Below, one piece after another: positions 1 to 64,000 of a DNA stretch of 64,000 nucleotides. Under the pieces are notes generated by a model. It was not told the origin of the DNA, did no database searches, and was given only the letters and a program-made list of their open reading frames with translations. Source of the stretch: Candidatus Bathyanammoxibius amoris (lineage in GTDB: Bacteria; Planctomycetota; Brocadiia; Brocadiales; Bathyanammoxibiaceae). The translations under genes were made by a program, and so were the position numbers. The first letter of the stretch is position 1; every line of letters begins with the position of its first letter. The stretch lies in contig JAMXCW010000001.1 of the NCBI GenBank assembly GCA_024451685.1, forward strand, positions 186,001 to 250,000. Direction: 5' to 3'.

Positions 1-334
1 CTATGACATACTTGCAGGCCTCGATAATCTCTTCCGCAAAGAGGGTGCCCATCCCGGCGTCCAGCGCCTGTCCCAGGTAGGGGAGCCAGTGTTTATCTCC
101 GGGGATAGGCGGCAACAGGTTCTTCGCACGTTCCAGGACGGGTTTGAATTCTCCAAGCGTTCTGACCTCCATGCCCGTCATGGAGTAGATTATTGGAAAG
201 AAGTAGCCGGTATTTGGGAACTCAACCTGCTGGTCCTTACCCTTCTGGGCGATAGCCTCATTCAGTTTGTCTTCAGCACGTTTTATTATCTTATGGGCAC
301 CACGGATAGCGGCAGTGCATATAATCCTAGACAT
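1..334 (-). CDS. acsB: Acetyl-CoA synthase subunit of CODH/ACS, N-terminal part (cut by window edge)
   Basis: The first 111 codons of a gene that runs off the left edge. The product resembles the N-terminal domain of bacterial acetyl-CoA synthase (AcsB/CdhC family), with the pattern of a YP/FP-N/D-T-x-Y-x-x-P segment followed by 'SMTGMEVRTLGEF' and an 'AEEIIEACKY' helix. AcsB joins a methyl group, CO and CoA to make acetyl-CoA at the nickel-iron A cluster in the cytoplasm. The ATG is preceded by AGGAG nine to ten bases upstream. It lies 13 bp downstream of cooS on the same strand, so the two are almost certainly co-transcribed, as expected for partners in the Wood-Ljungdahl pathway. The A-cluster cysteines are outside the window, so activity cannot be judged. 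Confidence 0.85.
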   Translation of the reverse strand, partial: MSRIICTAAIRGAHKIIKRAEDKLNEAIAQKGKDQQVEFPNTGYFFPIIYSMTGMEVRTLGEFKPVLERAKNLLPPIPGDKHWLPYLGQALDAGMGTLFAEEIIEACKYVI

Positions 335-347
335 AAAGCTTGTCTCC

Positions 348-2303
348 TCAGACGTTTATGTCGAGCTTGCGCCTGTCTTCCATGTCGTAGAGTTTTCGTT
401 CCGTGGCAACGTTAATGCCGAGCGCGTCTCTCTTCTTCTCAATGTGGTCGATCATCAGTTTCCCGACCTTGTCTATGTCGGGTTCAAAGGCCCACTTGCC
501 TCCAAGCTCGTCTTCGAGTCCCTCGAGAAGCAGTTTCTGCAGGTCTGGCGCGCCCTGGACGGGGGAGTTAATCCCGAATATGGTAAAGATGCCGGACGCG
601 ACGAAGAACTGCCCTATACAGAGGGCCTTTTCGTGCATCCATTCGAAACACGCCCCTGCCACGGGGAGTTCGCTTATGTCGTTGCCAAGCCCGCCTTCCT
701 CTACAATCTCGGAGCAGGCTATGAGTATGCGGCTGTTGTCCACACAGGCCCCGGCGTGGAGCACCGGGGGCATCCCTACGGCTTCACACACCTCCCTGAG
801 ACCCTTGCCACATGCCTCTTTGTATTCCGGTACCATCATACCCTCTTTGGCGCACTCCGTGGCGGCACACCCGGTCTGGATGACCAGTATATCGTTGGAT
901 ATCAGCTCTTTTACAAGGTCGATGTACGGTTTGTGGCCCGGCAGGACCTTTGGGCTGGTACAGCCCACGATGCCGGCAATACCGCGTATCCTTCCGTTCA
1001 TGATGTTGTCGTTCAGGGGCCTGTAGCTGGCCCTGAACCTGCCTCCGAGCATGTATTTAATGGTCTCGTGGCTGAAACCTACCACTATCTCTTTTTCGCA
1101 GTCCTTCGGGATGAAGACCTTTGAACGGTCCCGCTTGGGATAGTTATCGATTGCCAGCTTAACGATCTTTTTTGCCACCACCATCGCGTTCTCATCGCTG
1201 ACCTCGATGTGCTCTGCTCCCGTAATCTTGCATTTGGGGGATGTGGTGATAAGCTTTGTGTGGAAGCACTTGGCCGTTTCTACGTCGCCCTGCATTATGC
1301 ACTGTATGTCGACGATTATCGCTTCGATGGCCCCTGTTGCGATGGCCATCTCCTGCATCTTCATGTGGCCGGCCATAGGTATCCCGTGGCGCATGAGTAG
1401 TTCGTTAGCGGTGCAGCAGATTCCTGAGAGGTTGATACCCTTTGCGCCGATGGCCTCGGCGGCCTTAAGGAGTTCCGGGTCTTGGGATGCAAGTGCCACC
1501 ATCTCGGAGAGCTGGGGCTCGTGGCCGTGTACCAGGATGTTTACCTGGTCTTCTTTGAGTACACCCAGGTTCGCCTTGCCCCTGATGGGTTTTGGTGTAC
1601 CGAAGAGGATGTCTTGGAGTTCGGTGGCTATCATGGAACCGCCCCAGCCGTCAGCAAGTGAGGTGCGGCTGGCCTGGCGTATGAGGTTTTTATAATCCTG
1701 GTCTGCGCCCATGCCGGTGCGGTGCATGCTCTCTGTGACCTCGCGGTCTATGGCCCTTGGGGTGATGTTTAGTTTCTCCCAGAGCTTCTGGCGTGCCTCG
1801 GGGGCGCGTTTGGTGAAGCGCTGATAACCGTATGGTTTGCCAAATTCGGCCAGGGCCATCTCGCCTACCTCTTCTGCGATTTCCTCGACCTTCCGGCCCT
1901 CGGTCTTCACGTCAAACCACTCGGCGACCATCATCAGCTTTTCTTCGTCCTTTATTTTATAGCCCGGGGCCTCTCCCCTGGCGGTAGCGACGAGAAGCTG
2001 GGCGACGGCTCTGGCGTGGTCTGAGTGGGCCGCTGCTCCGGCGGCGACCATCCTGGTAAAATGTCTGGCTGCTATAGTATTGGCGTCAGCGCCACATATG
2101 CCTGTTTTAGGACCCCTCCCGAAAGGGTCTATGTTACAGGGTCCCATATTACAGTGCCTGCAACATAACCCCACCAGGCCGAAGCCACACTGGGGCTGCT
2201 GGGCTTGGTAGCGGTCGTATAACGATTCTATGCCGCTTTCTTTCATCCTCTCCAGCATTATTTCTGCAACCTTGTCTCCACCCGTATTCTTCTCTTTGGG
2301 CAT
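348..2303 (-). CDS. cooS: Anaerobic carbon monoxide dehydrogenase, catalytic subunit
   Basis: A 651-residue Ni-Fe-S carbon monoxide dehydrogenase that interconverts CO and CO2 and feeds CO to acetyl-CoA synthase. Near the N-terminus the cysteines C39, C47, C48, C51, C56 and C70 are spaced as in well-studied CooS enzymes, where they bind the D and B iron-sulfur clusters. Further on are the C-cluster segments: 'NILVHGHEP' with its histidine, 'GICCTANELLMRHG', 'DIQCIMQ', 'VGCTSPKV', 'QTGCAATE' and 'HAGACVDNSR'. Length is typical for the family. It starts with ATG behind AAGGAG. acsB follows 13 bp downstream. Its 5' leader holds an inverted repeat and a stretch similar to the element near 20.6 kb. 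No feature suggests loss of function. Confidence 0.96.
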   Translation of the reverse strand: MPKEKNTGGDKVAEIMLERMKESGIESLYDRYQAQQPQCGFGLVGLCCRHCNMGPCNIDPFGRGPKTGICGADANTIAARHFTRMVAAGAAAHSDHARAVAQLLVATARGEAPGYKIKDEEKLMMVAEWFDVKTEGRKVEEIAEEVGEMALAEFGKPYGYQRFTKRAPEARQKLWEKLNITPRAIDREVTESMHRTGMGADQDYKNLIRQASRTSLADGWGGSMIATELQDILFGTPKPIRGKANLGVLKEDQVNILVHGHEPQLSEMVALASQDPELLKAAEAIGAKGINLSGICCTANELLMRHGIPMAGHMKMQEMAIATGAIEAIIVDIQCIMQGDVETAKCFHTKLITTSPKCKITGAEHIEVSDENAMVVAKKIVKLAIDNYPKRDRSKVFIPKDCEKEIVVGFSHETIKYMLGGRFRASYRPLNDNIMNGRIRGIAGIVGCTSPKVLPGHKPYIDLVKELISNDILVIQTGCAATECAKEGMMVPEYKEACGKGLREVCEAVGMPPVLHAGACVDNSRILIACSEIVEEGGLGNDISELPVAGACFEWMHEKALCIGQFFVASGIFTIFGINSPVQGAPDLQKLLLEGLEDELGGKWAFEPDIDKVGKLMIDHIEKKRDALGINVATERKLYDMEDRRKLDINV

Positions 2304-2636
2304 TTACAACTCCTTAATTCTGTGGCACTAAGCCGGAGGGCGGTTACTCCCTACAACTGTAAAGCGCAGGTATACTTCAGGCCCTCTGCTTTTTTGTTTT
2401 GTCCTTCTGAAAGAAGAAGAGACTGCTTACTAAAGTAGCGTCAGCGAAAACGTCTATTTTAACTCCTATAGTATAGAAAATCAACACCTTTTCTGTCGTG
2501 ATAAGACGCCCGAGGCGTGGCTGAGGGATTCTGACTGTAGGTCTATCTCTAACAAATGGCAGGGCTTATGATGCCAGAGGTGTAGGACAACGTGTGGTCT
2601 TAACGGGTGTATGGACGGATAACGGTAATATCAATG
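2304..2636. other. Intergenic region between smc and cooS; candidate structured cooS leader
   Basis: No gene is seen in this 333-bp gap. In the cooS direction, the arms GAGGGC and GCCCTC (2381-2386 and 2336-2341) can pair around about 40 bases that include CTGCGCTTTACAG. Right after this comes TTAGTGCCACAG, then AAGGAG and the cooS ATG. The TTAGTGCC(A/G)CAG stretch also occurs in the inverted-repeat element at 20598-20693. No known riboswitch class could be matched by eye. The cooS promoter is probably in this gap, but no clear -35/-10 pair was found. Confidence 0.35.
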
Positions 2637-5600
2637 CTAAGGCGCCGACTTTTCGGAGCCGACCATATTTTTCTCTTTTTCTTTCTCCTTTACTTTCTCT
2701 TTTTTGCCGGCCTTCGCTAACAAGCCCTTCTGTTTTTCTATCTCCTCGAGTTTGACGGTGACCTTTTTGGATACGCCGGATTCTTGCATTGTAACCCCAT
2801 ACAGTGTGTCCCCCACGGCCATCGTGCGTTTGTTGTGGGTTATAATGATAAACTGGGACTTTTGGGCAAATTCCTGTGCCACCTGGGCAAAGCGGGCAAT
2901 GTTGCTCTCGTCCAGGGCGGCATCGACCTCGTCAAGTATACAGAAGGGACTGGGTTTAGTCTGGAATATGGCGAACAGCAGGGCCACCGCGGTTAAGGAC
3001 TTTTCACCACCGGACAGAAGGCTTATGGAGCGCAGGTCTTTGCCCGGTGGCTGGGCCACTATCTCGATGCCCGCGTCCAGGATGTCGGTTCCTTCTTCCA
3101 GATATACGTGGGCCTTTCCACCTCCGAATAGCTTACGGAACATGGCGTTGAAGTTCTCTCGTATCTCTTCAAAACTCTTTTCGAAGCGTTCACGGCAGGT
3201 CTGGTTGATCTTTTTTATTATGTCTGAGAGGGAGTTTTTTGCCTTCATGAGGTCTTCTTGCTGATTGAGCAGGAACCGTTCTCTTATATCCAGCTGTTCT
3301 TGCTCCTCCAGGGCCTCAAGGTTGACGTTGCCTATTCTTCCTATCTTGCCCCGGAGTTCTTCCATCTCCTGGGTGGCCGTGGTCCAGTCTATCTCCTGTG
3401 CCTCGATTTCTGAGATCTGCACCTGATATTCTTCTTTTACGCGTTCTTCCAGGTCTATGCGCTTTATTTCAAGCTCCTTTTCCTTCAGCTTCAACCCCTG
3501 AAGCTCTTCCTGGAACGCGCTGTATTCTTCGTCCTTCTCATGGATCTTTCCGGTAAGGGGCGAGAGTTTGTCCCGCAGGCCGCCTGCCTCTTCTTCCTTT
3601 GCGGTTTGTTCTGACTGAAGAATGTTACTTTTCTCTTCCAGTTCCCGCACCAGTGTCTCCAGCGTGTCTATGTCCTTTTGTGTCTCAATCTTTTTTTCTT
3701 CACAGTTGTCTCTTTCTTGAAGACTGAGGTTGAGTTCTTCCTGCGTCTCCCCGGTGCTTTCTTCCAGCCGTTGGAGGGTTTCTGTCAGCCCGTATTTCTT
3801 TTCTTGTTTGCTTGCCAGGGCGACCTTATATTCTGTCAGCCTGGCCTCCTGTTCGTTCCGGAGCGACTGTTTATCCTTGAGACGCTCACCGGCAGCGTTT
3901 ATTTCTTCCTCTATCTGTTTGCCGTTGGAGATGGCCTCTTGCAGGTCGTTTTTGTGGCTGTCTTCTTTCAGGGACAACTGTTCAAGGAGGCTGTTTGTCT
4001 CAGTGATTTCTGTGCCATTTAGCTCTTCTTCTTCCCTCAGGGTCTTGAGTTTCAGGTCTTTGTCGTGGATGTCCTTTTCAAGGGATAGTCGTTCCATCTG
4101 AGATTCACTGTGTCGCTGCTTCAGCCCGCCGGCAAGGTCCTCCAGTTCTTTCGCTTTTTTCTGTAATTCACCCTTCATGAGTTCAGTGGTTTTAATCTCG
4201 CTCGATATCCGGGAGATTTCGCGTTCAACGACTTCCAGTTCACTCTTTCTGGATATGAGTCCCGGCTGCCCCTTTGAACCACCTCCGGCTATGGAACCGT
4301 CAGATTCTACGATCTCGCCTTTGAGGGTGACGAAACGGGTCCTGGGATACTTCTTTGAGATTTCAATGGCGCGTGAGAGGTCTTTTACAACGACGGTATT
4401 GTGGAGTAGTTTCTTCACAACGGGCGTATAGGTCTCGTCCGGGTTTACCAGGTCAACGGCACTTGCTATCACACCCTCTTCAGACGTGATTGAGTGGCCG
4501 CCTTGTTCGTGTTCCGGAGAGTCCATTGGCACGAATGTGGCCCTGCCCTTCTCTGTGTTTTCCAGGTGTGAGAGGGCGTCTATAGTGTCCTGTGTGGTGT
4601 TGGTAATAACTGCTTGGACCTTTAGCCCCAGGGCGGCCTCGATTGCCAGGGCATTGGGCAGGTCGACCTTCAGCTTGTCAGCTACTATACCGTGTATCCC
4701 CTGCAGGCTGCCGCCGTTTTGGGACTCTTCAAGCACGGTCTGGGTCCCCATATCTACCCCAAGCGCCCTCATTTCCAAATCCCTCAACACCTCCTGGCGG
4801 GACTGTTTTGCTGTAAGCAGACTTATTTTCTTGAATAATGCCTCGTCTACGGTGCTTGCCTCTGTCCTCAGTGATTCCTCCCCGGCGGCTAACTGCGCCA
4901 GCTTTCCTTCGAGGTCTCTTATTTCGCTGTCAACCCGCTCTTTTTCTTCCTCAAGGGACCTTCTCTCCTGACGGAGAGTTTCGCTTTCCCGTGATATGTT
5001 GGAGAGACGACCTTCCAGTCTGGTTCTCCTGTTTGTAAGGGACTGTCTCTCGTGGTTTACGAAATCAATCTCGTTTTGCAGGCGTGACTGGCGTTTAAGG
5101 GCGTCTATTACCTGCGGTTTCTTCTGTTCTATCTCTTCCTGGAGAGACCGGGATTCCTGGTTGAGCTGGTCCAGTTCGGCCCTTTGCCGGTCGAGGGTTT
5201 CCTGGAGGGTGTTTATTTCTTCTGTAGTCTCAGCGAGTTCACGGTCGGCGTCAAGGCTCCTGTTTTTCAGCTCCTCCGCCTTCTCATTCAGAACCTCTAT
5301 GTGATGTACGGCTTTTGTCCTCTGGAATTCCAGCTCCTTGACCCGCTGGGTGTTCAGGGATATCTTGTCCCTTGAACTCGTTATCTGGCTGTTGACGGTC
5401 ACTATTTCTGTGTGTATTTGCGAGAGCAGTTCGCTTAGACGAGAGTGTTCCTTCTCCAGGTCAATCTTTTCCTGTTCTATGGACTTTTTCTGGTCGAGGA
5501 TTGTTTTACCACGCCCGGAAAGTTCTGATATTCCGAGGGCGAGCTCCTGTTGTTTTATCCCAAGCTCATGAAATGTCTTGAGGCTCCACTGTATCTTTAG

Positions 5601-6272
5601 CTCTTTGAGTCTTTGGGTGTATTCTCTATACTTTCTGGCCTTGGCAGCCTGGAGTTTGACCGACCGGAGTTGCTTTTGGACCTCTTCTACGATGTCGCCC
5701 AGGCGCAGCAGGTTTTGTTCTGTTTTTTCCAGTTTACTTATTGTTGCCTTTTTCTTTGCCTTGTATTTACTTATTCCGGCCGCTTCTTCAAAGACTATCC
5801 TGCGTTCATTGGCGTTCGCCTGCAGGAGTACGTCTACCTCTCCCTGTTCTATGAGAGAGTAGCAGTTTGTGCCCAGGCCCGTGTCCATGAGCAGTTCTTT
5901 AATGTCCATGAGGCGGCAGAGTTGCTTGTTCAGGTAGTATTCTGACTCTCCTGAGGCGTAGAGCCGGCGCGAGATGCATACTTCTTGATATTCAACGGGC
6001 AGGAGGCCCTTGTGGTTGAGTATGGTGACGGAGACCTCGGCGTATCCCTGGGACGGGCGGCTGGGGTTGCCGCTGAAGATTACGTCCGACATTTCGTTGG
6101 CCCTGAGGCTCTTGGTGCCCTGCTCGCCGAGTACCCACTTGACCGCGTCTACAATGTTGCTCTTGCCACAGCCGTTTGGGCCTACAATTATGGTAATGCC
6201 CGGGCCAAAGTTGAATTCGGTTTTGTCTGCAAAGGACTTAAAGCCGCGGAGTTCCAATTTCGCTAGTTGCAT
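2637..6272 (-). CDS. smc: Chromosome segregation SMC protein
   Basis: A 1211-residue SMC ATPase, the core of bacterial condensin, which compacts and separates chromosomes together with ScpA (encoded at 16141-16908) and ScpB. The N-terminal head has Walker A GPNGCGKSN at residues 31-39. Two long coiled-coil arms flank a hinge near the middle. The C-terminal head has the LSGGEK signature near residue 1090 and Walker B 'FCILDEVDAALDE'. A Lys/Glu-rich tail follows. The start is the ATG giving MQLAKLELRGF, which matches SMC N-termini; an open frame continues upstream but runs through a terminator hairpin. The ribosome binding site is weak. Only 23 bases separate the start from that hairpin's U-tract, so expression is probably linked to read-through or to a promoter inside the hairpin region. 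Confidence 0.95.
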   Translation of the reverse strand: MQLAKLELRGFKSFADKTEFNFGPGITIIVGPNGCGKSNIVDAVKWVLGEQGTKSLRANEMSDVIFSGNPSRPSQGYAEVSVTILNHKGLLPVEYQEVCISRRLYASGESEYYLNKQLCRLMDIKELLMDTGLGTNCYSLIEQGEVDVLLQANANERRIVFEEAAGISKYKAKKKATISKLEKTEQNLLRLGDIVEEVQKQLRSVKLQAAKARKYREYTQRLKELKIQWSLKTFHELGIKQQELALGISELSGRGKTILDQKKSIEQEKIDLEKEHSRLSELLSQIHTEIVTVNSQITSSRDKISLNTQRVKELEFQRTKAVHHIEVLNEKAEELKNRSLDADRELAETTEEINTLQETLDRQRAELDQLNQESRSLQEEIEQKKPQVIDALKRQSRLQNEIDFVNHERQSLTNRRTRLEGRLSNISRESETLRQERRSLEEEKERVDSEIRDLEGKLAQLAAGEESLRTEASTVDEALFKKISLLTAKQSRQEVLRDLEMRALGVDMGTQTVLEESQNGGSLQGIHGIVADKLKVDLPNALAIEAALGLKVQAVITNTTQDTIDALSHLENTEKGRATFVPMDSPEHEQGGHSITSEEGVIASAVDLVNPDETYTPVVKKLLHNTVVVKDLSRAIEISKKYPRTRFVTLKGEIVESDGSIAGGGSKGQPGLISRKSELEVVEREISRISSEIKTTELMKGELQKKAKELEDLAGGLKQRHSESQMERLSLEKDIHDKDLKLKTLREEEELNGTEITETNSLLEQLSLKEDSHKNDLQEAISNGKQIEEEINAAGERLKDKQSLRNEQEARLTEYKVALASKQEKKYGLTETLQRLEESTGETQEELNLSLQERDNCEEKKIETQKDIDTLETLVRELEEKSNILQSEQTAKEEEAGGLRDKLSPLTGKIHEKDEEYSAFQEELQGLKLKEKELEIKRIDLEERVKEEYQVQISEIEAQEIDWTTATQEMEELRGKIGRIGNVNLEALEEQEQLDIRERFLLNQQEDLMKAKNSLSDIIKKINQTCRERFEKSFEEIRENFNAMFRKLFGGGKAHVYLEEGTDILDAGIEIVAQPPGKDLRSISLLSGGEKSLTAVALLFAIFQTKPSPFCILDEVDAALDESNIARFAQVAQEFAQKSQFIIITHNKRTMAVGDTLYGVTMQESGVSKKVTVKLEEIEKQKGLLAKAGKKEKVKEKEKEKNMVGSEKSAP

Positions 6273-6295
6273 TGGCTTATCTTGATGGTGTTTAG

Positions 6296-6343
6296 AAAAA
6301 AAAGAGTGCTCCCATGAGAAACATGTAAGCTCTGGGAGCACTC
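6296..6343 (-). terminator. Strong intrinsic terminator just upstream of smc
   Basis: On the minus strand an 11-bp perfect stem (TGGGAGCACTC at 6333-6343 with GAGTGCTCCCA at 6304-6314) and an 18-base loop are followed directly by eight T residues. This ends transcripts coming from the 26-codon gene and nrdG. It sits only 23 bases before the smc ATG, so it could also act as an attenuator for smc. Confidence 0.85.
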
Positions 6344-6494
6344 ATCTCTTACAAATTGAACCCGTAGGATTTGTAACTCTAAGAGACTTTGATCTTAGGA
6401 ATCTCATAAGTCCCGAAAAGTTTCATTCATCTTGCCACTAATCCATTAACTAGTTCATTACGTAACTACTGTCAACACTTTTCTTTGAGAAAGG

Positions 6495-6575
6495 CTACCT
6501 TTTTCTTTTAGCCTTTTTTTTAGCCTTCTTCTTGGCCTTTTTCTGGGCCTTTTTCTTTGCTTTCTTTTTCGCCAT
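6495..6575 (-). CDS. Very small Lys/Ala-rich basic peptide (26 residues)
   Basis: A 26-codon gene too short for normal ORF calling. The product has 15 Lys, 7 Ala, 2 Arg, 1 Gln and the start Met, built as near-repeats of A-K-K-K and ending K-R-K-R. The ATG follows AAAGGAGG with ideal spacing, the best ribosome binding site in this part of the window, and a TAG stop is followed by a strong terminator at 6296-6343. Composition resembles the tails of histone H1-like bacterial proteins and the Lys-rich peptides that bind nucleic acids or polyphosphate, but the peptide is too short to assign to a family. It lies 38 bp after nrdG on the same strand, so it may be the last gene of the nrd cluster. The function is unknown; nucleic-acid binding is a guess from charge alone. 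Confidence 0.65.
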   Translation of the reverse strand: MAKKKAKKKAQKKAKKKAKKKAKRKR

Positions 6576-6613
6576 TGATTGAGCCTCCTTTCAAGGGCCA
6601 ACTGTAAGAGATT

Positions 6614-7345
6614 TTAACGGATTCGGCTGCTCAGTATCTCCGGTTCTCCCCTGACACGGCAGCCCTCCAGATGGGCCCTGGCTGTCTCGCCAAGGCGTTT
6701 GAGTGTGTCAGGAGGATAAGGGACGACTTTTAACATGTTAGAGTCAAGACAATTTGTGGGCCTGAAGGGCTGTAAGACATACCTTTTCGCACCCTGCAGC
6801 GAGCAGGCAATGTCTTTTATCTCTTCTTCTCCCAGGTAGGAAGGGCACACTGTCGTGCGGAATTCGTGCTCCAGCCCACTCTCGATTATTACGTTTATAC
6901 TGCGCCTGATATCTTGCACATTGCCCTGCCATTTGGTGACTTCCCGGTAACTTTCGTCTTTGAGCGGGGCCTTTACGTCCATGGCTATGCAGTCAAGCAG
7001 TCCATCTCTAATAAACTCTTCCAGTAAGTCCGGGTTTGTGCCGTTAGTGTCCAGTTTTACCTTGAGACGCATGTCTTTCAGCTTCTTTAGCAGTTCCTTG
7101 AGGCCGGTGTGGAGGGTGGGTTCTCCGCCTGAGATAACAACGCCGTCTATCCACGTGTTATTTTTCAGGTAGCTAATCACGGACTCAAGTAGTATTGTGT
7201 CCATGTCTTCCGCCGGGTTGACAAGATGGGGTGAGTGGCAGTAGGTGCAACGGAAGTTGCAGCCCGGCAGGAAGATGACGGCGCTTATCATGCCTTCCCA
7301 TTCGATGAGGCTGCTTTTTATGAACCCTTTTATCTGTACGGCCAT
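6614..7345 (-). CDS. nrdG: Anaerobic ribonucleotide reductase activating protein (radical SAM)
   Basis: A 243-residue radical SAM enzyme. The [4Fe-4S] motif C29-x3-C33-x2-C36 ('GCNFRCTYC') is intact, and a glycine-rich 'ISGGEPTLH' SAM-binding segment follows. NrdG cleaves S-adenosylmethionine and makes the glycyl radical on NrdD. The size and N-terminus ('GFIKSSLIEWEGMISAVIFLPGC') fit the subfamily that accompanies archaeal/Thermotoga-type NrdD. GGAGGAA lies eight bases before the ATG. It ends a same-strand run that begins with nrdD and has two small genes between. The pairing supports its role, although its presumed partner lacks the usual radical glycine (see nrdD), so it may act on another enzyme. 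Confidence 0.85.
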   Translation of the reverse strand: MAVQIKGFIKSSLIEWEGMISAVIFLPGCNFRCTYCHSPHLVNPAEDMDTILLESVISYLKNNTWIDGVVISGGEPTLHTGLKELLKKLKDMRLKVKLDTNGTNPDLLEEFIRDGLLDCIAMDVKAPLKDESYREVTKWQGNVQDIRRSINVIIESGLEHEFRTTVCPSYLGEEEIKDIACSLQGAKRYVLQPFRPTNCLDSNMLKVVPYPPDTLKRLGETARAHLEGCRVRGEPEILSSRIR

Positions 7346-7396
7346 GTCTGATTCCTCCGGTCGTATTGCCGCCTGGTTTGTTGTGTAAACGGATTA

Positions 7397-7717
7397 CTAT
7401 TGTGCCCGGGCCAGCTCCCGCTGCTTGACCATAATCGGCTGGTCGTAAGAGAATACGTTACCCATCCCCGGTGACGCATAGTAGACGTTGGCAAAACCGT
7501 CGAGACCTATCCCGTGAAGCTTTATCTTATAATGTGCGCCGGAGGTCCGGGGAAGACTGCGCAGGTAGTCTAACAGTCCTTCGGCTACGCTGTCGACGTT
7601 TACCGTGTCCGGGATTGGATTGTACAGGTATAGGCCAATCAGGAAATCGGTCTCATAAGAGGTAATCTTTTTTTCCAACTCCATCAACCTTTCTGATGGT
7701 TCATCCGTTCTCCACAT
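7397..7717 (-). CDS. Conserved-looking small protein between nrdD and nrdG, function unknown
   Basis: A 106-residue soluble protein not recognised as any named family. AAGGAG lies eight bases before the ATG. The N-terminal half is a charged helix-like stretch ('EPSERLMELEKKITSYETDFLIGLYLY'), followed by 'NPIPDTVNVDSVAEGLLDYLRSLPR' and a Gly/Tyr-rich C-terminal part. It has no cysteines, signal peptide or membrane segment. It does not contain an RxxGY-type glycyl radical motif, so it is not an obvious replacement for the altered NrdD C-terminus. It lies 51 bp before nrdG and 44 bp after the preceding small gene, within the nrd cluster. The gene call rests on the ribosome binding site and the tight packing. 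Confidence 0.6.
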   Translation of the reverse strand: MWRTDEPSERLMELEKKITSYETDFLIGLYLYNPIPDTVNVDSVAEGLLDYLRSLPRTSGAHYKIKLHGIGLDGFANVYYASPGMGNVFSYDQPIMVKQRELARAQ

Positions 7718-7761
7718 AATGAGTCTCCTTCGCTGTAATAGAGATTTGTATGTGGTAAGCC

Positions 7762-7980
7762 CTATGCCCTGTCAATGTATCTTCTTGCTTCACCCACCAG
7801 TTCGCCCCTTGCCTTCTCGGCGGCTGCGTTTGTTTCGCAAAAGCGATGGAAGGATAGCAGGGTGGGCCCCGATTCTCTACGGGTCACGGTTATTGTTATC
7901 ATCCCGGGTGCGTGTGGCTCCTGGACCCTGATTCCGTAACCCTTGTAGGCCTTTGTGGTTTGTGACAAATTTTCGTCCAT
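7762..7980 (-). CDS. Small hypothetical protein downstream of nrdD
   Basis: A 72-residue protein of unknown function. The start chosen is the internal ATG giving MDENLSQTTKAYKG, because GGAGAAG lies at normal distance before it; a longer reading from 8022 adds 14 Arg-rich residues but has no good ribosome binding site. The sequence has a central beta-like stretch ('GMITITVTRRESG') and an Ala/Glu/Arg-rich helix at the end. It has one cysteine and no membrane segment. It lies 83 bp after nrdD on the same strand. Confidence 0.5.
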   Translation of the reverse strand: MDENLSQTTKAYKGYGIRVQEPHAPGMITITVTRRESGPTLLSFHRFCETNAAAEKARGELVGEARRYIDRA

Positions 7981-8063
7981 TACTGGTCTTCTCCGGTGGC
8001 GAGACGGTTTCAGTCTTGCCATGTAAATCTCGCCGTTCAGACAACTTTATTGCTTGTGTTTTG

Positions 8064-10454
8064 CTATACCAGCTCCACGGGTGATTCGTTCCTGAATCTC
8101 TCTACCAGGGTCCTTACTCTAGACGCGTTCCAGTTGCTCAGTCTGCTTTCATAGTTGTCTGACCTCTCGACACCACGTATGTTGTACGCGTCGCAGTGGT
8201 CACACTGGTCTGAAATCCCGGGTGTGAGGCGATTGCACACGGTGCATATGGTGAATTCAGGGGATATAGTAACTTGTGCCGCCTGCGTGTTCTTGAAGGT
8301 CTTTTTCACCAGGTTCATGATGCTCGTGGCAGGGGGCCTTTCTTCTCCACAAAACGCGTGGATGATGGCGCCGGACTCTATCATGGTGTGGAATTTGCTC
8401 TGCAGGATTATCCTGGTCAGCATGTCAATCGGGGCGTCCGGTCTGAGATGGACGCTGTTCGTGTAGTAGTACTCGTCTCTCTCCATGTCGCCTTTTACAA
8501 GTTCCCTTGCCTGTGGGAATTTCTTCACGTCTACCTTTGCGAGTCTTCTGGACGCGCTTTCTGCGGGTGACTCCTCCAGTGAGAATTTCAGGCCGTGTTT
8601 CTTTCCCTCTTCTTTTACCTTCTTGTACATGGAGGCAATTATCCTCAGCCCCTGTCTCAGGGGTTCTTCGCCCTCGTGGAGTTCCTTGTCCATCATATAC
8701 TGCAGACACTCGTTGAGGCCGAGTATGCCGACGATGTAGGTGGATTTTTCGAGGTCTACATAGGGACGGCCGTCTTTGGCTATCCGCCCTATCTGCCAGA
8801 GTGGCATCTCCGGGCTTGACATGAGCTTGGCGATAAATGCCTTTTTCTGGAGATGTGCCTTGATGCACACTTGTATGGTGTTGTCTATCTCTTTGTAAAG
8901 TCTTTCCCAGTCGCCCTTTCCCGCCCTGTAAGCGGCCTGGGGGAGATTGACCGTGACGTTCTGGAAACCGCAGAAGCGCATGCTCTCCGGGTTGGTTATC
9001 ATGATGTTTTCTTCTATAGTAGTCCGGAGCCGGCAGCAGGCAGAGAGCGTTACCTCGTCTCTGTCGAACACGAAATACGGTACGCCGTTTTCGCTGGCTA
9101 TCTGACAGGCATACTCCAGTATCTCATACTGTTTAGGGTCATCCAGGGTGTCTTGGTTTATGTGGAGGTCGCATTTCGGGAATGCGAACATATGGCCGTG
9201 GCAGTCACCGGCTCGCCATACGTCCAGCATGGCCATGGTGAAGCGGCGGGCCGTTTCAGAGTAGTCGCCGTACGTTTTTCCCGTGTACTTCCCTTCCGAA
9301 CCTATGGCGGGTATGTCTTTCATGTAGTTTGGCACGCCTGTGTGGATGTTAAAGTCCAGGAACAGGGTCTGGCCTCCGCGTGAGAAGGCGCTCTGGGAGC
9401 AACTGAAGATGAGGTGCTGGGCCTCCTGAAGGAGTTCCTTCTGGCTCATGTCCTCCAGGTACGGGGCGTACATGATGTTTATGTAGCCTATGCCGAGGGC
9501 TCCCGCGTAGTATGCCTGCATGGAGGCCAGGAAGGTGTTCAGGTGGCCGGTGAGGGTGCGGGCGTGTTTTGCGGGGGCTGAGGAGGTGTCAAGGTTGTCG
9601 AGCTGGAGACCGTATTTCTTCAGGTACTCCAGCGAATGTGAGGAGCAGTAAACCCTTGTCGGATAACCCAGGTCGTGGATGTGTACCGCGCCGGAGAGGT
9701 GTTTCTCGGCCACGTCACTGGAGTATACCTCCTGGAGTGCGTACTGCTTCAGTGTGTTTTCGGCGATAGAGAGGTTTATCGCCTCCGGGTTATTGGTGGC
9801 GATGTTGCTGTTCTCGTTGACCTTTGAGAATATGAGCTGGTCCAGGTCGTACTTGGGCATACCGATCGTGGCCTGCTTCTTCAACTGGGTGTCGTAACCC
9901 CTCTCGAAGAGTTCGTTGTCTACGAGCTCTCTTAGCAGGGTGGTAGAGATGCGGTGTATACCTGAGGCAAAGACCCTTTTTTCGACCACATTGGCTATCT
10001 CTACCGCCTCGTCTATCAGGATGCCGGCCTCTTTCTCCAAGGCTAACGCTATCTTGCCCTTGTCCCACGGGGAGCTCTCGTCGTGGAGGTCTGTGTCTAC
10101 CATCAGGGCTGCGTCTGTCGTATCACGGCCCTTGGTCTTCTTTTTTCTGACCTTAAGTGCCTCTCTGTGGTGCGCCCTCTTGTCCCTGTAGCGGATATAG
10201 GCCTTTGCCGTCTTGGCATGGCCGGTTTTTATGAGTACGTCTTCTACCATATCCTGTATGTCTTCTATGCCCGGGAGGTCCCCGTTGGAGTTCTTTTTAA
10301 GTGAGAAGGCGACCACCTCGGCCAGCTCATCGGCCATCCTCCTGTCATCGCCGCCTACGGCGTACGCTGCCTTGAAGATGGCATCGGCTATCTTTTTTAC
10401 GTTAAACGGTACCAACCTGCCGTCGCGTTTTCTTACGGTCTCTATGGGGCTCAC
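8064..10454 (-). CDS. nrdD: Anaerobic (class III) ribonucleoside-triphosphate reductase, radical glycine position altered
   Basis: A 796-residue NrdD. It begins with an ATP-cone domain ('VRKRDGRLVPFNVKKIADAIFKA') and continues with the barrel domain of the archaeal/Thermotoga type ('YCSSHSLEYLKKYG', 'RGGQTLFLDFNI', 'TLSACCRLRT', 'MRFCGFQNVTVNLPQAAY'). The enzyme makes deoxyribonucleotides under anoxic conditions. The C-terminal zinc cysteines C737, C740, C751 and C754 are present. In this family the 13th residue after the last zinc cysteine is the radical glycine, in a motif like R-I-x-G-Y-x-S-R; here the matching stretch is R-S-D-N-Y-E-S-R with Asn767 (codon at 8154-8156). Flanking residues still align, so a frameshift is unlikely. 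The start is GTG behind AAAGGAAG. It heads the cluster ending in nrdG, with nrdR nearby. Confidence 0.88.
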   Translation of the reverse strand: MSPIETVRKRDGRLVPFNVKKIADAIFKAAYAVGGDDRRMADELAEVVAFSLKKNSNGDLPGIEDIQDMVEDVLIKTGHAKTAKAYIRYRDKRAHHREALKVRKKKTKGRDTTDAALMVDTDLHDESSPWDKGKIALALEKEAGILIDEAVEIANVVEKRVFASGIHRISTTLLRELVDNELFERGYDTQLKKQATIGMPKYDLDQLIFSKVNENSNIATNNPEAINLSIAENTLKQYALQEVYSSDVAEKHLSGAVHIHDLGYPTRVYCSSHSLEYLKKYGLQLDNLDTSSAPAKHARTLTGHLNTFLASMQAYYAGALGIGYINIMYAPYLEDMSQKELLQEAQHLIFSCSQSAFSRGGQTLFLDFNIHTGVPNYMKDIPAIGSEGKYTGKTYGDYSETARRFTMAMLDVWRAGDCHGHMFAFPKCDLHINQDTLDDPKQYEILEYACQIASENGVPYFVFDRDEVTLSACCRLRTTIEENIMITNPESMRFCGFQNVTVNLPQAAYRAGKGDWERLYKEIDNTIQVCIKAHLQKKAFIAKLMSSPEMPLWQIGRIAKDGRPYVDLEKSTYIVGILGLNECLQYMMDKELHEGEEPLRQGLRIIASMYKKVKEEGKKHGLKFSLEESPAESASRRLAKVDVKKFPQARELVKGDMERDEYYYTNSVHLRPDAPIDMLTRIILQSKFHTMIESGAIIHAFCGEERPPATSIMNLVKKTFKNTQAAQVTISPEFTICTVCNRLTPGISDQCDHCDAYNIRGVERSDNYESRLSNWNASRVRTLVERFRNESPVELV

Positions 10455-10474
10455 CAGTGTTCTTCCTTTCTCGT

Positions 10475-10858
10475 TTACTTGATTGGCAGTTCTACCCGCG
10501 TTTGTTCTCCGCCTGGCATACGGCCTGTATCACGTTCTTTGTGATGAGAAAAGCTGCAAATGGGACAGATTAAATGGCTACTACAGGGTACGCCCGGATG
10601 GAACACGTTATTAAGAGGCCCATACCGATGGTACCACTCACACTCCATCTCATAGGCCTCTTTGGGGGAGATGGCGTAGTCAAACCAGACGTACCTGTAG
10701 TAGCCGTTATTTTTATGTTTTAACAGGCGTTCTTTCAGATTGCTGTCAGACCTTCCGATGTAATCCGCATGGGTCCCGTCACGGGATAAGACGTACGTGC
10801 CGGGGAAATCCCTCGTTACAACGATGCCGACGTCGTTTAAGTTGTATATCCCATACAT
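10475..10858 (-). CDS. GIY-YIG domain protein
   Basis: A 127-residue protein with a GIY-YIG-type nuclease fold: 'GTYVLSRDG' and 'ADYIGRSD' supply the two GIY/YIG strands, followed by 'NLKERLLKHKNNG' and 'EAYEMECEWYHRYGPLNNVFHPG', which has the usual glutamate region and the N-x-x-x-P-G end. The C-terminus carries a CPIC pair near a further Cys and two His, so a small zinc site is possible. The start is the ATG behind AGGAG rather than the GTG nine bases upstream. It lies 20 bp before nrdD. Such domains occur in DNA repair (UvrC), restriction and homing enzymes; the role here is unknown, and the first motif is a variant of the canonical one. Confidence 0.65.
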   Translation of the reverse strand: MYGIYNLNDVGIVVTRDFPGTYVLSRDGTHADYIGRSDSNLKERLLKHKNNGYYRYVWFDYAISPKEAYEMECEWYHRYGPLNNVFHPGVPCSSHLICPICSFSHHKERDTGRMPGGEQTRVELPIK

Positions 10859-10993
10859 AACTGCCACTCCTGAACGAATGACTTAAATCCCTGACTAAAT
10901 ACGTAGCGCGCGGCCCTGCCAGTCCTATGCGCAGCTTCGGATGGCTTGCATCGCACGTACGATGCGAACCCGCACGCTGCAGCTCTTCCCTCC

Positions 10994-11017
10994 AAAACGC
11001 GGGAGCAAGCTCCCGCG
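10994..11017 (-). terminator. Terminator hairpin after nrdR
   Basis: On the minus strand CGCGGGAGC and GCTCCCGCG form a 9-bp perfect stem followed by TTTT, 13 bp after the nrdR stop codon. A second, imperfect hairpin (GCATCG...CGATGC) lies near 10950-10968. Confidence 0.7.
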
Positions 11018-11029
11018 CTGCATCCATAA

Positions 11030-11497
11030 CTATCTTTTCTTCTTTTCGCCTTTAATCAGGGGTTTTACCTCTTCCATGAAGTCGGCGATGTCTTTGAACT
11101 CCCGGTACACAGAGGCGAACCTTACGTACGCCACTTTGTCCAGGCTCTTGAGTTTTTGCATTATCTGCTCGCCGACGTACTTGGAGGGCACCTCACGGTC
11201 GAACCTGTTATACAGGTCGCGCTCTATGTCGGAGATGGTCGCCTCGATCGTGTCGGTGGATATGGGTCTCTTCTCACAGGCCTTTTCCAGCCCGGCGCGT
11301 ATCTTGCCCCTGTCAAACGCAACCCTGCGTCCGTCTTTCTTTATCACCTTTAGTGGAGTTTCCTCCATCCGCTCATAGGTGGTATAACGCCTCCCGCAAT
11401 TTAGACATTCTCTGCGACGCTTTATGTTGAGGCCGTCGGCCGAGGGCCTCGAGTTTATTACCTTGTCATTATCTTGTTTGCAATAAGGGCACTGCAT
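11030..11497 (-). CDS. nrdR: Transcriptional repressor NrdR
   Basis: A 155-residue NrdR. The zinc ribbon cysteines C3, C6, C31 and C34 bind DNA; the ATP-cone that follows ('LKVIKKDGRRVAFDRGKIRAGLEKA') senses ATP and dATP. NrdR represses ribonucleotide reductase genes when dATP is plentiful. Length and motifs are typical. The gene lies upstream of the GIY-YIG protein and nrdD on the same strand, separated from them by a hairpin terminator, so it is probably its own transcript with a long leader. A promoter and an inverted repeat about 270-330 bases upstream (11764-11825) may control it. Confidence 0.95.
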   Translation of the reverse strand: MQCPYCKQDNDKVINSRPSADGLNIKRRRECLNCGRRYTTYERMEETPLKVIKKDGRRVAFDRGKIRAGLEKACEKRPISTDTIEATISDIERDLYNRFDREVPSKYVGEQIMQKLKSLDKVAYVRFASVYREFKDIADFMEEVKPLIKGEKKKR

Positions 11498-11931
11498 TAG
11501 AGACTTTTAGAATTTACATTCTAGAGAGACCGTGAAGTGAGAAGCGACGCGCGCACAGACGAATGTATTCATCAGCCGTTAAGTTCTCCCTGGACACATT
11601 ACTCATCTTTAAAAAACTCCCGGCAAGACTGTTTCAAAGCAATGTTCCACTCACGGGACGGACGCCGCAAAGCTGCACCTTTTTCTTGCGTCCAGATGTG
11701 CGATCCCCAGCACTTGTCCCCCTAAAACTGCGTAACATAAACAAGCCCCCTGCATACCAAGTATACAACATTTAGTATTGCCAGATGTTGTACAGACTTT
11801 TACACTATGTCCCACATGTTGTCAAGGGAAATTCAGGTTTTTTTGGAAACTTTCTGCGTGGTTTTTGTTAGTGGGTTAGAGAGTGATACTTTAAGAGACG
11901 TACTGCAGTGGTGTCTCGGGGGTAAGGGGGG
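11498..11931. other. Intergenic region upstream of nrdR
   Basis: No gene is seen in this 434-bp gap apart from the promoter and inverted repeat listed at 11764-11825. The rest (11498-11760) would be a long 5' leader of nrdR; no clear hairpin or small ORF with a ribosome binding site was found in it. Confidence 0.4.
11764..11825 (-). promoter_or_regulatory. Candidate nrdR promoter with operator-like repeats
   Basis: Reading the minus strand, TTGACA (11820-11825) is followed after 17 bases by TAAAAG (11797-11802). Just downstream an 8-bp inverted repeat, TACAACAT (11785-11792) and ATGTTGTA (11764-11771), is centred 13 bases apart, at the place where transcription should start. A third ACAACAT overlaps the -35 box. 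The arrangement suggests a repressor site. It does not match the usual NrdR box closely, so the identity of the regulator is open. Confidence 0.45.
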
Positions 11932-12423
11932 TTATTGGTTGTCTTCTACGATTTCTACCTTGATGCCGGCCTCTTGGAGCATCTCCTTCGCCAGCCAGTC
12001 AGGGTAGTCTGAGAGCGCGACTATGCGCCTGACGCCGCAGTTTATGAGCATCTTTGCGCACAGGACGCACGGGTGGCTGGTTGTGTATAATGTTGCGCCC
12101 TCCATGGATATGCCGAGGTTGGCGGCCTGAAGCAGCGCGTTCATCTCTGCGTGGAGCCCCCGGCAGAGTTCCTGCCTCTCCCCGGAAGGTATACCGAGTT
12201 TGTCCCGGAGACATCCAATCTCTGTGCAGTGCACCAGCCCCTTTGGCGCGCCGTTGTAGCCGGTGGCGAGTATGTGTTTGTCGAGTACGAGTGTGGCCCC
12301 CACCTGGCGGCGGAGACAGGTAGACCTCTGGGCCACCTCGCTGGTGATCTTGAGGAAATATTCGTCCCAGCTCGGCCGGGTGTCTCTACTTGCCGATGCA
12401 GAATTGTGAGAAGATTTTTTCAA
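11932..12423 (-). CDS. Deoxycytidylate (dCMP) deaminase
   Basis: A 163-residue zinc-dependent deaminase that turns dCMP into dUMP for dTTP synthesis. The zinc and catalytic residues are visible as H91-A-E93 in 'LHAEMNALL' and C119/C122 in 'HPCVLCAK'. An extra Cys/His-containing loop ('[10 protein letters not shown]') is typical of ComEB-type dCMP deaminases. The only start in frame that keeps the domain is TTG at 12421-12423, with AGAGGA eight bases before it. This start lies inside the 3' end of mnmE (38-bp overlap), so translation is probably coupled. Its nearness to the ribonucleotide reductase genes fits a nucleotide-supply theme. Confidence 0.88.
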
Positions 12424-13834
12424 GTATGTCCTCTGTGGTTATTTTCCCCAACAATTCTCCCAGATGGTCTGAGGCCTCTCTGACGTCGAGGGCGACGAGC
12501 TCTGCCGGCGCGCCTTCTTTTACAGACCGGGATGCCTGTTCCAGGGATTCTATGCACTTTTCGACCAGTATCCTTTGGCGAGCGTTTAATACCGCCGGGG
12601 AGGCAGAGCAATCTATGCCCCCGCCGGTTATTTTCCCGGCCATCTTTTTCTTGAGTACGTCAATCCCGCTTCCTGTCACCGCAGAGGTACAGATTATAGT
12701 AAAATCTTGCCACGGCAGGGGCAGGTCTTCAACGGAAAATTTTGGTGGAAGGTCGGTCTTGTTTATGACAAGCAGGCAGTTGGCGCCGTTTGGACGCTGG
12801 TGAAGGGGGAGTTGTTGCGGGAACTCCGCGTAAGATTTCTCCAGCGGCCTGGAACCGTCAAGCACACAGACAAAGAGAGACGACGTGCCAATAGTCCTGG
12901 TAGTCATGTCTGTTGTAAGCGTTTCCAGCGCGGGTTTATTGTTTCCCGGTGTCTCTATCCGTCCCAGTCCCGCGGTGTCCAGCAGGCGGAAGGTGATGCC
13001 GTCAACGATCAGCTCGGCCTCCAAGGCGTCTCTGGTGGTGCCGCTCTTGTGGCTGGTAATGGCCCTGGGCCATCCGAGCAGCATGTTGAAGAGGCTTGAC
13101 TTGCCGGCGTTTGGGGGGCCGAAGAACACGGTCCGTACGCCGCCCCGGTGAAACTGGCCGTTATCCGGTCTGCGTATTTGCTCGAGCAGGATTTCCCTGA
13201 CGGCCTCAAGTTCGTCGGTGGTGTCTCGCGCCGATATCAGGTGAACGTCTATATCGTCTTGTTGGTCTGAAAAGTCGATGGAAGCCTCCAGTAGAGAGAG
13301 CTGGTTGGCGATGCGTTCGTGCGTTCTCCTCAACCCCTGCGAGAACGCTCCGCCGAGTTGAACGGCGGCCAGTTTGAGTTCGGCGTCTGTGCGGGAGCGT
13401 ATGATCTGCAGTACGGCCTCGGCCTGCACTATGTCTATGCGTCCGTTCATGAAGGCCCTCTTTGTAAATTCGCCCGGTTCTGCGAGCCGCAGTTCCCTCC
13501 CGGCGCTGTGGGCGTCTCGCAGGAGCTTTTCCGTCAGCATCTCTACCAGGGGTATGCTCCCGAAGGTGTGTATTTCTACCACGTCTTCTCTGGTATAGGA
13601 GCGAGGGGCCTTCATTATATATAGGACGGCCGGTGCGGCAGTCCGGTCTTCGAGTTCTATACGGCCCCTGAGTGAGTGGTACGTGCCAGGTGTGCCGGTG
13701 TGGAAGGGCTCTTCTTCCGCAAATATCTTCATTGCGCAGGAGAGGGCGTTGGGACCGCTCATTCTTATTATGGCCCGCGGGGAACTGCCCCAGGGTGTAG
13801 ATACTGCCAGGACGGTGTCGCTTAGTTCATCCAA
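12386..13834 (-). CDS. mnmE: tRNA modification GTPase MnmE
   Basis: A 482-residue GTPase that works with MnmG (44008-45846) to place the 5-(carboxymethyl)aminomethyl group on U34 of certain tRNAs. The N-terminal folate-binding domain begins '[22 protein letters not shown]'. The G domain carries the P-loop GPPNAGKSS, the 'DTAGLG' switch and 'NKTD'. The protein ends in the diagnostic FCIGK with its catalytic cysteine. The start is TTG, with AAAGG upstream. The 3' end overlaps the dCMP deaminase gene. mnmE is not next to mnmG here. Confidence 0.95.
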
Positions 13835-13869
13835 AATATCTTGAGACCTTTACAAGACCATGCTCAGTT

Positions 13870-13949
13870 GTCATTCTGAGGGCTTGCCCAATCCGCCTGG
13901 GGCGTAGCGAGTCCGCCTCGGGCGTTAAGTGAAACGACCGAAGAATCTC
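13870..13949. repeat. Short dispersed repeat remnant (TCATTCTGAG...GAAGAATCTC type)
   Basis: The gap between yidC and mnmE holds GTCATTCTGAG at one end and GAAGAATCTC at the other, with an internal direct repeat of TCCGCCT(G/C)GGGCGT. This is the usual look of the non-coding 'cattctgag...gaagaatctc' repeats found in many bacterial genomes. A shorter relative lies near 45925-45961. Confidence 0.5.
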
Positions 13950-14018
13950 TGGAATACTGGAATCTTCGCTTTGTTCAGATGGCATAAAGTGCTTGCGGGT
14001 TTTTGAGGGGTTCTCATT

Positions 14019-15740
14019 TTACTTTGCGTTTGCCACCATCCTTCGTATGAGTAGCTGTTCTCCGATGCTGAGGACGGTGCTGGTTGTCCAGTAAAGTAGA
14101 AGCCCTGCGGGCATATTATACAGGATAAAGGCGAACATCAAGGGCATGTACTTCATGAGTTTTTGTTGCTGTTGTGCCTTCGGGTCGGGGTTTGTGGGCA
14201 TCAGCCTCATCTGCACTATGCTTGCCGCGGCCATTATTATGGGCAGCGCGTTTATATGGTTGCCCAGGAATGGCAGGGGTGACGTCAGCGTGTACAGCAT
14301 GTCGGGTCTGGCGAGGTCGTGTATCCAGAAGGCAAACGGTGCCTGTCTCATCTCGAACGATAGCTGAAGAGTGCGGAAGAGGGCGTAGAATATGGGGAGC
14401 TGGAGTACTATGGGCAGGCAGCCACTCATGGGACTTACCCCGTGCTTCTGGAACAGCGCCATCTGCTCCTGACCCATCTTTTGTTTGTTGCTCTTGTATT
14501 TTGCCTGAAGCTCTTTGAGTTGAGGCTGCAGCTTCTGCATCTTAATCATTGACATCTGGCTCTTTCTTGTGAGCGGGAACAAGAGGGCTTTGACAAGAAC
14601 AGTCATTATTATTATGCCCACGCCGTAGTTGGGCACAATGTTGTAGAATGTATTAAGGATGTAGAGCAGGCCCTTGCTCAGGGGGGTGAACACGCCGAAG
14701 TTCAGGAGTGAGACAAGACCATATTCTTTTAAAATTTCTTCCTTCTTCGGGCCTACGAAGAGGTAGTATTCATCTTTCTCTATGCCCCCGGGCGGCAGAG
14801 AGAAGCGGCCCGTGTCTATACTAACGGTGATGTTTCCACTGCTTTTGGCTTTTCTCCCTGGGGTATATGTGGAATTTACCGAATATATTATGTCGTCAGT
14901 CGTGGATTTCAGGACACAGGCAAAGTACTTGTTGACTGCACCGGCCCAGGCTATGCCGTGGGATTCGTTTGTCTCAGGTGATTTTTTCAGTTTGCCCATG
15001 GTCTTCTGTATGAGCTTGGTTTTCGTGCCCAACAATACGCCCACAACAGAGGCCATATCGTAATCCGGTACTCCTTCCGGGCATATCTGACTGGCGGAAA
15101 CGAGAGAATATTCCAGCGGTATCTCTTTATCGGTGGTAGTGTTTTCTATCAAAATTTGTACGTTGACGAGATATCTCGACCTCTTGTGCAGGGAGATGTT
15201 TTTAGTAAGCGTGATTCCGTTTTCCAGCGTGGTCTGGAAGCTTATTTGCTCCGGGGTGGCCTCTTTTACCCGGTAGAGGCGGTTCGAGAGGTCGTACGTG
15301 CCCTGTATCGAGGCTATTGTCATGGTGCGTGGAAATGTGTTTGATGAGAGAATCAGGCGCAAGTCCTTTCCCGCGTAATCCTTGTATTTTTTCAGCGTCA
15401 CGTTCGTTAGTGATGCGCCCCTGTTGGACCAGACTGTTTTAAGGTCGTCGTTTTCGAGCACTATATTATCCACAGGCTCTATCCCCGTTTGGGGCAGTGC
15501 CTGGAGAGCGCTTTCCCTCGTCTGCTCTACCGGGCGCGGCGTGAACTTCTCCGTCTCGCGTTCTGGGGCCCTGGCCGCCTTGCGGCTCGGGGCTCTGGCC
15601 GCCTTGTGGCTCGGGGCCTTGGTCGTCTTTGGCCCGTGATGTCTCTTGTCGGGCGGGAACATCCAGGGCAAGAAAAACATGTAGTACGCGAGTATCATCG
15701 CCGAGCCAAGGAGAAGTGCAAGAAGAGTTTGTCTATCCAT
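14019..15740 (-). CDS. yidC: Membrane protein insertase YidC
   Basis: A 573-residue YidC of the Gram-negative type: an N-terminal membrane segment ('LLALLLGSAMILAYYMFFLPW'), a large periplasmic beta-domain, then the conserved insertase region with 'LLYILNTFYNIVPNYGVGIIIMTVLVKALLFPLT', 'GCLPIVLQLPIFYALFR' and 'MPLMFAFILYNMPAGLLLYW'. It inserts proteins into the inner membrane with or without SecYEG. A short region after the first membrane segment repeats the K-A-A-R-A-P pattern and is probably a flexible linker. The usual neighbours rnpA and rpmH are absent. Confidence 0.95.
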   Translation of the reverse strand: MDRQTLLALLLGSAMILAYYMFFLPWMFPPDKRHHGPKTTKAPSHKAARAPSRKAARAPERETEKFTPRPVEQTRESALQALPQTGIEPVDNIVLENDDLKTVWSNRGASLTNVTLKKYKDYAGKDLRLILSSNTFPRTMTIASIQGTYDLSNRLYRVKEATPEQISFQTTLENGITLTKNISLHKRSRYLVNVQILIENTTTDKEIPLEYSLVSASQICPEGVPDYDMASVVGVLLGTKTKLIQKTMGKLKKSPETNESHGIAWAGAVNKYFACVLKSTTDDIIYSVNSTYTPGRKAKSSGNITVSIDTGRFSLPPGGIEKDEYYLFVGPKKEEILKEYGLVSLLNFGVFTPLSKGLLYILNTFYNIVPNYGVGIIIMTVLVKALLFPLTRKSQMSMIKMQKLQPQLKELQAKYKSNKQKMGQEQMALFQKHGVSPMSGCLPIVLQLPIFYALFRTLQLSFEMRQAPFAFWIHDLARPDMLYTLTSPLPFLGNHINALPIIMAAASIVQMRLMPTNPDPKAQQQQKLMKYMPLMFAFILYNMPAGLLLYWTTSTVLSIGEQLLIRRMVANAK

Positions 15741-15958
15741 TTTCTATTTTAGACTCCCAGGTACAGCAAGCAATATGGTTGTTGGCAGAGTGCAAGCAGG
15801 GGTCCCAGGTTGTTCGTTTTCCAATTGAAAATGTTAACGTACTTATACTGTCAGGTTTTCTCCGGTCTGGTCAAAGCCGTAATTATACATCCTGCGGCGT
15901 TCTGAAACAAGGGAAGACTGCGCTACCGGGATGATGTGGCGGGTGGAGAATGGCACTG

Positions 15959-16144
15959 TTACCGGGTCTTTTCCTTTTGACCTTCTTCCGGTGGCTCCGC
16001 CTCTTCCACCAACATTACAGGGATGTCGTCCTTAATCGGGTAGCGTCTGCCGCACTTCGTGCAGACCAGCTTTTCTTGCTCCAGCCGTACGTCTGTCTTG
16101 CAAACGGGACAGGCGAGGATTTCCAGTAGTTCCTTATCAATCAC
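15959..16144 (-). CDS. Trm112-like zinc ribbon protein
   Basis: A 61-residue Trm112/YcaR-family protein. Four cysteines (C12, C15, C28, C31) in 'ACPVCK' and 'VCTKCGRRYPI', followed by 'DDIPVMLVEEA', give the family pattern. Eukaryotic and archaeal members activate methyltransferases; the bacterial role is less clear. The start is GTG, overlapping the scpA stop codon by four bases, so translation is coupled. It closes the M50 protease-scpA-trm112 operon. Confidence 0.85.
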   Translation of the reverse strand: MIDKELLEILACPVCKTDVRLEQEKLVCTKCGRRYPIKDDIPVMLVEEAEPPEEGQKEKTR

Positions 16145-16908
16145 GCCTTTAGCTCCATGTACAGTTCGTGATCCGGCGCGGCAAAACGTTGTCCTCTGGT
16201 TATATGTATGTCGGATGCGTCGTGCGTCTGCTGGACGCGTATCTTCATCAGGCGCATCAGTTCCAATATGGCCAGAAAGGCTCCGATGACCTCAAGCCGG
16301 TCTTTAATTCGGGGGAACAGGTCCAGGAAACCGAACGATTCCACGACGCCGAGCCTTTCGAGGATTACCCCCATGAACTCCTCTATCGGGGTCTCCTCGA
16401 TGGTAATGGTGGTTGGGACGTCCTGCAGGGTCTCCCTCATAAGTCGTTTGAAGAAGCCCAGCAGTTCCCACGGGCCCATATCCTCCAGGTTCAGGTGCTC
16501 TCCTTCTTCCTCGGGGGCGGGGCCGATTCTCGTCTTGTGCGCCCTCGCCGTCTTCATTGCCCTGGCCTCTCTCATGCCATCGAGGGCAGACGCCGCCTCC
16601 TTGAATTTCTTGTATTCCAGCAACTGCCTTACCAGTTCCCATCTCGGGTCATCCTCTTTCTCTTCAGTGGTTTGGGGGAGAAGTATCTGGGACTTTATTT
16701 GCATCAGGGTCGCGGCCATGACCATGAAATCTCCCACTACTGCGGGCTCGAGCGCCTTCAACAGCTCCATATGGGCCATGTACTGGTCTGTTACCTTGGC
16801 TATGGGGATGTCGTATATGTCCACCTCCTCCCTCTTTATAAGATACAGGAGCAGGTCTATGGGGCCGTTGTAGTTGTCAAGTTCTACCTTATATTCGGTT
16901 GTGTTCAT
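16141..16908 (-). CDS. scpA: Segregation and condensation protein A
   Basis: A 255-residue kleisin that bridges the two heads of SMC (encoded at 2637-6272) with ScpB. The N-terminus 'YNGPIDLLLYLIKREEVDIYDIPIAKVTDQY' is diagnostic for ScpA, and the C-terminal winged helix ('FLAILELMRLMKIRVQQ') is present. The gene overlaps both neighbours by four bases: the M50 protease gene upstream and the Trm112-like gene downstream. No scpB is seen in the window. Confidence 0.93.
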   Translation of the reverse strand: MNTTEYKVELDNYNGPIDLLLYLIKREEVDIYDIPIAKVTDQYMAHMELLKALEPAVVGDFMVMAATLMQIKSQILLPQTTEEKEDDPRWELVRQLLEYKKFKEAASALDGMREARAMKTARAHKTRIGPAPEEEGEHLNLEDMGPWELLGFFKRLMRETLQDVPTTITIEETPIEEFMGVILERLGVVESFGFLDLFPRIKDRLEVIGAFLAILELMRLMKIRVQQTHDASDIHITRGQRFAAPDHELYMELKA

Positions 16909-17537
16909 AATATGCTGGTGAAAAGCCTCGCAAAAAAGAATATCGGCGTGCCGAGAACGCTGCGGAAGACCGGCACATGGAATATCGGGCCAAGGGCGAT
17001 GAGGCCCAGTAGTATGAAGGGGCTGTAGCCGCTTATATGTTCGTACTGGGGTATAAGATTCCTGGGCAGGAGGCCCCTCAGTATGTGAGAACCGTCCAGG
17101 GGATAAAGTGGCAGCAGATTAAAAAAGCATAGTGAAAGGTTTATTATAAGCCCCATGCGCAGAAAGTCGAACAGGTAACTGCGGGCGGGTATAAGGGAGT
17201 TTTCTACGGATACCTGCAGTATAATGCCTATTACCAGGGCGGTTATCAAGTTGGACATCGGTCCGCATGCGGAGACAATCATATCGTCCCTGAGCGGATG
17301 TCTGAAGTTGCGCGAGTTTACGGGCACGGGCTTACCCCACCCAAAATGTGCTATAAAGAGGCAGAGCGTGCCGATGGGGTCAAGGTGGGCGATGGGGTTT
17401 AGCGTCAGACGGCCTTCCAACCTTGCCGTAGCGTCGCCCAGTTTGTCGGCGGCGTAGGCGTGGGAGAATTCGTGCACCGTAATGGCTATAAGTATCACCG
17501 GCAGAAGGACAAGTATAAAATACGGGTCTCCGAACAT
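16905..17537 (-). CDS. Site-2-protease-like M50 metalloprotease
   Basis: A 210-residue multi-pass membrane protein of the M50 family. The zinc motif H22-E23-F-S-H26 lies in the first membrane segment, and the third ligand is in 'NLLPLYPLDGSHIL'. The short form without PDZ or CBS domains matches the YwhC-like group often found next to scpA. It cuts substrates within the inner membrane; the substrate is unknown. It is the first gene of a three-gene overlapping operon (protease-scpA-trm112). Confidence 0.9.
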   Translation of the reverse strand: MFGDPYFILVLLPVILIAITVHEFSHAYAADKLGDATARLEGRLTLNPIAHLDPIGTLCLFIAHFGWGKPVPVNSRNFRHPLRDDMIVSACGPMSNLITALVIGIILQVSVENSLIPARSYLFDFLRMGLIINLSLCFFNLLPLYPLDGSHILRGLLPRNLIPQYEHISGYSPFILLGLIALGPIFHVPVFRSVLGTPIFFFARLFTSIL

Positions 17538-17766
17538 GTAGTCCGGATTCTAGCATCTGTGTATAACCGTGTCAAGGTCAAGAAAAGGATTTATCGCGGA
17601 TTTGCCGGTAATGAATAACCTGACACGCAAAGGCACACACCCTCGTGAGTCTGACCCGGGTTGATTAAATTGTATAGTGGGGTTATATCTTGCCAAGCGG
17701 GAAGGGTTTTGCTAAAATGCCGCGCTGATTTGTACTTTTATGTGAGTGTTCAGCACTTGGTGACAA

Positions 17767-18660
17767 ATGCTTAGAACAAATGTCGAGGAGTTAGTCAGTA
17801 TCTCTGTGTTTGGTGAGGTTGCCAGCCCCGTATCGGATTCCTCCCCGTACACCGTGAGTGCAGAGGGGCAACCCGTCGTCTTGCCGGGTGTCGGGGGGAT
17901 TACGTACAACGTGAAGGTGGGCGACACCGCGGTCAACTGGGCGGCTGACCACGTTGAGCCGGGGGTGTCTGTCAAGAACACCAACAAGGAGGCAAACGCG
18001 GCGCTGAACCTCCTTGCGTGTGTGGGTAACCGTGCCTGGGTCTCTTCCGGCGACGCCAAGGGCGGCGAGGGAGTCGTCACGGGCAAGCACGGGGGTATAG
18101 AGCACGTGCTTATGGACTTTGCCGACGACGTCCTTGAGAAGCTTGCCATTGGAGACAAGATAATGGTAAGGGGGCAAGGGGTTGGGCTTAAGTTCCTGGA
18201 CTATCCGGAGGTAAAGATAATGAACCTCACCCCGGAAGCCCTGAACGCCATACCCATAAAGGTAGAGAAAGGCACGCTTCTTATTCCCGTTACACATCAG
18301 GTACCCGCCGGAATTATGGGCTCAGGCCTGGGTTCACACCACAGCTACCGCGGCGATTATGACATACAACTCTTTGACGAAACGACGGTGAAAGAATATA
18401 ATCTGAGAAAGCTTAACCTGGGTGACCTGGTGGCCATAATGGATGCGGATCACTCTTTTGGCAGGATATTCCGTAAGGGCGCAGTCACGGTGGGCGTTGT
18501 CGTCCACACCAACAGTGTAACTGCCGGACACGGTCCGGGTGTCACCACGCTCTTCACCTCGTCAAAGGGGAGGATTAAGCCGGAAAAGGATACAACGGCG
18601 AACATAGCCAGGTATATGAATTTAGGTTGTTTCAGGCCACAAAAGGGAAGGAAAAAGTAA
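17767..18660 (+). CDS. DUF4438-like protein, function unknown
   Basis: A 297-residue soluble protein that resembles DUF4438 proteins known from Thermotoga and other anaerobes. Visible blocks are 'PVVLPGVGGITYNVKVGDTAVNWAADHVEPGVS', a Gly/His segment 'VTGKHGGIEHVLMDF', 'IMGSGLGSHHSYRGDYDIQLFD' and 'VHTNSVTAGHGPGVTTLFTS'. The recurring Asp and His residues suggest a metal site, but this is an inference. It is the first plus-strand gene after the minus-strand block. The DUF1858 gene follows 21 bp later, so the two are likely co-transcribed. Confidence 0.65.
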   Translation: MLRTNVEELVSISVFGEVASPVSDSSPYTVSAEGQPVVLPGVGGITYNVKVGDTAVNWAADHVEPGVSVKNTNKEANAALNLLACVGNRAWVSSGDAKGGEGVVTGKHGGIEHVLMDFADDVLEKLAIGDKIMVRGQGVGLKFLDYPEVKIMNLTPEALNAIPIKVEKGTLLIPVTHQVPAGIMGSGLGSHHSYRGDYDIQLFDETTVKEYNLRKLNLGDLVAIMDADHSFGRIFRKGAVTVGVVVHTNSVTAGHGPGVTTLFTSSKGRIKPEKDTTANIARYMNLGCFRPQKGRKK

Positions 18661-18681
18661 CAGGGAGGGTTTACTTAGCTG

Positions 18682-19164
18682 ATGGAGATAACCAAGGATA
18701 CCAAGGTGGCGGATTTAGTGAGGGAACAGCCGAGGGCTACGATAGTATTCAAACGAAACGGTTTTTTCACACTGATGGCTCGCGTCCAGGGTGGCTCTCT
18801 TGACGATTTGACCGTAGAGAAGGCCTGTGGGCAGCAGGGTGCCGACATGGAAAAACTGCTTGCAGACCTGAGGGAAGAGGTCTCCGGCTGCTCTCACACC
18901 TCCGAAGAGACACAGACGGACACCGGAGAGATTAAGATCCACAAGAAAATGAAGACCACAGAGGTTACGGACAACTATCCCGCGGCCAAGAGTGTTTTTG
19001 TAAAGCATTTCGGCAAGGGATGTTTCGACTGTCCTGCCTTTGGTACGGAAGACATCGGGTTTGCCTGCTTGATGCACAACACTAATGTTGGCATGTTCGT
19101 CAACGAGTGTATAGAGGCGGTGAAAAAGGAGCGGGAAGCGAAGACGGGCGCAGGTTCTAACTAA
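18682..19164 (+). CDS. Two-domain DUF1858 protein
   Basis: A 160-residue protein with two copies of the DUF1858 fold. Copy one (about residues 5-63) starts 'KDTKVADLVREQPRATIVFKRNGF' but lacks the cysteines. Copy two (about 92-152) has 'YPAAKSVFVKHFGKGCFDCPAFG' and 'IGFACLMHN', with the usual CxxC plus a third Cys. DUF1858 often accompanies iron-sulfur or hybrid-cluster proteins, and the intact copy could bind a metal or cluster. The ATG follows AGGGAGG. It lies 21 bp behind the DUF4438-like gene, possibly as one transcription unit. The exact role is unknown. Confidence 0.7.
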   Translation: MEITKDTKVADLVREQPRATIVFKRNGFFTLMARVQGGSLDDLTVEKACGQQGADMEKLLADLREEVSGCSHTSEETQTDTGEIKIHKKMKTTEVTDNYPAAKSVFVKHFGKGCFDCPAFGTEDIGFACLMHNTNVGMFVNECIEAVKKEREAKTGAGSN

Positions 19165-19179
19165 AACATCACCCCCAGC

Positions 19180-19773
19180 TTACCTCAACTTGGACAGGTC
19201 AAAGTTGAACTGGATCTCGTCCCCTTCAGGCTTAACCACCGAGAGCGTTACCTCCGAGTTTGGGTCAAGGCCCTCAACCGGAAACTGGTAGACGCACGCC
19301 GCTACGTAATAGGGGCTTTCGGGGAAGTAAACGCTGTCTTCACACATGTTCGGCTGAAACTCATAGGAAGCGGCCACAACGCGGTCTCCAAAGCGCAGCG
19401 TCGACGGCCTATAATAATTATAATACATCGAGTCTGTCAGTACCGTAACGGAAAACATCAGAAAATCAGATTTTGAGAGGGCCTTTTTTATCTCTTGTGG
19501 ACTTAGTTCCCTGTTCTCAAGGGCGGCCTTACGGGCCTTGTAGGCAAGGTTGTGAAATTCATCGTAAAGGGTTGCCCAGCCCACTTTCTCGCCCAGACTG
19601 ACGGTCCATTCCTTCGAAAAGTCTAACATAGGCGTTGTCTTACCCGCCTTGCCGTACTCGATGGCCTCCTTAATCTGAGCCGGTGTCAGATGAACCAGCA
19701 TTGCCTCGGCCCGGGTACATAAGACCAGGCACACAAAGGCTATAGCAAAAAACGTCGTTACTCTGCATAACAT
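19180..19773 (-). CDS. Secreted protein of unknown function
   Basis: A 197-residue protein with a signal peptide ('RVTTFFAIAFVCLVLCTRAEA', cleavage expected after AEA). The start is the ATG giving MLCRVTT, since GGAGAAG lies before it; a longer frame exists to 19818. The mature part begins 'MLVHLTPAQIKEAIEYGKAGK' and ends with a beta-rich region ('SEVTLSVVKPEGDEIQFNFDLSKLR'). No catalytic motif was recognised. It is probably periplasmic. It faces the DUF1858 gene tail to tail and diverges from the MerR-like gene. Confidence 0.6.
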   Translation of the reverse strand: MLCRVTTFFAIAFVCLVLCTRAEAMLVHLTPAQIKEAIEYGKAGKTTPMLDFSKEWTVSLGEKVGWATLYDEFHNLAYKARKAALENRELSPQEIKKALSKSDFLMFSVTVLTDSMYYNYYRPSTLRFGDRVVAASYEFQPNMCEDSVYFPESPYYVAACVYQFPVEGLDPNSEVTLSVVKPEGDEIQFNFDLSKLR

Positions 19774-19881
19774 GGTCTCTTCTTCTCCAAAGGGGGCTAT
19801 TTTCGGGCAATATAACACCAGCGCCTATCGGGCGTCAATATATATTAAAGAAGGCGAATGGAAAAAACAAAATATTTCACC

Positions 19882-19921
19882 TTGACAAATTGATGTTACA
19901 TGTTAAACTTTAAACAAGTTT
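19882..19921 (+). promoter_or_regulatory. Promoter and operator-like repeat before the MerR/HicB-like gene
   Basis: TTGACA (19882-19887) is followed after 16 bases by TAAACT (19904-19909). An inverted repeat AAACTT-N5-AAGTTT (19905-19921) covers the -10 region, so a bound regulator would block or adjust transcription. Self-regulation by the downstream protein is plausible but inferred. Confidence 0.45.
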
Positions 19922-19974
19922 GTTTTTAAAAAACACTAAATGGTTCACTTGTTCAACTTTAGGTGGGTGGGGAG

Positions 19975-20595
19975 ATGGCTAACTTTAACACAAAAGCGGT
20001 ATGTAGTGTAATCGGCATAACGCCGAGGCAGGTTCAGTATTGGGACGAAACCAGTTTTATTAAGCCTTCAATAAGGCAGGCGACGGGCCACGGGAGCAGC
20101 AGGTTGTACTCCTTTCTCGACCTGGTGCAGATGCGCGTGGCAAAGACCCTGTTGGATGGAGGGGTCAGTTTGCAGAAGATCAGGAAGAGTTTAGAGTTTC
20201 TCAGGGCCCATGCCCCGGAGGTAAAAAACCCGCTCGCAGAGTTGCGGTTTATTACCGACGGCGACGCCATCTTTGTCCTTACAAGGGACAAAGAGAAGAT
20301 AGTCGATGCCCTGAAAGGCGGCCAGCTGATCTTTAGCATTGCCCTTGGCGATTTAGTGAAGGAATTAAACGGCCAGGTGCAGAAGTTTATTGTCAGGAAG
20401 GAAAAGCTGATTGATGTAAGTGGTGTTCAATTCAAGGTGCAGTTGGAATCAGACCCCGAGGGTTCTGGTTTTCTCGCACGGTGTCTCGCAATGAACCATA
20501 CGTGTATGGGAGAGACTGAGGAACAGGCCCTGGAAATAATGAAGGAGACTTTGCGCAAGGGAATACAGGAACAGGCAAAAGATATGGTAAGCTAG
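19975..20595 (+). CDS. MerR-type HTH regulator fused to a HicB-like domain
   Basis: A 206-residue protein. The N-terminal 70 residues are a MerR-type winged helix ('AVCSVIGITPRQVQYWDETSFIKPS', 'LYSFLDLVQMRVAKTLLDGGVSLQKIRK'). A middle region of about 60 residues links to a C-terminal HicB-like fold ('FKVQLESDPEGSGFLARC', 'GETEEQALEIMKETLRKGI'). MerR proteins bind DNA as dimers at promoters; HicB folds usually form the antitoxin part of HicAB. No hicA-like toxin gene lies next to it. The ATG at 19975 is preferred to the GTG at 19963, which would overlap the purine-rich ribosome binding site. Confidence 0.7.
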   Translation: MANFNTKAVCSVIGITPRQVQYWDETSFIKPSIRQATGHGSSRLYSFLDLVQMRVAKTLLDGGVSLQKIRKSLEFLRAHAPEVKNPLAELRFITDGDAIFVLTRDKEKIVDALKGGQLIFSIALGDLVKELNGQVQKFIVRKEKLIDVSGVQFKVQLESDPEGSGFLARCLAMNHTCMGETEEQALEIMKETLRKGIQEQAKDMVS

Positions 20596-20597
20596 AG

Positions 20598-20693
20598 TTT
20601 AGTGCCGTGGCTTCCCAAAAACTCGTGGCGGTTTTTCTCCTCTTTTCAGAGTCATGAGTACCCTCCTCTAAAGCTGCGGCACTAAATTTTTTT
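20598..20693. repeat. Inverted-repeat element with terminator-like end and embedded mini-ORF
   Basis: TTTAGTGCCG (20598-20607) and CGGCACTAAA (20677-20686) are perfect 10-bp inverted repeats; inside them GCTT and AAGC pair after a two-base mismatch. T7 follows on the plus strand, so the element can end transcription of the MerR/HicB-like gene. In the other direction the loop carries GAGGAGGG and a short ORF (next entry). The size (about 89 bp) and ends resemble a tiny non-autonomous element; no target-site duplication was identified. Confidence 0.55.
20599..20655 (-). CDS. Possible 18-residue basic peptide inside the inverted-repeat element
   Basis: On the minus strand GAGGAGGG is followed after about six bases by ATG and 17 further codons before TAA, giving M-T-L-K-R-G-E-K-P-P-R-V-F-G-K-P-R-H. 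The stop codon lies in the outer inverted repeat. The ribosome binding site is strong and the peptide is basic and Pro-rich. Whether it is translated is unknown; it may simply be part of a mobile or regulatory element. Confidence 0.3.
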   Translation of the reverse strand: MTLKRGEKPPRVFGKPRH

Positions 20694-20772
20694 GCTTATA
20701 TGCGGAGGGGGGGGGGAATTCCCTGAAGAAAACGTTAAGCTTGTAGCGCGACGCAAAAGGCCCCTGAAATCC

Positions 20773-21441
20773 CTACCGTGTGAGTACCTTTATAGGGTAA
20801 GTCGGCACAGGCTGACCGCTGATTTTAAGTGCCCTTTCCCTCATTGCCAGCAACCCCTTTGGAAGTTCGCTTTCCAGAACCCAGGCCATTATTGTATGAG
20901 GTACGGGGAAGTTGGGCTCCGCCTCCACCTCCATGGTAAAGACGGTACTCTTGGAGTGTACCGGCTCCAGTTTCCAGTATCCTTTGTACGTCTTCATGTT
21001 GCCGGAGTAACTGTCAAAAACAATCCGGTTCGGGGGCTCCTCCTTTATCTCCAACCCCAGGTGCATTGTCAGCGGGAAGTATCTGTACGTCTGTTCCAGG
21101 AATACCTTGTCCCCCTTCCTGTCTGCGATGGTGCACTTTTTCAGGTGCGGCACGTACTCGTCCAAGCCTTTGTAATCGGTAAGCACACGCCACAGGATCT
21201 TCTGGGGCACCTCTACAAACAGAGAGACCTTCAGCTTGATGGGCCACGAGCCGGAGGTTTTTTCTTTGATTATCACCAGCTGGCCCCTCTTAGGTGAATC
21301 ATCCGCCGCGCCCTGCGCCTGGGTCTGGCCCTTCTTATGTGAATCATCCGCCGCGCCCCGCGCCTGAGAGGGAAGTAAGAGTATGCAGAGGAGAAAGATA
21401 AGGAGCCGGGGCGGTCGTGGCGAGTACTGCTTGAGTGACAT
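20773..21441 (-). CDS. Exported SRPBCC (START/polyketide-cyclase-like) protein
   Basis: A 222-residue protein with an N-terminal hydrophobic signal ('RLLIFLLCILLLPSQARG'), a short linker and an SRPBCC lipid/ligand-binding fold ('VSLFVEVPQKILWRVLTDYKGLDEYVPHLKKC', 'LEIKEEPPNRIVFDS', 'GYWKLEPV'). Proteins of this type bind hydrophobic ligands such as quinones; the ligand here is unknown. The linker contains a 45-bp tandem duplication (21281-21321 and 21326-21366) encoding GAADDS-x-K-x-G-Q twice. The start ATG at 21441 is used because the longer open frame upstream reads through the 5' end of arcC on the other strand. Confidence 0.65.
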   Translation of the reverse strand: MSLKQYSPRPPRLLIFLLCILLLPSQARGAADDSHKKGQTQAQGAADDSPKRGQLVIIKEKTSGSWPIKLKVSLFVEVPQKILWRVLTDYKGLDEYVPHLKKCTIADRKGDKVFLEQTYRYFPLTMHLGLEIKEEPPNRIVFDSYSGNMKTYKGYWKLEPVHSKSTVFTMEVEAEPNFPVPHTIMAWVLESELPKGLLAMRERALKISGQPVPTYPIKVLTR

Positions 21442-21634
21442 GGTTGTGGCTCTTTTACAAGTGTTAATCCTGCGCCCCCTCACGGTCAAAAAAGATAATA
21501 CCCCTTTTCTCGCCACCGTGTCAAGGTCCAGGAGAGCGGGCTCGCCCTTAAGGTTATTTTGTGTGTGTCCTTTCCCGTTGCGCGCACGGTATTGCGGCAG
21601 TAGAATACCGTTTTGTTTCAGGAGAGCCTGACAC

Positions 21635-22585
21635 ATGGCCATCAAAAAAGCGGTCATTGCCTTCGGCGGTAACGCAATCCTTAAGCAGGGGGAGAGGGGA
21701 ACCATCCGGGAACAGCTCACGCACTGCCGTGAGACATGTGACGCGCTGCTTGACATCGTAGGCACGGGGTATGAGCTTGTTATAGTGCACGGCAACGGCC
21801 CCCAGGTGGGCAACATGCTCCTGCGCGCGGAAGGGGTGCGCGGAAAAGTGCCGGAACTGCCCCTTGACGTCTGTGTCGCCGCGACGCAGGGTACGATGGG
21901 GTTTATGCTTGAGATAGAGATGCGCAACCGGTTGAAGGAACGCGGGCTTGACAAAGAGGTGACCACGCTTATGACCCAGGTGGTCATTGACCCCGACAGG
22001 GAGAGGTTCGAACATCCCACGAAACCTGTAGGACCGTTTTACGACGAAGAACGTGCCGGGGAACTGAGGCGCGAAAGGCACTGGGATATTGTAGAAGACA
22101 GCCACAGGGGATTTCGCCGTGTTGTAGCTTCACCAAGACCGGTCGAGATACTGGGAATCGAGACAATCCGGTCGCTTATTAACAAGCGACACATCGTTAT
22201 CGCGGCAGGCGGGGGCGGCGTACCCGTCCTGAGAAGAAACGGCGAACGTCTTAGCGGCGTAGAGGCGGTAATTGACAAGGACTATACGGCCGGTCTGATG
22301 GCACGTGAGGTGGGGGCGGAGCTGTTAATCGTCCTTACCCGTGTGGAGAGTGTGTGCGTAAATTTTGGTGGTCCTGATGAAAAACCCCTGCGGCGCATCA
22401 CCACCGCCGAGGCCAGGGACTATCTTGCGCGGGGTGAATTCCCGGCGGGTAGTATGGCCCCAAAGATTTCCGCGGCCCTTGAATTCGTAGAGGCAACGGG
22501 CCATCAGGTGTTGATAACCGCCGCCGGGACTCTCAAGCCCGCCATGGACGGTCTCACCGGCACCAGGATAGTAAAGGGCAGTTAG
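21635..22585 (+). CDS. arcC: Carbamate kinase
   Basis: A 316-residue amino acid kinase family enzyme. 'VIAFGGNAIL' at the N-terminus, 'IVHGNGPQVGNMLLRAE', 'VVASPRP', 'VIAAGGGGVPV' and 'AVIDKDYTAGLMA' match carbamate kinases. It makes ATP from carbamoyl phosphate and ADP, or the reverse. AGGAGA precedes the ATG. No arginine deiminase or ornithine carbamoyltransferase gene lies next to it; instead a P-loop protein of the cyclic 2,3-diphosphoglycerate synthetase type follows about 90 bp downstream. Confidence 0.95.
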   Translation: MAIKKAVIAFGGNAILKQGERGTIREQLTHCRETCDALLDIVGTGYELVIVHGNGPQVGNMLLRAEGVRGKVPELPLDVCVAATQGTMGFMLEIEMRNRLKERGLDKEVTTLMTQVVIDPDRERFEHPTKPVGPFYDEERAGELRRERHWDIVEDSHRGFRRVVASPRPVEILGIETIRSLINKRHIVIAAGGGGVPVLRRNGERLSGVEAVIDKDYTAGLMAREVGAELLIVLTRVESVCVNFGGPDEKPLRRITTAEARDYLARGEFPAGSMAPKISAALEFVEATGHQVLITAAGTLKPAMDGLTGTRIVKGS

Positions 22586-22675
22586 TACGCACAGCAGCAT
22601 CAATTTAGAGCTTCTTCGGCACCTTCAGTGCATCAGAACGACGTTTTTGGGAATCTTCGCAAGGGTTTTCATATC

Positions 22676-24013
22676 ATGAAAAAAGACCGGGTTATAATCA
22701 TGGGCGCGGCGGGCAGGGATTTCCATAATTTTAACCTTTGCTTCCGCAAAGACCCGGAAAACTCGCGGGTGGTCGCCTTTACCGCCGCGCAGATACCCGG
22801 AATAAGCCGCAGGAGGTATCCCCCCTCCCTCGCGGGTAAACACTACCCGCGCGGAATCCCAATCTATCCCGAAGAAAGATTGGTTGAGCTTATACGTAAG
22901 CATAAGGTGAACAAGGTGGTGCTTGCCTACAGCGACCTGCCGTACGCTGAGGTTATGAAGAAAGACGCGCTGGTGAATGCGGCCGGCGCGGATTTCGTGC
23001 TGCTTGGACCTGCCGGGACCATGCTCAAATCAAAAAAACCCGTGGTCGCCGTCACCGCCGTTCGCACGGGCTGCGGCAAGAGCTCTACTACCAGAAAGAT
23101 AGCGGGACTCTTGAAAAAAATGGGCGTGCGTCCCGTAGTGGTGCGTCACCCCATGCCATACGGCGACCTTGAGAAACAGACCTGCCAGCGTTTTGTGAAC
23201 TACGATGACCTGGACCGCCATAACTGTACCATCGAAGAACGGGAGGAGTACGAACCGCTGATAGACAGGGGTTTCACGGTCTATGCCGGTGTGGACTACG
23301 GCAAGATACTCAGGCGCGCGGAGCGTGAGGCCGACGTGATTATCTGGGACGGGGGGAATAACGACTTCCCGTTCTTCCGTCCTGATTTATATATCACGCT
23401 GGTCGACCCCCACCGTCCCGGACACGAGGTCTCGTACTATCCCGGCGAGATAAACCTGAGAAGCGCCGACGTGATTATTATTAACAAGATAAAGACCGCC
23501 AAAAAGAGCGGGGTAAGACAGGTGGAAAAAAACATCCGTGAGTGCAACCCCGGTGCCGTGGTTATCCACGCGAGCCTTGCCATAACCATAGACTGCCCGG
23601 AGTGCGTGGAGCGTAAGAAGGTGCTTGTGGTGGAGGACGGCCCCACGCTCACCCACGGCGGGATGGCCTACGGCGCCGGCACGTTCGCGGCGAAGAGGTA
23701 TAATTCCCGCATAGTAGACCCCCGGCCCTGCCTGACAGGTTCACTCAAAAAAGTTTTCCGGCAGTACCCGCATCTGTCCAAGGTCCTGCCCGCCATGGGC
23801 TACGGGCCGAAACAGCTTGAGGAACTGCGCCGGGTCATAGACTGCGTGAGGTGCGACGCCGTCATATCCGCCACCCCCACCGACCTCTCACGTATTATAG
23901 ACTGCAACAAACCTATCGTCCGCGTGGACTACAAGCTTGAGGAAATAAAGGGCCCCGGCCGCCCCGGCCTCAGAAAGGTCCTGAAGGAGTTTCTTGCCCG
24001 CCACGGATTGTAA
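22676..24013 (+). CDS. Cyclic 2,3-diphosphoglycerate synthetase-like P-loop protein
   Basis: A 445-residue protein. The N-terminus 'RVIIMGAAGRDFHNFN' begins a Rossmann-like domain, followed by a P-loop domain with 'VTAVRTGCGKSSTTRKIAGLL' (Walker A near residue 130) and 'DVIIWDGGNNDFPFF' (Walker B-like). This resembles proteins annotated as cyclic 2,3-diphosphoglycerate synthetase or as GTPases in archaea and anaerobic bacteria. Several Cys ('IDCPECVERKK', 'IDCVRCDAV') are notable. The start is the second in-frame ATG (MKKDRV), since the family begins there; a longer start at 22628 cannot be excluded. It follows arcC and could act on a phosphorylated or carbamoyl substrate, but this is an inference from position. 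Confidence 0.7.
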   Translation: MKKDRVIIMGAAGRDFHNFNLCFRKDPENSRVVAFTAAQIPGISRRRYPPSLAGKHYPRGIPIYPEERLVELIRKHKVNKVVLAYSDLPYAEVMKKDALVNAAGADFVLLGPAGTMLKSKKPVVAVTAVRTGCGKSSTTRKIAGLLKKMGVRPVVVRHPMPYGDLEKQTCQRFVNYDDLDRHNCTIEEREEYEPLIDRGFTVYAGVDYGKILRRAEREADVIIWDGGNNDFPFFRPDLYITLVDPHRPGHEVSYYPGEINLRSADVIIINKIKTAKKSGVRQVEKNIRECNPGAVVIHASLAITIDCPECVERKKVLVVEDGPTLTHGGMAYGAGTFAAKRYNSRIVDPRPCLTGSLKKVFRQYPHLSKVLPAMGYGPKQLEELRRVIDCVRCDAVISATPTDLSRIIDCNKPIVRVDYKLEEIKGPGRPGLRKVLKEFLARHGL

Positions 24014-24279
24014 GGTTGTGGCATAAGCCTGTGACTGCCTGTCTGAAATAAAGTATTTCTCAAATGTGTTTGTTTCAGTATAATACCCCTCTTTTACCGC
24101 TTTTTATGTCTTCTTCCCCCGTAGTTTTTCGAGCGGCGACAGGAGGATATACACGCATGCTGATGACGTTATGTCATATTATATAGATGCATTAGTGAAG
24201 GTCCTGAAGTGCAGCACAAAGCCTGGATTCGCGTATTGTTTGTACGAAGTGATTATGTCCGGGTTTATTAGGGACGTAA
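24014..24279. other. Intergenic region before yggS with a possible mini-ORF
   Basis: AGGAGG at 24141-24146 precedes an ATG at 24157 that opens only nine codons (MLMTLCHII) before TAG at 24184-24186. The strong ribosome binding site on so short an ORF suggests a leader peptide, a decayed gene start, or chance. The remaining bases up to yggS show no clear terminator. Confidence 0.25.
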
Positions 24280-25026
24280 ATGATGATGAACCCACTTCTC
24301 ACTGTTAAGTCGGAAGAAGAGGCAAGGGAGACCCTGAGCCGCAACCTGGAAGAAATTCGCTCAAGGATAGACGCCGCGTGCGCCTGTTCAGGGCGTGACC
24401 CGGAGTCCATAAAGCTTGTACTCTCAACCAAGTACGTTGATGCAAGTGTCGTAAGGCTGCTCTATAAGCTGGGTGTCAGCGACGTGGGCGAGAACCGCAT
24501 ACAGGATACGCAGCAAAAACAAGAACTCCTGTCGGACCTCCCCGTCAGGTGGCACATGTTCGGCCACCTGCAACGCAACAAGGTGAAAAAAGCCCTGAAA
24601 TTTTTTGAGCTGATACACTCGGTCGAGAACCTGCCGCTGGCGGAGGAGATTGACAAGGTCTCGCGGGGCATGGGCAGGCGGACAAAAATCCTGGTAGAGG
24701 TCAACGTCAGCGGTGAGCCGCAGAAATACGGGCTCAGGCCGGAGGAGACTTCGGCTTTTATGGAAAAACTCGGCCCCATGCGGGGCATTCAGGTGCTTGG
24801 CCTCATGGCAATGACCCCGCTTATGGAGATAGACGACGTTGATACGGAGCTCTGCAGGGGCATCTTCCGTGGCCTCAGGCAGCTATCAGAAGACATAGAA
24901 GGAACTGGTATAGAGAATATAAAGATGCAGTACCTCTCGATGGGCATGACACAGGACTTTGAGATAGCGGTGGAGGAGGGGTCAAACCTCTTAAGGATTG
25001 GTTCCGCCGTGTTCAGGGGAATTTAG
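24280..25026 (+). CDS. yggS: Pyridoxal-phosphate homeostasis protein (YggS/PLPBP family)
   Basis: A 248-residue single-domain TIM-barrel protein. The PLP lysine lies in 'IKLVLSTKYVDASVVRLLY', and 'VSDVGENRIQD', 'WHMFGHLQRNKVK', 'VEVNVSGEPQKYGL', 'GLMAMTP' and 'LSMGMTQDFEIAVEEGSNLLRIGSAVFRG' are the family hallmarks. It buffers free pyridoxal phosphate and influences amino acid and keto acid pools. The residue before the PLP lysine is Thr, where many members have Val-Ser-Lys, a common variant. It begins with three consecutive ATG codons. yggU follows 14 bp later, a pairing seen in many bacteria. Confidence 0.93.
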   Translation: MMMNPLLTVKSEEEARETLSRNLEEIRSRIDAACACSGRDPESIKLVLSTKYVDASVVRLLYKLGVSDVGENRIQDTQQKQELLSDLPVRWHMFGHLQRNKVKKALKFFELIHSVENLPLAEEIDKVSRGMGRRTKILVEVNVSGEPQKYGLRPEETSAFMEKLGPMRGIQVLGLMAMTPLMEIDDVDTELCRGIFRGLRQLSEDIEGTGIENIKMQYLSMGMTQDFEIAVEEGSNLLRIGSAVFRGI

Positions 25027-25040
25027 CAAAAATTTTTTCG

Positions 25041-25340
25041 ATGCCTGCAATAGAGCTGAAAAAGACTTCGGAAGGTATTGTCATCCCTGTAAGGGTGCAG
25101 CCCGGCGCAAAAAAAAATAGCATAGTGGGCGAGTGGGCCGGGAGGCTCAAGCTGCAGGTGACAGCGCCGCCTGAAAAAGGCAAGGCGAACGACGCGGTGG
25201 TAAAGCTGCTTGCAAAAGTCCTCGGAGTTCAGAGGTCAAGCGTCCGCATCGTCTCCGGCGGGTTGTCCCGCGACAAGAAGGTCTTGGTTCAGGGTATAAG
25301 TTCAGAAAAGGATTTTTTAGAAGTTCTATACCGGAAGTGA
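25041..25340 (+). CDS. yggU: YggU/DUF167 family protein
   Basis: A 99-residue DUF167 protein. The motif 'VRVQPGAKKNSIVGEW' and 'APPEKGKANDAVVKLLAKVLGV' followed by 'VRIVSGGLSRDKKVLV' are typical. The function is unknown across bacteria. It lies between yggS and ileS with gaps of 14 and 3 bp, so the three genes form an operon. No ribosome binding site is obvious, which suggests coupled translation from yggS. Confidence 0.9.
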   Translation: MPAIELKKTSEGIVIPVRVQPGAKKNSIVGEWAGRLKLQVTAPPEKGKANDAVVKLLAKVLGVQRSSVRIVSGGLSRDKKVLVQGISSEKDFLEVLYRK

Positions 25341-25343
25341 TAA

Positions 25344-28300
25344 ATGGGCAAAGATTATAAAGCCACTCTAAACCTCCCCGTCACAAAGTTTCCCATGAAG
25401 GCGGACCTCGTCCGCAGGGAGCCTGAGATACGGAAGAAATGGGACGAAGAGGACCTCTACGGACAGATACGCAGGGCCGGGAAGGGTAATAAGAAGAAAA
25501 AGTATATAGTCCACGACGGCCCCCCGTATCCCACGGGCGACCTCCATATAGGCACCGGGCTTAACAAGACCCTGAAGGACCTGATTGTAAGGTACAAAAC
25601 TATGCGGGGTTATGATTCCCCCTTTGTCCCCGGCTGGGACTGTCACGGGCTCCCCATAGAGCACAGGGTGATGCAGTCGCTTACAAAGGGCAGGGACCCG
25701 AAGGAGCTGGACAAGCTGCTTGAGAAGGCGAGGGACGAGTCCACGAAGACCGGTCAGCTCAGTAAAGAGACAAAGAAGATGCTCGCCTCTTTACTGGTTC
25801 CGGAGGAAAAGGCCGGGGCTCCGGAGGCCCACGTAGCCGATAAGCCCACGATACGCAGGCTCTGCAGGCATTATGCCGAACTCTACGTCAACCTCCAAAG
25901 GGCACAGTTCAAGGCCCTCGGCGTATCGGGAGACTGGGAGAACCCGTACCTGACGACAGACGCCCAATACGAAGCCGCGGTTATCGACACGTTCGGGAAA
26001 CTGGTAGAGGGCGGGTATGTCTACCGCAGTCTGAAACCGATCCACTGGTGCACGCACTGCGAGACCGCGCTGGCCGAGGCGGAACTGGAATATGCCGATA
26101 AGACCAGCCCGTCTATTTTTGTAAACTTAAGACTCACGGACAGCGTCGCCGACCTCTTTAAGGGCGTTGAGTCCGGAGAGGACGTAGGCATACTGATATG
26201 GACCACGACCCCCTGGACCATACCCGCGAACATAGCCGCCGCCGTCCACCCTGATTCGCACTACGCCGCCGTGCGGTACACGAATCCGCTTAATGGGAAA
26301 AAGGTGGTTAGCGTCATGGCCCGGAGCCTCGTGGAACCGGTCATGGAGAAGCTGGGCGTAACAGACTACCAAACACTTGACACGGCTACCGGGAGTGAAC
26401 TTGAGGGCAGGAAATACAATTCCCCGATAAGGGACGTGGAGGGCGCGATAGTCACCGCGGACTACGTCAGTCTTAAAGAGGGTACGGGCTGCGTCCACAC
26501 CGCGCCCGGTCACGGGCAGGATGACTACCAGACGGGACTCAAATACAAGCTGCCCATCTTCAGCCCCGTGGATGGCAGAGGCAGGTTCACAGACGAGGCG
26601 GTGGACTTCATACAGGGCCAGGAGGTATACGAGGCGAATCCCCGCATAGTCGAGAGGCTTGAGGAGCTGGGCCTGCTGGTCAGCAAAACATCGCTACAAC
26701 ACTCGTACCCGCACTGCTGGAGGTGCAAGCAGCCGGTAATATTCCGCGCGACGAAGCAGTGGTTTATAAAGCTGGACCATAATGACCTGAGGGGCCGCGC
26801 GCTGAAGGCGGTAGAAGACACCCGGTGGGTGCCCGCCTGGGGCATGGAAAGAATGCACGGTATGATTAACCAGCGGCCCGACTGGTGCATCTCTCGTCAG
26901 AGGGCCTGGGGTGTCCCCATACCAGCGTTTCACTGCGAGGACTGCGAAGAGATACTGATGACACCGGAGACGGTCAACCGCGTCAGGGATATTTTTCGTG
27001 AAAAGGGTTCGGACAGCTGGTTCCTCCTCGATGCGAGGGAGTTCCTGCCGCCGGACGTGACCTGCGAGAAATGCGGCGGTAAAAATTTTAAGAAGGAGAT
27101 GGACATATTCGACGTGTGGTTTGAGTCAGGCTCCAGCCACCACGCCGTACTCCACGGCAACCGCGAACTCGCCTTCCCGGCGGACGTCTATCTGGAAGGC
27201 ACCGACCAGCACCGCGGTTGGTTCCAGCTCTCACTGCTCCCCTCCATAGGGGCCTGGGGCGCCGCACCGTTCCGGACGGTGGTTACCCACGGCTTCGTGG
27301 TGGACGAGAAGGGCGAAAAGATGTCAAAATCGCTGGGCAACTTCATCTCGGTCGAAGACGCCCTCGAACGGTTCGGGGCCGATATTATCCGGCTCTGGGC
27401 CTCGTCCCAGGACTACAGGCAGGACATAAATACGTCCGTGGCGCTTATGGCCCGCATGTCGGACGTCTACAGGCGGATAAGAAACACCTTCCGCTACCTG
27501 CTGGGCAATCTCGATGACTTTGATCCAAGGACCGACAGTGTAGACTATGCCGAACTCCCGGAGATAGACCGATGGGCGCTGAGCAGGACACAGGGGCTGG
27601 TCGAGTCCGTGACACGGGCATTTAGAAATATGGAGTTCCACAAGGTGCACCACTCGATACACAACTTCTGCGCCGTTGATATGAGCGCCTTCTATCTCGA
27701 TATACTGAAAGACAGGCTCTACACCGCGGGCAGGAAATCAACCGAACGCCGCGCCGCACAGACCGCCATGCACCATATACTGCACACGCTGGTAAAACTC
27801 TCGGCGCCTATGCTGGTACACACCTCGGAAGAGGTCTGGTCGTTTATAGAAGAGGCCAACAGGGACGAACCGGCCACCAGCGTGCACCTCACGACCTGGC
27901 CGGAACCAAAGAAGGAATGGATGGACAAGGAACTTGACGCGCGCTGGGAATCGCTTATGAGGATAAGGGAGATTGCCAACCGTTCGATAGAATGTAACCG
28001 CGCAAAGAAGCGCATCAGGAGTTCGCTTGAGGCGTCGGTCAGCCTATACACCACGGACGATAAGACCCATAAGCTGTTAAAGAGCTACGAGGATTTTCTT
28101 CCGACGCTTTTTATTGTATCCGAGGTAAAATTATTTGCCGTGCCCCCGCCAACGGAACTTGCAGAGCCGGAACGCGAAGGCGCATTTTCACAGATACCAC
28201 CTTGGGACGACGTTCCGCTGGATAAGATTATCGAAAAAATCCCATCCGACCTGCGTCCGCGGGAGGGCACTACTGGAGCACAACAGGCCGCCACAGAAAA

Positions 28301-28433
28301 GGTCACCGCGTGGTCCGAGAAGTGTACCAACCAGAAATGTGAGAGGTGCTGGAATTTTTTGCCGAGCGTTGGCCAGGAAGCAAAACACCCTACCCTCTGC
28401 TCAAGGTGTGTTGGTGTGGTAGAGGCGATGTAA
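25344..28433 (+). CDS. ileS: Isoleucyl-tRNA synthetase
   Basis: A 1029-residue class I synthetase. The HIGH motif is HIGTG at residues 68-72, with 'PPYPTGDLHIGTGLNKTLKDL' context matching IleRS. The editing (CP1) domain has 'TTTPWTIPAN' and 'GTGCVHTAPGHGQDDY'. 'WCISRQRAWGVPIPAF' and KMSKS near residue 660 complete the catalytic core. The C-terminus keeps the zinc-binding pattern CxxC...CxxC ('KCERCWNF', 'LCSRC') of the bacterial type, as found in enzymes sensitive to mupirocin. It charges tRNA-Ile with isoleucine. It closes the yggS-yggU-ileS operon and is followed by a palindrome that can end transcription. Confidence 0.97.
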   Translation: MGKDYKATLNLPVTKFPMKADLVRREPEIRKKWDEEDLYGQIRRAGKGNKKKKYIVHDGPPYPTGDLHIGTGLNKTLKDLIVRYKTMRGYDSPFVPGWDCHGLPIEHRVMQSLTKGRDPKELDKLLEKARDESTKTGQLSKETKKMLASLLVPEEKAGAPEAHVADKPTIRRLCRHYAELYVNLQRAQFKALGVSGDWENPYLTTDAQYEAAVIDTFGKLVEGGYVYRSLKPIHWCTHCETALAEAELEYADKTSPSIFVNLRLTDSVADLFKGVESGEDVGILIWTTTPWTIPANIAAAVHPDSHYAAVRYTNPLNGKKVVSVMARSLVEPVMEKLGVTDYQTLDTATGSELEGRKYNSPIRDVEGAIVTADYVSLKEGTGCVHTAPGHGQDDYQTGLKYKLPIFSPVDGRGRFTDEAVDFIQGQEVYEANPRIVERLEELGLLVSKTSLQHSYPHCWRCKQPVIFRATKQWFIKLDHNDLRGRALKAVEDTRWVPAWGMERMHGMINQRPDWCISRQRAWGVPIPAFHCEDCEEILMTPETVNRVRDIFREKGSDSWFLLDAREFLPPDVTCEKCGGKNFKKEMDIFDVWFESGSSHHAVLHGNRELAFPADVYLEGTDQHRGWFQLSLLPSIGAWGAAPFRTVVTHGFVVDEKGEKMSKSLGNFISVEDALERFGADIIRLWASSQDYRQDINTSVALMARMSDVYRRIRNTFRYLLGNLDDFDPRTDSVDYAELPEIDRWALSRTQGLVESVTRAFRNMEFHKVHHSIHNFCAVDMSAFYLDILKDRLYTAGRKSTERRAAQTAMHHILHTLVKLSAPMLVHTSEEVWSFIEEANRDEPATSVHLTTWPEPKKEWMDKELDARWESLMRIREIANRSIECNRAKKRIRSSLEASVSLYTTDDKTHKLLKSYEDFLPTLFIVSEVKLFAVPPPTELAEPEREGAFSQIPPWDDVPLDKIIEKIPSDLRPREGTTGAQQAATEKVTAWSEKCTNQKCERCWNFLPSVGQEAKHPTLCSRCVGVVEAM

Positions 28434-28452
28434 CTGCCAGACAAGAAGTACT

Positions 28453-28480
28453 GTAGGGGCACGTTGCAACGTGCCCCTAC
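28453..28480. repeat. Perfect 28-bp palindrome after ileS (GTAGGGGCA...TGCCCCTAC family)
   Basis: The half-site GTAGGGGCACGTTG is followed by its exact reverse complement, then CTTTTA-like T-rich bases. It lies 19 bp after the ileS stop, so it can act as a terminator. It belongs with the palindromes at 60512-60537 and 62331-62352: the outer GGGGCA/TGCCCC arms are shared while the centres differ. Confidence 0.7.
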
Positions 28481-28594
28481 TTTTAGCTCGATAAATCGAG
28501 CAGCTACAATTTCGGTTTGTGGTTGTGTTGTGGTTTTTACCTGTAGCTGCCCTATTTATGGGGCGTGTATGTTTGTAGTGCGTCGAGGCGTGAC

Positions 28595-30151
28595 TTATTT
28601 ACTACTTATTTGCGCCCGGGCGAGGTTGTCAAGGAGTTTCCGGGCGCTGGTCATTCCGGGTTTAATCCGCAGTGCGAGCTGAAGGTGTTCTTTGGCGTGG
28701 TCGTAGTCGCCCTGTTCGTTGTAATAGCGTCCGAGGAAATAGTGCGCGCCCACGTAGCCGGGTTTTAGCTTCACGGATTTTTCCAGTTGTTCTATCGCCA
28801 GGTCGTACTCCCCCTTGTGGCCGTAACAGAGGCCAAGGAAATAGTACGCGGCTTCATAATCGGGGCGGAACCTTATGGCGTTCTCAAACTGTGCTATCGC
28901 CCGGTCGTACTGCCCCCGGTCGCCGTAACAGATACCGAGGACGCAGTATGCGCCCGCGTCATCGGGCTTAAACCTGAGGCCCGTCTCCAGCAGTTTTATG
29001 GCCTTGCCATACTGTGCCTTCTCTGAGTAGTGAAGGCCGAGCTGAAGGTACGCGTCGGCAAAACCCCTAAAATCAGGCTTGATTCTGACGGCGTCCTCGT
29101 ACTCTTTTATCGTCAGGTCATACTGGTTGTCTAACAGATATATCTTGCCCAGGACGTAATGTACGTCTGCGTTCCCCGGGTTAAATTCTATACCCGCCTT
29201 TAATTTCTCTATGGCCTGAGTATACTGCCCCTTTATGGCGTACTGTTCGGCGAGCAGGATATGGGCCTTCGGGTCGGCCGGTTTTATTGTTATGGCCTGT
29301 TCGTACTGTTTTGTGGCCTGTTCAAACTGGCCCCTTATGGCGTACTGTTCACCAATCCTGTTGTGTGCCTCTACGAAATCGGGTCTTAGCTCGATCGCCT
29401 CCTGATACTGCTCCATGGCCAGGTCGTGTCTTCCTTTCCTGGCGTATATACTGCCAAGGGCGAGGCGCGCGTCTGCGTCGTCGGGGTACAGCCTTAAACC
29501 CGCCTTTAGCTGTCCCATTGCCAGGTCATAAAGCCCTTTGCCGGCGTATGACAGGCCGAGGTTATAGCGGTAATTCGCGTTGTCAGGCCTGAGGGCCACG
29601 GCCTTCTTATATTCCTTAATCGCCTCGTCCTGAAGGCCCTTCGTGTCGTAGGCGAGTCCGAGGTTATAGCGCAGCGTTGCATCGTCGGGTATAAGCAGTA
29701 CCGTCTCCTCGTACTGCTCTATCTCAAGGTCATACTGGCCCGTCTCTCCGTAGGCCGCGCCCAGGTTAACGTATGCGTCTGCCAGTTCGGGGTTCAGCCT
29801 GATGACCTCTTTGTATTGCTCTATGGCCTGTTCGTAGAGACCCTTCTCCGCGTAGGCGAAACCGAGACCAAAATACGCCCACTCACTATCGGGTTCCTGC
29901 ATAATGGCCTCGCGGAACTCGATTATCGCGGGGTCAAGCTGGCCGTCTTCCAGGAAAGACACACCTGCCTCGTAATGCCGCAGGGCCTGGGAGCCGCTGT
30001 CATTGCCCGGCGACGTCTCTGCATGGACCGCAACCGCCGCGAGCAGGAGAAATACAAGAGCGATGGAGGAAATAAGGGCAGGAAGTCTACGAGAATTTTT
30101 TGGTGGGGGACCATTTGAATCGGTCCTACCCGGATATTTGTATACTTTCAT
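28595..30151 (-). CDS. Large TPR-repeat protein, membrane-anchored or exported
   Basis: A 518-residue protein. A hydrophobic segment near residues 25-43 ('LPALISSIALVFLLLAAVAVHAE') acts as signal or anchor. The rest is about 13 tetratricopeptide repeats, each with a pattern like 'YVNLGAAYGETGQYDLEIEQYEE' or 'YYFLGLCYGHKGEYDLAIEQLEK'. TPR arrays bind other proteins; the partner is unknown. The repeats are close to one another in sequence, which suggests recent expansion by duplication. No clear ribosome binding site precedes the ATG. It is a separate gene from the TPR protein at 37089-38786. Confidence 0.85.
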   Translation of the reverse strand: MKVYKYPGRTDSNGPPPKNSRRLPALISSIALVFLLLAAVAVHAETSPGNDSGSQALRHYEAGVSFLEDGQLDPAIIEFREAIMQEPDSEWAYFGLGFAYAEKGLYEQAIEQYKEVIRLNPELADAYVNLGAAYGETGQYDLEIEQYEETVLLIPDDATLRYNLGLAYDTKGLQDEAIKEYKKAVALRPDNANYRYNLGLSYAGKGLYDLAMGQLKAGLRLYPDDADARLALGSIYARKGRHDLAMEQYQEAIELRPDFVEAHNRIGEQYAIRGQFEQATKQYEQAITIKPADPKAHILLAEQYAIKGQYTQAIEKLKAGIEFNPGNADVHYVLGKIYLLDNQYDLTIKEYEDAVRIKPDFRGFADAYLQLGLHYSEKAQYGKAIKLLETGLRFKPDDAGAYCVLGICYGDRGQYDRAIAQFENAIRFRPDYEAAYYFLGLCYGHKGEYDLAIEQLEKSVKLKPGYVGAHYFLGRYYNEQGDYDHAKEHLQLALRIKPGMTSARKLLDNLARAQISSK

Positions 30152-30280
30152 AAGGGAGATTACACGTTGTGTACCGCCACCCTGCCGGGAAGTATAATAC
30201 CATAATCACCAGAAATCAAACGAAAAGTTAGTAAATAATCAGGTAATTTACTGCACGGGCCTGTGTATGTCGTTTTGACG

Positions 30281-31303
30281 CTAATGATGTGTCGTCTCCA
30301 GCCGGGCGATGCGGGTGAACATGTTCTCTACCAGCAGGTTTATGTTGGCGTTGCGCCGAAGGGCTTCGAGTGAGTATTTTATCTCATCCATTATGTCCGT
30401 TATGGTTCCCATGGACAGGCGGCCGGCCTTCGCCTGTATCCTGTCCCGCTCGTCGCTGTTGAATAGCCCGGCAACCTCTTCCGCCCCGGCCTTACACAGG
30501 AGTATGTCTCTGTAGTATTCCAGCATGACGCACATCCATATCCTCAGACGTGAACGTCTTGCCTCAAGCCCCTCGTCTTTTTCACCGGGGCACCAGTCCA
30601 ACACCTCCTGGGAGATGGAGAAATTGTCTTCTATGTGCAGCGAGAACAATCTCTCGATGAGTCTTTTTCTCCTGGTGATGGCGTCTTCCTTGAGCAGGTT
30701 CGCGGCACGTCCCATGCTGCCGCAGGAGGCCGCGGTAAGCCATTCGAGCCCGTCGCCCTCCACGCCGAAATTTTCTGTAATCAGCCCCTTGAGCGTGCCC
30801 GGGTCGATGGGGTGGAATCTTACCAGTTGGCAGCGTGATATGATAGTCCGTGGCAGTCGCGGCGGGGAGGTGGTCGTTAGCAGGATGACTACACCGGGGG
30901 GAGGTTCCTCCAGGGTCTTAAGCAGGCAGTTAGCGGCCTCAGAACTCATCCGTTCGGCGTCTTCAATCACAAAGACCCTTCGCTTGGCCTCGACGGGTTT
31001 AAGTGCCGCGAGTCTCTCCAACTCCTGTATGGAGGCGATTGTTATTACCTTATACCCGGCGGTAATCCACGACAGGTTTGGGTTTCTGCCGGTGTCTACG
31101 CCCCTGCATGATTCGCACGTGTCGCAGGCGTCGCTCCTTCCCTCCTGACACAGTAGCGCCTTGGAGAGTTCTCTGGCGAAGAGGGCCTTGCCCACGCCCT
31201 CCGGGCCGTGGAACATGTAGGCGTGTGCCAGCCGCCCTCTGGACAGGACGCTCTGGAAGCTGGCGACTACGTGGGACTGGGACAAGATTTTTTTGAAGGA
31301 CAT
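30281..31303 (-). CDS. holB: DNA polymerase III subunit delta prime
   Basis: A 340-residue clamp-loader ATPase subunit. 'RLAHAYMFHGPEGVGKALFARELSKALLC' holds the P-loop (residues 33-40), the zinc module has C60, C63 and C66 ('ACDTCESC') with C52, and 'RVFVIEDAERMSSEAANCLLKTLEEPPPGVVILLTTT' plus 'PRTIISRCQ' supply Walker B and the SRC motif. The conserved lysine in the P-loop means ATP binding is possible, unlike in E. coli delta prime, where the P-loop is degenerate; such proteins are also described as DnaX-like. It loads the sliding clamp during replication. lipA follows upstream on the same strand. Confidence 0.9.
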   Translation of the reverse strand: MSFKKILSQSHVVASFQSVLSRGRLAHAYMFHGPEGVGKALFARELSKALLCQEGRSDACDTCESCRGVDTGRNPNLSWITAGYKVITIASIQELERLAALKPVEAKRRVFVIEDAERMSSEAANCLLKTLEEPPPGVVILLTTTSPPRLPRTIISRCQLVRFHPIDPGTLKGLITENFGVEGDGLEWLTAASCGSMGRAANLLKEDAITRRKRLIERLFSLHIEDNFSISQEVLDWCPGEKDEGLEARRSRLRIWMCVMLEYYRDILLCKAGAEEVAGLFNSDERDRIQAKAGRLSMGTITDIMDEIKYSLEALRRNANINLLVENMFTRIARLETTHH

Positions 31304-31316
31304 GTTTTGTATAACT

Positions 31317-32186
31317 TTACACGATACAGTACGAACTTCTTACAAACGGCCCTGAAAACACCTCCGGGAAACCCAACTCCCTGGCCGTCTCCCCAAACTC
31401 CTCAAATTCCTCCGGTGTCAGAAATCTGTCTACGGGCAAATGGTTTCTTGACGGTCTTAGATACTGCCCGATTGTCACAGTGTCACATCCTGCGTGGAGA
31501 AGGTTTTCGAGGACTTTGAAGACCTCTTCTTTTTTTTCGCCCAGACCCAGCATGAGCCCGGACTTGACGCGTATATTTTTACACCCTTTACGCGCAAAAT
31601 CAAGCACACGGAGACTTCTGTTGTAATTGGCCTCAGGTCTGACCCCGGGATAAAGTCTGGGCACGGTCTCGACGTTGTGGGTAAAAACGTGCGGCCCTGC
31701 CTCCAGCACCCTGAGTACGTCGTCCCGCGCCCCCCGGAAATCAGGCACCAGTACCTCTATTCTTAACCCGTTACATCCCTCCTTAAGGGCGAGTACTATC
31801 CTGCTGAAGTGCGCGGAACCTCCGTCAGGCAGGTCATCCCTGGTGACGGAGGTGACTACTACGTGGTCGAGACCCAGAAGCCTTGCGGCCCGGACAAGCC
31901 TCTCGGGTTCGTCTTCTTCCCCTTTGATGTCTTCAGGCCGTCCCTTCTTTACGCCACAAAAACCACAGTTACGGGTACAGGTGTCACCGAGGACGAGAAA
32001 AGTGGCCGTGCCCCTTGCAAAACACTCCATCATATTTGGGCATAATGCCTCCCGGCAGACCGTCTTCAGCCTGAACTCCTCCAGCGCGCGGACAACCCTG
32101 GCCGTCGAGCCGCCTGATATCACCCTTTTTTTTAGCCAGGGCGGCAGCCTGGTGATGGCGCGGTTAGAGGGTGACAGGCTTTTCAT
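31317..32186 (-). CDS. lipA: Lipoyl synthase
   Basis: A 289-residue radical SAM enzyme with both iron-sulfur sites: auxiliary cluster cysteines C44, C49 and C55 and the SAM cluster cysteines C70, C74 and C77 ('TCTRNCGFCGV'). The C-terminal serine ligand is present in 'FVRSSY'. It inserts two sulfur atoms into octanoyl groups on carrier proteins such as the E2 or GcvH proteins. It lies 26 bp after lpdA, giving a lipoate-themed operon (lpdA-lipA-holB). No lipB gene is seen here. Confidence 0.96.
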   Translation of the reverse strand: MKSLSPSNRAITRLPPWLKKRVISGGSTARVVRALEEFRLKTVCREALCPNMMECFARGTATFLVLGDTCTRNCGFCGVKKGRPEDIKGEEDEPERLVRAARLLGLDHVVVTSVTRDDLPDGGSAHFSRIVLALKEGCNGLRIEVLVPDFRGARDDVLRVLEAGPHVFTHNVETVPRLYPGVRPEANYNRSLRVLDFARKGCKNIRVKSGLMLGLGEKKEEVFKVLENLLHAGCDTVTIGQYLRPSRNHLPVDRFLTPEEFEEFGETARELGFPEVFSGPFVRSSYCIV

Positions 32187-32212
32187 GTTTGGCTCTACTA
32201 TTTCTGATAATC

Positions 32213-33580
32213 TTACATACCCCTGCCAAGAAGTTTTCTGGCCGCCTCTGCGAGGGATTCTGAAAAGCTGGGGTGAACGGGCATACTGGCGGCCAGGTCC
32301 TCCAGGCGCGCGCCTGTCTTAACGGCCAGTGCCGCCTCCCCGATTAGAAAACTGGCGTATGGTCCTAACATGTGGACACCCAGTATCTTATGCGAAGACG
32401 CCTCCACTGTCAATTTTACAAAACCACCTGTGTCGGCTGAGACCCAGGCCTTGCTCAGTTGTCTGAACTCGAAGATGCCCGTCTTTACGTTGAGCCCCGC
32501 CTCGCCGGCCTCACGCGCACCAATCCCCACCGCGGCAACCTCGGGCTGGGTAAAGACACAGCGGGGTATTGTCCGGTAATCCATTTTCGAGTCAAGACCG
32601 AGGGCGCTTTCCACCGCTACCACACCCTGCCGGTGCGCCACGTTGGCCAACTGGCCCCTGGCCGTAACGTCTCCCGCCGCATAGACGTCAGGTATGCTGG
32701 AAAGACAATGCTCGTCGACCTCGACGTGCCCCCGCTCATTAATGCGGACGCCGGTGTCCTCAAGGCCCAGGCCGCTCGTGTTTGGCGACCTTCCCGTACA
32801 CACCAGGAGTTTCTCCGCAGTCAAGACCTCACCCGCGACATGCACACAGACACCTTCTTCCTTCACGTCAGGGTCAGCCACCGATTCGCCCGTCATGACC
32901 CTTATCCCGGACCGTGTAAATTCCTTTGCGAGGGCCTTACCAATGTCTGCATCCATGTCACCCAGCAGGTGGTTCAGGCATTCTATCAGGATGACGTCCG
33001 AGCCAAATTCATTGAATATGTACCCAAACTCACAGCCTATGTAGCCGCCGCCGACGATTATGATGCTTTTTGGTATCGACTCGAAACGCAGTGCGTGGTC
33101 GCTTGTCACCACCCTGTGGCCGTCCACCGGCAGGGCCGCGTGTTCGACGGGGGAAGAGCCCGTTGCCAGAATTATCCTGGCGGCCTTTAGCGACCGGAGA
33201 CCACCATCGGAAAGGACTACCTCCACCTCGTTTTGTCCCTTGAGTCTGCCCCTGCCGCTGACGACTTCCACTCCGGACTCGTTGTAAAGGTCTTGCATGC
33301 CCTTTCTGAGGGCGTTTACCACCCGGTCTTTTCTGGCCAGGATTCGATTAAAATCGAAGCTTGCCCCTTTTGTATCAATACCCCAGTCACGCGCCCTCTT
33401 TATTTGTGAAAAGATGCCGGCACTCCTTAGAAGCATTTTTGTGGGTATACACCCTCTATTGAGGCATACACCACCGAGCCGGTCCCGCTCAACCACACAC
33501 ACGCCTTGCCCCAGTTGGGCGGCGCGAATCGCGGCGGCCATGCCAGCGGGCCCGGAGCCTAATATGACGAAGTCAAGCAT
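32213..33580 (-). CDS. lpdA: Dihydrolipoyl dehydrogenase
   Basis: A 455-residue flavoprotein disulfide reductase. The FAD motif 'VILGSGPAGMAAAIRAAQLG', the redox pair C39 and C44 in 'GGVCLNRGCIPTK', the NAD motif 'IIVGGGYIGCEFGYIF' and the C-terminal 'MPVHPSFSESLAEA' are intact. It re-oxidises dihydrolipoamide on the lipoyl proteins of 2-oxoacid dehydrogenase or glycine cleavage complexes. The ATG at 33580 is preferred because AGAGG lies six bases before it; the TTG at 33586 would sit on that site. It leads the lpdA-lipA-holB set. Confidence 0.94.
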   Translation of the reverse strand: MLDFVILGSGPAGMAAAIRAAQLGQGVCVVERDRLGGVCLNRGCIPTKMLLRSAGIFSQIKRARDWGIDTKGASFDFNRILARKDRVVNALRKGMQDLYNESGVEVVSGRGRLKGQNEVEVVLSDGGLRSLKAARIILATGSSPVEHAALPVDGHRVVTSDHALRFESIPKSIIIVGGGYIGCEFGYIFNEFGSDVILIECLNHLLGDMDADIGKALAKEFTRSGIRVMTGESVADPDVKEEGVCVHVAGEVLTAEKLLVCTGRSPNTSGLGLEDTGVRINERGHVEVDEHCLSSIPDVYAAGDVTARGQLANVAHRQGVVAVESALGLDSKMDYRTIPRCVFTQPEVAAVGIGAREAGEAGLNVKTGIFEFRQLSKAWVSADTGGFVKLTVEASSHKILGVHMLGPYASFLIGEAALAVKTGARLEDLAASMPVHPSFSESLAEAARKLLGRGM

Positions 33581-33586
33581 ACACAA

Positions 33587-33930
33587 CCTCTTATTATTTA
33601 ATATCTTACGGCAAAGGTAAAGAGCGTGTCTAGCAGCCCATGTCTTGGAGGTTTGATGATTATACTTACCACTAAAAATCTTGTCAAGGACTTGCCCGGC
33701 AGGGCACGTTTCCGGCGTACGGCGCCTGGTTCAAATTTCGTCAGATGTTGCTATGTCTTTAAATTATAATTAGATAAAACACTGACAAACTAAAGTTTTC
33801 CTCTTGACTTGACGCATTATTTTGTTATATTTTCGGGGTTAACTAATAGGTGAACCTGCCCAAGGCTGCGGTATCTTTGCCTTTCGGCCGGTAGGGGTGG
33901 CGAAGGTGCTTAATTGTTTGGGGAGGTTGT
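33587..33930. other. Divergent intergenic region between lpdA and the mshL-like gene
   Basis: This 344-bp gap holds the mshL promoter at 33804-33831 and a roughly 90-base GC-rich leader before the mshL GTG. The leader (CTGCCCAAGGCTGCGG and later TTTCGGCCGG) can fold, but no known riboswitch class was recognised. No clear promoter was picked out for lpdA. Confidence 0.4.
33804..33831 (+). promoter_or_regulatory. Probable sigma-70 promoter of the mshLMN-like operon
   Basis: TTGACT (33804-33809), a 16-base spacer and TATATT (33826-33831), in an AT-rich stretch about 100 bases before the first gene. This is a near-consensus housekeeping promoter. Confidence 0.6.
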
Positions 33931-35661
33931 GTGTCTGCTGGGTTGAAAGCCATTCCTGTCGCCGTTTTTCTTATGGTCTGTGTCTTGGGTTGTGCCCGCA
34001 CAAAGCTCGAACCCCTCACCTCGCGTGTTGAGGTTGAATCTCCTGTCGTCTTTGAAGGCGTGGAGCTGACAGACTTGCCTGTGCTTCGGGTAGAAGACAA
34101 ACCGAAAAAACCACCGCCGGAAAAGCTATACACACTCTCGGTCAGGAACGCAGATATCAAAGACGTCCTTTTAAGCTTCTCCAGGGAGAGTAAGGAGAAT
34201 ATCATAGTAGACCCCGACGTGCGTGGTAAGGTTACCGTGGACCTCAAGAACGTAACGCTTACCCAGGCCTTTGACGCGCTGTTGATACCCCTCAATCTGG
34301 AATACCACATGGAGAGCGGCTTCGTACGGATATCCAAACCAAGGATGATGACCCGCCTGTTTCGCATGAACTATATTATGACGATACGACGGGGCTCGCG
34401 GGGAATGACTGTGGATATCGCCAGCAATCTTGGCACTACCAGCAGTAGGGGTGGAACGACGGGAACCACGGGAACGACGGGAACCACCACGGGGGGAACC
34501 ACCAGGGGCACGACGGGCAGCAGCGTCAGTGGGACTGAGTCTCAAGATATCTTTAGAGAGCTTGAGAACGGGCTTTATGCATTAGGACTTGAAAGTGAGG
34601 ACGAGGACGTAAGCAGAGGCAGCGCTACGGGCGGTGGTGCCGTTGGTACTACACGTACACGTACACGTACACGTACCGGGAGGGAAGAAGGGGGCGGGCG
34701 CGAGGAAGGCTATTATGGCCACTTTTCTATTAACCGCCAGGCGGGTATAATACTGATAACTTCCTACCCTGACATCATTGCAAAGGCCGCAGAACTCATC
34801 GAGGCCGTAGAGGGCAGTGTCCAGCGGCAGGTCCTGATACAGGCTAAGATAGTGGAGGTAACGCTCAACGATAAATTTAGTTATGGAATTGACTGGAAGG
34901 TGCTGTTTGACCCCAGAGGGGATAAAAGTTATAAAAAGCCTGCCATGGTCAGTCAGACAGGTCTTACAACATGGGCGGGGATGGAGGCGGCCTTAGACGG
35001 TGGTTTTAATAATTTCACGATGCACACCGGCGCCCTTAAAATCATTATGGAGGGGCTCAGGGAACAAGGTGACGTAAAGGTCCTCTCCAGCCCAAAAATA
35101 TCTACCCTGAATAACCAGACGGCGGTAATAAGGGCCACGACACAGCAGACCTTTTTCAGTACGAGTACTGCTTTTATCGCGACAACGGGGACCGGGGCAT
35201 CAACACCGACAACGCAAATAGAGAAGCAAACTTTTGATATAGGTGTTACACTAGACGTTACACCGCAGATAAGCGCGTCAGGCATGATTACTATGAACAT
35301 ACACCCGGCCGTTACTGAGCTCAAGGACACGACTACCTTCACGGTCGGCTCAGGTGATGATCAGCAAAAGGCCACGGCTCCCGTCTTAACCATCAGGGAG
35401 ACAGACACCGTGGTAAGGGTAAGGGACGGGGAGACCATCGTAATCGGCGGTCTTATGCAGGACAGGAAAAAAGTCGAGGAAAGGAGAGTCCCTCTCCTCT
35501 GGAAATTACCCGGCATAGGCAAGTTGTTTACATCAAGAATAGAGGAAATAGAGAAGACCGACCTGGTGATATTCCTGACACCCACCATTATGCTGGGTGA
35601 GCGCGTGGAGAACTTCTCTACAGAGGAGGCGGAACGGCTGGAGATGGTAAGGCGCTTCTAA
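33931..35661 (+). CDS. mshL: MshL/GspD-type outer-membrane secretin
   Basis: A 576-residue secretin. The N-terminus has a lipoprotein signal ('VAVFLMVCVLGC'), then an STN-like domain ('YTLSVRNADIKDVLLSFSRESKENIIVDPDVRGKVTVDL') and the secretin core ('QVLIQAKIVEVTLNDKFSYGIDW', 'VKVLSSPKISTLNNQTAVIR', 'VRDGETIVIGGLMQDRK', 'RRVPLLWKLPGIGKLF', 'TDLVIFLTPTI'). It forms the outer-membrane channel of a type IV pilus or type II secretion-like system. Between the domains are Gly/Thr repeats (34450-34530) and a run of Thr-Arg from four ACACGT units (34651-34676). The start is GTG with GGGAGG four bases before it. The ATPase and TPR genes follow in the order mshL-mshM-mshN. Confidence 0.88.
   Translation: MSAGLKAIPVAVFLMVCVLGCARTKLEPLTSRVEVESPVVFEGVELTDLPVLRVEDKPKKPPPEKLYTLSVRNADIKDVLLSFSRESKENIIVDPDVRGKVTVDLKNVTLTQAFDALLIPLNLEYHMESGFVRISKPRMMTRLFRMNYIMTIRRGSRGMTVDIASNLGTTSSRGGTTGTTGTTGTTTGGTTRGTTGSSVSGTESQDIFRELENGLYALGLESEDEDVSRGSATGGGAVGTTRTRTRTRTGREEGGGREEGYYGHFSINRQAGIILITSYPDIIAKAAELIEAVEGSVQRQVLIQAKIVEVTLNDKFSYGIDWKVLFDPRGDKSYKKPAMVSQTGLTTWAGMEAALDGGFNNFTMHTGALKIIMEGLREQGDVKVLSSPKISTLNNQTAVIRATTQQTFFSTSTAFIATTGTGASTPTTQIEKQTFDIGVTLDVTPQISASGMITMNIHPAVTELKDTTTFTVGSGDDQQKATAPVLTIRETDTVVRVRDGETIVIGGLMQDRKKVEERRVPLLWKLPGIGKLFTSRIEEIEKTDLVIFLTPTIMLGERVENFSTEEAERLEMVRRF
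34651..34676 (+). repeat. Hexanucleotide microsatellite in the secretin gene
   Basis: Four tandem ACACGT units code for alternating Thr and Arg inside the linker before the secretin core. Because the unit is six bases, copy changes keep the frame and change only linker length. Confidence 0.75.
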
Positions 35662-35680
35662 CCCGTTTTGGGGGAGGTAC

Positions 35681-37072
35681 ATGTATCTAGAATTCTTCGG
35701 ACTTAAAGAAAAACCCTTCAGTCTCACCCCGGACCCCAAATATTTCTTCCTGAGTGAAACCCACAAAACCAACCTGGATCTTTCTCTCTACGGTATAAAG
35801 ACGAGGGAGGGTTTTATCGTCATAACCGGGGCCATCGGCACGGGTAAGACCACCATGTGCCGGATGATTCTGGAGAAGATGGACAGGAAGACACACTCCG
35901 CGCTCGTACTGAACCCCTTCATCTCCGAAGACGAACTCCTTGAATCCGTCCTCCACGACTTCGGGATAACGTTAAAAAGCACCGGGAAAAGTACTAAACA
36001 GGAGATGATAAATCAGCTGAACCAGTTCCTGTTGAATGCCCTGAAAGGCGGCGAGAATGCGCTGCTTATAATTGACGAGGCGCAAAACCTGCCGCTGCCG
36101 GTACTGGAGCAGATAAGGATTCTATCCAACCTTGAGACGGAAAAGGAGAAGCTCCTGCAGATTATACTGGTCGGGCAGCTTGGTCTCATGCGGCTTCTGC
36201 AGTCTTCAGAGCTCAAGCAGCTTGACCAGCGGATTTCCGTCAAGTGTCAGCTTAGCCCGTTAAAGAAAGAAGAAATACCAAAATATATTGAACATCGTCT
36301 CATGGTGGCGGGTTCCAAGGGACAGATAAATTTCACTCCAAAGGCCCTGGCCGTCATACACGAATACTCCCTGGGTATCCCCCGTATGATAAACCTTATC
36401 TGTGACAGGGCGCTCTTGGGCGCATACACCTTGCAGACTACAGATATATCAAAGGAAGTCGTAGTAAAGGCGGTTCAGAATCTTAAATTACAAAGGAAGG
36501 AGCCGAAGATGACACTTCCAGGAACAGCTCCAAGCGGCAAGCCAATGGTCAGAATGCCCATCCTTATTGCCGGAATAATCGCTGTTGCTTTCGCAATAGG
36601 CTTCCTCATCTACATGAATATCTTAGGGCTGAATGAGCGCCGGGCCAAAAGAAACATAGAACGTCAGTATGCCCAGCTCAAGGTGAGCCGGCAGATAGAA
36701 AGGGCCAGGACGGAAAACGAAGTACTCGAACTTCAAGACCAGATAAAGGAATTGAAGGCCAGACCGGTTGCCACACCCGAGACACCCGCGGTAGCTATAC
36801 CTGAGGCGTGGAAAGGTTCCTCCACGATTTTCGTGGGTGTGTTTGATGAAAGGCTGCCTGCCGTGGAAAAGGTAAAGGGCATGCGCGGGGTGAAACAAAA
36901 GGCCCACATCATCGGTATCGGCACCGAAGAAGGGGGACGAAAGTATCTACTGGTGCTTGGCAACTTCAAAGATGAAGAAGAAGCCGTTGGTGTACTGGAT
37001 GAGCTGCAGATACAGGGAGAACTTCTTGATGCCGAGGTGATGCCGTTCACTGAGGTGCTTAAAGTAAAGTAG
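35681..37072 (+). CDS. mshM: MshM/ExeA-like AAA ATPase with membrane segment
   Basis: A 463-residue protein. The N-terminal AAA domain starts 'MYLEFFGLKEKPFSLTPDPKYFFLS' and carries Walker A 'GAIGTGKTTMCR' and Walker B 'NALLIIDEAQNLP', as in MshM, ExeA and GspA. A membrane segment ('MPILIAGIIAVAFAIGFLIYM') near residue 295 is followed by a coiled coil ('NIERQYAQLKVSRQIERARTENEVLELQDQIKEL') and a C-terminal domain that has the look of a SPOR-like fold ('RKYLLVLGNFKDEEEAVGVLDELQ'). ExeA-type proteins bind peptidoglycan and help secretin assembly. GGGAGGT precedes the ATG. It lies 19 bp after the secretin gene. Confidence 0.85.
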   Translation: MYLEFFGLKEKPFSLTPDPKYFFLSETHKTNLDLSLYGIKTREGFIVITGAIGTGKTTMCRMILEKMDRKTHSALVLNPFISEDELLESVLHDFGITLKSTGKSTKQEMINQLNQFLLNALKGGENALLIIDEAQNLPLPVLEQIRILSNLETEKEKLLQIILVGQLGLMRLLQSSELKQLDQRISVKCQLSPLKKEEIPKYIEHRLMVAGSKGQINFTPKALAVIHEYSLGIPRMINLICDRALLGAYTLQTTDISKEVVVKAVQNLKLQRKEPKMTLPGTAPSGKPMVRMPILIAGIIAVAFAIGFLIYMNILGLNERRAKRNIERQYAQLKVSRQIERARTENEVLELQDQIKELKARPVATPETPAVAIPEAWKGSSTIFVGVFDERLPAVEKVKGMRGVKQKAHIIGIGTEEGGRKYLLVLGNFKDEEEAVGVLDELQIQGELLDAEVMPFTEVLKVK

Positions 37073-37088
37073 GCACTTACTCAAGTCT

Positions 37089-38786
37089 ATGAGCAGGATA
37101 TTAGACCAACTTAAAAGTGCGCGAGAAAACAAGAAGGCGCCTTTACCGAATATTGACGGCGCCTCTTTAGATACGGTAATTGAATATAATACTCCAAGAA
37201 AATCCAGGAGGCCGGGCCTTAAGAGGTTAATAATCATATTATGTGCCAGTATAGGATTTATTCTTATTGCCGTCTTCACGGCGCTGCAGTTGATTGCGCA
37301 AAATGAACATATCACCCCTTCCGGCGTTTCATCGGCGGTACAAACTACAGGGCAGGCGGGCCGGGAGGTTCTTGCCGGCTCTCCTTCGTCAAAGGCGGAC
37401 TGGCAGAAACTGGCTTCAAAAGAACTCGCGGCGAAAAAGGCGGAAACGCTTCCTATAGAGATATTATCCATAGAGAGTATAGATGAAGGCCCTGTTATAG
37501 AAGAGATAGAGCTCGGACCCGCCCCACCTGAGATAGAGGCCGTCGAACTCGAAATTATACTTGTGGAGGAAGAAGCGGAAAAGGCCCCTGCTAAGGCGAT
37601 AGAGATAGAGGATATCGAGTTGGGGCCTGCACCTGCCGCACATCTGGAGATAGAGGTCGTCGAACTCGAAATTATACCTGTGGAAGAAGAAGCGGAAAAG
37701 GCCCCTGCTGCCGTAGTAGAGATAGAGACTGTCGAACCGAAACCCACACCTGCCGCACCTCCGGAGACCGAGGTGGTGGAGCTTGCACCGGCACCGCCCA
37801 AGGCGGTTAAGCCAGAGAGAGTGGAGCCTCCACGTATAGAAATAAAGGTTAAGGAAGCTGTCGTGGAGGGCAGAGCTGCTGAAGAGGCCACGCTTGTTGA
37901 GGCACCGCCTACCGTGGTGATGGAAGAGCAGGAGGTCAGCGAAGCTCTACTCGTACCGGTATCGCCCCGCTTGCCGCCAAAGGTGGCGAGAGCTCCACGT
38001 ATAGAGATAAAGACCACACCGCAACCTGTGCCCGCACCTGAACCCACAAAACCCTCCCCTCCCGTAAAGGTGTTTGAAGACACCACGGTGGAAATACCAC
38101 CTCCGGCCGTTGCAAAAGCGCCCACACCTCCGGCTGTGGTCCCTGCTCCTGCACAGCCTGAAGAGGAAGCCGTACCTGAAGAGGAGATGGTGTTTCCGCA
38201 AAAAACCCTTGCGAAACTTGAGCAGTTTAAACGGGCAGTTTTCTATCAGAAAAGCGGAGAATTAAAAAAGGCCAGAAGTCAGTATCTGGAGATAATAAAA
38301 CTCGATCCCATGGACCCTGAGACGCACAATAACCTGGGTTCAATCTACCAGGCGTGGGGAGACCTGGATAGCGCAATAAGTGAATACAGAAAGGCCCTGC
38401 TCATAAGACCCAATTACTATAAAGCACGCAACAACCTCGGGGTAGCCCTTTACAAACAGGGCAATCTTCAGGCGGCCCTGCGAGAATTTAGAATCGCGAC
38501 CGACGCCAACCCCAGAGACATACAGAGCCTTACAAACCTTGGTGTCATATCAAAGAAACTGGAACAGCCTGGCAGGGCCCGTCAGTTCTTTGAAAAGGCA
38601 CTATCCATAGACCCTTCGCACGCGGAGGCCCATTATAACCTGGCATTGATACTGGAAGAGAATGAACCCGTCAATGCCATTTTCCACTATCAAAAATTCC
38701 TCGAATACTCTGGAGGTCAGTATCCCACTCTGGAGGAACAGGTTATGCAGCACCTGAATAGCCTGACCAGGAAGCCGTGGGGGTAA
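37089..38786 (+). CDS. mshN: MshN-like membrane protein with acidic repeats and TPRs
   Basis: A 565-residue protein. A membrane segment near residue 50 ('LKRLIIILCASIGFILIAVFTAL') anchors it. A long Pro/Glu/Ala-rich region (about residues 120-370) contains imperfect copies of 'EIEAVELEIILVEEEAEKAPA' and 'EIEVVELEIIPVEEEAEKAPA'. The C-terminal part has about five TPRs ('PETHNNLGSIYQAWGDLDSAISEYRKALL', 'AEAHYNLALILEENEP'). The layout, a single membrane segment, a Pro-rich spanner and TPRs, matches MshN and related pilus or secretion proteins. It is third in the mshL-M-N order, but the usual mshE and mshG do not follow; polA does, after 522 bp. Confidence 0.75.
   Translation: MSRILDQLKSARENKKAPLPNIDGASLDTVIEYNTPRKSRRPGLKRLIIILCASIGFILIAVFTALQLIAQNEHITPSGVSSAVQTTGQAGREVLAGSPSSKADWQKLASKELAAKKAETLPIEILSIESIDEGPVIEEIELGPAPPEIEAVELEIILVEEEAEKAPAKAIEIEDIELGPAPAAHLEIEVVELEIIPVEEEAEKAPAAVVEIETVEPKPTPAAPPETEVVELAPAPPKAVKPERVEPPRIEIKVKEAVVEGRAAEEATLVEAPPTVVMEEQEVSEALLVPVSPRLPPKVARAPRIEIKTTPQPVPAPEPTKPSPPVKVFEDTTVEIPPPAVAKAPTPPAVVPAPAQPEEEAVPEEEMVFPQKTLAKLEQFKRAVFYQKSGELKKARSQYLEIIKLDPMDPETHNNLGSIYQAWGDLDSAISEYRKALLIRPNYYKARNNLGVALYKQGNLQAALREFRIATDANPRDIQSLTNLGVISKKLEQPGRARQFFEKALSIDPSHAEAHYNLALILEENEPVNAIFHYQKFLEYSGGQYPTLEEQVMQHLNSLTRKPWG
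37470..37760 (+). repeat. Imperfect tandem repeats in the mshN-like gene
   Basis: Segments of about 130 bases recur, each encoding a block with E-I-E-x-V-E-L-E-I-I and E-E-E-A-E-K-A-P. Two copies are close and a third is partial. They enlarge a Pro/Glu-rich linker without changing the frame. Confidence 0.6.
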
Positions 38787-39308
38787 GTAAAAGAGACTTG
38801 ACAAATATACGGTTTTTGTGTAGACTTTTCGTGTTCTTTAAAAGAGAACGTCTAGTTGCCGGTGCAGTGTAAAGCCGGCTGCTACTTCCCTTGACGGACG
38901 CCTATTCTATAACTTCCTGAAATCAAGGTACAATCAACGCCATTCTGAGGCATTAGAGATAAATCCAGCCGGGTTTTAATTCCTGTAACAATTTTTTATG
39001 TTTGACCTATTTATGTAATAAAACCCTTAAGTTTTCGTATCTTTAGTTCTCTCAGGGCCCAATTTATCAAGGCCTTTTAGTACGGAGTGTTATCTTACGC
39101 ATATGGTGAAGGTGCGCCGGGAGGCGCAGTTCGCGTCACTTATAAAGAGTGTGTGAAAACAAAAATTTAAATTTCCAGAGGCTTAAAACATAAAAAGATT
39201 TTGAGAGGATAACTTTTCCCCCGACCTTCTTTCCCGGATTCCCCTTTTGCGAGCTGCATCTTAGAAATCCTGAACTGTATTGGACAATATTATTTAGAAG
39301 ACGCTGCA
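38787..39308. other. Long gap between the mshN-like gene and polA
   Basis: Besides the promoter at 38798-38826, no gene was found in these 522 bp. There are short self-complementary stretches (GTTCTTTAAAAGAGAAC near 38830 and GCCGG...CCGGC near 38858-38878). A 17-codon ATG ORF at 39102-39155 lacks a ribosome binding site and is not called. No tRNA or riboswitch was recognised. Confidence 0.4.
38798..38826 (+). promoter_or_regulatory. Strong sigma-70-like promoter upstream of polA
   Basis: TTGACA (38798-38803), a 17-base spacer and TAGACT (38821-38826). It starts 12 bp after the mshN-like stop codon and points toward polA, about 480 bases away, so polA would have a very long leader or a non-coding RNA is made. 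Confidence 0.55.
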
Positions 39309-41987
39309 ATGCCAGAAAGACTTTTTATAATAGACGGCCATTCACATTGTTATCAGGCCTACTATGCAATCTCCGGATTGACCAGTCCGGCTGGAACCCC
39401 CGTAAACGCGGTGTACGGTTTTATCGGTATGCTCAGGAAGCTTATCAGGGAGCAGAATCCCGAATACCTGGCAGTGGCTTTTGATTCAAAAGGCCCCACG
39501 TTCCGTCATGAAAGTTATGCAGAATACAAGGCGAACAGAAAGGAAACACCCGATGACCTCGAAGTGCAGTTTCCTTTGATCTTCAGGGTGTTGGAGGCCT
39601 ACGGGATACCCGTCTACTCTTGTGAGGGTTACGAGGGGGATGACGTAATTGGTACACTCGCCAAGCAGGCCTCGAAGAAACATGTGGAGACGCATATCGT
39701 TACCGCTGACAAAGACATGGAACAACTTATAGACCCCTACGTAAAGATATACAACGCAAAGAAAGACCGAACCCAGGACCTCGAGACCCTGAAGAAAGAA
39801 AAGGGTATTACGCCTGAGCAGGTGAAAGACGTGCTGGCCCTGATGGGAGACAGTGTAGATAACATACCCGGGGTGCCGGGCATTGGCCCCAAGACGGCGG
39901 TGGAACTTGTGCAGAAGTGGGGCTCGCTGGAGGGTGTACTGGAGCACCTTGACAGTCTTAACGGCACGAAGCGTATGGAGAAGATCAGGGACAGCCTTCG
40001 CTCCTCAGCGCAACAGGCACACACCGCCAAAGAATTGGTGACCATATCCCTGGATGCGCCCGTAGAGTTAGACCTGGAGGCCAGCCGTAGAGACCGTGGA
40101 AATGATGACGAACTGAGGAAAATCTTCGAAGAACTCGGCTTCAACAGCCTTCTGGCACAAATGGCTCCCGCGACAGAAGCAAAGAAGACCGATTATCATA
40201 TCGTAAACACACCGGAGCGATTCAGGGACTTCCTTAAAGAACTGTCGGGACAGGATGTGTTTTCCTTTGACCTTGAAACCACGAGCCTTAACGTTGTGGA
40301 GGCCGGAATAGTCGGCCTTTCCTTCTCCTGGAATGAAGATGAGGCGTACTATGTGCCGCTACTGGCACCCGAAGGAGCGGTGACTCTCCCACAGGACGTG
40401 CTTGATGACCTGAAGCCGATACTCGAGAACCCGGGAATAAAGAAGATAGGGCAGAATCTGAAGTACGACTGTACGGTCCTCAAGAACTATGACATTGAGC
40501 TCAGGGGAATAGCCTTCGACACAATGATTGCCTCTTATCTGATTAATCCCGGGCGCAGGAGACACGGCCTGGATGAGCTGGCAATGCAGTACCTGTCTTA
40601 TCAGACCACGCCGATAACCGAGCTTATAGGGCAGGGCCGCGGTAAGGAACAGCTTACCATGGACAAAGTGGAGTTGGAGAAAGTGGCGAGATACGCCTGC
40701 GAGGACGCGGATGTGGCCTGTTGTCTGGCCCACCGGATGCGTCCGCTCCTGGAGCGAGACGGCCTGTTGAAACTCTTCGAGGAGGTGGAGGTGCCCCTTG
40801 TGAGTGTGCTTGCCGATATGGAATATGCGGGGATAAAGGTTGATACCGAGCTCCTGGAAGAAATGTCCGGACATTTGAAGGAAAAACTATCCACGCTTGA
40901 AGAAGACATTTTCCATCTGGCAGGAGAGAGGTTTAACGTGGATTCGCCCAAACAGGTGGCCGGGATACTCTTTGAGAAACTGGGCCTCAAGCCCCTTGCG
41001 AGGACGAAGACCGGCCCGTCCACGGTCGCCAGGGTACTGGAGACGTTGTCGAAGCAACACCCCCTGCCCGCATTACTGATGGAACGCAGGCAGTTAAGCA
41101 AGCTGAAGTCCACGTACGTCGATGCCCTCCCGAGGTTGATAAGCGCCAGGACCGGCAGGGTGCATACGTCCTTTAATCAGACCGCTACGGCCACGGGGAG
41201 ATTGTCCTCAAGTGAGCCCAATCTGCAAAATATACCCGTGCGCAGCGACCTGGGGAGGCAAATACGCCGCGCTTTTATACCTTCACGCGACGGCCTTATC
41301 TTTATGTCCATGGACTATTCCCAGATAGAGTTGAGGATCCTGGCGCATTTCTCCGAAGACCCTGCCCTGATGGACGCCTTCAAGAATGAGCGAGACATTC
41401 ACGCCTCTGTGGCCTCTGATATCTATGGTGTAGGGCTGGACGACGTGACTCCTGAGATGAGAGGGACGGCAAAGGCCGTCAACTTCGGGATAGTGTACGG
41501 GCTCAGCCCGATGGGGCTTTCAAGGGAGGTTGGAATAACGCTGAAAGAGGCCGGTGCGTTTATTGAGTCGTACTTTAAACTGTTTGAGGGCGTCAAGCGC
41601 TTCCGCGACAGGGTCATCGAGGAGACGCGGGAGACGGGCTACGTGACCACCATACTCGGAAGGCGGCGGCCCGTTACAGAGATAAGCGCCCAGAATAAAC
41701 ATAAGAGGTCTCTGGCGGAGCGTATAGCGGTTAACACCATTGTGCAGGGTTCGGCGGCAGACCTTATAAAGGTGGCCATGAACAAAACTTGCGCGCGCCT
41801 GAAGGAGACGGGACTAAACGCCAAAATGCTCCTGCAGATACATGATGAGCTGCTCTTTGAGCTGCCCGAGAAAGAGCTGGATGCTACCAGAAAAGCCGTA
41901 GAGGAGGAGATGACGCAGGCCCTTACACTCCGGGTGTCCATCAGGGTAAACGTAAAGACAGGTAAGAATTGGCTAGAAGCAGAGTGA
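39309..41987 (+). CDS. polA: DNA polymerase I
   Basis: An 892-residue polymerase with all three domains. The 5' nuclease domain begins 'RLFIIDGHSHCYQAYYAI' and includes 'CEGYEGDDVIGTLA' and 'GVPGIGPKTA'. The 3'-5' exonuclease domain keeps 'FDLETTSL', 'GQNLKYDCTVL' and 'ACEDADVACCL', so proofreading looks intact. The polymerase domain has motif A 'DYSQIELRILAH' near residue 670, the O helix 'RGTAKAVNFGIVYG' and motif C 'QIHDELLFELP'. It fills gaps in repair and removes RNA primers. coaE follows 13 bp downstream, then rho. Confidence 0.97.
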   Translation: MPERLFIIDGHSHCYQAYYAISGLTSPAGTPVNAVYGFIGMLRKLIREQNPEYLAVAFDSKGPTFRHESYAEYKANRKETPDDLEVQFPLIFRVLEAYGIPVYSCEGYEGDDVIGTLAKQASKKHVETHIVTADKDMEQLIDPYVKIYNAKKDRTQDLETLKKEKGITPEQVKDVLALMGDSVDNIPGVPGIGPKTAVELVQKWGSLEGVLEHLDSLNGTKRMEKIRDSLRSSAQQAHTAKELVTISLDAPVELDLEASRRDRGNDDELRKIFEELGFNSLLAQMAPATEAKKTDYHIVNTPERFRDFLKELSGQDVFSFDLETTSLNVVEAGIVGLSFSWNEDEAYYVPLLAPEGAVTLPQDVLDDLKPILENPGIKKIGQNLKYDCTVLKNYDIELRGIAFDTMIASYLINPGRRRHGLDELAMQYLSYQTTPITELIGQGRGKEQLTMDKVELEKVARYACEDADVACCLAHRMRPLLERDGLLKLFEEVEVPLVSVLADMEYAGIKVDTELLEEMSGHLKEKLSTLEEDIFHLAGERFNVDSPKQVAGILFEKLGLKPLARTKTGPSTVARVLETLSKQHPLPALLMERRQLSKLKSTYVDALPRLISARTGRVHTSFNQTATATGRLSSSEPNLQNIPVRSDLGRQIRRAFIPSRDGLIFMSMDYSQIELRILAHFSEDPALMDAFKNERDIHASVASDIYGVGLDDVTPEMRGTAKAVNFGIVYGLSPMGLSREVGITLKEAGAFIESYFKLFEGVKRFRDRVIEETRETGYVTTILGRRRPVTEISAQNKHKRSLAERIAVNTIVQGSAADLIKVAMNKTCARLKETGLNAKMLLQIHDELLFELPEKELDATRKAVEEEMTQALTLRVSIRVNVKTGKNWLEAE

Positions 41988-42000
41988 AACACACTACTAT

Positions 42001-42588
42001 ATGCGACCCACGGTAATAGGCATCATGGGTGGTATTGCGAGCGGTAAGACCACTGTGGCAGAGATGCTGGGCTCGTTTGGCGCAAGGGTCATTGACGCGG
42101 ATGAAATTGGCCATGGATTTTTGGACACGCCGGAGGTTAAGGAAAAGCTGGCTAAAAGATGGGGTAAGGAGATACTGGATGAAGGGGGCGGTGTAGACCG
42201 CGACAGGCTTTCCAGGCGGGTCTTCTCTGACGCAGAGGCGCTCAGGGAGTTAAACGATACGCTTCACCCCTTAATACTTGAGGCCATTCACCGGGAGATA
42301 GCAGGGGAGGGCGGCAGGATTGTCGTTTTGGATGCCGCACTTCTTCATGAGACGGGGCTTACCGAATTATGTGACTTGCTGCTGTTTGTAGCGGCGGAGA
42401 AGAGGGTAAAGGAGGAAAGGGCCGTTAAACAGAGGCGCTGGAGCCCCGAGGAGATAGCCAGGCGGGAACGCTTTCAGGCACCGGTGGAAGAGAAAAGAAA
42501 GATGGCCCACTGCGTGATTGACAACAACTTTTCAAAGGAGGAGACACTCAAACAGGTTAAGGAGTTTTTAGACAGGTTTGTTCTATAA
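42001..42588 (+). CDS. coaE: Dephospho-CoA kinase
   Basis: A 195-residue P-loop kinase carrying out the last step of coenzyme A synthesis. Walker A is 'MGGIASGKTT' at residues 9-18, followed by 'VIDADEIGH' and the family motif 'VLDAALLHETGL'. The C-terminal 'CHVIDN'-type motif is seen as 'CVIDNN'. It lies between polA and rho, with gaps of 13 and 20 bp, a gene order (polA-coaE, coaE-rho) known from several phyla. No ribosome binding site is obvious at the ATG. Confidence 0.94.
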   Translation: MRPTVIGIMGGIASGKTTVAEMLGSFGARVIDADEIGHGFLDTPEVKEKLAKRWGKEILDEGGGVDRDRLSRRVFSDAEALRELNDTLHPLILEAIHREIAGEGGRIVVLDAALLHETGLTELCDLLLFVAAEKRVKEERAVKQRRWSPEEIARRERFQAPVEEKRKMAHCVIDNNFSKEETLKQVKEFLDRFVL

Positions 42589-42608
42589 GTTAATTTTGGA
42601 GGAATGTA

Positions 42609-43985
42609 ATGGCAGTTAAACAACAAAAGAGCGGTACCGCAGTCCAGGAGGTTGCGGAAGAAGTAAAAGAGCCCGTAAAAGAGCCAGTAAAAGAGCCAGT
42701 AAAAGAGCCAAAGAAAGGGTCGAGCAAGAAGGAAGAGCTCCATATCCGCGAGCTTCAGAAGATGACCATAAAGGCTCTCCAGGACCTGGCAAGGAAAGAG
42801 GGAGTAAAAGAGTTCCACGGTCTTAAGAAACAGGACCTTATCTTCAGGATACTCAAGGACCGTGTGACCAAGGACGGTCTCATGTACGGTGAAGGTGTGG
42901 TAGAAGTGTTGCAGGAGGGGTTTGGCTTCTTGCGCTCCCCCGACTACAACTACCTGCCATGTCCGGATGACATCTACATATCGCCTTCTCAGATACGCCG
43001 GTTCGGTATAAGGACGGGGGCTGTAGTATCCGGACAGATACGCCCGCCGAAGGAGAACGAGAGATATTTCGCGCTTCTGAAGGTGGAGGCGATAAACTTC
43101 GAAGATCCCGAACTGATGAGCGAAAGGGTGATTTTTGATGACCTGACACCTCTACACCCCGACGAGCGAATGATTCTCGAAAGCGATCCTAAAGACCTCA
43201 ACACAAGGGTGATTGACCTGATTACCCCGATTGGGAGGGGCCAGAGGGGACTGATTGTATCGCCCCCGCGCGCGGGTAAGACCGTGTTGCTGCAGAAGAT
43301 AGCCAATTCGATAAGCAAAAACCACCCGGAGATCGTACTCATCATCCTCCTGATAGATGAGAGGCCGGAAGAGGTTACCGAGATGGAACGGGCCACCAAG
43401 GCAGAGGTAATAAGTTCCACGTTTGACGAACCCTCCAGCCGGCACGTGCAGGTTGCAGAGATGGTCATAGAGAAGGCAAAGAGGATGGTGGAATGCGGTA
43501 AGGACGTCCTGATACTGCTTGACTCTATCACCCGGCTTGGAAGGGCCTATAACACGGAGATCCCGCACAGCGGTAAGATCCTCTCCGGCGGTATAGACGC
43601 CAACGCCCTGCAGAAGCCGAAGAGGTTCTTCGGAGCCGCCAGGAACATCGAGGAGGGCGGAAGCCTTACCATAGTCGCCACTGCCTTGATAGATACCGGA
43701 AGCCGCATGGATGACGTCATATATGAAGAGTTCAAGGGGACGGGCAACATGGAACTCCATCTGGACAGAAAGCTGGCCGACCGCAGGTTGTTCCCCTCAA
43801 TAGACATCACCCGCTCCGGTACCCGTAAGGAAGAACTGCTTCTCGACCCGGAGGAGCTCAGGAGGATATGGCTGTTAAGGAAGTACCTGAACGAGACGAA
43901 TCCGGTACAGGCCATAGAACTGCTGAGGGAAAGACTCTCAAAGACGAAGTCGAATGCGGAGTTTCTGATGAGTCTGAAGGTCTAG
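42609..43985 (+). CDS. rho: Transcription termination factor Rho
   Basis: A 458-residue hexameric RNA helicase. A short N-terminal extension contains four copies of E-P-V-K/E-P-K (42667-42712 has near-identical GTAAAAGAGCCA units). Next come the N-terminal helix bundle ('[15 protein letters not shown]'), the RNA-binding OB fold ('[30 protein letters not shown]') and the ATPase with '[12 protein letters not shown]' and '[16 protein letters not shown]'. The Q-loop/R-loop '[27 protein letters not shown]' is intact. It ends untranslated transcripts. GGAGG precedes the ATG. Its 3' end faces mnmG. Confidence 0.97.
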
Positions 43986-44007
43986 GGGCTTATCTGCCGC
44001 CCCGGTT

Positions 44008-45846
44008 TCAGGCGGGGGGAGATTCGCTCCTGCGGGACTTGCCGCTCAGGTAGACGAGGAGAATGGAGATGTCGGCGGGGGATATACCTGAGATGCGGGA
44101 CGCCTGACCGATTGAAGCGGGTCTAATCTGATGGAGCTTCTGACGGGCCTCATTTGCCAACTCTGGAATCTCACGATAATCAAGCCACGGGGGAAGGTGA
44201 AGCGCTTCCATTTTCTTGAATTTCTCGACCTGGGCTAACTGCCGCTGGATGTAACCGTCGTATTTTACCTCTATCTCAACCTGCTCTTTTACGTCCTGCG
44301 GGAGATTTCGCTCCCTCAGCTCCCGGTATACGTCAAGTTCTAATAGATGGTTGAGGTCGTTTTCCGGTCTCCTGAGAATCTTTTCCAGCGATTCCCCTTT
44401 GTACAGGTTTTCCCTCAGATGTTTTCTTGTCCGGTTGATGAGGGATTCCTTTTCCTGGATCTTATTCCACTGCGAACGGTCTATAAGCCCGAACCGGTGA
44501 CCATATTTCATAAGCCTCCTGTCAGCATTGTCCTGCCTCAGTATAAGCCTGTACTCCGCCCGTGACGTAAACATCCGGTAGGGTTCAAGGGTCCCCTTTG
44601 TTACAAGGTCGTCTATGAGCACGCCGATATAGGCCTCTGAGCGGTCCAGCACAAACGGTGGTCTTCCCCGTAGCTTTAGCGCAGCGTTTATCCCTGCCAT
44701 TATCCCCTGCGCCGCCGCCTCCTCATACCCGGAGGTGCCGTTTATCTGGCCCGCGAGGAACAGGCCCCCCACCGGCTTTGTCTCCAGATTAGCATTTATC
44801 TGGGCAGGAGGCACGAAATCGTACTCTACCGCGTACCCGTAGCGGGCAATCCTTGCCCCCTTCAGCCCCCTTATGGAATGTATGAACTCCTCCTGCACGT
44901 CGCGGGGCAGGCTTGTGGATATACCGTTACAGTATATCTCGCTGCTTTCAAGCCCCTCCGGCTCGAGGAATATCTGATGCGCGTCCTTATCGGCGAAGCG
45001 GACCACCTTGTCCTCAATTGATGGACAGTAGCGTGGCCCCGTGGCCTTTATCTGGCCCGTGTACATGGGAGAACGGTCCAGGTTCTCCCTTATAATCCGA
45101 TGTGTTTCGGGGTTTGTGCAGGTAATGTAGCAGGGTAATTGGGGACGTTTTATCTCAGCGGTGGAAAAGGAGAATGGCATTGGCCGCGCATCGCCGTATT
45201 GTGGGATTAATTCCTCAAACGGTATGGTTCCGGCCTCAAGTCTGGGAGGTGTACCCGTCTTGAGCCGTCCCAGCTCAAACCCGGCGGCCCTGAGTGAGCC
45301 GGAAAGCTTCTCGGCAGAGGGCTCTCCCGCCCTGCCGCCGGCCTCGATAGATTCACCCGTATGGATAAGCCCCCTCAGGAAGGTGCCCGCCGTGATGATA
45401 ACCGCACCGGCCCTGTATGCAATACCAGACCCCCCTGTCACCCCCGTAATCCTGTCTTTGCTTATCAACAGGGATTCCACCGTGTCCCGGTGTATAGATA
45501 TATTCTCCTCCGCCTCCAGCCTCCTTCTCATCTCCTCTTTGTAGAGATACTTGTCGGCCTGTGCGCGTGGAGAACGGACGGCGGGTCCTTTCTTGGTGTT
45601 CAGCATGCGGAACTGGATGCCTGTGGCGTCAATGACCTTTGCCATCTCCCCACCGAGCGCGTCTATCTCACGGACGAGCTGTCCCTTGGCAAGACCCCCG
45701 ATAGCCGGGTTACAGGGCATCTGGGCGATGGTGTCCGGGTCGATGGTAATAAGGGCGGTGCCGAACCCCATGCGGGCCGCGGCTAGTGCCGCCTCACACC
45801 CCGCATGCCCGCCACCCACCACGATTATGTCGAAGTTGTTAAGCAT
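44008..45846 (-). CDS. mnmG: tRNA uridine-34 modification enzyme MnmG (GidA)
   Basis: A 612-residue FAD protein, partner of MnmE (12386-13834). The N-terminal FAD motif is 'DIIVVGGGHAGCEAALAAARMG', followed by 'CNPAIGGLAKGQLVREIDALGG' and 'LKTGTPPRL'. 'GLFLAGQINGTSGYEEAAAQG' and the C-terminal 'ASRISGISPADISILLVYL' domain that binds MnmE are present. Two cysteines of the conserved region (in 'MPCNPAIG' and 'YCPSIEDK') are kept. The function is 5-carboxymethylaminomethyl modification of tRNA wobble uridines. It faces rho with a 22-bp gap. Confidence 0.96.
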   Translation of the reverse strand: MLNNFDIIVVGGGHAGCEAALAAARMGFGTALITIDPDTIAQMPCNPAIGGLAKGQLVREIDALGGEMAKVIDATGIQFRMLNTKKGPAVRSPRAQADKYLYKEEMRRRLEAEENISIHRDTVESLLISKDRITGVTGGSGIAYRAGAVIITAGTFLRGLIHTGESIEAGGRAGEPSAEKLSGSLRAAGFELGRLKTGTPPRLEAGTIPFEELIPQYGDARPMPFSFSTAEIKRPQLPCYITCTNPETHRIIRENLDRSPMYTGQIKATGPRYCPSIEDKVVRFADKDAHQIFLEPEGLESSEIYCNGISTSLPRDVQEEFIHSIRGLKGARIARYGYAVEYDFVPPAQINANLETKPVGGLFLAGQINGTSGYEEAAAQGIMAGINAALKLRGRPPFVLDRSEAYIGVLIDDLVTKGTLEPYRMFTSRAEYRLILRQDNADRRLMKYGHRFGLIDRSQWNKIQEKESLINRTRKHLRENLYKGESLEKILRRPENDLNHLLELDVYRELRERNLPQDVKEQVEIEVKYDGYIQRQLAQVEKFKKMEALHLPPWLDYREIPELANEARQKLHQIRPASIGQASRISGISPADISILLVYLSGKSRRSESPPA

Positions 45847-45924
45847 ACTAAAAGTCTAACGCAAAATACAAGAATATCAAGCTGGGCAAAATCTTTTATG
45901 GAAGGTCAAAATCCTAGCCTGGCC

Positions 45925-45961
45925 TCTGGCGTGACTTCGTTCAAAGAACTCAGAATGACAC
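45925..45961. repeat. Short remnant of the TCATTCTGAG-type repeat
   Basis: The gap between mnmG and acyP has GTGACTTCGTTCAAAGAACTC followed by AGAATGACA, the reverse form of the repeat seen at 13870-13949. It is degenerate and has no coding potential. Confidence 0.35.
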
Positions 45962-46049
45962 ATAACATTAGATTAATTCCTGCAGGTAAGTGTCGATATA
46001 ATACTGGCAAGTTGCTGTTTGTGGGTAAGGTGGTTTAACAGGTCGGGGT

Positions 46050-46343
46050 CTAGTAGAACTTGACGGAGAAGGTTCCGGTTTCGCCGCGGGGTTCTTCCCA
46101 CTCGGTGTCGACGCTTCTCACGACGGCGCCGGGCGGCCCTTTGTGGCACCACCTTATCATCTCTTCAACGTCGGCGCGGCGGCCTTCGAGGACGGCCTCA
46201 ACACGGCCGTCCCGGCAATTTCTTACCCAGCCTGCCAGTCCCAGGGCCGAGGCCATCTCGTGTGTGGTTGCCCTGAAGAACACGCCTTGGACTGTGCCTT
46301 CGACAAAGACGTGGGCCCTGACCCGTTGCTCTTCTTTTGACAT
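46050..46343 (-). CDS. acyP: Acylphosphatase
   Basis: A 97-residue acylphosphatase that hydrolyses acyl phosphates. The catalytic Arg24 lies in 'VEGTVQGVFFRATTHEMA' and the catalytic Asn42 in 'LAGWVRNCRDGRVEAVLEG'. The closing 'GTFSVKFY' is typical. It lies 10 bp after ccsA on the same strand, so it is probably the last gene of the resB-ccsA transcript. Confidence 0.94.
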   Translation of the reverse strand: MSKEEQRVRAHVFVEGTVQGVFFRATTHEMASALGLAGWVRNCRDGRVEAVLEGRRADVEEMIRWCHKGPPGAVVRSVDTEWEEPRGETGTFSVKFY

Positions 46344-46353
46344 CTACGGAAGG

Positions 46354-47193
46354 TTACTGGTTCTGGTAAACGTGTGCGCTATCTGCGGCTGAAGGGAGAT
46401 ACGACAGGCCCAGATAGGTAAAGATTACCGCGGAAAAGGCTATCACCAGACATATGCTCTGGATTACGGGCCTTCTCTCCTTGGAGATCATCTGTATCCG
46501 CGGCAGTACCAGCGGCGAGTGCAGATAGACCAGGTATATCAGCCAGGTAATCAGCGACCATGTCTCTTTCGGGTCCCATGACCAGTACGTGCCCCATGCC
46601 TTGTTGGCCCATACCGCGCCGGTGACCATTCCCAGGGTCAGGAACGGGAAACCGAAGGCGACGATCTTGTATGAGAGCGTCCCGAAGTCTATACCCGATG
46701 CCGCGGCTATAAGGGTTCCACTGGGTCTCGTCCGTCCCACAAGATAGAGAATGGCGGTGAGGAACGATATACCCAGGGCGGCATAACCGATAAAGTAGGT
46801 GATGACGTGCACGGTAAGCCAATTGCTCTGCAAGGCGGGCATAAGAGGCCTTATGGTCTCGTCGGAAGTAGACGCATACAGCAACAGGAGCATTATCATC
46901 ACCGTGGCCAGCGCGCCCACTATCCTCAGGCTGTACATATACTCGAGGATTAGATACACAAAACCGACCGACCAGGCGTAAAAGATAAGCGACTCGTAGA
47001 GATTAGAAAAAGGCGCATGGCCTGCTTCCGTCCACCTGTTCGTCACTAGCACGGTGTTCAAGGCAAAGCCGACAACGAATATTACAAGCGACCCCTTGCG
47101 GAGCATTTCCGGCTTCCATATCTCTTTCATTACATAGGCGATGGATGCCAGTATAAAGGCCACAAGGGTTACGTTAATGGTTACGAATCCCAT
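46354..47193 (-). CDS. ccsA: Cytochrome c maturation protein CcsA (System II)
   Basis: A 279-residue protein with about eight membrane segments. The haem-handling WWD motif is seen as 'WGTYWSWDPKETWSLITW', flanked by conserved His in 'WLTVHVITYFIGYAALGIS' and 'YLVYLHSPL'. CcsA works with ResB to carry haem across the membrane and attach it to apocytochromes c. It starts one base after the resB stop, so the pair is translated together. This points to System II cytochrome c biogenesis and an active c-type cytochrome set. Confidence 0.92.
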   Translation of the reverse strand: MGFVTINVTLVAFILASIAYVMKEIWKPEMLRKGSLVIFVVGFALNTVLVTNRWTEAGHAPFSNLYESLIFYAWSVGFVYLILEYMYSLRIVGALATVMIMLLLLYASTSDETIRPLMPALQSNWLTVHVITYFIGYAALGISFLTAILYLVGRTRPSGTLIAAASGIDFGTLSYKIVAFGFPFLTLGMVTGAVWANKAWGTYWSWDPKETWSLITWLIYLVYLHSPLVLPRIQMISKERRPVIQSICLVIAFSAVIFTYLGLSYLPSAADSAHVYQNQ

Positions 47194-47194
47194 C

Positions 47195-48988
47195 TTATTT
47201 CTCCTCCTTCGCCTTCATCGCCTGTATTCTTCGCCTGACAAGCGGTTTCAGGTAAAATATAAATATAATGCCAAAACACAGTGTTGTAAAGCCTGTATAA
47301 ACTAAAAAGATCCCGGGGTCGCGAGCCACCTGGAGACCGGAGAGTTTTGGGTTCTCCGGGTCATAGCTTGACTGGAAGAATGAGTAGCCGCCGTACTTGA
47401 GGGGGTTGTTGACCTCGATGGTTTTTTCCACCACAACCTCGCCGGCCTCAATCACCCTGAGCGTGCTTTTCCAGTCCTTGATATTCTCTCCTAATTGCTC
47501 GTAAAGTAAAAAGAAATTCCCGTCCATGTATGGGGTGGGCTCTGCCGCATCGGCGAAGACCCAGTTGTTAAGCTTGCCCGCGGGCCCTGATATCTCAACG
47601 CGGATGGCGGGTTTCTTGAGTTCGTCAGATTGCTTCACCACAGACTGTTTAATCCCGAAATGTGGGTAAAACTTTGCTATCCTGAGCTGCTGGCCCGTGT
47701 CGGCTATGTCGTACTTCCCTTCCATTTCCCAGCTTACGGTCTCTATCACCTTATCGTCCCTGATAAACGTTAGAAGCCTTTTGTCGTCGGGGCCTTGAAG
47801 TATCCTTATTCGCTGGGTGACGAAGGAAAAGTCTGAAGGCACACTGCAGGTGAGCTTAAGGCCCTTGTTCTTGGCGGGGTGCATCTTGTCCCAATCCGGG
47901 AAGTTTGCAAAGACCCAGCGGGACTCTGTGGCCGCGGGCCCCTGGAGTTCTATATGGATGGCGGGGTTGGTAGGCTGCTGTTCGTTAATGGGCAGGAATT
48001 TTCTGGTGAAATCAAGCACGAACTCCAGAAACTTAATCTTATAGTTCCCGATGTCGAAACTCTCACCTACCACGATGGGGACGGTTTTGGAGGTTGTCTT
48101 ATCTTCCAGCGTTACAGTCAGGGTGGGTTTTCTTGACGGCCCTGTCTGTGTAGAAGCGCGCTGAAAGGCCTCCGGAGAATCTATCCACAGGTACTCCAGC
48201 TTTAAATTTCTTTTATTGTCAACGTACGAGTTCCGGTCCTTCGCTACCAGCCATCCCTCCACCGTTACTTCCTTTGAACCGTAAAGCTGGACAAAGATGG
48301 CGGGGTTTTTCAGCTCCTCGGAATTATTTATGGCCTCCTCCACCAGTGCCGCGTCGGGGTAGTACTCCTGTATCGTAACGGTGTACGGGGACTTCGGCAC
48401 GTGCTGGGGCACTCCCACGTCGATGGGTAGCACCTTCTCACGGTGCTGGTCTTTGACGTAGGCAATGAGCTCCACCTTTGGAGGGTGTTTCTCTGTTACG
48501 AATTTGACCAGTTCAAGCTCAAAGGGAAGAGGGGAAGTGGTGCCGTCAAACTGCTGAAACTGGTGCACCTTCTCGCCCTCGGCTATCCAGAGTGCGCCCT
48601 TATGGCCAAACTTCAGGCCGATGACGCTGCCTGTCAGGATGAGTATTATACTGATGTGGGTAAGCAGGAAGCCCAGTTGCAGTATGTCGCCGCGCCAGCG
48701 GTCTATGGTGCAGCAGACAAGGTTGACGCAGAGGAGTAAAATCAGCAGGATGAACCAGTAGGACTGGAATACGTTGTTAAACTGGACAAGCTGCAGTATA
48801 GATGCCAGGCTCTCCCCGTAGTGTGTGACGTATTCCTGGGGAAGCTTGCCCTGGACTATGAACGTACCCAGTACGCAGGCTAAGGCCATAATTAATATCA
48901 GCGCTACAGCCAGCTTCACAGAGGTAAACAGGTTCCACAGGGGGCTGCCGCTACCTGAGGCCCCGGTATTTTTTACAACCTTAGCCAT
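47195..48988 (-). CDS. resB: Cytochrome c maturation protein ResB (System II)
   Basis: A 597-residue ResB/Ccs1 protein. Near the N-terminus come 'LFTSVKLAVALILIMALACVLGTFI' and 'FQSYWFILLILLLCVNLVCCTIDRW', then a third membrane segment ('ISIILILTGSVIGLKFG'), a large periplasmic domain of roughly 400 residues and a final membrane segment ('VYTGFTTLCFGIIFIFYLKP'). The 'GGYSFFQSSYDPE' block before the last segment is typical of ResB. It partners CcsA in haem attachment. The periplasmic part contains several similar beta-rich segments with 'AIRVEI/AIHIEL...' patterns, suggesting internal duplication. Confidence 0.9.
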   Translation of the reverse strand: MAKVVKNTGASGSGSPLWNLFTSVKLAVALILIMALACVLGTFIVQGKLPQEYVTHYGESLASILQLVQFNNVFQSYWFILLILLLCVNLVCCTIDRWRGDILQLGFLLTHISIILILTGSVIGLKFGHKGALWIAEGEKVHQFQQFDGTTSPLPFELELVKFVTEKHPPKVELIAYVKDQHREKVLPIDVGVPQHVPKSPYTVTIQEYYPDAALVEEAINNSEELKNPAIFVQLYGSKEVTVEGWLVAKDRNSYVDNKRNLKLEYLWIDSPEAFQRASTQTGPSRKPTLTVTLEDKTTSKTVPIVVGESFDIGNYKIKFLEFVLDFTRKFLPINEQQPTNPAIHIELQGPAATESRWVFANFPDWDKMHPAKNKGLKLTCSVPSDFSFVTQRIRILQGPDDKRLLTFIRDDKVIETVSWEMEGKYDIADTGQQLRIAKFYPHFGIKQSVVKQSDELKKPAIRVEISGPAGKLNNWVFADAAEPTPYMDGNFFLLYEQLGENIKDWKSTLRVIEAGEVVVEKTIEVNNPLKYGGYSFFQSSYDPENPKLSGLQVARDPGIFLVYTGFTTLCFGIIFIFYLKPLVRRRIQAMKAKEEK

Positions 48989-49066
48989 AACATCTATTTT
49001 CCAAAGCCCTTGAAGCGAACCGGGTGGTGCCCCGCCATGTGGTTACTATACTTCTTTACACCACAT

Positions 49067-49723
49067 TTACGACCCTTCAGCTTCGGTGAGCATAAATTCA
49101 ACCCTTCTGTTCTTTTTCTTGCCTTCGTTTGTGTTGTCGTTTGAGATCGGTCGATTAGGACCGTAGCCGATTACGTATACGCGGCCCGGGTCCACTCCCT
49201 GCTGTTCGGTGAGATACTGGAAGACGCTGAGCGCCCTTCCGGCGGCGAGATGGTGGTTCGATTTCCACATGTACTTGGTCTTTACTATCGGGTCTGAGTC
49301 GGTATTGCCGGCTATCCTGAGGTTCTCATTGGGTCGTGATTTCAGGTGCTCCGCGAGCTTCTTTAGAGCATCCTCCCCTCCGGGTTTGATGTCTGCCAGC
49401 CCTGAGTCAAATAGTATTATTTCAGGAAGTTGGATTACCGGCCCCTCCGGCGTCTGCCTTACGGTGGCGCCGCCGCCAATCGCCTTGGCAAGGTTGTTAA
49501 GCTCGGCCATCAGCCTTGACTTCTCTTCAGACTCCCTAGAGATCCTTTCCTTGGAGCCGGCCAGATCGCCTTTCAGGAGGTCTATTTCGTCGGCCTGGTC
49601 TCTGATGGTTATGGCCTGACGACGGTTAAGGCCTCTCAGTTCTTCTGTCTCTGCACATCCCAGGGCCATGCCCGTAAACACAGTGGCCAGGAACAGCTTT
49701 AGGTATAGCGAAGTTCTATTCAT
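49067..49723 (-). CDS. OmpA/MotB-domain lipoprotein
   Basis: A 218-residue outer-membrane lipoprotein. The signal ends in a lipobox ('FTGMALGC'). A coiled-coil stretch ('DQADEIDLLKGDLAGSKERISRESEEKSRLMAELNNLAKAIG') follows, and the C-terminal half is an OmpA-like peptidoglycan-binding domain ('IILFDSGLADIKPGGEDALKKLAEHLKS', 'VIGYGPNRPISNDNTNEGKKKNRRVEFML'). It likely ties the outer membrane to the cell wall. The start is the ATG giving MNRTSLYLK, as GGAG lies upstream; a longer frame to 49768 lacks support. Confidence 0.85.
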   Translation of the reverse strand: MNRTSLYLKLFLATVFTGMALGCAETEELRGLNRRQAITIRDQADEIDLLKGDLAGSKERISRESEEKSRLMAELNNLAKAIGGGATVRQTPEGPVIQLPEIILFDSGLADIKPGGEDALKKLAEHLKSRPNENLRIAGNTDSDPIVKTKYMWKSNHHLAAGRALSVFQYLTEQQGVDPGRVYVIGYGPNRPISNDNTNEGKKKNRRVEFMLTEAEGS

Positions 49724-50059
49724 TTCTTTTTTTCTCCGCAGTCTTTGGTATTTCCAGTAGCCCCTCACCAGAAATATTTAGGAACCAAAATTTTTATTAT
49801 AATATCTTCCTCAACGAAAGACGATGGAGAGGAAGAGAACTTTCAGCCTATCGGCAGACGGCAGGGGTTTTTGGGCTGAAAAACCCTCTCCGGGAGTACA
49901 GGCGACACAACCCTTATTGTTACGACAAAAGGACTTAACGTATATTGCAGATTTTGCAGACTGTTCATCGCTCCCAGAGACATAGGCTAAACTATGAATA
50001 TATCACCCCGAAAAAATCTTTTCAAGGGTCTTTTGCGTTTTTATTTATTACCCGTGTTG
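49724..50059. other. Intergenic region between the OmpA-like gene and hisI
   Basis: No gene is seen here. An 8-bp inverted repeat GGGTTTTT (49865-49872) and AAAAACCC (49879-49886) forms a small hairpin that could end transcription or be a binding site. A TATAAT-like stretch lies near 49800. Confidence 0.35.
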
Positions 50060-50443
50060 TTACTTGTAGACAGACTTGGGGTCAAACACCAGGGGCTCCC
50101 GGACCTCAAGCTCCCCGGTCCCGGGATTATACCCGCGGTAGTAACAGGACCGGTATCCGGCGTGACATGCGGCCACCTTCTGGTCTACCTTGAACTGGAT
50201 GGAATTGCCCTCGCAATCGATAGATACGTCCTTTACCGACTGGGTATGGCCCGAGCTCTCGCCCTTTATCATCAGGCGGTTCTGTGAGCGCCTGAAGACG
50301 TGGACGAGTCCTGTCTCCAGGGTCTTTGCTACGGCGTCCTGGTTCAGGTAACAGAGCGTGAGCACCCGGCCGTCCGCATCGTCTACTATGATGGCCGGGA
50401 TAAGACCCTTCTCGTTAAACTTTATGTTTTCTATGAGTGACAT
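50060..50443 (-). CDS. hisI: Phosphoribosyl-AMP cyclohydrolase
   Basis: A 127-residue histidine-biosynthesis enzyme that opens the adenine ring of phosphoribosyl-AMP. The motifs 'IPAIIVDDADGRVLTLCYLNQDAVAKTLETG', 'FRRSQNRLMIKGESSGHTQSV' and the zinc-binding 'DCEGNSIQFKVDQKVAACHAGYRSCYYR' with its cysteines are intact. It lacks the HisE domain, so a separate hisE is expected elsewhere. It is not beside other his genes. Confidence 0.95.
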   Translation of the reverse strand: MSLIENIKFNEKGLIPAIIVDDADGRVLTLCYLNQDAVAKTLETGLVHVFRRSQNRLMIKGESSGHTQSVKDVSIDCEGNSIQFKVDQKVAACHAGYRSCYYRGYNPGTGELEVREPLVFDPKSVYK

Positions 50444-50494
50444 TTTCTGCTTCCTTCAGTCGTTAGAATGAACGTTCAAAGTATCGTGCAAGTG

Positions 50495-51232
50495 CTACGT
50501 TGCAATGTCCACTGCGAAGATGGTGGCGATTAGTCTTCCTATAGAGTATGTGATAGCCACGGCGCCCAGCCCGAACCCCACCACTTCAACGGCGCTCCAT
50601 ACCCACCAGATTCGTGCCCAGCGGCTCTTCATGGCGCCCACAAAGAACAGGAACATCATGGAGAGGAGTATGGAGGCGATGAAGGCCTTTTCCGCGGGGA
50701 GGAAAAAATAGGGTGCGAGCGGCGGGATTGCGCCAAGTACGTATGAGAGACCCGTGACGGCACCGGATTTTACCGGATGTGTGTAACCCTCGCGGATGAG
50801 GCCCAGTTCCTGGGCCATCATGGTGTCAAGCCAGACCTTCTTGTCCGAGGTTATATGGTCGGCCACCATCTTTAGCTCGTCTCCTTCAAAACCCTTCTTC
50901 TTATATATTGCCTCTATTTCCGCCCGCTCCTCCCCGGGTTTGGCCTCTATCTCTTTCTTCTCAATCTCTTCTTCCCTGTCATAAAATTCTTTAAACGATT
51001 TCTGCGAGACGTACGCCCCTATGCCCATTGAGATCGAGCCCGCGATGACCTGCGCCGTCCCCGTTATGACAATTATATTGCCTGCGGCCGTGGCGCCGAA
51101 TACGCCCGTGGCGAAACCGAGTGTCTCTATCAGGCCGTCGTTTATCCCAAAGATTACCTCGCGTATGAACTTCCCCTCGGGGCTGTGCCAGTGTTCCCGC
51201 GGTTGATTTAAAATGTCAGTTGAAGATAACAT
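50495..51232 (-). CDS. VIT1/CCC1-family iron or manganese transporter
   Basis: A 245-residue protein of the vacuolar iron transporter family. 'GKFIREVIFGINDGLIETLGFATGVFGA' in the first membrane segment and 'ISMGIGAYVSQKSFKEFYDREEEIEKKEI' are the family hallmarks. A cytoplasmic charged loop with Glu residues (metal-binding domain) follows, and three more membrane segments end the protein. It probably moves Fe2+ or Mn2+ out of the cytoplasm; the substrate is inferred. It lies 20 bp after thiE in a same-strand run pyrE-purB-thiE-vit-hisI. Confidence 0.85.
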   Translation of the reverse strand: MLSSTDILNQPREHWHSPEGKFIREVIFGINDGLIETLGFATGVFGATAAGNIIVITGTAQVIAGSISMGIGAYVSQKSFKEFYDREEEIEKKEIEAKPGEERAEIEAIYKKKGFEGDELKMVADHITSDKKVWLDTMMAQELGLIREGYTHPVKSGAVTGLSYVLGAIPPLAPYFFLPAEKAFIASILLSMMFLFFVGAMKSRWARIWWVWSAVEVVGFGLGAVAITYSIGRLIATIFAVDIAT

Positions 51233-51251
51233 TTATGTGCCTGGTGAATCT

Positions 51252-51884
51252 CTAGGTGATTTGCCCGCATAGGTCTAATTTCCGGCGAAGCCGTTCACTG
51301 GCAGCCCTGGGGTCGTCGGAGGCCATTATGGCCGAGACGACCGCTACCCCGTCGGCCTTATTGCCGAGGACGTCGTCCACGTTGTCCTCGTTTATACCGC
51401 CCAGTGCGATGACCGGTATTTTGAGGCATACTTTCATCGTTGCGACCGCCGCCGGGCCGATGGGCCTGCCTTTGCCCGGGCTCTGGTAGATGGGGCTGAT
51501 GGTTATGTAATTGACGCCGTTTTCCTCCGCGCCCACCGCCTCCTGCATGTTATGGGCGGAGAAACCGATGAGTCTGTCGCGGCCAAGCAGCCGCCGCGCG
51601 TCCATAATGGGCATGGAATTTTTCCCCATGTGGACGCCGTCGGCACCGACGGCCAGAGCAATGTCAACGCGGTCGTTTATGATGAGGTTGGCGCCGTAAT
51701 CGTTTGTCATGTTCCTCAGCTCGGATGCCAGAAAATACATGTTCCTGCTGTCGAGGTCTTTTTCCCTGAGCTGTACGGTGGTCACGCCTCCTTCCAGCGC
51801 CCTGTGTACGACCTGCATTGGAGGGAGGCTTGAGACGCTCCTGTCCGTGATGAGGGTTAGTCTGAGTTTTTCCAGCGCGGGCAT
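51252..51884 (-). CDS. thiE: Thiamine-phosphate synthase
   Basis: A 210-residue TIM-barrel enzyme joining the thiazole and pyrimidine parts of thiamine. 'LRLTLITDRSVSS', 'GGVTTVQLREKDLDSRNMYFLASELR', 'LIINDRVDIALAVGADGVHMGKNSMP', 'GFSAHNMQEAVGAEENGVNYITISPIYQSPGKG' and 'IPVIALGGINEDNVDDVLGNKADGVAVVSAIMA' match ThiE. The GVHMG-K variant differs from the common GVHLGQ-D. It lies 7 bp after purB. Confidence 0.93.
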   Translation of the reverse strand: MPALEKLRLTLITDRSVSSLPPMQVVHRALEGGVTTVQLREKDLDSRNMYFLASELRNMTNDYGANLIINDRVDIALAVGADGVHMGKNSMPIMDARRLLGRDRLIGFSAHNMQEAVGAEENGVNYITISPIYQSPGKGRPIGPAAVATMKVCLKIPVIALGGINEDNVDDVLGNKADGVAVVSAIMASDDPRAASERLRRKLDLCGQIT

Positions 51885-51891
51885 ATCTTTT

Positions 51892-53340
51892 TCAAACGGT
51901 CAACTTTACGGGTTTTTCTATGAGATGCTTGTGTCTCTTCAGGACGGGCGCCACCGTATCCTTAAGGAAATCGTCCACCTGCTCCGGCGCGCGGCCGACA
52001 AATTTTCCCGGGTCGAGTACCTGGTCAAGTTGTTTTCTGTCGATAAAGGCGGAGAATTTGGGGTCTCCGGCGATCCTGTCGAGCAGGTCATTATCCGTGG
52101 CGCCTTCCTTGATGAGGCGGACGGCTTCCATTGCGTGGACGCGGATGCGTTCGTGAAGCTCCTGCCGGTCGCCACCGCCCTTGACGGCCGCCATGAGAAT
52201 GCGCTCGGTGGCCAGGAAGGGCAGTTCACTTCTCACATGGTGTTCTATTATGTTCGGGTTGACCTTTAGTCCTGCCGCGACGTTGTGTACGAGAGTGAGA
52301 AGACCTTCAGTAGCCATGAATGTCTCGGGTATGGAGATGCGGCGGTTGGCGGAGTCGTCGAGCGTCCTCTCGAACCACTGTCCGGCGGCGTTGAAGGCGG
52401 GGTTTAGACTGCCGCATATGACAAGACGCGCCAGCGACGCTGTCCGCTCAGAGAGTACCGGGTTTCTTTTATACGGCATGGCTGAGGAGCCCACCTGCTC
52501 CGCCTCAAACGGTTCTTCCGCCTCGCGCAGGTTTTGCAGCAGCCGGACGTCGTTGGAGAACTTGTGGGCCGACTGGGCTATCCCGCTCAAGAGGGCCAGG
52601 GCCTGGCTGTCAATCTTTCTGGAATAGGTCTGGCCGGTTACGGGATACGAGGCGCTGAAGCCCATCTTCTTTGCCACCAGTTCCTCAAGTCTTTTTATCT
52701 TTCCGGAGTCGCCGTCCAGGAGGGCCATAAAGCTGTCCTGCGTGCCGGTCGCGCCCTTTACGCCCCTGAACTTGAGCGTCCCGACCCGGTATTCCAGGTC
52801 CTCAAGGTCCAGCAGGAAATCCTGGAGCCAGAGACAGGCCCGCTTGCCGACTGTGGTAAGCTGGGCAGGCTGGTAGTGGGTAAAGGCCACGGTTACAAGG
52901 TCTCTGTGCGTGCCCGCCTGTTTCGACAGGGCATCTATGACGCCGGCCAGCCGTTTCTTTATTATTTCAAGGGCGCCGCGCATGATTATAAGGTCCGTAT
53001 TATCAAGGACGTAGGCGCTGGTGGCACCCAGGTGCATAATTGGCTTTGCGCCGGGACACTGCTCCCCAAAGACCCTCAGGTGGGCCATCACGTCGTGTCT
53101 TATCCGGGATTCGAGTTTACGCACCTCATCGTACGGTATGTCTTCGAGGTGGGCCTTCATCTCGTCTATCTGGGCCCCGGTTATGTTCTTAAGCCCGATT
53201 TCATGTTGCGCCTCTGCCAGGGCTATCCAGAGCCTGCGCCAGGTGGTGTGGCGGTTATTGTCGGAGAACAGCCGGGCCATCTCAGGGCCTGCGTATCTGT
53301 CCGCCAACGGATTCCGGTATGTGTCGTGTCTCTCTGTCAA
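51892..53340 (-). CDS. purB: Adenylosuccinate lyase
   Basis: A 482-residue fumarase-superfamily enzyme acting twice in purine synthesis. The N-terminus 'YRNPLADRYAGPEMARLFSDNNRHTTWRRLWIALAEAQ' and the signature 'QVGSSAMPYKRNPVLSE' are clear, and 'HLGATSAYVLDN' and 'AFTHYQPAQLTTVGKR' hold conserved catalytic histidines. The start is TTG with AGGAG nine bases before it. It lies in the run pyrE-purB-thiE, a nucleotide and cofactor group. Confidence 0.95.
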   Translation of the reverse strand: MTERHDTYRNPLADRYAGPEMARLFSDNNRHTTWRRLWIALAEAQHEIGLKNITGAQIDEMKAHLEDIPYDEVRKLESRIRHDVMAHLRVFGEQCPGAKPIMHLGATSAYVLDNTDLIIMRGALEIIKKRLAGVIDALSKQAGTHRDLVTVAFTHYQPAQLTTVGKRACLWLQDFLLDLEDLEYRVGTLKFRGVKGATGTQDSFMALLDGDSGKIKRLEELVAKKMGFSASYPVTGQTYSRKIDSQALALLSGIAQSAHKFSNDVRLLQNLREAEEPFEAEQVGSSAMPYKRNPVLSERTASLARLVICGSLNPAFNAAGQWFERTLDDSANRRISIPETFMATEGLLTLVHNVAAGLKVNPNIIEHHVRSELPFLATERILMAAVKGGGDRQELHERIRVHAMEAVRLIKEGATDNDLLDRIAGDPKFSAFIDRKQLDQVLDPGKFVGRAPEQVDDFLKDTVAPVLKRHKHLIEKPVKLTV

Positions 53341-53364
53341 GGAGTTTGGCTCCTGTCTATGCTT

Positions 53365-53904
53365 TCACGCCGTCAGAGCGCTCTTTGTGAAGAGGGCGTC
53401 GAAGGCCAGGCCCTTTGATTCGATGTGCTCCCTGCCGCCTTCTTCCCTGTCGATTACGCAGAGAACTTTATTGACCGTTGCGCCTGCCGCGCGCAGGGTG
53501 TCTGTCCCCGTGACGGACTGTCCCCCGGTCGTGACTACGTCCTCAATCAATAATACCTCCTCGCCCTCGGATAGTTGCCCCTCTATCTGGCGCGTGATAC
53601 CGTGTCCTTTTGGCGCCTTTCTGATGATTACAAACGGGAGGCCTGTTTTTATAGACAGCGCGGTGGCCAGGGGTATGCCCCCTATCTCCATCCCCGCAAG
53701 TCTTTTTGTTTCGGGAGGGACCATCTCGGCCAGAAGGTCTGTTATTGCCCCCAGGAGTCCCGGCCGGGTCTCAAAGGCGTATTTATCGAAGATGTAATCG
53801 CTCTTCCTGCCGGAACTGAGTGTGAATTCACCCGTCCTGTAGGCGGCCTGCATTATCTTTTTACCCAATTCTTCTTTTGTCGACGGCGACGCTGACATAG
53901 ACAT
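53365..53904 (-). CDS. pyrE: Orotate phosphoribosyltransferase
   Basis: A 179-residue type I phosphoribosyltransferase. 'GEFTLSSGRKSDYIFDKYAFETRPG' and the PRPP loop 'VLLIEDVVTTGGQSV' are diagnostic. It adds the ribose phosphate to orotate in pyrimidine synthesis. Two ATGs are possible two codons apart; neither has a clear ribosome binding site. It is first of the pyrE-purB-thiE run. The PyrF partner is not in the window. Confidence 0.93.
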   Translation of the reverse strand: MSMSASPSTKEELGKKIMQAAYRTGEFTLSSGRKSDYIFDKYAFETRPGLLGAITDLLAEMVPPETKRLAGMEIGGIPLATALSIKTGLPFVIIRKAPKGHGITRQIEGQLSEGEEVLLIEDVVTTGGQSVTGTDTLRAAGATVNKVLCVIDREEGGREHIESKGLAFDALFTKSALTA

Positions 53905-54275
53905 TTATACAGATACGGATACGGATGCTGACAATTACACAGGTATCAGGATAAACAGGAACAAAAAACATTTTAACACTTTTATCTGCTTATTAGTAGT
54001 ATATTTGTGGCGCGACGGCCTGTACCCCTGAGCCGTCGGTTCTATATTTACTGAGAAATTTACTGAGAAAAATTCTCCGGCCGTTTACAGGCCCCTTTGC
54101 ATCCTGAGACCTCTGCAAAACGTACAAACCTGTCATTGCGAGGAGCCGAAGGCGACGAAGCAATCGCGCAAGTGATTTTCACTAAGGGAGATGAGATTGC
54201 TTCGCTTCGCTCGCAATGACAATACGCAGCATTACTTTGCATTTTTCAGAAGTATCATCCTTTGATAAGAGGGTT
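53905..54275. other. Intergenic region between the MBOAT gene and pyrE
   Basis: The main feature is the inverted repeat at 54132-54220. A short direct repeat AATTTACTGAGAAA occurs twice near 54054-54070. No gene was found. Confidence 0.45.
54132..54220. repeat. Imperfect long inverted repeat (TCATTGCGAG...CTCGCAATGA type)
   Basis: GTCATTGCGAG at the left end and CTCGCAATGAC at the right end, with inner GAAGCAATC and GATTGCTTC arms, fold into one long hairpin with a loop of about 29 bases. This is the widely distributed non-coding 'cattgcgag...gaagcaatc' palindrome. It has no coding potential and lies between two same-strand genes. Confidence 0.75.
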
Positions 54276-55273
54276 TCAAAAAGGTATTCGAATTGTATGC
54301 AGCGCGAAGACCGTCTCCAGATTATGCACAAAGAGGACTCCGGGCACCACAATAGACGTCATTGTAGCGGTCCATCTTAGTAAGGCCAGGTCTTTTCTGT
54401 TTTTGTAATCCGTGATGTTTGCTGACAGCAGGTCATGCAGGAAGATACTCAGTACAAACATGAAGGATTGTATCAAAAAGAACGTCATCATAAAGCCGTT
54501 TATGGTGCCGGAGGCAAGGCTGATCGTGTATTCATGACACAGGCCGCTTACCGCAAAGACCAGGGGGATGCCCGTGTATAGTCGTTTGTGGCCTGTCAGC
54601 TGGTGATACACGTTGTCCATGAGCCATTCGTGCATGGGTTTGTTCCATCTCCTCCAGAACTCACCCGGGGATTGGGCGAATGCCGGGGCCCCGAAGAATT
54701 CAGCGACCTCGTAACCTATGAGACGGTAAACGTTTAGCACAAGGTTCGTGCCGCACATGAAGGACATGTAATACACAATCCCCAGCAGGATGTAGTTGAC
54801 AACCGGTGAAACCTGCCACCACCCCAGGTCCCTGTTGAGGACAAGAAACACGGCCCCCACTACACCGTATAAGATACTTTTCATGAGCTTTTTTAATATG
54901 GTCGAGGTGGGCAGGGTGCAGGCCCCTCTTGGGAGGCATCTGGTTATGTTTGTCGTATACAGGTGGTCGAAGGAGTGGAAGAACTTCCAGAAATCCTTGT
55001 AGTGGCCGGGGAGTGATTCGTATCTGTTATAGTAATCTATAAGCTTTAGTATATGTAGTAATGTGTATGACAGGAGTAACCAGTTTATTATGGGGTTTGA
55101 GAGGGGGAGTATTAGCGGAGCCAGGCCAAGGGGCAGCAGTGAGCCCCAGAACAGGAGTTTTTTTTTGAGCCGGGGTCAGCTCTTGATATTATCTGGTAGC
55201 CAAAGACCCTGAAAGAGACGTTTAGAACAAGTACTATAAGGACTATTGAAGACCACCTTATCTCTATATCCAT
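54276..55273 (-). pseudogene. MBOAT-family O-acyltransferase split by a one-base frameshift in an A9 run
   Basis: The N-terminal part (from the ATG at 55273) reads 'MDIEIRWSSIVLIVLVLNVSFRVFGYQI' and then goes out of frame at nine A residues (minus strand, 55158-55166), ending about 20 codons later. Reading one extra A there restores a frame that runs without a stop to 54276, adding 'LLFWGSLLPLGLAPLILPLS' and an amphipathic stretch. The total is about 330 residues. MBOAT motifs are in the second part: 'SPGEFWRRWNKPMHEWLMDN' and the catalytic His in 'GLCHEYT'. Such enzymes acylate lipids or polysaccharides at the membrane. It may be a pseudogene, a sequence error, or a gene expressed by slippage. 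It lies 45 bp after groEL. Confidence 0.75.
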
Positions 55274-55318
55274 TCGGCAGTCACCCCCATCCATTGTAGT
55301 AATGTAGTAAGGCGATTA

Positions 55319-57031
<1,713 letters not shown>

Positions 57032-57114
57032 GGTGCGCCAACCTCCTGCGCGGAAACGCAAAATGGGTTATCGTTTGTAGACGTTTGTGCGTAAACAGCG
57101 GTCGGTGTGCCTTC

Positions 57115-57402
57115 TCAAGCATAAACGGCCAGTATGTCTTCTTCAGACATAATAAGGTATTCCTCGTCGTCGATTATGACCTCCGTGCCCCCATATGATG
57201 AGAAAATCACGCGGTCACCCTTCTTCAGCTGACTCTTAACCCTCTGGCCGCTCTTCAGGAGCTTGCCGTCTCCCAGTTCAACCACCTTTCCCTCCCGGGG
57301 TTTTTCCTTTGCGGACTCGGGAAGTAGAATCCCGCCGGCAGTCTTTTCTTCAGGTTCGAGTCTCTTTACCAGGACCTTTTCCCCGATAGGTTTTACCTTC
57401 AT
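57115..57402 (-). CDS. groS: Co-chaperonin GroES
   Basis: A 95-residue GroES. 'VKPIGEKVLVKRLEPEEKTAGGILLPESAKEKP' with the mobile loop and the closing 'YLIMSEEDILAVYA' are typical. AGGAGAGG precedes the ATG. It lies 22 bp after a response-regulator gene and 83 bp before groEL. No CIRCE element (GAGTGCTAA inverted repeat) is seen near it, so HrcA control is not supported here; the transcript may start before the response regulator. Confidence 0.96.
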   Translation of the reverse strand: MKVKPIGEKVLVKRLEPEEKTAGGILLPESAKEKPREGKVVELGDGKLLKSGQRVKSQLKKGDRVIFSSYGGTEVIIDDEEYLIMSEEDILAVYA

Positions 57403-57424
57403 AGCGAACGCCTCTCCTTAATTA

Positions 57425-57961
57425 TTATATGTGGATTCCCTTAAAATCTTCTCTTTCCCAGTAGTATTTCTTCATTATCTGTTTCATGGCAAAGTGCAGT
57501 ACGTCGAGCTTAATAGGCTTGGAGATAACCGCGTAGGCCTCTGCGGAGATTGCCCTCAACAACATCTCCTTTGATGCGTCCCTTGAGAGCAGGATGCACG
57601 GGAGGACGACTTGGAACTCTTTCTTTATGAACCCGAACGTATCGAGACCGCTTATGTCCGGCAGGTTCATGTCCGTTATAAGCGCGTGGATGACCACTTC
57701 TCTCGCAATCTCCACGGCTTCCCTGCCCGAACCGGCCAGATAGGTATTATAACCCTCTGGCTCGAAAAAATCCTTTATAATCTCCCTGGAGGTCTCGTCC
57801 GTGTCAGTGATGAGCAGAGAGTATTGCTTTCGGTTACTGTAAGGTGAACAAATTGCTACCATGGCAATCTTTTGTGCAAAATAAATGCCAATAACACGCA
57901 CAAGTTCAGGGTTGATACATTCATACATTTCCGTGGGCACCGGCGTGGCGATACAACACAT
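57425..57961 (-). CDS. Single-domain response regulator upstream of groESL
   Basis: A protein of up to 178 residues, mostly one receiver domain. The phospho-acceptor Asp97 lies in 'ALITDMNLPDISGLDTFGF', the acidic pocket in 'LLITDTDETSREII', Ser126 in 'CILLSRDAS' and Lys148 in 'AVISKPIKLD'. There is no output domain, so it probably works by protein contacts. The true start is uncertain: ATGs at 57961, 57928 and 57862 are all in frame and the first 45 residues do not look like the receiver fold. It sits only 22 bp before groES on the same strand, which suggests co-transcription. Confidence 0.75.
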   Translation of the reverse strand: MCCIATPVPTEMYECINPELVRVIGIYFAQKIAMVAICSPYSNRKQYSLLITDTDETSREIIKDFFEPEGYNTYLAGSGREAVEIAREVVIHALITDMNLPDISGLDTFGFIKKEFQVVLPCILLSRDASKEMLLRAISAEAYAVISKPIKLDVLHFAMKQIMKKYYWEREDFKGIHI

Positions 57962-58636
57962 AAGGTTTTATGGTGTTAGTACTTAGTGGGGAAGTCGAAA
58001 TCTGTGCCTTTTTTTATGAGGTCAGATGCATGGTCCCTACAGTCTATGTGGCGTGTTAATCTCCTGCCGAAATGGCAGTTTTTACGGGGTCATCAAAATG
58101 GTACGTCCGACACCGCGATTTGATACTTTACAGACTGCGGTTGTTCTTGGCAGAGTGAGGGGTGCTGTTGCATTATCGCTGTTGTGGCCTGTCATCCACC
58201 TTAAAAGTGTTAATTCTTCACAATTTTGGTGGCAGTCCAGCAGGGTAAAGGGGGCGCGGTTCATGCCGTGCCTGAAGCGCATGCCCCGGCCCCGCTTGCC
58301 TCAATTTTTTCGGTTTCTTAATTAATTAATTTCTCAAAATATGTGTTAACACCCGCGCAACAGTCTCTCTTAAATGTTTTTACAGAAGTACTTATGCGTG
58401 TTGTCTATTGACAAATCACCGGGGGGTCTTTATCATGGATCATCTGTTTCCAGTAACGTACTCTGTGGGGCAAAAGGTTTATAATTGTTATTTACAGAAA
58501 AGAGTTGCCCTTGCCGAGAGCTTTTTGGCAGGAAGGCGGCGGCCCGGGATGTCGTGTCTGTTTGTCGGAGGGGCCGTTTATAATGATGATACCGGGAGTT
58601 AAATTTATCTCTCTTACCGGGACCTAGGAGAAGAGG
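57962..58636. other. Divergent intergenic region before lpxD
   Basis: No convincing gene in 675 bp; the short open frames lack ribosome binding sites. A weak hairpin CTGCC-GAAAT-GGCAG followed by T5 (58064-58083) is a possible plus-strand terminator with no gene before it. The lpxD promoter is at 58408-58436, followed by a roughly 195-base leader. The AT-rich TTAATTAATTAATT stretch lies near 58318. Confidence 0.4.
58408..58436 (+). promoter_or_regulatory. Sigma-70 promoter for lpxD-lpxI
   Basis: TTGACA (58408-58413), a 17-base spacer and TATCAT (58431-58436), facing lpxD. The match to the housekeeping consensus is good. The leader to the lpxD ATG would be about 195 bases long. Confidence 0.65.
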
Positions 58637-59686
58637 ATGGAGAAAACCCTTGGAGAGCTGGCCGAGTACGTAGGTGGTACGGTAAAGGGAGACAAGAACA
58701 TAAGGATCCGTGGAATTAAGGCCATGGACGATGCCGAAGAGGGATACGTTACCTTCCTGGCCAATGAGAAGTATGAGAAGAAATTAAACAATACCGCAGC
58801 ATCCGCCATCATCGTCTCACCCAAGTTCCAGGATTTAGATAAACCTCTTCTTATCAGCAAAAACCCCTATCTGGCGTTTGCCAAGATAGTGGACCTCATG
58901 ATGAACCCGGAGACGGAATACCCGAAGACCATTGACAAAACTGCCGTAATAAGCCCTTCGGCTCAGACCGGTAAGGACGTGAGTATATTCTCTCACGTCT
59001 ACGTGGGAGAACGTACGGTTCTCGGTGACAACGTGGTCCTTATGCCCAAGGTCTATATCGGGGACGATTGTGAGATTGGAGATAATACGGTAATACATCC
59101 CAATGTGGTTATCTACGCGAATACGAAGATAGGCAGGAACGTTACAATCCACGCCAATACCGTGCTCGGCAGCGGCGGTTTCGGCTATGCCCCGGACGGC
59201 AGCGGTTATTTTGACATCCCTCAGGTGGGCGAGACCGTGATAGAGGACGACGTGGTGATAGGTGACAACACCACCATACAGAGGGGCGCCCTGGATGCTA
59301 CCCGGATAGGCAGGGGCACAAAGATAGGCAGTCAATGTCAGATTGCACACAACGTTGAGATTGGAGAAAACACACTGCTGATAGGCCAGATAGGCGTGGC
59401 CGGGACCGCAAAGATAGGCAGTAACTGCATCCTGGCAGGGGGTGTGGGCGTCGTGGGGCACGTTACCGTGGGTGACAGGGTCACGATCGGCGCGCGCGCC
59501 GGCGTGACGAACGACCTCCCCGGCGGCGATACTTACCTGGGTTACCCGGCCGTCTCTATAAAAAAGATGCGTCGTTCACAAATGGCCGCGCACAGGCTGC
59601 CCAATCTCATCGAGGACATGAGGTCGTTAAAAAGGCGGATACGGGACCTGGAAGAGAAGCTCGGATGGAAAAAATCGGACTCATAG
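58637..59686 (+). CDS. lpxD: UDP-3-O-acylglucosamine N-acyltransferase
   Basis: A 349-residue enzyme of lipid A synthesis that adds the second acyl chain. The N-terminal uridine-binding domain begins 'MEKTLGELAEYVGGTV'. Left-handed beta-helix hexapeptide repeats ('IGDDCEIGDNTVIHPNVVIYANTKIGRNVTIHANTVLG') follow, with the catalytic His region 'SQCQIAHNVEIG'. The C-terminal coiled coil ('LIEDMRSLKRRIRDLEEKLG') is typical. AGGAGAAGAGG precedes the ATG. Its last 22 bases overlap the start of lpxI, so the two are translated together. It shows that lipid A and an outer membrane are made. Confidence 0.96.
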   Translation: MEKTLGELAEYVGGTVKGDKNIRIRGIKAMDDAEEGYVTFLANEKYEKKLNNTAASAIIVSPKFQDLDKPLLISKNPYLAFAKIVDLMMNPETEYPKTIDKTAVISPSAQTGKDVSIFSHVYVGERTVLGDNVVLMPKVYIGDDCEIGDNTVIHPNVVIYANTKIGRNVTIHANTVLGSGGFGYAPDGSGYFDIPQVGETVIEDDVVIGDNTTIQRGALDATRIGRGTKIGSQCQIAHNVEIGENTLLIGQIGVAGTAKIGSNCILAGGVGVVGHVTVGDRVTIGARAGVTNDLPGGDTYLGYPAVSIKKMRRSQMAAHRLPNLIEDMRSLKRRIRDLEEKLGWKKSDS

Positions 59687-60483
59687 CGGGAAACGGGCGC
59701 TTTCCCATATTGTTCGCGCAGGGGGCGAGGGAGAATAACGTCAAGGTTGTCGCCGTGGGTATAGAGGGAGAGACCTCGCCGGAGATAAAGGACTTTGTGG
59801 AGAGCCTCCACTGGATAAAGCTCGCCCAGCTGGGCAAGCTCATCAAGTGCCTGAAAAGTGAGGGGGTTACCAGGGCCGTTATGGCAGGGGGCCTGACAAA
59901 ATCAAAGATGTACTCCCGCTTCCCGTTCCTTAAATACCGGCCCGACTGGCGGGGAATCAGCCTGTTTTATAGACAGGTCAGGGACAGGAACGACCACACC
60001 CTCCTGAGCGCCGTGGCCGACGAACTGGCCAAGGACGGCATAAAACTGGAGAGTTCCGTGCTTTTCGTGCCACAACTGCTTGCCCAAAAAGGTTGTCTTA
60101 CCACAAGGGAGCCGTCAGAGAACGAGAATAAGGATATCGAATACGGCTGGAATGTCGCCAAGGAGATAGCGCGGCTGGGGGTAGGCCAGAGCATCGTGGT
60201 GAAGGACCAGGTGGTGGTTGCCGTTGAGGCCATAGAGGGCACCGACGAGACCCTGCTCCGGGGGAGCAAGCTTGCCAGGGGAGGAGTGGTGGCAATAAAG
60301 GTGAGCAAGGAAGACCTGGACATGAGGTTCGACGTACCGACGATCGGTCCGGAGACGGTGAAGACGCTGAAGCACGCCGGTGTGACGTGTCTTGCGATAG
60401 AGGCGGGGCGGACCCTGGTGCTTGACAGGGACGAGGTCAAACATGCCGCCGACAGGGCGGGGGTCTGTATAATCGCCCGCTAG
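59665..60483 (+). CDS. lpxI: UDP-2,3-diacylglucosamine pyrophosphatase LpxI
   Basis: A 272-residue LpxI. 'IGLIAGNGRFPILFAQGARENNVKVVAVGIEGET' is diagnostic, with 'RAVMAGGLTKSKM', 'RDRNDHTLLSAVADELAKDGI', 'SIVVKDQVVVAVEAIEGTDETLLRG' and 'FDVPTIGPETVKTLKHAGV'. It cleaves UDP-2,3-diacylglucosamine to give lipid X; LpxI replaces LpxH in several groups. It overlaps the end of lpxD. A palindrome 29 bp after the stop may end the transcript. Confidence 0.95.
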   Translation: MEKIGLIAGNGRFPILFAQGARENNVKVVAVGIEGETSPEIKDFVESLHWIKLAQLGKLIKCLKSEGVTRAVMAGGLTKSKMYSRFPFLKYRPDWRGISLFYRQVRDRNDHTLLSAVADELAKDGIKLESSVLFVPQLLAQKGCLTTREPSENENKDIEYGWNVAKEIARLGVGQSIVVKDQVVVAVEAIEGTDETLLRGSKLARGGVVAIKVSKEDLDMRFDVPTIGPETVKTLKHAGVTCLAIEAGRTLVLDRDEVKHAADRAGVCIIAR

Positions 60484-60511
60484 CGAATAACAAAAACATT
60501 ATATTCTATTG

Positions 60512-60537
60512 CAGGGGCACGGCATGCCGTGCCCCTG
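60512..60537. repeat. Perfect 26-bp palindrome between lpxI and the decarboxylase gene
   Basis: The half-site CAGGGGCACGGCA is followed by its exact reverse complement. It shares the GGGGCA/TGCCCC arms with 28453-28480 but has a different centre (CGGCATGCCG instead of CGTTGCAACG). It is 29 bp after the lpxI stop and 24 bp before the next start; it may work as a terminator. Confidence 0.7.
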
Positions 60538-60561
60538 TCCAATTACGGGTTTAGGAGATAA

Positions 60562-62241
60562 ATGGCTGAGACACAGGGATGGAACGTGGGGCGGTATCTG
60601 CTGCGCCGTTTGGAACAGGCCGGTCTCAGGCACGTCTTCGGCGTGCCAGGGGACTTTGTGCTGGGGTTCATGGACCAGATCCTGGAGAGCGGCGTCGAGC
60701 TTGTCACCACGTGCAATGAGCTCAACGCCGGATACGCGGCCGACGGTTACGCGCGTATTAACGGCATTGGCGGTGTGGTCACGACTTACGCCGTCGGTGA
60801 GTTTAGCGCGATTAACGCGGTGGCGGGCGCGTACTCGGAGAAGGTGCCGGTCGTTGCAATTACCGGGGCCCCTACGGTCGCCAATCGCAAGCACGCGGCG
60901 GTGCTGCATCATACCCTGGGCGACTATAACATCCCCGTGGAGGTCTTTCAGAGGGTGACCGTCGCCGCGGTGTCGCTTACCGACCCGGTCAAGGCGCCGG
61001 AACAGATTGATAAGGCGCTTCGTGCCTGCCTGTATCACAAGCGGCCCGTGTACATTGAGCTGCCTAGCGATATTACACGTCAGGCTTGTGCTGAACCCGG
61101 GGACTTTGAGTTTCCGGAACCGATGGCCAGTGACCCGGCGGCCCTGGCAGAGGCGGTTGATGAAGCGGTTGCGTTGTTGGGTGGTTGCAATAATCCGGCA
61201 ATACTCGCAGGGGTGGAAATCCACCGGTACGGTCTTCAGGAATCCGCCGGTAAATTACTCGAGAAAACGGGCTATCCGTTCGCGACGATGCTGCTTGGCA
61301 AGACGGTGCTTCCCGAAAAAAACCCCCAGTTCATCGGCCTTTATGAAGGTATGTCCAGCCGGGATTACGTGAGGGAACGCATCGAAAACGCCGGTGGTCT
61401 CTTATGTCTGGGCACATTTATGAGCGACATTAACCTGGGCGGGTTCACGGCCAAGCTGGACAATGACAGGCTTATCGTGGCACGGGATGGACGGGTACGA
61501 ATCAAGAATCATTACTATAATCAGGTTAGTCTGAGGGATTTCATCAAAAAACTGACGGAGAAGCTTCCGGCTGGGTCACCGGAGAGTTTTGACGTCAGGC
61601 CTGCCGTAGATTCCTGCACGCATCGTAAATCTGCGGCCTTCGAGCCCCAAGCTGAACAGAAACTGACTAACCACCGTTTTTATGACCGCATGGCGCATTT
61701 TATACAGGCGGATGATATTGTTATAGCCGACGGGGGCAGCGCCATCTTCAGCGCGGGCGAGGTGTTTATGCCGGACGAGGTGACGTTTATCGGGCAGGCC
61801 TTTTATTGTTCCATTGGCTATACCGTGGGGGCCGTACTCGGAGCCGGCCTGGCTGCACCGAAGCGGCGTGTTGTCGTCTTCGTGGGTGACGGTGCCTTTC
61901 AGCTCACCTGCCAGGAGTTGTCGACCGTTATACGTAACAATCTGGATGCCATCGTTTTTGTTATTAATAACGACGGATATACCGTTGAACGGCTTATTAT
62001 CGACGGACCTTACAACGACATCCAACCGTGGAAATACCACCTCTTACCGGATGTTTTCGGCGGCGGCTGGGGTTGTGAAGTACATACGGAGGGTGATTTG
62101 GAAGACGCCCTGGAAACCGCGAAGAAGAATCAGGGCCTTTCTCTGATAGAAGTCCACTTCGACAGGATGGACTGCAGCGATTCACTGCGCCGTGCGTGTG
62201 AGCAGATGGCCGCCCAGTATAAACGCGCAAATCCTAAATAA
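60562..62241 (+). CDS. Thiamine-diphosphate-dependent 2-oxoacid decarboxylase (pyruvate/indolepyruvate decarboxylase type)
   Basis: A 559-residue enzyme of the pyruvate/indolepyruvate decarboxylase group. Catalytic residues of that group are visible: Asp31 in 'GVPGDF', Glu53 in 'TCNELNAGYAADGYAR', the His pair H116-H117 in 'AVLHHTLGDYN' and the Glu in 'NDGYTVERLI'. The thiamine diphosphate motif is 'FVGDGAFQLTCQELSTVIRNNLDAIVFVINN'. It splits a 2-oxo acid into an aldehyde and CO2. The exact substrate cannot be read from sequence. AGGAG precedes the ATG. Such enzymes are uncommon in strict anaerobes, so it may be gained by transfer; its neighbours do not indicate a pathway. Confidence 0.88.
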   Translation: MAETQGWNVGRYLLRRLEQAGLRHVFGVPGDFVLGFMDQILESGVELVTTCNELNAGYAADGYARINGIGGVVTTYAVGEFSAINAVAGAYSEKVPVVAITGAPTVANRKHAAVLHHTLGDYNIPVEVFQRVTVAAVSLTDPVKAPEQIDKALRACLYHKRPVYIELPSDITRQACAEPGDFEFPEPMASDPAALAEAVDEAVALLGGCNNPAILAGVEIHRYGLQESAGKLLEKTGYPFATMLLGKTVLPEKNPQFIGLYEGMSSRDYVRERIENAGGLLCLGTFMSDINLGGFTAKLDNDRLIVARDGRVRIKNHYYNQVSLRDFIKKLTEKLPAGSPESFDVRPAVDSCTHRKSAAFEPQAEQKLTNHRFYDRMAHFIQADDIVIADGGSAIFSAGEVFMPDEVTFIGQAFYCSIGYTVGAVLGAGLAAPKRRVVVFVGDGAFQLTCQELSTVIRNNLDAIVFVINNDGYTVERLIIDGPYNDIQPWKYHLLPDVFGGGWGCEVHTEGDLEDALETAKKNQGLSLIEVHFDRMDCSDSLRRACEQMAAQYKRANPK

Positions 62242-62330
62242 CGTCTTCATTGCACAGTGGAGCCTGCCGCACCGCCCGTACAAATGGCCCAACCGCATTA
62301 CACTAAAACAAGACATGAAACATTGTGGCA

Positions 62331-62352
62331 GGGTCAATTCGTGAATTGCCCC
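62331..62352. repeat. Degenerate palindrome of the GGGGCA...TGCCCC family
   Basis: GGGTCAATTC-GT-GAATTGCCCC is a decayed version of the palindromes at 28453 and 60512: one arm keeps GCCCC, the other has lost a G (GGGT). The centre is AATTCGTGAATT. It lies between the decarboxylase gene and the heptosyltransferase gene, which converge here. Confidence 0.55.
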
Positions 62353-62457
62353 TACAACTGCCAAAAGACGAATTAAGCCATGCAGGGTATGTTGTAATGT
62401 ATTGGTAGTCGTGGTGAGGGGTAGACTTACAATAAATGCCGGGGGCTAAACAGACCT

Positions 62458-63543
62458 TTAAGAGACCTTCGCCTTGCGTTTCCGGGGCTTTGTTCTTGCC
62501 TTCGGTTTGGCCAGCAATTCCAGTGCGGCCTCTGCCACTCTTTGCGGTTTTATTTGCTGCATGCAGCGGTGATCTGTGGGACACGTCTTAAGATGGCAGG
62601 GGGCACAGTCTATGGGCTCTCTAAGGACCTTGCCTACTTCTTGCTTGGTCCGGGAATACCTGGGGTCTGTAGGGCCCATTACGGTGACCACGGGCTTGCC
62701 CAAGGCTACGGCGAGATGCCTGGGTCCGGAGTCAACCGTTATCAGCAGTGAACACTTCTTAATCAGGGCCTTGAGCAGTTTGAGACAGACGTTGTTCTGT
62801 GACAGGTTAACAATATTTCCATTGGCCGCCTCCGTTATCTCTTTGGCCAGGTCTTTTTCGTCGGGACCGGTGGCGAGTAGCACGTGACAGTCCAGTTTCT
62901 TACGCAAGAGGTCTGCGGTCTCGGCAAAGCCGTTCACGTTCCAGAACTTCGTCGAACCATAAGAGGCCCCCGGATTTATAAGCACTTTTGGTTTCGAATC
63001 GTCTATTCCGTACTTGGTAAAGAGCTCATCTACTTTTTTAGCGCTTTCCGGGGTGACAAATACCTCGGTTTTTTTGGAACCCACACGGCAGCCTATACTG
63101 GAACAAAGTCTGAGGTAATAGTCGCCCATGTACGTGGGTAAGAAGCGTCCGTTTTCATTGGGCCTCTGGATGGCGTCGGTGAGCAGCAATGAGCGGTTAT
63201 CACGTGCGTATCCTATGCGCCTGTTTGCGCCGGACGCCCGGATTATAAGCGCGGAGCTGATTGAGTTGGGGAATATGAAGGCGAAGTCGTATTTTTCTTT
63301 TCTCAGCTTTTTTATCAGGGAGAGTGTTTTACCGGCCCGTTTGTGCTTTGCCTTGGGGTCATATTCGATGAAGTTGTCGAACCACGGCGCGCCGTCCACT
63401 ATGCCTTTAACGTAGGGTTTGAGCAGGAGGGATATTTTTGCGTTAGAGAAATTTTCCCTGATGCACCTGAAAGCGGGTGTCGCCATTACGACGTCGCCCA
63501 CCCAGTTGGGGGAAGTTACTAGGATGTTATTCGCTTTTTTCAT
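62458..63543 (-). CDS. waaF: GT9 heptosyltransferase-like glycosyltransferase
   Basis: A 361-residue GT9 enzyme resembling lipopolysaccharide heptosyltransferase II. 'ILVTSPNWVGDVVMATPAFRCIRENFSNAKISLLLKPY', 'VLINPGASYGSTKFWNVNGFAETADLL' and 'LLITVDSGPRHLAVALGKPVVTVMGPTDPRYS' match the ADP-heptose binding fold. The C-terminus is basic ('KAR...KPRKRKAKVS'). It likely builds the inner core of lipopolysaccharide. The ATG giving MKKANNILV is chosen; a longer frame to 63639 has no support. It overlaps the radical SAM gene by 17 bp, so translation may be coupled. The exact sugar is uncertain. Confidence 0.85.
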   Translation of the reverse strand: MKKANNILVTSPNWVGDVVMATPAFRCIRENFSNAKISLLLKPYVKGIVDGAPWFDNFIEYDPKAKHKRAGKTLSLIKKLRKEKYDFAFIFPNSISSALIIRASGANRRIGYARDNRSLLLTDAIQRPNENGRFLPTYMGDYYLRLCSSIGCRVGSKKTEVFVTPESAKKVDELFTKYGIDDSKPKVLINPGASYGSTKFWNVNGFAETADLLRKKLDCHVLLATGPDEKDLAKEITEAANGNIVNLSQNNVCLKLLKALIKKCSLLITVDSGPRHLAVALGKPVVTVMGPTDPRYSRTKQEVGKVLREPIDCAPCHLKTCPTDHRCMQQIKPQRVAEAALELLAKPKARTKPRKRKAKVS

Positions 63544-64000
63544 TGTCCCAGTCTGACCGTACCGCTGTAAAGCTATTATAGCGGAATGAATAGTGTTTAC
63601 AACCGGCTTTGTTGAGATAATTGGATAGTTCTCTGTCAACGGGGATTATGCCGTCTCTGGTCTCCTCCCATTTCTCAGGGGGCAGACCTTCTATCATATG
63701 CGTCAGGAAGGAGTAGATGTTGCCCGCAGTGCCTTCAGTACAAGCGTTTACGTACCAGGGGAAAGTCCTCTGCAGTTTGGATATAAAGAGATTGTGCTCG
63801 GGGCCGAAGTTCAGACACGAGGCCTCCGTAAAATTTTTCAGCTGCCGCATTTTCTCAAAATTAACGAACCCTCCCCGCACGCTCATTTCATACGCCTCCG
63901 TCCTCGGGAACGGGAAGAAGATCGCCCAGCGGAAGCGGCCCGGTTGTATCCTGCCCAGGAGTTCTATCGTGGCCATAACGTCCTCTCTCGTCTCGTAGGG
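63527..64000 (-). CDS. Radical SAM (B12-binding-type) protein, C-terminal part
   Basis: The 3' part (158 codons) of a gene that continues past the right edge; the frame is open from the edge onward. 'YETREDVMATIELLGRIQPGRFRWAIFFPFPRTEAYEM' resembles the stretch after the SAM domain of B12-binding radical SAM proteins (TIE-x-x-x-x-I-x-P and F-P-x-P-R/G-T). The rest ('KNFTEASCLNFGPEHNLFISKLQRTFPWYVNAC') is less typical. The iron-sulfur motif is outside the window. The end overlaps the heptosyltransferase gene, so it may be a cell-envelope-related enzyme; this is an inference. Confidence 0.7.
   Translation of the reverse strand, partial: PYETREDVMATIELLGRIQPGRFRWAIFFPFPRTEAYEMSVRGGFVNFEKMRQLKNFTEASCLNFGPEHNLFISKLQRTFPWYVNACTEGTAGNIYSFLTHMIEGLPPEKWEETRDGIIPVDRELSNYLNKAGCKHYSFRYNSFTAVRSDWDNEKSE

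Follow-up and report, generated by a model that had tools for sequence, protein, structure and literature searches.

Known glycyl-radical systems

Glycyl-radical enzymes are defined by a radical carried on their own chain. In canonical class III ribonucleotide reductase (RNR), the activase NrdG makes the radical on a C-terminal glycine, and the loop that bears it is inserted in the barrel, where it abuts the finger loop (PMC4493059, PMC9669993), for which a double-cysteine motif has been described in class III RNR (PMC9669993). A 2024 survey of enzymes with a residue other than glycine at the radical position detected only Gly-encoding members among the class III RNRs (PMC11528403). A 2021 paper on spare parts gives YfiD and Y06I, both for pyruvate formate-lyase (PFL), as the sole validated spare parts, others being speculated (PMC8683613). 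Moreover, the PflB-G734A variant is active in vivo with GrcA and inactive without GrcA (PMC12338860). The open-access literature, with most subscription papers outside its coverage, yielded no description of a split, autonomous or glycine-less class III RNR.

The nrdD locus

The window, i.e., the whole stretch of 64,000 nucleotides that was analysed, comes from Candidatus Bathyanammoxibius amoris and contains the following features around nrdD.

6614..7345, minus strand: nrdG2, radical-SAM activase, proposed to charge a separate subunit (TIGR02495 191.9 bits, cut-off 131.2; adjacency in 38 of 45 glycine-less nrdD loci)
7397..7717, minus strand: 106-aa ORF between nrdD and nrdG, no assigned function (phmmer matches in members of family f1, the family of the window; conserved across f1 and found only there)
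7762..8022, minus strand: 86-aa ORF between nrdD and nrdG (relatives in the same genus only)
8064..10454, minus strand: nrdD, class III RNR catalytic subunit without the radical glycine (Pfam/NCBIfam matches, alignment to PDB 8p23, relatives)
8091..8186, minus strand: degenerate remnant of a cis glycyl-radical loop, residues 757-788 (pairwise identity within f1 is 0.51 here and 0.89 for the core; in most pairs dN of the tail is 3-5 times that of the core)
8154..8156, minus strand: AAC codon for Asn767 at the radical-glycine position (sequence, 8p23 alignment, relatives)
8193..8246, minus strand: Zn ribbon C737-C740-C751-C754 (all four Cys invariant in 78 of 78 aligned NrdDs)
9033..9038, minus strand: finger-loop cysteines C473-C474 (SACCR), thiyl-radical site (43/43 and 35/35 sequences; motif as in PMC9669993)
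11030..11497, minus strand: nrdR, RNR transcriptional repressor, upstream of nrdD (TIGR00244, 205 bits)

The nrdD reading frame encodes 796 aa from a GTG start, and the protein consists of an ATP-cone, a barrel and a Zn ribbon. Its barrel is of the class III type, with matches to PF13597 (NRDD; E 5e-117, 392 bits) and TIGR02487 (375 bits, cut-off 326). Other hallmarks of class III are also present, namely the SACCR finger-loop cysteines, which are invariant in the 78 aligned sequences irrespective of a cis glycine, the C-terminal CxxC...CxxC Zn ribbon, and an NrdG activase encoded nearby. The radical glycine is absent from the same chain, where Asn767 takes its place, and sits in a separate 131-aa protein.

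An earlier note on this DNA, made from the letters alone, had claimed that Asn767 stands in place of the radical glycine while the four zinc cysteines are kept, and the reading frame and codon, the 8p23 alignment and the alignment of relatives all bear this out. In the phmmer alignment to the solved NrdD 8p23, '...IDKLQRITGYLVGTTDRWNSGKLAELHDR' pairs with '...IRGVERSDNYESRLSNWNASRVRTLVERF', and Asn767 falls on the radical glycine; the glycine at another position for which the note had left room did not appear in any alignment. A search for the DNA pattern of the GY[YF]x4NWN motif through the whole 2.07-Mb genome gave one occurrence, outside nrdD, and this search together with the alignments to 8p23 and to relatives rules out a shifted, hidden glycine in NrdD. 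A sequencing or assembly error at the AAC codon is likewise ruled out, since the position is replaced otherwise, deleted or lost in congeners and related families. The predicted structure of NrdD has a mean pLDDT of 62 and is too poor for reading its tail.

The activase gene is intact, as the note had stated (NrdG2, TIGR02495 at 192 bits, CxxxCxxC present), and an nrdG with CxxxCxxC lies downstream of nrdD on the same strand in 38 of the 45 glycine-less nrdD loci. The two small ORFs that the note had placed between nrdD and nrdG are real in relatives, with different reach: the 106-aa ORF is kept across f1 and has no Pfam or NCBIfam match, and the 86-aa ORF is confined to the genus. Between nrdR and nrdD lies a 130-aa ORF (window 10475-10867), GIY-YIG-like by eye, which among the nrdD loci searched occurs only here and in G004. 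The search for a second reductase that the note had proposed found a class II match in the same genome (G000:C6:25643-27058), the class being assigned from size and family; class III activity is therefore not forced by essentiality.

The free-standing loop protein

The note had also suggested looking for a free-standing 'spare part' with an RxxGY motif, and one is present in the same genome. The 131-aa protein is encoded on another contig, outside the window (G000:C7:68815-69210, plus strand), and ends TRIVGYYSRVSNWNKSKLGELKDR...; its loop segment is the sole match besides nrdD in a whole-genome search with the NRDD family. The last third of the protein, LYSVTRIVGYYSRVSNWNKSKLGELKDR, is a glycyl-radical loop of class III that lacks the Zn ribbon, with the radical glycine at Gly101 and a small N-terminal domain before the loop. 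The loop is recognised by PF13597 and TIGR02487, as is NrdD, and the rest of the chain is unmatched in Pfam and NCBIfam. Similar to GrcA/YfiD, it is small, free-standing and has the glycyl-radical motif intact (TRIVGYYSR..NWNKSK); the PFL-type domain PF01228 of GrcA/YfiD gave no match in it even at E up to 1. The glycine is kept in all 62 free-standing copies collected. PF01228 has no match across the genome either, so that NrdD is the only candidate partner seen for the 131-aa protein, and another glycyl-radical enzyme of the same genome is ruled out as its partner on this ground. Contamination as the source of the gene is also ruled out, since it lies on an 84-kb contig in the order thiD - gene - LOG-like that is common to the other f1 genomes with the gene.

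The AlphaFold model of the 131-aa protein has a confident N-terminal domain (residues ~20-90, pLDDT 91-96), followed by a hairpin and a helix for the loop. Foldseek of this domain against the PDB gave no match at E <= 0.001, and the best VIA-align Z score, 5.0, stands among tied unrelated rows. As modelled, the domain may be a docking module. Among known phage and plasmid records, P0001 has no match, and there is one weak partial match with a viral relative (MT835493, E 0.01).

Distribution in relatives

Homologues of the free-standing protein occur in 57 of the 59 genomes of the order Candidatus Brocadiales, and the matching loci include Brocadia, Kuenenia, Jettenia, Loosdrechtia and Scalindua. 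Beyond the order, homologues are found in other Planctomycetota, Elusimicrobia, one Auribacterota and ~60 viral contigs. In the alignment of relatives, the radical-glycine column holds Gly in all 35 motif-keeping NrdDs and S, E, G, P, D, C, N and others in the 43 motif-less ones. Genomes whose NrdD loop is drifted, deleted or truncated nearly always have the free-standing protein; in families with an intact cis loop it is mostly absent. Among the genomes without the cis loop, G126 (73% complete) has no detectable small protein.

Brocadiales without the cis glycine: The earlier note had advised looking for the same substitution in related genomes, and the position proves to be variable. NrdDs of f1 have N, S, D or a chance G in an eroded flanking motif, those of f3 (Scalindua-type) have one residue deleted, and f4 and f2 no longer have the motif. 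Two genomes, G006 and G009, have neither a cis glycine nor a detected free-standing gene, and thiD, its syntenic neighbour, was also not found in them; assembly gaps are the likely explanation, the thiD search having run without a positive control.

Brocadiaceae-type (f5; Brocadia, Kuenenia): The RIVGYFSRINNWNKSK loop is retained in NrdD itself, alongside a free-standing protein. In one f5 genome, G039, Asp stands at the radical-glycine position and the motif is otherwise mostly intact. The Brocadiaceae genomes of L099, L100, L101 and L098 encode, in addition, a divergent second free-standing glycyl-radical protein. The second copy at L100 may be of prophage origin, because its loop region is the same as that of the copy on viral contig L235.

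Other Planctomycetota (f41, f47, f72, f88, f100): The loop past the Zn ribbon is unrecognisable, and a free-standing loop protein of ~100-125 aa is present.

Elusimicrobia: A cis-glycine NrdD and the free-standing protein are both present.

Family f57 (G134, G199; L345:2521-4920, L346:2544-4961): NrdD has Asp in an otherwise intact loop (TRIADYFSR). A free-standing loop protein is absent from f57, the ~2.5 kb downstream of nrdD lack NrdG, and f57 is perhaps a different system.

Auribacterota: In the metagenome-assembled genome JAFGBE010000110.1 (L222, L399), the glycine-less nrdD, a 98-aa loop protein, a 91-aa glutaredoxin-like protein and nrdG are contiguous on one strand. The glutaredoxin-like gene (L222:1223-1498) lies between the loop protein and nrdG, and it would fit a double-cysteine class III enzyme reduced by thioredoxin or glutaredoxin.

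Viral contigs: The free-standing protein is encoded on ~60 IMG/VR contigs (L232-L291, e.g., L245:3001-3447 and L254:2728-3165), nearly all without a detected NrdD, and some of these genes adjoin apparent portal or terminase genes. A search for NrdD in 50 viral records gave matches that extend past the loop only in IMGVR_UViG_3300031566_000011 and in one record with a cis-glycine NrdD; the remaining records, which may be fragments, carry the loop protein alone. The NrdD of IMGVR_UViG_3300031566_000011, an 81.6-kb contig (L407:1480-4206), contains long intervening intein-like insertions and ends '...CENCNSGDVEGIEYYQ', just past the Zn ribbon. This contig has its own 97-aa loop protein ~8 kb from NrdD, beside GroES, single-strand binding and replication genes. 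The viral loop protein is possibly a phage gene that drives the split reductase of the host.

Selection and co-occurrence

In the larger lineages without a cis glycine (f1, f3 and f41), pairwise identity is 0.84-0.90 in the NrdD core and 0.30-0.65 in the tail; in f5, with the cis glycine, it is 0.93 in the core and 0.94 in the tail. Core dN/dS in the lineages without a cis glycine is ~0.06-0.13 in most pairs with unsaturated dS. In most of their pairs the dN of the tail is 3-5 times that of the core, and in one close pair far more; cis-glycine pairs show no such rise. Moreover, none of the 43 sampled glycine-less NrdDs has lost the finger-loop CCR or any of the four zinc cysteines. With its core under purifying selection, these cysteines invariant and nrdG retained, the glycine-less NrdD looks like a working enzyme that was freed from constraint on its own loop only. 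Judged from these sequences, the loss of the glycine is not decay. The earlier note had offered an inactive enzyme, another radical carrier, or a regulatory or decaying copy; another carrier fits, and inactivity and decay are contradicted by core dN/dS, the conserved CCR and zinc cysteines, and nrdG.

The free-standing gene is present in 41 genomes and absent from 5 where the cis loop is lost, and present in 27 and absent from 19 where it is kept (Fisher p 0.0017), counts that treat genomes as units, which are not independent, and that include among the 41 the genome G008, to be set aside as its NrdD is cut at a contig end. By family, the gene is present in 8 and absent from 3 with the loop lost, and present in 2 and absent from 10 with the loop kept (p 0.012). 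On the NrdD tree the state changes ~8 times by parsimony, and losses recur. A phylogenetically independent contrast has 3 pairs on well-supported branches, too few to reach significance. The case for a split enzyme rests on the missing piece, the relatives, linkage and selection together, and not on the Fisher p value.

A probable two-part class III reductase and rival explanations

As far as comparison of sequences can tell, NrdD, NrdG and the separate glycyl-radical protein very probably form a two-part class III reductase that acts in trans. NrdD would supply the nucleotide-binding barrel, the finger-loop cysteines and the Zn ribbon, and the 131-aa protein would supply the glycyl-radical loop with Gly101. 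Since the loop is on the 131-aa protein, NrdG would have to charge it there, and the loop would have to enter the barrel of NrdD. NrdG would take the H atom from Gly101, and the charged protein would put its loop into the barrel where the C-terminal loop was lost. The docked loop would make the thiyl radical at C473/C474 and start catalysis in trans, for which PflB-G734A of E. coli, rescued by GrcA in vivo, is a precedent (PMC12338860). Docking, radical transfer and catalytic activity of this pair are predicted, as is ribonucleotide reduction with a glycyl radical by the NrdD of the window; co-occurrence, linkage and selection suggest that the 131-aa protein activates its partner in trans.

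The small protein would be a spare part beside a cis-glycine NrdD, as in anammox Brocadiaceae and Elusimicrobia, and would be obligatory where that glycine is lost. A plausible series, in its presumed direction, would run from a cis loop only, through a cis loop with a free-standing copy as spare part (f5), to loss of the cis loop with the copy obligatory (f1, f3, f4 and f41). It is likely that an obligate two-subunit class III RNR, with the radical on a small exchangeable subunit, arose repeatedly from the spare-part stage, and that phages bring the radical subunit only and use the NrdD of the host.

The small protein might instead be purely a spare part that repairs O2-damaged NrdD as YfiD does for PFL, with the glycine-less NrdD inactive or redundant beside the class II enzyme. 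Repair would fit anammox Brocadiaceae and Elusimicrobia, which have both a cis-glycine NrdD and the small protein, and redundancy would fit the class II reductase in the genome of the window; even so, this is unlikely, because the glycine-less lineages have no intact cis loop to repair, yet purifying selection on their NrdD core is strong and they retain nrdG. For the cis-glycine lineages themselves the spare-part reading is likely and is compatible with the two-part explanation. A pseudo-enzyme or a copy in decay, which might sense dNTPs through the ATP-cone, is a very improbable reading of NrdD; the class II enzyme could serve as another source of deoxynucleotides, but core dN/dS of 0.06-0.13 and the retention of CCR, the zinc cysteines and the adjacent nrdG in glycine-less lineages speak against it.

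It is hardly credible that the radical resides on Asn767 or another residue of NrdD, as in the aminoacyl radical enzymes with Ala, Ser or Thr in the PFL superfamily. Such enzymes are described (PMC11528403), and in G039 and f57 an Asp sits in a motif that is otherwise largely preserved. However, the same survey found class III RNRs encoding Gly only (PMC11528403), the phage NrdD stops before the position, and a conserved replacement residue is absent: a radical on Asn itself is unlikely because column 767 varies freely (S, E, G, P, D, C, N) or is deleted. Service of the small protein to another glycyl-radical enzyme, its co-occurrence with glycine-less NrdD being incidental, has an equally slight chance of being right. 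Its gene is indeed unlinked to nrdD in most genomes, but its loop is of the class III type (PF13597, TIGR02487), PF01228 has no match in the genome, and the loop-protein gene sits between nrdD and nrdG in Auribacterota.

Comparison with known systems

If true, the two-part reductase would be a natural case of a radical-bearing piece that has become a permanent, exchangeable subunit of a DNA-synthesis enzyme. Questions that such a split opens to experiment are the way NrdG finds its target, the route by which a loop from outside gets into the barrel, and the advantage of splitting, for which one speculative idea is that the part cleaved by O2 is cheap to replace. It also suggests that phages of such hosts may carry an RNR gene missed by present annotation.

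Similar to the 131-aa protein, GrcA/YfiD of E. coli and Y06I of phage T4 are small and free-standing, and combine an N-terminal part with a glycyl-radical loop at the C-terminus (PMC8683613, PMC12338860). They are charged by the radical-SAM activase of their partner and can activate a full-length glycine-less partner (PMC8683613, PMC12338860), and the same is proposed here. In contrast to theirs, the loop of the 131-aa protein belongs to the class III RNR type (RIVGY..NWNKSK) and gives no PF01228 match, and the partner NrdD has lost its glycine for good, so that the part would be obligatory and not a repair. Canonical NrdD/NrdG systems (T4, E. coli, T. maritima, PDB 8p23) share the ATP-cone, barrel, double-cysteine finger loop, Zn ribbon and NrdG2 activase, whereas here the glycyl radical would not be on the catalytic chain and the loop is a separate gene product. 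In aminoacyl radical enzymes of the PFL superfamily the radical glycine is likewise replaced, by Ala, Ser or Thr; here the position is unconstrained, and the glycine would be supplied in trans (PMC11528403). Split phage RNR genes with introns, inteins and homing endonucleases also encode the RNR chain in pieces, but these elements interrupt one chain (PMC3653736), whereas the loop described here is a detached module with its own N-terminal domain and is widespread in cellular genomes.
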